Shown here: positions 1 through 20,661 of the stretch, one piece after another
How positions within the stretch are numbered: position 1 is the stretch's first letter
Layout of the letters: each line of letters starts with the position of its first letter
Assembly (NCBI GenBank): GCA_016209865.1
Contig: JACQVL010000156.1
Span: 1 to 20,661 of the forward strand
Direction of reading: 5' to 3'
Length of the DNA: 20,661 nucleotides
Source of the DNA: Candidatus Latescibacterota bacterium
GTDB taxonomy: Bacteria > JAAXHH01 > JACQVL01
Made by a program: the position numbers and the translations under genes
Notes under the pieces: model-generated
Told to the model about the DNA's origin: nothing
Seen by the model: only the letters and a program-made list of their open reading frames with translations
The model's database searches: none

Positions 1-1
1 A

Positions 2-616
2 AAAATCCGGGACAGCGGGTGCCGGATGGTCTTCACCGGGGCGGAATCCGGGTCGGACTGGGTGCTCCAGCAGATGTCGAAGCATTTAACGACCGCTCAA
101 ACATTGGAACTGGCCGAGCGGTCGAAGCGGTGGGGCATCATTCCGGAATTCTCCTTCATCTTGGGCAACCCGAATGACCCGGAACGGGACATCCGGGAAA
201 CGATCGCGTTCATCCGTCGTCTCAAGACGATCAACCCTGATTGCGAGATTATCATCTACCATTACACGCCGACACCGCAACGGAACAAATCGTACGGAGG
301 CATCGACGGCAGGTTCGAATTCCCGGAGACACTCGAAGAATGGACGAGCGCGGAGTGGTACCACTTCTCCGTCCGCACCGACCCCAGGACTCCCTGGCTC
401 AAGTCCCGCTGGAAGCGCCAGATCGATGATTTTGAGACGGTGATGAAAGCTCGGTATCCGACGATCCAGGACCGCAAGATTACGCCGAGTCTCCGAAAAG
501 CACTCCAGATGCTCAGTGATTGGCGGTATCGGTTCCGGGTGTACACGCACCCGCTCGAACTAAAACTTGCCCTTCGGCTGATCTCGTACCGCGACCCGAA
601 GATGCAGAGTCTGTAG
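2..616 (+). CDS. B12-binding-type radical SAM protein, C-terminal part (5' truncated by window edge)
   Basis: The reading frame is open from base 2, with no stop before the first internal ATG at 26, so the gene starts outside the window and only about 204 residues are seen. The segment GCRMVFTGAESGSD is the glycine/serine-rich strand typical of the SAM-binding half of radical SAM barrels (E-S-G-S). It is followed by a helix (LELAERSKRWGI), the FILGNP strand with the usual acidic turn (NDPERDIRETI), and the YTPTPQ strand common in B12-dependent radical SAM enzymes. The iron-sulfur Cys motif and any cobalamin domain must lie upstream. The C-terminal 100 residues are basic and helical, as in this family. 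Substrate cannot be told; the methyltransferases and glycosyltransferases downstream suggest lipid or glycan tailoring. The next gene follows after 6 bp. Confidence 0.8.
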   Translation, partial: KIRDSGCRMVFTGAESGSDWVLQQMSKHLTTAQTLELAERSKRWGIIPEFSFILGNPNDPERDIRETIAFIRRLKTINPDCEIIIYHYTPTPQRNKSYGGIDGRFEFPETLEEWTSAEWYHFSVRTDPRTPWLKSRWKRQIDDFETVMKARYPTIQDRKITPSLRKALQMLSDWRYRFRVYTHPLELKLALRLISYRDPKMQSL

Positions 617-622
617 GTCTTT

Positions 623-1366
623 ATGCCTGCCTGGCTCCGTCGACTCTTCACACATTCTCACGTCCATCATCTGTCCGTCCAGGATGGGTACGCCCGCTGG
701 GCGAAGCAGTACGACGACGACGCCCACAACCCGGCTGTCAACCTGGAGGAACAGGCGATCGTCCGGTGCCTGCCGGCGCTCGACGGCAGGCGCGTGCTGG
801 ATGCGGGGTGCGGAACTGGCCGGCAGAGCATCTATGCGCTCAATCAGGGAGCAAGGCTTGTCGTCGGGATCGATCTCTCCGAACCGATGCTGAATCAGGC
901 ACGGCGCAAAGGGAGGATGAAGCTCCTCCGTGCCGACCTTTGCGTCCTTCCCTTCTCGGATGCCTCGTTCGACGTGGTTATCTGTTCGTTCACTCTCGAT
1001 TACGTGCGGGACTTCTCTCTTGCCATCGCGGAACTGAGCCGGGTGACCGTGCCGGGCGGGACGGTGGTGGTGTCCGACCTGCATCCGTTCGGGAGCTTCG
1101 TCGGCTGGAATCGGGCATTCCGCCATCACGACGGCACACGGATGCAGGTCTATCTGATCGATCATACCCCGCACCTGTACGCAGAGTACACGCGGGCCTG
1201 CCGTCAGTCCGGCCTGGTGATCGAGGAGGTCGTTGAACCTCGTGTGGATGAGGCGGCCCGGCCTGATTATGAGGCGCAGGGCAGCCTGCGCGCCTATGAG
1301 CAGCACCAGGGATTGCCAATCGTGTTGATTATGCGATTAAGGAAAATTAGAACGAATGCCTCTTAA
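623..1366 (+). CDS. class I SAM-dependent methyltransferase
   Basis: This 247-residue protein has the Rossmann-fold methyltransferase signature. Motif I is VLDAGCGTG (about residues 58-66), followed by the acidic end of strand 2 (VVGIDLSEPM). Motif II/III is LRADLCVLPFSDASFDVVICSF, and the post-motif GGTVVVSDLHPFG follows. The layout is that of the UbiE/Methyltransf_11 group, which methylates small molecules, lipids or quinones. The N-terminal GYARWAKQYDDDAHNP resembles the opening helix of methyltransferases in sugar and natural-product clusters. The ATG at 623 lies 6 bp after the radical SAM stop, so the two are probably cotranscribed. No strong ribosome site is visible, consistent with coupling. 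The substrate is unknown. Confidence 0.88.
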   Translation: MPAWLRRLFTHSHVHHLSVQDGYARWAKQYDDDAHNPAVNLEEQAIVRCLPALDGRRVLDAGCGTGRQSIYALNQGARLVVGIDLSEPMLNQARRKGRMKLLRADLCVLPFSDASFDVVICSFTLDYVRDFSLAIAELSRVTVPGGTVVVSDLHPFGSFVGWNRAFRHHDGTRMQVYLIDHTPHLYAEYTRACRQSGLVIEEVVEPRVDEAARPDYEAQGSLRAYEQHQGLPIVLIMRLRKIRTNAS

Positions 1367-1370
1367 AGCG

Positions 1371-1399
1371 GTGACGAGTGACCAGTGACGAGTGACGAG
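1371..1399 (+). repeat. heptamer repeat element, copy 1
   Basis: This 29-bp element is made of four 7-bp units (GTGACGA, with the second unit GTGACCA) plus a final G. An exact 29/29 copy lies inverted at 12973-13001, and copies with one or two mismatches lie at 2394-2422 and 3847-3875. Copy 1 sits directly after the first methyltransferase gene and contains the GTG (1385) that opens the longest frame of the second. Confidence 0.9.
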
Positions 1400-2347
1400 C
1401 AGAAAAAAAATCCCTGTCATACCGTGCTCTCGCGGTGGGTCGAAGTCCTGCGCTGCCCACAGTGTCGTGGACGCATCGAGATGGACGGTCCGGCGTCCAT
1501 TCTGCGCTGCGCTGACTGTGCGGGTCAGTACCGGATCACCGACGGGATTCCCCGGCTCGTCATGCCTCAGAACGAAGAGCCATTCGCGCGGTCCTGTGCC
1601 CGGTACGACGCGCTCCGGCTGAACGAGGGGTGGGCAAGCGAGATGCCGGGGTTTTATCAGCACCTCCCGTTCCGCGACCTCTCTGGCCGTCATCCGAGAG
1701 AATGGCGACTGCGGGCGCAGTCGTTCCGGGTTGTGCAGTGCTGGCTGGAACGAACGTTCGGCCAGCGGCGGGTTCGGGTCCTGGATGCGGGGGCCGGAAG
1801 CAGCTGGATGAGCCGGTGTCTGGCCGAGCGATATGAGGTGTTAGGGGTGGATGTGAACGCCGGGCCGCATGGCCTTGCCGCCTTGCCGCCGGAGGAGCGA
1901 CGGTTTCTGGCCATGCAAGGCACCCTGGAGCGTCTCCCGCTGGCCGACGGCTGTCTCGACGTGGTCATCGCCAATGCCAGTTTCCACTATACCAGAGAGC
2001 CCCAACGGCGGTTTGCAGAGGCACATCGTGTGCTCAAGCCCGGTAGCTGGCTGATCGTGATGGACTCCCCCACCTATCCCACGCAAGCGGCGGTCGACCG
2101 TGCCCACGAGCGCACACGGGTGTATTATGCGAACATGGGCATGTCTGAACTTGCAGAATACTATACGGGGTTCACAGCTTCACTGTTTTCTGACATGCCA
2201 TCTTTCCGTTTCCAGCGTCTACGACGCGACCTCTCGTGGGGTGAGTTGATGAAGAAATGGATCAGGGAGACGCTGGGACGCTCCGTAGGGGCGCGGTTTC
2301 CGATCTGGATCGGGATCACGGATGGCACAGAGGGGAAAAACGGATGA
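1385..2347 (+). CDS. SAM-dependent methyltransferase with N-terminal Trm112-like zinc ribbon
   Basis: The protein is 320 residues from the GTG at 1385. The head carries a four-Cys zinc ribbon (C24-x2-C27 ... C42-x2-C45) followed by YRITDGIPRLV, the typical Trm112p/YbaR-like module fused to many lipid or sugar methyltransferases. The Rossmann domain follows with motif I VLDAGAGSSWMS, the acidic strand VLGVDVN and the later strand LDVVIANASFHYT. The GTG lies inside a heptamer repeat (1371-1399) with no good ribosome site. A GTG at 1424 (just before LSRWVEVLRCPQC) is an equally plausible start, so the first 13 residues may not be translated. The last residues (DGTEGKNG) come from another dispersed repeat (2321-2360). 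The stop overlaps the next start as ATGA. Confidence 0.82.
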   Translation: MTSDEQKKNPCHTVLSRWVEVLRCPQCRGRIEMDGPASILRCADCAGQYRITDGIPRLVMPQNEEPFARSCARYDALRLNEGWASEMPGFYQHLPFRDLSGRHPREWRLRAQSFRVVQCWLERTFGQRRVRVLDAGAGSSWMSRCLAERYEVLGVDVNAGPHGLAALPPEERRFLAMQGTLERLPLADGCLDVVIANASFHYTREPQRRFAEAHRVLKPGSWLIVMDSPTYPTQAAVDRAHERTRVYYANMGMSELAEYYTGFTASLFSDMPSFRFQRLRRDLSWGELMKKWIRETLGRSVGARFPIWIGITDGTEGKNG

Positions 2348-2382
2348 CACGGATGAACAGCGTGGATTCGCGCGGGAATGAC
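2321..2382 (+). repeat. degenerate repeat debris (CACGGATG iterations and a collapsed inverted repeat)
   Basis: This stretch has three imperfect CACGGATG-like iterations with a CACAGAGGGG segment between them. At 2364-2382 it runs into GGATTCGCGCGGGAATGAC. That looks like a shortened copy of the inverted-repeat element at 9034-9060, with about 6 bases of the left arm and loop missing. It spans the end of the methyltransferase and the start of the GT39-like gene, so it encodes terminal residues of both. The kinship of the two copies is inferred from this window alone. Confidence 0.6.
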
Positions 2383-3864
2383 ACTGGAGTGTTCTCGTCA
2401 CTCGTCACTCGTCACTCGTCACTGCTGTTAGTATTCATTGCCCTGGGGATACGGGTCGGGGTCGCCTGGGGCTTCCGGTTTGACGGACTGTACGGACAGG
2501 ATGCGTACGTGTATTTTGAGGAAGGCCGCCAGTTAGCCCTGACCCATCGGTATACCGGACTGGACAGCGTGGGGTATCCCGCCCTGATCGGGCTGGGCAC
2601 CTCCGTCTTCGGGACGGCCCCGCGCGTGGCGCAAGGGATCGGACTCCTGCTCGGCTCCCTCACGCCGGTTATGGTCTTCACGCTGGGGTGGCATCTCACC
2701 GGCCGCCGCGTCCTCGCGTGGATCGCCGGTCTGATCGTCTGCGTCCTTCCAGCGCACGTTCAGAGCAGTGTCGTCGTCATGAGCGATGCTCCCGCGATGT
2801 TCTGGCTGACCGCCGGGGTCGTCTGCGGCGTCCGGTATCTCCGAAATCCGTCGTGGGGATGGGGAGCCACGACGGCGGTCTTCCTGGCGCTCGCGACCGT
2901 GACACGGTACGTCAGCGCGCTGGTGGTCGTCCCGCTGGTCGTGTACGCCATCGTCGCCGGACGGCGGCCACCGTGGACACATCTCGTAGGTGGAGGGTTG
3001 ATTGGTCTTGTCCTGTTCATTCCCGAGTTCGTTCATATGCGCGTGAATATCCCGTCCCTGTTCCTGCTGCAAGGGTGGAGTCCGTTGAATGCCGTCCGGC
3101 GGGAGTTCCAGACCCTCGACGGGGCCCTGCGCTACGACTGGCCGGTGGTGGTCGCGGACGCGAAAGCCCTGGCGGGATGGGGGTTCTTCAACCCGGTGCT
3201 GGCCGGACTGGCGGTCGTTGGCGGGTATGTCCTCCGCGCTGAGCGAGCCACGATGGCTTTTATCCTGACCTGGATCTTGGGCCTGTACGGGTTCCTGATC
3301 GGCTTGCCGCTGGTCAATCCCCGATATCTTCTGCCCCTCATCGTCCCGATCAGCCTGCTCAGCGCGGCCGGTCTCGTCGGCCTGTGGGGACGCACGAGTC
3401 ACCACACGTCCGGCGCCCGTCTCGCGTTCTCTGCCGTCATCGTCTTCGGTCTGATCGGGCTTGGGGTTGGCAATGTCCAGAAGATGAGGGACATCCTCAT
3501 CAGAAAACGGTGTGAACTCCAGGCCGTCGAGTGGCTGGATCGCCATCTTCCGGCCGGCAGCCCGGTCATCGCGTTCGACGTGGCCCATGCCGTCCGGCAG
3601 TACGGGCGCCATCCGATGATCCATCTCCACGAGATCGATCCCTCTCGCCTGCATGTGCCGGCCGGGTCGGCGCCCGGCCTGTATCTCATCTGGGATGAGG
3701 CGTTAGCGGCGCGGGTCGCCCGACACCGGCCCGGCCCGGACGACCTGATCCCCCGCTTCGCGGCCAATGATGCATGGCTGCGGGATGGGGTTCAGCGTAC
3801 TCGGCTGGCGCGAATCTGTCAGTGGGATGTGGTGCGATTAAATGGAGTGACGAGTGACAGGTGA
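2344..3864 (+). CDS. GT39/ArnT-like membrane glycosyltransferase (GT-C fold)
   Basis: From the ATG at 2344 this is a 506-residue polytopic membrane protein. GT-C enzymes move sugars from polyprenyl-phosphate donors on the outer face of the membrane. The first extracytoplasmic loop has the expected acidic signature, FDGLYGQDAYVYF (Asp47, Asp53). The SDAPAMFWLTA helix and roughly ten hydrophobic segments follow, then a soluble C-terminal tail (LDRHLPAGSPVIAFDV). The start at 2344 overlaps the upstream stop (ATGA); the frame stays open to an ATG at 2257, but that part overlaps the methyltransferase. Residues about 7-28 (VDSRGND, SSLVTRHSS) are encoded by dispersed repeats, so the true conserved start may be near residue 27. 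The stop codon lies inside repeat copy 3. Confidence 0.85.
   Translation: MTRMNSVDSRGNDTGVFSSLVTRHSSLLLVFIALGIRVGVAWGFRFDGLYGQDAYVYFEEGRQLALTHRYTGLDSVGYPALIGLGTSVFGTAPRVAQGIGLLLGSLTPVMVFTLGWHLTGRRVLAWIAGLIVCVLPAHVQSSVVVMSDAPAMFWLTAGVVCGVRYLRNPSWGWGATTAVFLALATVTRYVSALVVVPLVVYAIVAGRRPPWTHLVGGGLIGLVLFIPEFVHMRVNIPSLFLLQGWSPLNAVRREFQTLDGALRYDWPVVVADAKALAGWGFFNPVLAGLAVVGGYVLRAERATMAFILTWILGLYGFLIGLPLVNPRYLLPLIVPISLLSAAGLVGLWGRTSHHTSGARLAFSAVIVFGLIGLGVGNVQKMRDILIRKRCELQAVEWLDRHLPAGSPVIAFDVAHAVRQYGRHPMIHLHEIDPSRLHVPAGSAPGLYLIWDEALAARVARHRPGPDDLIPRFAANDAWLRDGVQRTRLARICQWDVVRLNGVTSDR
2394..2422 (-). repeat. heptamer repeat element, copy 2 (inverted, inside coding sequence)
   Basis: Read on the minus strand this matches copy 1 at 28 of 29 bases; all four heptamers are present. 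It lies in frame within the 5' end of the GT39-like gene and is translated as SSLVTRHSS just before the first membrane helix. Because 29 is not a multiple of 3, its arrival would have shifted the frame unless compensated, which suggests the present N-terminus was rebuilt around it. Confidence 0.88.
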
Positions 3865-3875
3865 CGAGTGACGAG
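3847..3875 (+). repeat. heptamer repeat element, copy 3
   Basis: This copy matches copy 1 at 27 of 29 bases; the two differences are in the second heptamer. It straddles the end of the GT39-like gene (stop codon at 3862-3864 is inside it) and contains a GTG at 3861 that opens the longest amidohydrolase frame. Its 3' flank continues directly as AAGGA, the ribosome site of the amidohydrolase. The minus-strand copy at 12973-13001 has the same GAGAAGGA continuation. Confidence 0.88.
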
Positions 3876-3890
3876 AAGGAATCCCTTGCT

Positions 3891-5105
3891 ATGCCCTTGT
3901 TGTCGTTACGCCAACCGTCGTTCACGATCATGGGCGGGCTGCTGATTACCCCCGACCGAGTGATCGAAGGATCGCTGCGGGCGACAGGCGGGCGGATCGT
4001 CGCCCTGGGGGAACGGCTGACACCGGCGGCGCGGGACATCCTGGTCGAGCTTGACGACGACTGCGTGTACCCCGGTCTGATCAACGCCCATGACCATCTG
4101 GAACTGAACCTGTTCCCCAACATCGGCCAGGGGCCGTATCCGAACAGCTACGCCTGGTTCGACGACGTCAATCGCAGACGGGATGACCCTGCGATCGCCC
4201 GCGTGCTCGATGTCTCGATCAACGACCGGCTTCGCTGGGGAGGATACCGGTGCCTGTTCTCCGGGGTGACGACGGTCGCGCATCATAACCCCTATCATGC
4301 GCGTCTTTTCGGGAACGGGTTCCCGACCCGGGTGCTGCGCCGGTACCGGTGGAGCCATACGCTCCGTCTGGCGGGGAGCTACGGAGGCCGGGCTGAGGAA
4401 GAGTTCAGGAAGACGCGCGGCGTCGAGCCGTTCATCATCCATCTGGCGGAAGGGGTGGATGAGGTGGCCGCGGGGGAGCTGGCGGAACTCGACCGCCTGG
4501 GAGCGCTTCAGGCGAACACTATACTGGTACATGGCGTCGGGCTGACTCCGGGCGACCGGGCGCTCCTCCGGGCACGGGGGGCGAGCCTCGTCTGGTGCCC
4601 GTCGTCCAACCTGTTCTTGTTCCGCCGGACGGCGGACATCCCGTCCCTCGCCGGGAAAGTGCGGATGGCTGTCGGGACTGACTCCACCCTGTCCGGCCGG
4701 CCGACCCTGTTCGACGAGCTGCGGGTCGCGGACGGGCTGGGGTATGTCGATCCGACCACGCTGACCGGGATGGTGACGACGGTTCCTGCGGCGATGTTTG
4801 GACTGGCTGACCGGGCCGGTCGTCTGGCTGAAGGGTATCCGGCGGACATTCTGATCCTTGCCAGGACGGAGGCAGACCCCTACCGCAACTTGATCGCGGC
4901 CACGCCAGCGTCCGTCCGTCTCGTCTTCTTGGACGGACTGCCCCGGTTCGGGGATGAGAAGTTCGCGGCGTGCTTCCGCCGGTGCGGAATCTCGTTCGAG
5001 CGAGTCCGGGTGGATGGCGTCATAAAACTCGTCGCCGGACGGTTCCACGCGCTGCTCGACCGGGTGCGCCGATCGGTGGATGCGCTGCCGATTCGGATCG
5101 GATGA
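3891..5105 (+). CDS. amidohydrolase-family protein (imidazolonepropionase/chlorohydrolase-like)
   Basis: The protein is 404 residues from the ATG at 3891. A small beta domain (MGGLLITPDRVIEGSLRATGGRIVALG) leads into the metal site VYPGLINAHDHLEL (His67, His69). Further candidate ligands follow in order: HHNPYH, HLAEGVDE, VHGVGLT and GTDSTLSG, the usual H-H-H-D spacing of the mononuclear deaminase/chlorohydrolase subgroup. The C-terminal beta strand (GYPADILILA) completes the family pattern. A GTG at 3861 inside a repeat would add ten residues, but AGAAGGA ten bases before 3891 favours the later start. It may act on a cyclic amide, guanidine or halo substrate; the true substrate is unknown. 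It lies in the same run of + strand genes as the glycosyltransferases. Confidence 0.85.
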   Translation: MPLLSLRQPSFTIMGGLLITPDRVIEGSLRATGGRIVALGERLTPAARDILVELDDDCVYPGLINAHDHLELNLFPNIGQGPYPNSYAWFDDVNRRRDDPAIARVLDVSINDRLRWGGYRCLFSGVTTVAHHNPYHARLFGNGFPTRVLRRYRWSHTLRLAGSYGGRAEEEFRKTRGVEPFIIHLAEGVDEVAAGELAELDRLGALQANTILVHGVGLTPGDRALLRARGASLVWCPSSNLFLFRRTADIPSLAGKVRMAVGTDSTLSGRPTLFDELRVADGLGYVDPTTLTGMVTTVPAAMFGLADRAGRLAEGYPADILILARTEADPYRNLIAATPASVRLVFLDGLPRFGDEKFAACFRRCGISFERVRVDGVIKLVAGRFHALLDRVRRSVDALPIRIG

Positions 5106-5132
5106 AGGGGCAAGGGAGCAGAGGAGAGAACG

Positions 5133-6020
5133 TTGCACGGAGAAACGTCGTTCTCCATCGTCATCCCGGCGTTCAACGAGGCGGACGGGCTTGTCCAGGT
5201 GCTCGGCGAATTAGCCCACGCGGTAGACGATCGGTGTCTGGAGGTGCTCGTCGTGGACGACGGATCGACGGACGGGACGGGAACAACAGCCGAAGGGTTC
5301 ACTGGTTCGCTGCCGGTCCGGGTGATCCACCATCCGGTGAATCGAGGGTACGGGGCAGCGCTCAAGACCGGTATCCGGGCGGCGCTCGGGGAAATCGTTG
5401 TCACGATGGACGCGGACGGGCAGCATGACCCGCGCGACCTGGCCGCGTTGATCGAGCGGACGGTGGATCACGACATGGTCGTCGGGGTACGGACGCGGGA
5501 CTCCCATCGGGAATCGTCCCGGCGGGCCGGGAAGTGGTTCATCAACCGGCTGGCCGACTTTCTGACGCGCACCCGCATCCCGGACGTCAACTCCGGCCTG
5601 CGCGCCTTCCGGCGGGAAACGATCCTCAAATACCTCCATCTCCTCCCGGACGGCTTCTCAGCGTCGACGACGAGCACGATCGCCCTGACCAAGCGTGGGT
5701 GCGCGGTGGCCTGGGTTCCGATCACGACGCGCCGCCGGACGGGTACGAGTCGCGTGCGACAGGTTCGGGACGGGTTCGGGGCGATCCTGCTCATGACCCG
5801 ACTGATCACTCTGTTCGACCCGCTCCGGGTGTTCTTTCCGGCCGGGGCGGGAATGTTTGTGGCCGGATTGCTCTCCGGTGTGTATTATTTTTTCTACGGA
5901 AGCTATGGGGGCGGGGTCTCGACCGGCTCATTATTGCTGCTGCTGACCGGCCTCTTACTGTTCTTTTTCGGCCTTCTGGCGGATCAGATCGCGGCGTTGC
6001 GACTGGAACGGTATGAATGA
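5133..6020 (+). CDS. GT2 family glycosyltransferase (dolichyl/polyprenyl-phosphate sugar synthase-like)
   Basis: The protein is 295 residues from a TTG at 5133, preceded by GAGGAGAGAA with good spacing. The GT-A domain is clear: FSIVIPAFNEADGL, then VLVVDDGSTDGT, the NRGYGAALKTGI nucleotide-binding helix, and the metal-binding MDADGQHDP. The acceptor-side segment includes RRAGKWFINRLADFLTRTRIPDVNSGLRAF. Two C-terminal hydrophobic segments (GAGMFVAGLLSGVYYFF and a leucine/phenylalanine-rich second one) anchor it in the membrane. Enzymes of this type charge polyprenyl phosphate with a sugar in the cytoplasm, supplying GT-C transferases, so it may feed the GT39-like protein encoded at 2344. The gene ends 9 bp from the stop of the convergent minus-strand gene. 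Confidence 0.88.
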   Translation: MHGETSFSIVIPAFNEADGLVQVLGELAHAVDDRCLEVLVVDDGSTDGTGTTAEGFTGSLPVRVIHHPVNRGYGAALKTGIRAALGEIVVTMDADGQHDPRDLAALIERTVDHDMVVGVRTRDSHRESSRRAGKWFINRLADFLTRTRIPDVNSGLRAFRRETILKYLHLLPDGFSASTTSTIALTKRGCAVAWVPITTRRRTGTSRVRQVRDGFGAILLMTRLITLFDPLRVFFPAGAGMFVAGLLSGVYYFFYGSYGGGVSTGSLLLLLTGLLLFFFGLLADQIAALRLERYE

Positions 6021-6029
6021 GGGATGCGT

Positions 6030-7922
6030 TTACCGAAGGGAGGGAATCTCGGCCACGAGACGGAATCCTAAGAACTCCATCTTCGTTTCCGGCTTGACGG
6101 GCAGACGGAACGCGCAGCGCAGGACTTTGGGCAGCTCGTCGGCCCAGCTACTCCCCCGGATGACGCGCATCTGCCTGCCGTAGGGGACTTCCCCGGCCGG
6201 AGCGTTCGGGTATCGCTCGTAGAAACTGCTCGTCCATTCATAGGCGTTGCCTGTCATGTCATAGAGGAAATAGGAATTGGGGAAGAATGTGCCGACCGGA
6301 GACGTGCCGGCGTACCCGTCCCGGTAGCCGTGCAGGAACTCCCAGTTCTTCGTGAAGACCGCGGCCGTCGTCTCATCGCTGAAATTTCCGGAGCCGTCGG
6401 GCGGCGGCCACTGGTCTCCCCACGGAAACCGGCGGTCGTCCCCGCCCTTAGCGGCGTACTCCCATTCCTCCTCCGTCGGCAGGCGGTACGTCCGTCCGGC
6501 GGCGCGTTCGGCCGGGAGCGCGTTGAGCCACCGGATGAACGCCTGGACGTCCGCGTAGCCGACGTTGACGACGGGACGGCCGTTCCCGTCGAGGTCGATG
6601 CCCCGGTACTTCGGACTGTGGTACCGCGGGTTGAATCGCCGGAACTGGGCATTGGTGATTTTATACATTCCCATGAAGAAGGGACGCCGGATCGTTGCCG
6701 GATGCCGGTATTCGTCCGGCCGGTGTTCCGGGTCGATGGCGCGTGAGCCGAGGAGGTCGCCGGGTTTGGACAGGGGAATGCGAACGAGTTTCATCCCGAT
6801 GGAATTGACGACCGAATCGATCCGTTCCAGCGGGGTGAGCAGCTCCGGGTAGTGCGGCCGGAGCCGGCGGTACCGGACCCGGTCGTTGAGGGTGAGCGTC
6901 CCCAGGCGCTTCCGGCCGACCAGTTCCGACAGGAGCAGGCTGCCGTACACGCCGAACACCCCGTCTTTGAGCTTCGCGCTGGTCTCGGTCAGCTCGGTAA
7001 AGGCCATGTGATCGTAGTATTCGGGCCCCAGGTGGATCTGGGGCACGCGGCCGGGGAGCCGGTGAAAGAACCCGCGCACCGGGGAACGGACGGGTGACTC
7101 CGGATCGCCCGAAAAATCGAGCCGATCGATTCGGTGGCACACCGCACAGTTGTCCGGCACGATAAAACCGTCGGATTCAGAGCCGGGATTCCCGTTCTCG
7201 TCGAAGGCGATCGTCTTCCGGATCAGCCGTCCCTGGCTGTCGTAGACGGCGAAATTCCAGAAGGTGTCCCCACGTTTTCGCAGCACCTCGGCCTCGACAA
7301 ACCGGCCTTGTTTGTCCAGCGATTCGGCGACGATAACCGTCCCCTCAGGGTAGATCAGCCGGTCGTGATTGTCGAAGTAGGCGATGAGGGCATCGACGAC
7401 GCGGTCTTTGTTGATCCGCAGCACCCGCCGGCGGAAGAACGTCTCGCTGTCCACCGGAACGGTCAGCCAGTCGGAGTTGTTCCGGTAGGGATGGTCACGG
7501 AGCAGGGCCTGGAGGGTCGGGTAGGGCCGTGTCAGCTCATAATACCGTGTCTTCAGATAGGCCTGGATTTCATCCAGGCTCATCTCATCGTCAGGACGAT
7601 GCTGCGTGGCGATCTGGCGGAAGACGGAGGTCTTGTCACGGGGCGCTCGCGTCAGGTCGAGATAGAGGTCTGTGCCTTTGCGGAGGATGATCGGGTCTTT
7701 CATCACGTTGGGGGAAGTCGCCGTGCCGCCCAAGAGGGTTTGCAGGTGATACAGGAACGCGGCGGCTAAGTACGTGCTGTTATGCACCGTTCGTCCGGGC
7801 AGCGTCAAATGAATCAACGCCGGGGCGCTCGATCCGACGGCGGTCGGCTTCACGACCCAGAGAACGCTCGAGAGAATGAGAAGGACGATGATGAAACGGA
7901 CTGGGGTGTTCATGCTGCTCAT
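6030..7922 (-). CDS. exported protein with one c-type heme motif and a C-terminal FGE-sulfatase-like domain
   Basis: From the ATG at 7922 the product is 630 residues; an ATG at 7913 is equally possible. The N-terminus MSSMNTPVRF plus a long hydrophobic run is a signal peptide or anchor. A single CxxCH heme c motif (CAVCH, residues 259-263) lies in the middle. From about residue 368 a full-length FGE-sulfatase/SUMF1-type domain follows, with FFMGMYKITNAQFRRF, YRLPTEEEWEYAAKGG, FPWGDQW, LYDMTGNAYEWTSSFY and a final RVIRGSSW...FLGFRLV. The two catalytic cysteines of true formylglycine-generating enzyme, expected just after RGGS(W/Y), are not where they should be (RGSSWADELPKVLRCAF), so sulfatase activation is unlikely. 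A binding or periplasmic redox-linked role is more likely. The N-terminal 250 residues are not recognised. Confidence 0.85.
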   Translation of the reverse strand: MSSMNTPVRFIIVLLILSSVLWVVKPTAVGSSAPALIHLTLPGRTVHNSTYLAAAFLYHLQTLLGGTATSPNVMKDPIILRKGTDLYLDLTRAPRDKTSVFRQIATQHRPDDEMSLDEIQAYLKTRYYELTRPYPTLQALLRDHPYRNNSDWLTVPVDSETFFRRRVLRINKDRVVDALIAYFDNHDRLIYPEGTVIVAESLDKQGRFVEAEVLRKRGDTFWNFAVYDSQGRLIRKTIAFDENGNPGSESDGFIVPDNCAVCHRIDRLDFSGDPESPVRSPVRGFFHRLPGRVPQIHLGPEYYDHMAFTELTETSAKLKDGVFGVYGSLLLSELVGRKRLGTLTLNDRVRYRRLRPHYPELLTPLERIDSVVNSIGMKLVRIPLSKPGDLLGSRAIDPEHRPDEYRHPATIRRPFFMGMYKITNAQFRRFNPRYHSPKYRGIDLDGNGRPVVNVGYADVQAFIRWLNALPAERAAGRTYRLPTEEEWEYAAKGGDDRRFPWGDQWPPPDGSGNFSDETTAAVFTKNWEFLHGYRDGYAGTSPVGTFFPNSYFLYDMTGNAYEWTSSFYERYPNAPAGEVPYGRQMRVIRGSSWADELPKVLRCAFRLPVKPETKMEFLGFRLVAEIPSLR

Positions 7923-9078
7923 CACGGCTGGCCTGTTCCTCTGTCTGGAAGGGGGAATGCGCCTCGCTCTCCGTCGCTCGACCGGCGGGCTTCTCGTCAA
8001 TCGGCCCCTGTTAAAACTGTACCCCACTATCGAGCGTCCGGAGGAGATTTTCTCATCGCTGACGCCGGCGTCCTTGCAGTGGTCGCCCTACGAACACTGG
8101 AGCACCCGGCCCAACCTTCGCGGCCGGTTTTTTCGGACGAACACGCTGGGATTCCGCGGTTCGGAAACGACCGTCCAGAAACCCGCCGGACGATTCCGCA
8201 TCGTGGTGCTGGGAGGATCAGCCGCGTGGGGCCTCGGATGCACGGCGGACGCGCGCACCGTGCCGGGACGCCTCGAAGCCCGCCTGCGCGAGCAGTACCC
8301 TGGCCGTGACATCGAAGTGATCAACGCCGGACAGTTCGGGTTCGTGTCGGGCCAGGAGTTGATTTATTACCATCGTGTGATCGTCCCGTTCGCCCCTGAC
8401 CTCATCCTGCTCTTCGATGGGTATAACGACATCATGGCCGATTTCACCAATCTGGTCTCCGGCTGGCCCCAGAATGCGGCGCTCCTCCAGGCGCGGTACG
8501 AAGACGACGCGCTGGCGCATCATCTGAGGGAAAGCATCGTCGCGTTCCTCCGCCGGAGCCGTTTTCTCGACCTGACGAGCCGCGCGGTCACGGCGCGCAT
8601 TGCAGGGAGAACAGGAAACCCGGCCCAGCCGGTCATTGACCCGGCCGTCACGGCTGACCAGTACGTCCACAACGCCACCGCCTTAGCGCGCCTGGCGGCT
8701 CCTGTCCCGGTCTGGATCGCCCTTCAGCCGGTGCTGGCCTGTACGCGAAAGCCGCTCGCGCCCGACGAGCAGGCCGTCATCGCCGCGAAGGAACGAGCCA
8801 TTCCGCATTACACCGCGCGGGTGCAGGCCGCGTACCGGACGATGGAGGCAGGGACGCGCGCAGCCGGGCTGCCCGTTATCGATTTAGAGCAGGTACTCGG
8901 GACCGAACCTGCCTTGATGTTCGTAGATGAATGTCACTTCGGGGACGAGGCGGCGGATCGCATCGCCTCGGCCATCGTTCGGGAATGGTCGCGCTCGAAC
9001 GTTTTCCGCACGTTAGAGCGAGAGTCAAAGATACTGGATTCCCGCTTGCGCGGGAACGACAACCTTTCTCAAAGATAG
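7891..9078 (+). CDS. membrane-anchored SGNH/GDSL-type hydrolase
   Basis: The product is 395 residues from the ATG at 7891, which has AAGGA five bases upstream. The first 20 residues (MKRTGVFMLLITAGLFLCLE) form a signal anchor. The SGNH blocks are present: VLGGSAAWG with nucleophile Ser110, NAGQFGF, LFDGYNDI (Asn block), and DECH (Asp346, His349). These esterases remove or move acyl groups on carbohydrates or lipids outside the cytoplasm, fitting the polysaccharide deacetylase that follows. The 5' end overlaps the 5' end of the divergent minus-strand gene. The last about 18 residues (ILDSRLRGND and beyond) are encoded by a dispersed inverted-repeat element and probably are not part of the fold. 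Confidence 0.85.
   Translation: MKRTGVFMLLITAGLFLCLEGGMRLALRRSTGGLLVNRPLLKLYPTIERPEEIFSSLTPASLQWSPYEHWSTRPNLRGRFFRTNTLGFRGSETTVQKPAGRFRIVVLGGSAAWGLGCTADARTVPGRLEARLREQYPGRDIEVINAGQFGFVSGQELIYYHRVIVPFAPDLILLFDGYNDIMADFTNLVSGWPQNAALLQARYEDDALAHHLRESIVAFLRRSRFLDLTSRAVTARIAGRTGNPAQPVIDPAVTADQYVHNATALARLAAPVPVWIALQPVLACTRKPLAPDEQAVIAAKERAIPHYTARVQAAYRTMEAGTRAAGLPVIDLEQVLGTEPALMFVDECHFGDEAADRIASAIVREWSRSNVFRTLERESKILDSRLRGNDNLSQR
9034..9060 (+). repeat. small inverted-repeat element (TTCCCGC / GCGGGAA)
   Basis: Positions 9039-9045 (TTCCCGC) and 9050-9056 (GCGGGAA) form a perfect 7-bp stem with a 4-base loop, flanked by CTGGA and CGAC. The pattern is like the common dispersed inverted repeats of many bacterial genomes. 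Here it is translated in frame as the C-terminal tail of the SGNH hydrolase. A collapsed relative lies at 2364-2382. Confidence 0.8.
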
Positions 9079-9108
9079 ACGAACCAGATCAATCGGGCAA
9101 GGTTTTTC

Positions 9109-9921
9109 ATGCGACGCAATATCCTCACGATCGACGTTGAAGACTGGTGCCAGGGCAACGCGTACGTCCCGCTGCACGATGTCTCACGGTATGAATCCAG
9201 AATCGAGCCGAGCATCGACCGGCTGCTGGCCATCTTAGATGAATACGGCGTCCGGGCGACGTTCTTCGTCTTGGGCCACATCGCCGAGTCGCACCCGGCG
9301 CTGACCAGGCGGCTTCACGACGCGGGCCATGAAGTCGGGACGCACGGGTACTCGCACGACTTAGCGTACCGTCAGACGCGCCAGACGTTCGCGGAGGAGT
9401 TGCGCCGGAGTCTCGCTGCCTGCGAGGATGCCACGAGCGCGCGTGTCCTCGGCCATCGGGCGTCCAACTGGTCGGTCACGGCCCGCTCCCTCTGGGCGCT
9501 GGATGTCGTCCATGAGGCGGGCCTGAGGTACGATTCGAGCATCTTTCCCGTGCGGACGCGTCTCTACGGCATTCCGGGCCGGCCGCGCCATGTTCACCGG
9601 CTGCCGACGGGCCTGTTGGAGGTGCCGCCGTCGACCGTGCGAGTAGCCGGTCGAACGATCCCGTTCTCCGGAGGGTTCTTCCTGCGCGCGCTGCCGTATG
9701 CTTTCATCCGATGGGCGATCCGGCGCGTGAACGCGGAAGGGCATCCGGCAGTCGTCTACCTGCATCCGTGGGAGTTGGATACCAGCCAGCCGCGTGACCT
9801 GGACATCCCGTTCACCGGCCGGGTGATTCATTACCTGAACCTGAGCACGACGGAACGAAAACTCCGCGCCCTCTGCTCCTCGTTTCCGTTCGGTCCGGTT
9901 CGTGAGGTCGTCCCGTTATGA
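9109..9921 (+). CDS. polysaccharide deacetylase (NodB domain, DUF3473-like, XrtA-system type)
   Basis: The 270-residue protein opens with ILTIDVEDWCQGN, where Asp9, Glu11 and Asp12 lie at the catalytic/metal end of the NodB barrel. The metal-binding HEVGTHGYSHD follows, then GHRASNWSV and the late VYLHPWELD. The TIDVEDW opening and a C-terminal DUF3473-like section are those of deacetylases found in XrtA/PEP-CTERM exopolysaccharide clusters. It would remove N-acetyl groups from an extracellular or lipid-linked polysaccharide. No signal peptide is seen, so it may act in the cytoplasm. AAGG six bases before the ATG supports the start. Its stop overlaps the next start as ATGA, so the two products are probably made together. 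Confidence 0.88.
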   Translation: MRRNILTIDVEDWCQGNAYVPLHDVSRYESRIEPSIDRLLAILDEYGVRATFFVLGHIAESHPALTRRLHDAGHEVGTHGYSHDLAYRQTRQTFAEELRRSLAACEDATSARVLGHRASNWSVTARSLWALDVVHEAGLRYDSSIFPVRTRLYGIPGRPRHVHRLPTGLLEVPPSTVRVAGRTIPFSGGFFLRALPYAFIRWAIRRVNAEGHPAVVYLHPWELDTSQPRDLDIPFTGRVIHYLNLSTTERKLRALCSSFPFGPVREVVPL

Positions 9922-10958
9922 CGCCGCAGATCGACCTGATGAGCGCGGCCGATGCCCCGCGATGGGATGCGTATGTGGCCGGTTCCTCACGGGCCACGCT
10001 GTTCCACACGACCGGCTGGAAGCGGGTCGTGGAGGAGACGTACGGGCATCCGGGGTTGTACCTGTGGGCCCGGTCGGGCGGCCGGGTGTGCGGTATCCTG
10101 CCGGTCTTCCTATGCGGGAGCCGAGTGACCGGCCGGGCATTGATCGCGCTTCCGTTCTGCGCGACCCAGCCGTCCGTCTGCGCGGATGACGAGAAGACGG
10201 AGCGGGCACTGATCGACGCGGCGCTCGGCCTGGCGGAGACGCACGACGCCGGGTATGTTGAGTTGCGAGAACAGGACGAAAAACCCTGGGGCTGGTCCGT
10301 CAAACGAACGTACGCCAACCTCCGGCTTCCGTTAGTTCCCGATCCTGAGACGGTCTGGCGAACGCGAGCGGAGAGTCGGGTGCGGACGAAGGTGAGAGAA
10401 GCCATACGGAACGGGCTGTGTGTCCGCTGGGGCGGACCGGACGACCTGAATGATTTCTACGCCTTGTACACCCACACGATGCACCGTCTCGGCTCGCCGC
10501 CGCATGCGAAGGCACTCTTCTTGAATATTCTTAACGTCTTCCCTGAGCACACCGAGATTGCTCTCGTCCTGCACGGGGAACGTCCAGTCGCCGGGGCGTT
10601 CGTCATGCACGACCGGGGGTGGATCGGGTTCCCGTGGGCCGCGTCACTCGCAGAAGCCCACCCGCTGCGTCCGAACAACCTGCTGTACTGGTCGATCATC
10701 GAGCGCGCCTGCCGGGAGGGGTTTCTGGGGCTCGACCTGGGACGGTCTCCGATCGGGTCGGGGACGATGCACTTCAAACGACAATGGGGCGCGACTGTCC
10801 ATCCTCTCGCATACTACTACGGTTTGGTCGACGGACATCATCTTCCTGGCCGGGATGCATCCGACCCGATGATGGTACGGGCGTCGCGGGTCTGGCGCTG
10901 GCTTCCGGCGCGCGCGGCGGCCTGGCTGGGGCCGCGACTGGCGCGGTTAATACCATAA
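9918..10958 (+). CDS. FemAB/GNAT acyltransferase, XrtA/PEP-CTERM-associated type
   Basis: The 346-residue protein has two GNAT-like halves. The first contains SSRATLFHTTGWKRVVEETYGH and GGRVCGILPVFL. The second contains YTHTMHRLGSPPHAKALF, PVAGAFV and LDLGRSPIGSGTMHFKRQWGA. The HRLGSP...LF and GRS..GSG..HFK.QWG motifs are characteristic of the FemAB-like proteins next to DUF3473 deacetylases in exopolysaccharide clusters. FemAB relatives use aminoacyl-tRNA to add amino acids to peptidoglycan; the role of this branch is not established. The ATG overlaps the deacetylase stop by 4 nt and the stop TAA shares one base with the next ATG, so three genes are tightly coupled. Confidence 0.88.
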   Translation: MTPQIDLMSAADAPRWDAYVAGSSRATLFHTTGWKRVVEETYGHPGLYLWARSGGRVCGILPVFLCGSRVTGRALIALPFCATQPSVCADDEKTERALIDAALGLAETHDAGYVELREQDEKPWGWSVKRTYANLRLPLVPDPETVWRTRAESRVRTKVREAIRNGLCVRWGGPDDLNDFYALYTHTMHRLGSPPHAKALFLNILNVFPEHTEIALVLHGERPVAGAFVMHDRGWIGFPWAASLAEAHPLRPNNLLYWSIIERACREGFLGLDLGRSPIGSGTMHFKRQWGATVHPLAYYYGLVDGHHLPGRDASDPMMVRASRVWRWLPARAAAWLGPRLARLIP

Positions 10959-11989
10959 TGCGCTCGCTCCTTTCACGCTCCCTGACCCTCCTCACCGACC
11001 GCATCTACACCCTGCCGGTGCTCGTCCTGTTTCCGCACAGTCGGTGCAACTGCCGGTGCGTGATGTGTGATATCTGGAAGGACAACGCGAACGTCCGGGA
11101 GTTGTCGGTAGACGAGATCGATCGCCGGATGAGTGAATTCCGGCGGCTGGGCGTCCGGTGGGTGATGCTGACGGGCGGGGAGGCGCTGATGCACAGCGAC
11201 CTGTTCAGCCTGTGCCGGTTGTTCCGGAAGGATGGGATTCGCGTGACCATCCACTCCACCGGCCTACTGATGGGGAAATATGCGGACCAGATCGTGTCGG
11301 CGTGTTCGGACGCGATCGTTTCCCTCGACGGCAGTCGGGCGGTGCACGACCGCGTCCGGGACGTGCCCCGCGCGTTCGACCGGCTGGTAGAGGGCGTCCG
11401 GGCGGTGAAGACGCGCAGGCCGGAGTTTCGAGTAACCGCCCGGTGCGTCATCCAGAAGCTCAATTATCACGACCTGTCGGGCACGATCACCGCGGCGAAG
11501 GATATGGGACTCGATCAGGTCTCTTTCCTCGGCGCGGATATCTCGTCGACCGCGTTCAACCGGCCTGTCCCGTGGGACGAGGAGCGCGTCAGGACGGTCG
11601 CTCTGGACCGGACGGATATCGTGCGATTCAAGGAAGTCCTGGAACGGATCATCGCGGAGCATGCGGACGACTTCGCCAGCGGGTTCATCGCGGAATCGCC
11701 GGAGAAGCTGAGGCGGATTGTTGCCTACTATGCAGCAGTCCTCGGCGACGAAGAGTTTCCGCCTGTTTCCTGCAATGCACCGTGGGTCTCGACGGTCGTC
11801 GAAGCGGACGGCACGGTGCGCCCCTGTTTCTTCCACCGGCCGCTCGGCAATATCCACGACGCGCCCCTGGAGACCATCCTCAACTCAGACGAAGCGGTCC
11901 GGTTCCGCCGGAAGCTGGACGTCCGCCAGGACGAGACGTGCCACCGCTGTGTCTGCTCCCTCACGCTCCGCCCGACGACGCGGGTGTAG
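10958..11989 (+). CDS. radical SAM enzyme with C-terminal SPASM domain
   Basis: The protein is 343 residues from the ATG at 10958, which shares its first base with the FemAB stop (TAATG). The frame stays open upstream to 10619, but that part runs against the FemAB gene and is discarded. The iron-sulfur motif CxxxCxxC is C30-NCR-C34-VM-C37 with D-I-W-K following. MLTGGEALMH is the usual GGE SAM-binding strand. A SPASM-type tail has CNAPWVSTVVEADGTVRPC, NIHDAPLETIL and CHRCVC, giving about five cysteines for auxiliary clusters. Such proteins modify peptides, sugars or lipids; no precursor peptide is visible next to it. The stop lies 1 bp from the stop of the convergent BNR gene, leaving no room for a separate terminator. 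Confidence 0.88.
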   Translation: MRSLLSRSLTLLTDRIYTLPVLVLFPHSRCNCRCVMCDIWKDNANVRELSVDEIDRRMSEFRRLGVRWVMLTGGEALMHSDLFSLCRLFRKDGIRVTIHSTGLLMGKYADQIVSACSDAIVSLDGSRAVHDRVRDVPRAFDRLVEGVRAVKTRRPEFRVTARCVIQKLNYHDLSGTITAAKDMGLDQVSFLGADISSTAFNRPVPWDEERVRTVALDRTDIVRFKEVLERIIAEHADDFASGFIAESPEKLRRIVAYYAAVLGDEEFPPVSCNAPWVSTVVEADGTVRPCFFHRPLGNIHDAPLETILNSDEAVRFRRKLDVRQDETCHRCVCSLTLRPTTRV

Positions 11990-11990
11990 C

Positions 11991-12956
11991 TCATCCCGCC
12001 CAGATCGCGTAAATCGGCGGCAGCGCCTCAGTCACCGTCTCCCACGTTGCTCCGGCATCCCGGCTGAGGTGCAGCACCCCGTCCCGGCGGCCGCACAGCA
12101 CTTCGTCCGGCATCGTCCTTGAGAACGCGAGGCAAAACGTATCGATCTCTTCTGGACACTCGTTCGGCATTCCCGTCGTGACGCGGTGCCACTGGTGTCC
12201 ACTATCTTCGCTGCGGAATAACGCGAACCGCTTGCCGCGCCGTCCCCACCCTCCGGGTGAGGTTGGCGACCCGCTGATGAGGATGACATCCGGGGCGTCG
12301 GGATGGATGGCGATGCCGCGCGTGTAGAGATGTTCCAGGCCCCGGTTCCGCCGTTCCCACGTCACACCCTCGTCGGGACTGCAGTAGAACCCGTCCGCCG
12401 TCGCGGTGTAGATCGCTTCCGGCCGTCGTGGATGAGTGATGACCTGATGGACATCTAGTTCTAACCCATCGTTGACCGACGTCCAGGTGGCTCCGCCGTC
12501 GAGGGTACGCATGATCCCGCCCACGTGGATGTCGAGGTAGAGTCCCCGCGGATTCCCCGGATGGGCGGCCATACTGCGCACGGCGGGCGGGCCGCCCGGC
12601 GCGTACCAATCCTCCGCCTCCTCCCGCTCGTGCAGCACCTCCACGACCTGCCAGGTTCGGGTCTCTCGATCCAGCCGGTACACGGCCGGCGGTTCGGTGC
12701 CGACGTACACCGTTCCGTCCCCTTCGCGCACCAGAATAGTCGTTGGAGCTTCAGCGAGGCCGCGAGTCAAATCAACCCAGGGCACATCGCCCGGCCGTCC
12801 CATCCAGACGCGTTTCCCGCTCTCGACGGCGATGAGCGACTGGTCGGGACAGCGCGCGACATCCCGAATGCGGTGACCTTGCAGACCGATGGGTTCGACT
12901 GACCCGGTCGATTCATCCCATCGGTACAACCCGTCGTCTGTGCCGATGATGGTCAT
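11991..12956 (-). CDS. BNR/Asp-box beta-propeller protein (sialidase/YCF48-like fold)
   Basis: The 321-residue protein shows at least four Asp boxes (S/T-x-D-x-G-x-x-W): TLDGGATW, SPDEGVTW, SEDSGHQW and SRDAGATW. They alternate with VYVGT, IYTATADGFY and VLCGRRDGVLH strands, as in six- or seven-bladed propellers of the sialidase/VPS10 class. No sialidase catalytic Arg-Ile-Pro motif is obvious, so enzyme activity is not claimed. There is no signal peptide; the first blade (IIGTDDGLYRW) begins at once. Its ribosome site, AAGGAGGTGATC, is complementary to 12 bases of the typical 16S 3' end. It lies 50 bp after the sulfatase-like gene, with a heptamer repeat in the gap, and is probably cotranscribed with it. 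Confidence 0.85.
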   Translation of the reverse strand: MTIIGTDDGLYRWDESTGSVEPIGLQGHRIRDVARCPDQSLIAVESGKRVWMGRPGDVPWVDLTRGLAEAPTTILVREGDGTVYVGTEPPAVYRLDRETRTWQVVEVLHEREEAEDWYAPGGPPAVRSMAAHPGNPRGLYLDIHVGGIMRTLDGGATWTSVNDGLELDVHQVITHPRRPEAIYTATADGFYCSPDEGVTWERRNRGLEHLYTRGIAIHPDAPDVILISGSPTSPGGWGRRGKRFALFRSEDSGHQWHRVTTGMPNECPEEIDTFCLAFSRTMPDEVLCGRRDGVLHLSRDAGATWETVTEALPPIYAIWAG

Positions 12957-12960
12957 GAGA

Positions 12961-12972
12961 GATCACCTCCTT
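12961..12972 (-). promoter_or_regulatory. full-length Shine-Dalgarno sequence
   Basis: On the minus strand this reads AAGGAGGTGATC, complementary over 12 bases to the usual 16S rRNA 3' tail. The GGAGG core ends nine bases before the BNR ATG at 12956. It fixes that start and suggests strong initiation despite the position as second gene of the unit. Confidence 0.8.
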
Positions 12973-13001
12973 CTCGTCACTCGTCACTGGTCACTCGTCA
13001 C
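12973..13001 (-). repeat. heptamer repeat element, copy 4
   Basis: On the minus strand this is identical over all 29 bases to copy 1 at 1371-1399. It fills most of the 50-bp gap between the sulfatase-like and BNR genes. It continues directly into GAGAAGGAGG, so repeat and ribosome site are fused, as at 3847-3880. Confidence 0.9.
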
Positions 13002-13006
13002 TGCCT

Positions 13007-14377
13007 CTACTCCACCCCTCCCGACGCCAGCTCGTCTTTCCCCTGGATGCCCTTGATGACGCGGGACTGGGCACGGCGGAAGTAGGAACCGAACTGGGCC
13101 GAGAGCCGTCGCGCTTCTTCGCGGTGGTCGTCGATCAGATTCCTCGTCTCGCGCGGGTCGTCGATCAGGTGGTACAGCTCATCCGGTTCCCCCTCCGGCC
13201 GCTGGATGTAGCTCCAGGTCGCGTCCCGGATGCACCGGTCGATCCCCTCGTGGTACCCGGTGATGATGACCTCATGGTGGGTGTCCCGGTCGCCTCGCAG
13301 CACCGGCGCGAAGCTGCGGCCGTGCATGGAGGAGGCGTTGTGGCCGAGCTCCAACAGGTCGAGGATCGTCGGGAGGATGTCGTGGAATTGGATGATCGCC
13401 TGCGTCCGGCGTCCCCCGGACTGGCCGCCGGGGAGGCGGACGATGAACGGGACTTTCAGGAGTTCGTTGTACAGCCGGTCAGCCCCCTTCAGGAATTTTC
13501 CGTGATCGCCCAACGGATGACCATGGTCCGCCAGCAGGATGATCAGGGAATCCTCCGTATAGCCTTCTTCCTCCAAGCAGGTGAAGAGCGGCTCCAGGCA
13601 AGAGTCGACGAACGCCGCCTCGCCCGCATAGAGTCCCTGAATCTGGCGCTGTTCGTCCTCTGAGGCCCAGGCGCTGGCCCGTCCTCCCATCGGTATGATC
13701 AGGCGCGGGCCGGTGTAGCGCGGGTCGGTGTACGTGTCGAACCGCTGCGGCGGGTCCCACGGCTCGTGGGGGTCGAAGCTGTCGACCCAGAGGCAGAGGT
13801 GTTTGTGACCGCGATTCTGTTTCAGCCAATCGACCGCCTCCACCACGACCTTCGCCGGGAACCAGTCAGCCTCTTCGGTAAACGCATCCGTGTTCGCCAG
13901 GAATTGACCGACCAGGGTGCGCCAGTGGGCAGGATAATGGGCGTTCACGTAATCGTCGAGGTTGCGACGGGTGGGAGACGAGACATAGGGGTCGTATTCC
14001 TGGCCGCGAACCCAGCGGTAGGCGTGGAACCCTTTGTGGTAATTCATCCCCGGCGCCCGGTAGTGGTACGTGTCCGAGATCAGGCCGCAGACATACCCTT
14101 CCCGTCTCAGAATCTCCGCTAAGGTGATATCCTGGGGATGGAGCGGGCTCCAGGGGCGGTACGGCAGCGTCCGCTGGCCGGTCATGAGCTGGCAGCGGAT
14201 GGGGATCGTCGGCAGCGCCTCCGGGTAGGCATTCTCGAAGACGATTCCGTCTTCCGCGAACCGGTCGATGCGGGGGGTCACGCACGCCTTCACCCCATCA
14301 AACGGGCCATGGCCCTGGTTGTAGAGACTGACGTGATCCTGCCGGAAACTATCGAGGACGATGATGATCAGATTCAT
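13007..14377 (-). CDS. sulfatase-superfamily hydrolase with Thr at the formylglycine position
   Basis: The 456-residue protein has the alkaline-phosphatase/sulfatase fold. Segments include IIIVLDSFRQDH (Asp9 metal ligand), VTPRIDRFAEDGIVFENAY, WVDSFDPHEPWDPP, ILLADHGHPLGDHGKFLKG, VPFIVRLPG, HDILPTILDLL and ELYHLIDDPRE. The activation motif C/S-x-P-x-R is T57-IPI-R61 followed by CQLMTG. Thr therefore stands where Cys or Ser is converted to formylglycine, so the protein cannot be activated as a classical type I sulfatase. Thr is the native nucleophile in phosphodiesterase and phosphopentomutase relatives, so a phospho- or phosphonate-ester hydrolase is one possibility. No signal peptide is seen, suggesting a cytoplasmic location. 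AGGAGG at 14383-14388 supports the start. A promoter lies at 14490-14517. Confidence 0.88.
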   Translation of the reverse strand: MNLIIIVLDSFRQDHVSLYNQGHGPFDGVKACVTPRIDRFAEDGIVFENAYPEALPTIPIRCQLMTGQRTLPYRPWSPLHPQDITLAEILRREGYVCGLISDTYHYRAPGMNYHKGFHAYRWVRGQEYDPYVSSPTRRNLDDYVNAHYPAHWRTLVGQFLANTDAFTEEADWFPAKVVVEAVDWLKQNRGHKHLCLWVDSFDPHEPWDPPQRFDTYTDPRYTGPRLIIPMGGRASAWASEDEQRQIQGLYAGEAAFVDSCLEPLFTCLEEEGYTEDSLIILLADHGHPLGDHGKFLKGADRLYNELLKVPFIVRLPGGQSGGRRTQAIIQFHDILPTILDLLELGHNASSMHGRSFAPVLRGDRDTHHEVIITGYHEGIDRCIRDATWSYIQRPEGEPDELYHLIDDPRETRNLIDDHREEARRLSAQFGSYFRRAQSRVIKGIQGKDELASGGVE

Positions 14378-14407
14378 GCCGGCCTCCTGTGGTCGTTGAG
14401 TTTTTCC

Positions 14408-14435
14408 TTGACAGTTTTCTGAAAAATTTTATCAT
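14408..14435 (+). promoter_or_regulatory. sigma70-like promoter, plus strand
   Basis: TTGACA at 14408-14413 is followed after 16 bases by TATCAT at 14430-14435, inside an AT-rich patch unusual for this GC-rich window. It would start a transcript near 14442 that runs through the hairpin-rich leader to the sigma-like gene at 14809. Confidence 0.55.
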
Positions 14436-14489
14436 GAATACGATCATGTTCAGCGCAAAAGTGCATCCGCGATCGTGTTGGTAGGGGAT

Positions 14490-14517
14490 AGTGTATTCTC
14501 TGATCTGGCGTTGTCAA
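14490..14517 (-). promoter_or_regulatory. sigma70-like promoter for the sulfatase-BNR unit
   Basis: On the minus strand TTGACA (plus 14512-14517) is followed after 16 bases by TACACT (plus 14490-14495). The transcript would start near 14483, giving a leader of about 105 nt before the ATG at 14377. Confidence 0.5.
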
Positions 14518-14731
14518 TCTTTTTGAGGTGAACGGTGAGATGGGTTGTCACTTTCACCTGATCGATCATCACACAGGAAGCCGGAAAGGGGGGGCGTTGC
14601 AGTGATCATGCTCATGGCTCCAACCAGGGTGCCGGTCAACGGCAACGACAGGCTCTATCCGCCTCCGGGGAGGTGCTGACAGACCGTCTGGGGTTGTCAC
14701 CAGGACGCGCATGCTGAGCGACCTTCCGGAG

Positions 14732-14761
14732 CCGCGGATGTAAGATGTTTCGCGGTTTTTT
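14732..14761 (+). terminator. terminator-like hairpin before the sigma-like gene
   Basis: CCGCG (14732-14736) pairs with CGCGG (14751-14755) across a 14-base loop and is followed at once by six T (14756-14761). The stem is short and the loop long, so it may be weak or conditional. It sits 47 bases before the ATG at 14809, where it could act as an attenuator. GTTTCGCG at its 3' arm can also pair imperfectly with the later CGTGAAAC. Confidence 0.4.
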
Positions 14762-14808
14762 CATTCTGTCGTGAAACGGCCGACTTTCTCCGGAGGACAC
14801 AGCGCGCG

Positions 14809-15207
14809 ATGTACAACCCTGAATTCTGGGAAATTCAGTTAGAACAGGCGACCCTCGAACGATTCCCGAACGAGGCGGGAATCTGGTTTGAGTCCAAAGA
14901 TGACCGGGAGGCCCGGTATTGCCGGGAGGATCAGGTCCAGGGCGTTGTCAGCCGACTCCACACGTTCCTCTCGGAGACGTTGACAGAGAAACAGTGCGAG
15001 ATCGTCCTCCTCTACTTCCTCCACCGGAAGACTCAACAGGAGATCGCGCAGATGCTGGGCATCTCCAGGCGGGTGGTCAGTCAGCATCTGTTCGGGATCT
15101 GCCGGAACGGAAAGCACATCGGCGGAGCGGTCAGTAAGATTCGGAAGATCTGCCAGCGGCAAGGGATCGAGATGGATGTCGTCCGGTATCGTGCCGCTCA
15201 GTATTAG
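14809..15207 (+). CDS. small sigma-70 region 4-like helix-turn-helix protein
   Basis: The 132-residue protein carries a region-4-like helix-turn-helix: LTEKQCEIVLLYFLHRKTQQEIAQMLGISRRVVSQHLFG (given here as residues about 57-95 with key parts LTEKQ, QQEIAQMLGIS and RRVVSQHLFG). This matches the DNA-binding part of sigma factors and related phage or regulator proteins. No region 2 is present, so it cannot be a complete sigma factor. The N-terminal 55 residues (YNPEFWEIQLEQ, FPNEAGIWFESKDDREARY) are acidic and unassigned. GGAGG lies 12 bases before the ATG, a rather long spacing. A promoter and terminator-like leader upstream suggest regulation of its own. It could be an anti-sigma target, a specialised regulator or a domesticated element protein. 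Confidence 0.7.
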   Translation: MYNPEFWEIQLEQATLERFPNEAGIWFESKDDREARYCREDQVQGVVSRLHTFLSETLTEKQCEIVLLYFLHRKTQQEIAQMLGISRRVVSQHLFGICRNGKHIGGAVSKIRKICQRQGIEMDVVRYRAAQY

Positions 15208-15229
15208 GGGTCAGTGGCCAGTGGTCAGG
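15208..15229 (+). repeat. degenerate heptamer repeat (GGTCAGT units)
   Basis: Starting right after the TAG of the sigma-like gene are three 7-base units (GGTCAGT, GGCCAGT, GGTCAGG). They share the 7-bp period and GTCA core of the GTGACGA elements read on the other strand, but match them poorly. It is probably a relative or an independent heptamer array, again exactly at a gene border. Confidence 0.55.
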
Positions 15230-15252
15230 AAAGACCAGGATAGGCGTCTATC

Positions 15253-16011
15253 ATGACCATCGAACCCAGAGTTGGCGCTTCCCGGCTCTCGCCTCCGGCG
15301 GACCTCTCGTTGTCGCCCGGCGAGGTGCATGTCTGGCGGGCTTCTCTGGATGTCTCGGCGTCGCGCATCCAGAGCCTGCTTCGCACCGTCAGCGCGGACG
15401 AACGGGCCAGGGCTGAGCGGTCTCGTGTGCAGGAAGACCGGGATCGTTTCATCGTCGGCCGCGGGGTGTTGAGGGGACTCCTCGCCCGGTATCTGGACAT
15501 CCAGCCGGATCAGGTGTGCTTGTCTTCCACGTTGTATGGGAAACCTATCCTGACCGGGACACACGGTGGAGCTCGCCTCCGCTTCAGTGTGTCTCACTCC
15601 CATCGACTGGCCCTGTATGCGGTCAGCCGTGACCGCGAGGTGGGCATCGACCTCGAATACAGGCGTCCAGGCCGGGACGAGACGCTGATGGCCATCGCTG
15701 AGCAATTCTTCTCGTCGCGAGAGGTCAAGGCGCTCCGCAGGCTCCCGGTGTCTGGCAGGGCTGAGGGGTTTTACGCCTGCTGGACGCGCAAGGAGGCGTA
15801 TCTCAAGGCGAAGGGCCGGGGGCTGTCGCTCCCGCTCGACCAGTTCGTCGTGTCGGTCACTCCGGGATGCGCGGCGTTGTTGCACACGGCCTGGTCTCCT
15901 GACGAGGCCGCTCGTTGGTCGCTCTCCGACCTCGACCCTGGCCCCGGTTATGCGGCTGCGCTGGCGGTTGAAGGGGAGTGCCAGTGTGTGCAATGGCAGT
16001 GGCCCGATTGA
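15253..16011 (+). CDS. 4'-phosphopantetheinyl transferase (Sfp type)
   Basis: The 252-residue protein carries the Sfp signature. RFIVGRGVLRGLLARYL and LRFSVSHSHRLALYAVS lead to the metal-binding GIDLEY (Asp133, Glu135) and then FYACWTRKEAYLKAKGRG (Trp177, Lys180, Glu181, Lys185). It transfers phosphopantetheine from coenzyme A to a carrier-protein serine, activating fatty-acid, polyketide or nonribosomal-peptide carriers in the cytoplasm. The length fits the two-domain Sfp type, not the small AcpS type. No carrier protein or synthase is in the window, so its partner is elsewhere. AGGA 12 bases before the ATG is a weak ribosome site. The gene end runs into repeat debris (16013-16078). Confidence 0.9.
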   Translation: MTIEPRVGASRLSPPADLSLSPGEVHVWRASLDVSASRIQSLLRTVSADERARAERSRVQEDRDRFIVGRGVLRGLLARYLDIQPDQVCLSSTLYGKPILTGTHGGARLRFSVSHSHRLALYAVSRDREVGIDLEYRRPGRDETLMAIAEQFFSSREVKALRRLPVSGRAEGFYACWTRKEAYLKAKGRGLSLPLDQFVVSVTPGCAALLHTAWSPDEAARWSLSDLDPGPGYAAALAVEGECQCVQWQWPD

Positions 16012-16012
16012 G

Positions 16013-16078
16013 AACCGCAAAGAGCGCAGAGGGCGCAAAGAGTATTTCGGGATTGGGGGTTCGGGATTCAGGGGTTCG
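16013..16078. repeat. low-complexity repeat debris after the phosphopantetheinyl transferase
   Basis: Two short-period blocks follow the stop. At 16013-16042 units like CGCAAAGAG and CGCAGAGGG alternate. At 16048-16078 GGGATT/GGGGTTC units alternate (CGGGATTGGGGGTTCGGGATTCAGGGG is split here as CGGGATT, GGGGGTTC, GGGATTCA, GGGG). They are the same kind of degenerate border repeat as at 2321-2360. No coding potential is assigned. Confidence 0.6.
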
Positions 16079-16112
16079 TGAAGAACAGAAAGTAATGAAA
16101 AAGGGCACAAAC

Positions 16113-16135
16113 AAAAAAACCGAGAACACTCTCGG
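16113..16135 (-). terminator. rho-independent terminator
   Basis: On the minus strand CCGAGA (plus 16130-16135) pairs perfectly with TCTCGG (plus 16120-16125) across a 4-base loop and is followed by seven T (plus 16113-16119). It is the clearest terminator in the window and closes the transcription unit started at 16500-16528. Confidence 0.85.
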
Positions 16136-16166
16136 CTATCAAAACAGGAAAAGGGAGAAAACGAGT

Positions 16167-16215
16167 ACGGCCGCGATGGTGAGCAACCCGTAAGCTGACT
16201 CACCATCCCGGCCGT
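16167..16215 (-). other. very stable long hairpin inside the candidate RNA
   Basis: ACGGCCG (16167-16173) pairs with CGGCCGT (16209-16215). After a single mismatch (16174/16208), GATGGTGAG (16175-16183) pairs with CTCACCATC (16199-16207). All 16 pairs are Watson-Crick; the loop is 15 bases. It lies between the 16218-16279 arm and the terminator. Confidence 0.85.
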
Positions 16216-16499
16216 TGCCAATCAACGAGCATGTCGCCTCCAGAGTAACAAGCCCGGTGGAGTCATGCTACCTCCTTGGTAAGAGTCTCTGCGGCCCGCC
16301 ACTCACGTCCGTGGTCCCACCGTCACTCTGACCGTCAGCCCGCGGCCCATCCAGGCGTGCTGAGCAGCTATTCCGGAGCCGGGTCGTGCGCTCATCGGAA
16401 CCCATCGTTTGCCCGATGTCCGGCAAGCCTTGGGTCAAACTCCGGACCGTTTCGGACGGCTGCCGCTCCTCTGTGTTACGAGGTCGCTTTCCACTCTTT

Positions 16500-16528
16500 A
16501 ATATAGGTCATGACCGGCAAAATTTCAA
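16500..16528 (-). promoter_or_regulatory. strong sigma70-like promoter with AT-rich upstream tract
   Basis: On the minus strand TTGAAA (plus 16523-16528) is followed after exactly 17 bases by TATATT (plus 16500-16505); each box matches consensus at 5 of 6 bases. Upstream (plus 16529-16556) is an A/T-rich tract with runs of A and T resembling an UP element, striking in this GC-rich DNA. Initiation is expected near 16493. Confidence 0.75.
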
Positions 16529-16556
16529 GAGGATTTTTACGTTTTTTTCGAAAAAT

Positions 16557-17657
16557 TTACCCCTCGTCCAGGGGCAGGTCGACCGTCTCTCTCCGCTGGA
16601 TCGAACGGTGCGAGGCCAGACAGAGTTCGAGCGCGTGATGGCCGTCCCATCCGGTGACCAGCGGACGTTCCGCCCCACGGATGGCCTGCAGGAAGTTTTC
16701 GATCTCTCCCATGTACCCGCCGAATTCTTCATCGAAGATAAGGGTGTTGGGGATGACCGGACGCCACGACTTGGCCGGGCCTTCTTCGCTGTCGTAGAGG
16801 ATCAACTCGAACTGGTCTTCGACAGCCAGCCAGCCGTTGTTCCCGTAGATCTCGACCCGTTCCCAGGGTTTGAGGCTCAGGGCGGTCGATGTCGTGTAGA
16901 GCGTCCCGATCGCACTGGAGGTGAACTCAAACGTGATGATCGCGTTGTCGATCGGATACCCGGTCCGGTTGCGCTGATAGTGGTTCACCCCGACGGCATG
17001 GACGGACCGGACGTTCCCCATGAAGAAGCGGGTCAGGTCGAACAGGTGGACTGTGCCCGACTCGAAGAGGTCGACGTCGTCGTAACCGAGGTTGAACTTG
17101 CCACAGAACATCGCCGGGTTGGCGACCGGGCCTTCGTCGACGAAGCGTTTCGCGCGGCGGTAGGGCGGGCTGTAGCGCTTGTTCGAGACGGTCATGAGCA
17201 CCAGACCCCGCTCGTCTGCCAATCGGCAGAGCCGTTGGGAATCGCGCAACGACCGGCACAGCGGTTTTTCGACCATGACGGGCAACCCGGCCTCGAGACA
17301 CGCGATGCCGTGCTCCGCGTGCAGGCCATCCGGGCTTGTGACCAGGACGCCGTCCAGCGTCTCCTGGCTGAGCATCGCCGCAGAATCCCCGTACCACCGG
17401 CAGCCGTAGGTCTGCTCGAGGCGCCGGCCGGTGCGCTCGTCCAGGCTGGAGATCGCCGCCAGGTCGACTGGCTCCCAGATCGTCTTCAGCCGCATGATCG
17501 CCGGGATGTGTTTCGACTGGGCGACCCCACCGGCCCCGATGAGGCCGAGACGAATCCGTTTGCGTGAGGCGCGCTCGTCATCGTACCCCACGCCGTACAC
17601 GTCGCTCTGGTCGAACATTTTGTTGAGGGGAGAATGGGCGTAGGTGTCGTCGAGCAT
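16557..17657 (-). CDS. Gfo/Idh/MocA-family oxidoreductase
   Basis: The 366-residue protein begins with a 33-residue extension and then the Rossmann strand RLGLIGAGGVAQSKHIPAI (about residues 35-53). The NAD(P)-site strand VLVTSPDGLHAEH and the signature VEKPLCRSL follow, with the catalytic Lys in EKP. The C-terminal alpha/beta domain has GTVHLFDLTRFFMG and NAIITFEFTSSAIGTLYTT, as in myo-inositol 2-dehydrogenase and glucose-fructose oxidoreductase relatives. It would oxidise or reduce a sugar or sugar derivative with NAD(P) in the cytoplasm. GAGGAG upstream of the ATG at 17657 supports the start. It lies 15 bp after the second enolase-family gene, so it is the last member of that operon. Substrate not determined. 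Confidence 0.9.
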   Translation of the reverse strand: MLDDTYAHSPLNKMFDQSDVYGVGYDDERASRKRIRLGLIGAGGVAQSKHIPAIMRLKTIWEPVDLAAISSLDERTGRRLEQTYGCRWYGDSAAMLSQETLDGVLVTSPDGLHAEHGIACLEAGLPVMVEKPLCRSLRDSQRLCRLADERGLVLMTVSNKRYSPPYRRAKRFVDEGPVANPAMFCGKFNLGYDDVDLFESGTVHLFDLTRFFMGNVRSVHAVGVNHYQRNRTGYPIDNAIITFEFTSSAIGTLYTTSTALSLKPWERVEIYGNNGWLAVEDQFELILYDSEEGPAKSWRPVIPNTLIFDEEFGGYMGEIENFLQAIRGAERPLVTGWDGHHALELCLASHRSIQRRETVDLPLDEG

Positions 17658-17672
17658 GTGGAGCTCCTCTCC

Positions 17673-18827
17673 TCAACGATTCTGCGTAAAGTCCCGCAAC
17701 CACCGCTGATCCCATAACGACGGGAAACTGTTCTTCTTATACGGATGCTCAGCACAGACCTCGGTATCGAGTTCGAGTCCCAACCCAGGCTTCTCCGGCA
17801 GGAGAAATTCCCCATGACGAATCGGACTCCAGCCGCACACCAGGTCGTTGCGCCAGGGGACGTCATACTCGGCAAAGTTTTCCTGGATGATCACGTTGGG
17901 GGTTGACCAATCGACATGTAGGGCGGCACAGAGCGCGACCGGGCCGATCGAGCAGTGGGGAGACACGTTCATGTCCTGCGTCCCGGCCATCCCCGCGATC
18001 TTCTTCGTCATCAACAGTCCGCCGCAATGGGCGGGGTCCATCTGCACGATGTCCGCGGCGCGCAGGACGGTCAGCCGGTAGAAATCCTGCAACGTGTACA
18101 ACCGCTCGCCCGCGGCGATGGGGAACGGCAGGGCGGCTTTGACCTCCTTCAGCAGTTCCAGGCTGTTGGGGGTGACCGGCTCCTCGTACCAGGCAGGACG
18201 GTACGGTTCGAGACGCCGCCCGATCTCGATCGCGCATCCAGCCGACAGACGGCCATGCACTTCGATCATCAGGTCGATGTCCGGACCTGCCGCATCGCGG
18301 ACGGCCGCGACGAGTCGTTCGGTGTCCGACATCTCCGCCCGGCTCATCTCCTTCCATGCCGTCCCGAACGGGTCGAACTTCAGCCCCCGGTACCCGCGCG
18401 CCACCGCCTCGCGCGCCCGGTCAGCATACTCCTGAGGCGTCCGCGCCCCTCCGTACCAGCCGTTGGCGTACGCGAACAGCCGGTCGTGGCAGCGGCCGCC
18501 CAACAGCCGGTAGACCGGCTGCCCGCACGCTTTCCCGATCAGGTCCCAGCACGCGATCTCCACCCCGCTGATGGCGGTCATCACCGTCGATCCGCCCTGG
18601 TACTGATCCCGGATGAGGCCGCCGATGACCGCTTCGACATCGAACGGGTCGATCCCCATGACCCGATCCTCCACCCATTCGTGGATGATCGTCTGGACGG
18701 TCTGCTCCTGCCACTCTAACGACGCTTCCCCGAGCCCGGTCAACCCCGTGTCGGTCGTCAGCCGGATGAACAGGTAGTTCCGCAGTCCTGCGTTGGTGAG
18801 GAACGTTTCGAGACGGGTGATGTTCAT
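17673..18827 (-). CDS. enolase-superfamily sugar-acid dehydratase (galactonate dehydratase-like), second copy
   Basis: From the ATG at 18827 (with AGAGGG upstream) the product is 384 residues; the frame stays open to 18854. The N-terminal capping domain (MNITRLETFLTN, TDTGLTGLGEASLEW) precedes the barrel. Barrel segments are WDLIGKACGQPVYRLLGG, GLKFDPFG, MIEVHGR (Glu189 metal ligand, His191 candidate base), WYEEP (Glu215/216), AAGERLY (Glu241) and SPHCSIGP (second His). The ligand-x-His pattern is that of galactonate dehydratase and relatives, with Glu for the usual Asp. It should remove water from an aldonic or aldaric acid. It lies 10 bp after the related upstream gene and 15 bp before the oxidoreductase. 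Confidence 0.87.
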   Translation of the reverse strand: MNITRLETFLTNAGLRNYLFIRLTTDTGLTGLGEASLEWQEQTVQTIIHEWVEDRVMGIDPFDVEAVIGGLIRDQYQGGSTVMTAISGVEIACWDLIGKACGQPVYRLLGGRCHDRLFAYANGWYGGARTPQEYADRAREAVARGYRGLKFDPFGTAWKEMSRAEMSDTERLVAAVRDAAGPDIDLMIEVHGRLSAGCAIEIGRRLEPYRPAWYEEPVTPNSLELLKEVKAALPFPIAAGERLYTLQDFYRLTVLRAADIVQMDPAHCGGLLMTKKIAGMAGTQDMNVSPHCSIGPVALCAALHVDWSTPNVIIQENFAEYDVPWRNDLVCGWSPIRHGEFLLPEKPGLGLELDTEVCAEHPYKKNSFPSLWDQRWLRDFTQNR

Positions 18828-18837
18828 CGTGATCCCT

Positions 18838-20025
18838 CTACTGTGTCGACACACGCCGCGTCACATCAGACCTCGCCAGCACATCGGGCCGTAATCGCAC
18901 CCCCAGGCCGGGACCGAAGTCGAGCCATGCCTGGCCGTCACGGATGGGCACGGGGGTGGTGACCAGGTCGAGGTAATACCCCTGGTAGAACCCCCGGACG
19001 ACCTCCATGATCATCGCGTTCGGGGCGGCGGCGCAGAGATGCAGGCACGCGAAGACGTTCACCGGCCCGGTGCAGTCGTGGGGCGCGAAGGGGAGATGGT
19101 AGGTATCGGCTAAGGCGACGATCTTCTGGGCTTCCGTCAGGCCGCCCGTCCAGATGAGGTCGATCATGATGATGTGGGCGGCCCCTCGCTCGAGCACCTC
19201 ACGGTACGCGTACCGCGTGAACAACCGCTCGCTCACGCACTGAGGCACGCGGGTCTCCCGGACGAGCCGCGCTAAGTCGTCCACGCTGTCCGGCTGGATG
19301 ATGTCCTCCATCCAGATCACATCGTACGGCTCCAGGGCGCGGGCGATCTTGATCGCACAGTTCACGTCCCAGCGCGAATGGCCCTCGATGGCGATGTCCA
19401 TCCGAGACCCGACGGCTTTGCGGACCTCCTGCACCGTCCACAGCCCCTGCTGGAGGTCCTGCGGCGACAGGTGATGGCCGGGGGGGCCGACCGCTGACCA
19501 GCCGGCCGGCCCGGTCAATTGACTGCTCGTGATCTGCGGCGCGAAGCGATCCCACGGCCACACTTTCATCTGTGTGATCCCATCGGCCATCAGGGACTCC
19601 GCCAGCTCTCCGGGCCGCTGCACGAACCCGTCCTGATCGGCATACTTCGGGGTGTTCACGCAGGTGTTGTAGACCCGGATCGTGTCGCGGCATCGTCCGC
19701 CGAGCAGGTTGTAGACCGGCTGGCCGAGGGACTGGCCGAGCAGGTCCCACAACGCGATATCCAGCGCTGACAGGGCGCGCAGTTCCGCGCCCGCGTAGCC
19801 GAAGAAGTTGGCGTAGGAGAACAGATTCTGCCAGTGCCGCTCCCGGTCAAACACCGACTGGCCGAGCAACAGCGGCGCGGCGAAGTCGTGGATGACCGCC
19901 TCAATCGCGCCGGGGATGTAGTACGTCTCGCCCAGACCGACCAGGCCTTCATCGGTGTGGACGTGGACCCAGATCGTATTCGGATGTTCAGGAAGCCGGA
20001 GGGTTTCGATTGTGGTGATGTGCAT
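18838..20025 (-). CDS. enolase-superfamily sugar-acid dehydratase (galactonate dehydratase-like), first copy
   Basis: From the ATG at 20025 the product is 395 residues; the frame is open to 20070, but MHITTIETLRL is the family-like start and GGAGG precedes it at about 11 bases. Capping domain TDEGLVGLGETYYIPG is followed by LDIALWDLLGQSLGQPVYNLLGGRCRD, MKVWPWD, IEGHSRW (Glu214, His216), WMEDI (Glu240), CVSERL (Glu266) and FAPHDCTGPV. The three-glutamate metal site and two histidines are complete, so activity is expected. A long loop rich in Gly and Pro (about residues 160-195) distinguishes it from the second copy. It shares family and active-site plan with the gene at 17673, but the two are too different to be a recent duplication. 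Dehydration of a sugar acid is inferred; the substrate is unknown. Confidence 0.87.
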   Translation of the reverse strand: MHITTIETLRLPEHPNTIWVHVHTDEGLVGLGETYYIPGAIEAVIHDFAAPLLLGQSVFDRERHWQNLFSYANFFGYAGAELRALSALDIALWDLLGQSLGQPVYNLLGGRCRDTIRVYNTCVNTPKYADQDGFVQRPGELAESLMADGITQMKVWPWDRFAPQITSSQLTGPAGWSAVGPPGHHLSPQDLQQGLWTVQEVRKAVGSRMDIAIEGHSRWDVNCAIKIARALEPYDVIWMEDIIQPDSVDDLARLVRETRVPQCVSERLFTRYAYREVLERGAAHIIMIDLIWTGGLTEAQKIVALADTYHLPFAPHDCTGPVNVFACLHLCAAAPNAMIMEVVRGFYQGYYLDLVTTPVPIRDGQAWLDFGPGLGVRLRPDVLARSDVTRRVSTQ

Positions 20026-20076
20026 GGTAGGGGTGTCCTCCAAGTAGGATTCGCCTTTCCTCCGTTTCACCCTTTT

Positions 20077-20661
20077 CTACACACTCAACCGCGACAGGTT
20101 CCACTCTTCCGTCACCGTCTTCAACAGCGTCCGGGTGGCCAGAAAGACGGTCAACAGGCTGGCGACGGAGCCAGCGGAGAGCATCAACGCCCAATCACGG
20201 GCCGGGCCGGTTCCGGCCAGGAAGAACAGCAACGCGATGACCAGGGCGAGGAGATGAAGCGGGAGCAGGAAACGGCTGGCTGATTCATACCCGGCGGCCA
20301 CCGCAACTTTCGGTCCCTTCTGGCCGGCCAGTTCCGACCGGATGTACTCGAAGAGCAGGATATGTGAACCCAGGACGAGGCCGATCCCCAGGCCGCAGCC
20401 GATCAGTCCGGAGAGAGTCAAGAGCGGGTGGATGCCCGCGATCTTCCACAACCGCAGGCACGCGCCGGTCATGACGAGGTCAAACAGGAGCCCGACGACC
20501 GCCACGGCCCCGGCGACCCGGTAGACCACGATCAGGAACAGACCGGCCAGAACGAGCGCCAGACCAGCCGCGTACGCTCCGGGACGGACGGCGGTCGTGT
20601 GGCCCTGGGTCGTCGGGCCGATGGGTTCGGTGTGCACGGTCGCCACGGTCACCGGAAAGAC
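20077..20661 (-). CDS. SecD/SecF-like membrane protein, C-terminal part (5' truncated by window edge)
   Basis: The frame is open to the window edge, so only the last about 194 residues are seen; the GTG at 20652 is probably internal. It shows about five membrane helices in the order of the SecD C-terminal domain: AGLALVLAGLFLIVVYR, VAVVGLLFDLVMTG, then LTLSGLIGCGLGIGLVLGSHILLFEYIRSEL, LALVIALLFFLAGTGP and LSAGSVASLLTVFLATRTLL. The GTG-P and IRSEL landmarks fit SecD. The normally conserved Asp-Ala-Asn in the fourth helix (Asp519 in E. coli SecD) is Gly-Ser-His here, and the later Asp-Ala-Asn is also lost, so this is a divergent paralogue. It may serve export in a modified way or a different transport role. 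The first dehydratase gene starts 51 bp downstream. Confidence 0.75.
   Translation of the reverse strand, partial: VFPVTVATVHTEPIGPTTQGHTTAVRPGAYAAGLALVLAGLFLIVVYRVAGAVAVVGLLFDLVMTGACLRLWKIAGIHPLLTLSGLIGCGLGIGLVLGSHILLFEYIRSELAGQKGPKVAVAAGYESASRFLLPLHLLALVIALLFFLAGTGPARDWALMLSAGSVASLLTVFLATRTLLKTVTEEWNLSRLSV

Follow-up and report, generated by a model that had tools for sequence, protein, structure and literature searches.

The window, by which we mean the whole 20,661-nt stretch of DNA analysed here (contig JACQVL010000156.1 of a Candidatus Latescibacterota bacterium), contains at 16012-16556 an interval between convergent genes for a phosphopantetheinyl transferase (PPTase) and a Gfo/Idh-type oxidoreductase (Table 1). 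On the minus strand of this interval, a sigma-70-like promoter with 10 of 12 consensus matches, a quality reached by a mean of 0.1 sites in shuffled sequences, and an intrinsic terminator hairpin followed by a T tract lie where the first-pass annotation had placed them. Together, they delimit a predicted transcript of 382 nt that runs from about 16493 to about 16113. No protein gene of usual size lies between promoter and terminator, and neither ARAGORN nor Rfam found a tRNA or tmRNA in the window.

The flanking genes have features of their own. At the last Gfo/Idh codons (16558-16576, minus strand) there is a hairpin that resembles a terminator and ends in a T-rich tail, and the gene may thus have a terminator of its own at the extreme 3' end. 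Two tandem enolase-superfamily (MR_MLE) genes lie upstream of it (17673-20070, minus strand), and the pair apparently makes up a sugar-acid catabolic operon with the Gfo/Idh gene. On the other side, the sequence AGAACCGCAAAGAGCGCAGAGGGCGCAAAGAG, located just past the PPTase stop (16012-16045, plus strand), resembles a dispersed intergenic repeat and has a single occurrence in the window; a sulfatase is encoded further away, at 13007-14377.

Table 1. Features of the RNA gene and its neighbours, in window coordinates
Feature	Position	Strand	Remarks
PPTase gene	15253-16011	+	convergent with the RNA gene
Second intrinsic terminator	16113-16137	-	hairpin 16137-16118, then T tract; window only
Long hairpin	16167-16215	-	poor U tract in the window; counterpart of the G011 and G013 intrinsic terminator hairpins
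Putative tiny ORF	16222-16266	-	MTPPGLLLWRRHAR, then stop
UGGAGG	16237-16242	-	then AUG in 3/3; candidate second Shine-Dalgarno sequence, or W-R codons of the ORF
Shine-Dalgarno AAGGAGGU	16270-16277	-	starts 14 nt past P1
Closed core domain	16292-16465	-	conserved; 174 nt
P1, 3' strand GCCG	16292-16295	-	
P2, 3' strand CGGACG	16306-16311	-	
P3, 3' strand GGACC	16313-16317	-	
Variable core interior	16318-16443	-	only first and last few bases alignable; total length near-constant
P3, 5' strand GGUCC	16444-16448	-	pairs with 16313-16317; paired in 3/3 genomes
Internal loop AAAN	16449-16452	-	faces a single purine; AAA invariant in 3/3
P2, 5' strand CGUCCG	16453-16458	-	pairs with 16306-16311; paired in 3/3 genomes
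P1, 5' strand CGGC	16462-16465	-	pairs with 16292-16295; paired in 3/3, one U-G variant
Sigma-70-like promoter TTGAAA-N17-TATATT	16500-16528	-	
Gfo/Idh-type oxidoreductase gene	16557-17657	-	

A BLAST comparison of this region with 96 genomes returned a single match outside the source genome (E 7e-5). It lies in G011, a genome from another family of the same order, and comparison of the two loci revealed further colinear blocks beyond the BLAST match. BLAST fragments in G013, G015 and G001 were rejected as coding or terminator-only matches. We built a covariance model from the window and G011 sequences only. This two-sequence model detected a copy in G013, a genome from another genus of the order, with a score of 52.9 bits (E 2.6e-14) and a colinear match along its full length; as G013 had no part in building the model, this is a held-out test. 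The best score among 381 other genomes in the same search, the two training genomes aside, was 15.4 bits. Each of the three genomes carries one copy of the RNA, and the sole other strong match in them comes from the opposite strand of the terminator hairpin of the window RNA.

Beyond these three members, the RNA appears to be narrowly distributed. Within the order, model searches of one other genus (12 species) and of the single genome from a third family found no credible copy. Genome searches covered 97,973 of about 199,900 species and 16 genomes of the phylum, and the RNA-model searches across many genomes scored the best few candidates per genome. When 84,980 species genomes were scanned for an exact 20-base motif of the 5' block, 89 stretches were reported, and only G011 and G013 were real among the 80 that were listed and rescored. 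Weak model matches of 17-23 bits in the other genomes inspected covered the stretch of the tiny open reading frame (ORF) alone and had no core. Phage and plasmid records gave no match to the RNA; three loci in viral contigs carried the 5' block and one the 3' block, the latter being phage coding sequence, and none matched model R2.

The three genomes harbor the RNA gene at unrelated loci, and in a synteny check the flavin reductase and PPTase neighbourhoods of relatives were without such an RNA. Misbinned contigs are argued against by the flanking genes, which are common across the order. At each locus, the gene has a sigma-70-like promoter and a terminator of its own: the promoter of G011, aligned to that of the window, reads TTGACG-N17-TATATT, and that of G013 reads TTAACA-N16-TATACT. 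Additionally, the gene that comes next after the terminator is convergent in all three genomes.

What the three copies share is a closed core of 174, 167 and 170 nt (window, G011 and G013, respectively), which begins 34, 29 and 31 nt past the -10 box and which the first-pass annotation had missed. All 15 of its pairs, distributed over helices P1 to P3, are kept in the three genomes; two are compensatory and two more tolerate U-G. The consensus of P2 is CRUCCG/CGGAYG, with one compensatory exchange between G-C and A-U, and that of P3 is GRUCC/GGAYC, with one such exchange and one between C-G and U-G, while an asymmetric loop separates P1 and P2. With the terminator included, the 26 modelled pairs can form in 100% of cells, compared with 26-43% when partners are slid by 1-3 columns, and the observed covariation was equalled in 3 of 500 shuffles, a figure that rests on three sequences with few independent changes and on a structure derived from two of the three. 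Folding of the whole 382-nt transcript is somewhat better than that of shuffled sequences (z -2.2), which is weak evidence alone, and the folding energy of the core is at shuffled level in the three genomes (z 0.3, -0.9 and 0.3). Because the core is no more stable than its shuffles, the case for its structure is built on conservation and compensation rather than on stability.

Only one of the three helical elements named in the first-pass annotation is conserved. The hairpin at 16167-16215, described there as having 16 pairs, does exist: RNAfold gives it 21 pairs, and two of its pairs show compensatory change. It proves to be homologous to the terminator hairpin of the relatives. The proposed three-helix arm (16218-16279) and closed domain (16372-16446) do fold in isolation, yet inspection of the alignment indicates that their pairing is not kept in the relatives; moreover, some of the bases that pair in the closed domain belong to P3 in the conserved model.

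Straight after the core, at 16277-16264 of the minus strand, comes a second element that had been overlooked, a Shine-Dalgarno sequence with its AUG. The distance from P1 to the Shine-Dalgarno sequence is 14, 15 and 21 nt in the window, G011 and G013. The Shine-Dalgarno stretch itself is AAGGAGGUAGCAUGA in both the window and G011 and AAAGGAGAGGGGGUAUGA in G013, so that Shine-Dalgarno and AUG are unchanged between two families of the order. No conserved pairing that would sequester the Shine-Dalgarno sequence was noticed on unsystematic inspection. The AUG opens a putative tiny ORF of 13-14 codons in two of the three genomes, encoding MMTPPDWSWRISE and then a stop in G011; the version in G013 (MSPPDILWR...) has no stop before the terminator. 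Length differences inside this ORF are multiples of three, and the three sequences differ by one synonymous proline codon change and a Thr/Ser interchange. This pattern of substitutions and lengths is what a peptide would show, although three sequences are no proof. The predicted peptides diverge after W-R, that is, after about nine residues, and W-R may simply reflect a second Shine-Dalgarno sequence, UGGAGG; the second ORFs that follow it (MLVDWQRPGW, MRFH and MDGSTKP) are not alike.

The predicted peptides begin with M-(T/S)-P-P-(D/G), which places a diprolyl PPD or PPG motif close to the start. Ribosome profiling in E. coli found PPD only among pausing PPX sites, and PPG among them as well (PMC4140641). 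Such a start belongs to the motifs at which ribosomes pause. The earlier statement that the transcript contains no normal gene holds for proteins of usual size, but it passed over a strong Shine-Dalgarno-AUG combination and an ORF of 13-14 codons in two of three genomes; since these are present, a purely non-coding role is not established.

Comparison with known RNAs gave no identity. In covariance-model searches, no Rfam 15 family reached its gathering score anywhere in the window, so the RNA does not qualify as a member of any of these families. Matches at relaxed E-values were chance-level at all three loci, consisting of eukaryotic miRNA/snoRNA-type families and short sRNAs, and none was credible. 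There is no match to 6S RNA (RF00013) at the window RNA locus, and ARAGORN and Rfam found nothing of the tRNA-like domain and tag ORF that characterize tmRNA. Riboswitches and cis-acting leaders lie upstream of a co-oriented gene that they regulate; here, all three genomes have a convergent gene next, and only the 13-14 codon ORF lies downstream of the core. With its own promoter and terminator and a short ORF behind a Shine-Dalgarno sequence, the RNA has the gene layout of a dual-function sRNA, the ORF of G013 being without a stop. The proposal of a separate transcription unit for a probable new structured RNA is supported: there are two homologues with promoters and terminators of their own, the copies share a closed core in which compensatory changes occur, and Rfam offers no match.

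Our computations establish a conserved unit of promoter, core, Shine-Dalgarno sequence and terminator, in which the core helices and the Shine-Dalgarno-AUG pair are conserved. From the sequences, it seems that the core may control, or else accompany, translation of the putative tiny ORF. We tentatively favor, with somewhat less than even confidence, a standalone leader-like or dual-function RNA that carries a folded domain directly before a tiny ORF. Such a gene would be transcribed by itself along the predicted extent, and its product would comprise a domain of roughly 170 nt, which a stack of three long-range helices closes and in which the internal loops are fixed, a strong ribosome-binding site within 14-21 nt after the domain, the tiny ORF and the terminator. 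The domain might sense a ligand, a protein or a folding state, and its state might set ribosome loading on the short reading frame that comes next; either the encoded peptide or the pausing of ribosomes on the transcript would then be the output. No larger gene would be served, because a convergent gene follows the terminator in all three genomes. In favor of a leader-like or dual-function RNA are the held-out detection in G013, the 15 of 15 core pairs, the three promoters and terminators, the near-constant spacings, the invariant Shine-Dalgarno-AUG, the multiple-of-three gaps in the ORF and the data on pausing PPX motifs. It is weakened by the sample of three sequences, the two covarying core pairs, the stopless ORF of G013, the divergence of the peptides after a W-R that may be a second Shine-Dalgarno sequence, a core no more stable than its shuffles, and the lack of a noticed pairing that would sequester the Shine-Dalgarno sequence. 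The stricter proposal of a new class of regulatory RNA, standing alone, whose domain of riboswitch size (about 170 nt) would gate translation of a predicted 13-14 codon peptide with a diprolyl start, and whose sole output would be this peptide or a paused ribosome, is distinctly doubtful.

The main rival is a trans-acting regulatory sRNA, in which the domain would act as a scaffold, the GGAGG-rich single strand would pair with targets or bind ribosomes, and the ORF would be incidental. We regard this as rather on the unlikely side. It would accommodate the missing stop in G013, the divergence of the peptides after about nine residues, and a gene with promoter and terminator but no downstream gene; however, it does not readily account for a conserved stretch that is exactly a Shine-Dalgarno sequence at normal spacing to an AUG in all three genomes, or for gaps inside the ORF that are multiples of three. 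The order of core, Shine-Dalgarno sequence and terminator does look like a leader, and one could envisage a riboswitch or attenuator leader whose gene has been lost or is located past the terminator. Yet the next gene is convergent at three unrelated loci, so that no downstream gene would be regulated at any of them, and this origin is disfavored and improbable.

The remaining alternatives concern what kind of element this is. A small mobile element, whose complementarity would reflect an inverted repeat in the DNA and not a helix in an RNA, would fit a patchy distribution over three unrelated locations; it has little probability in view of the single copy per genome, the conservation of promoter, Shine-Dalgarno sequence and terminator outside the repeat, and that of unpaired loop bases. 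The RNA's size of about 300-380 nt and its own promoter would suit a diverged housekeeping RNA (6S, RNase P, SRP RNA or tmRNA), one of the two types that had been suggested at first. This is very improbable: no Rfam match appeared at any of the three loci even at relaxed thresholds, sub-threshold full-length 6S-like matches exist elsewhere in G011, G013 and G007, searches of one genus of the order, 12 species in all, did not find the RNA, and its location is not conserved. Lastly, similarity by chance, with no functional RNA, would explain a core folding energy at shuffled level, but we give it hardly any credence given a held-out match of E 2.6e-14 that is colinear over the whole model.

The preferred leader-like or dual-function RNA bears some parallels with known systems. 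Downstream-peptide and glutamine riboswitch RNAs are cis elements of short-protein genes, and they likewise place a structured RNA right before a short ORF; the window RNA differs from them in sequence and size, has no Rfam match, and forms a complete promoter-to-terminator unit with an ORF of 13-14 codons. Spot 42/SpfP, SgrS/SgrT and RNAIII/hld are dual-function stand-alone sRNA genes with a very short ORF. The window RNA shares this organization, but it has no sequence or Rfam relation to them, is not known to have targets, and carries its ORF behind a large closed domain. Proline-codon leader peptides such as mgtL, which lies upstream of a transporter gene, also combine a very short ORF, early prolines and structured RNA, whereas no downstream gene is present at the window RNA.

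What we describe appears to be an RNA family that is new and of narrow distribution, with three members, about whose function we can only infer. This structured family, absent from Rfam 15, was recognized from one genome of a candidate lineage that has been little studied, a held-out homologue confirmed it, and its core motif is short and specific enough for metagenome searching. If the domain does control a 13-codon ORF without a downstream gene, the result would be a minimal RNA regulator of an unusual kind, with translation of the peptide, or the pausing ribosome, itself as the output. In its overall layout, the RNA is also reminiscent of 6S RNA, being stand-alone and closed by long-range helices; it differs in having no RF00013 match, and three genomes of the order have weak 6S-like candidates at other loci. 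These are full-length 6S RNA matches of 25-31 bits, below the gathering score of 46.4, at loci L135 (G011), L133 (G013) and L134 (G007), and they possibly represent a diverged 6S RNA of this lineage.
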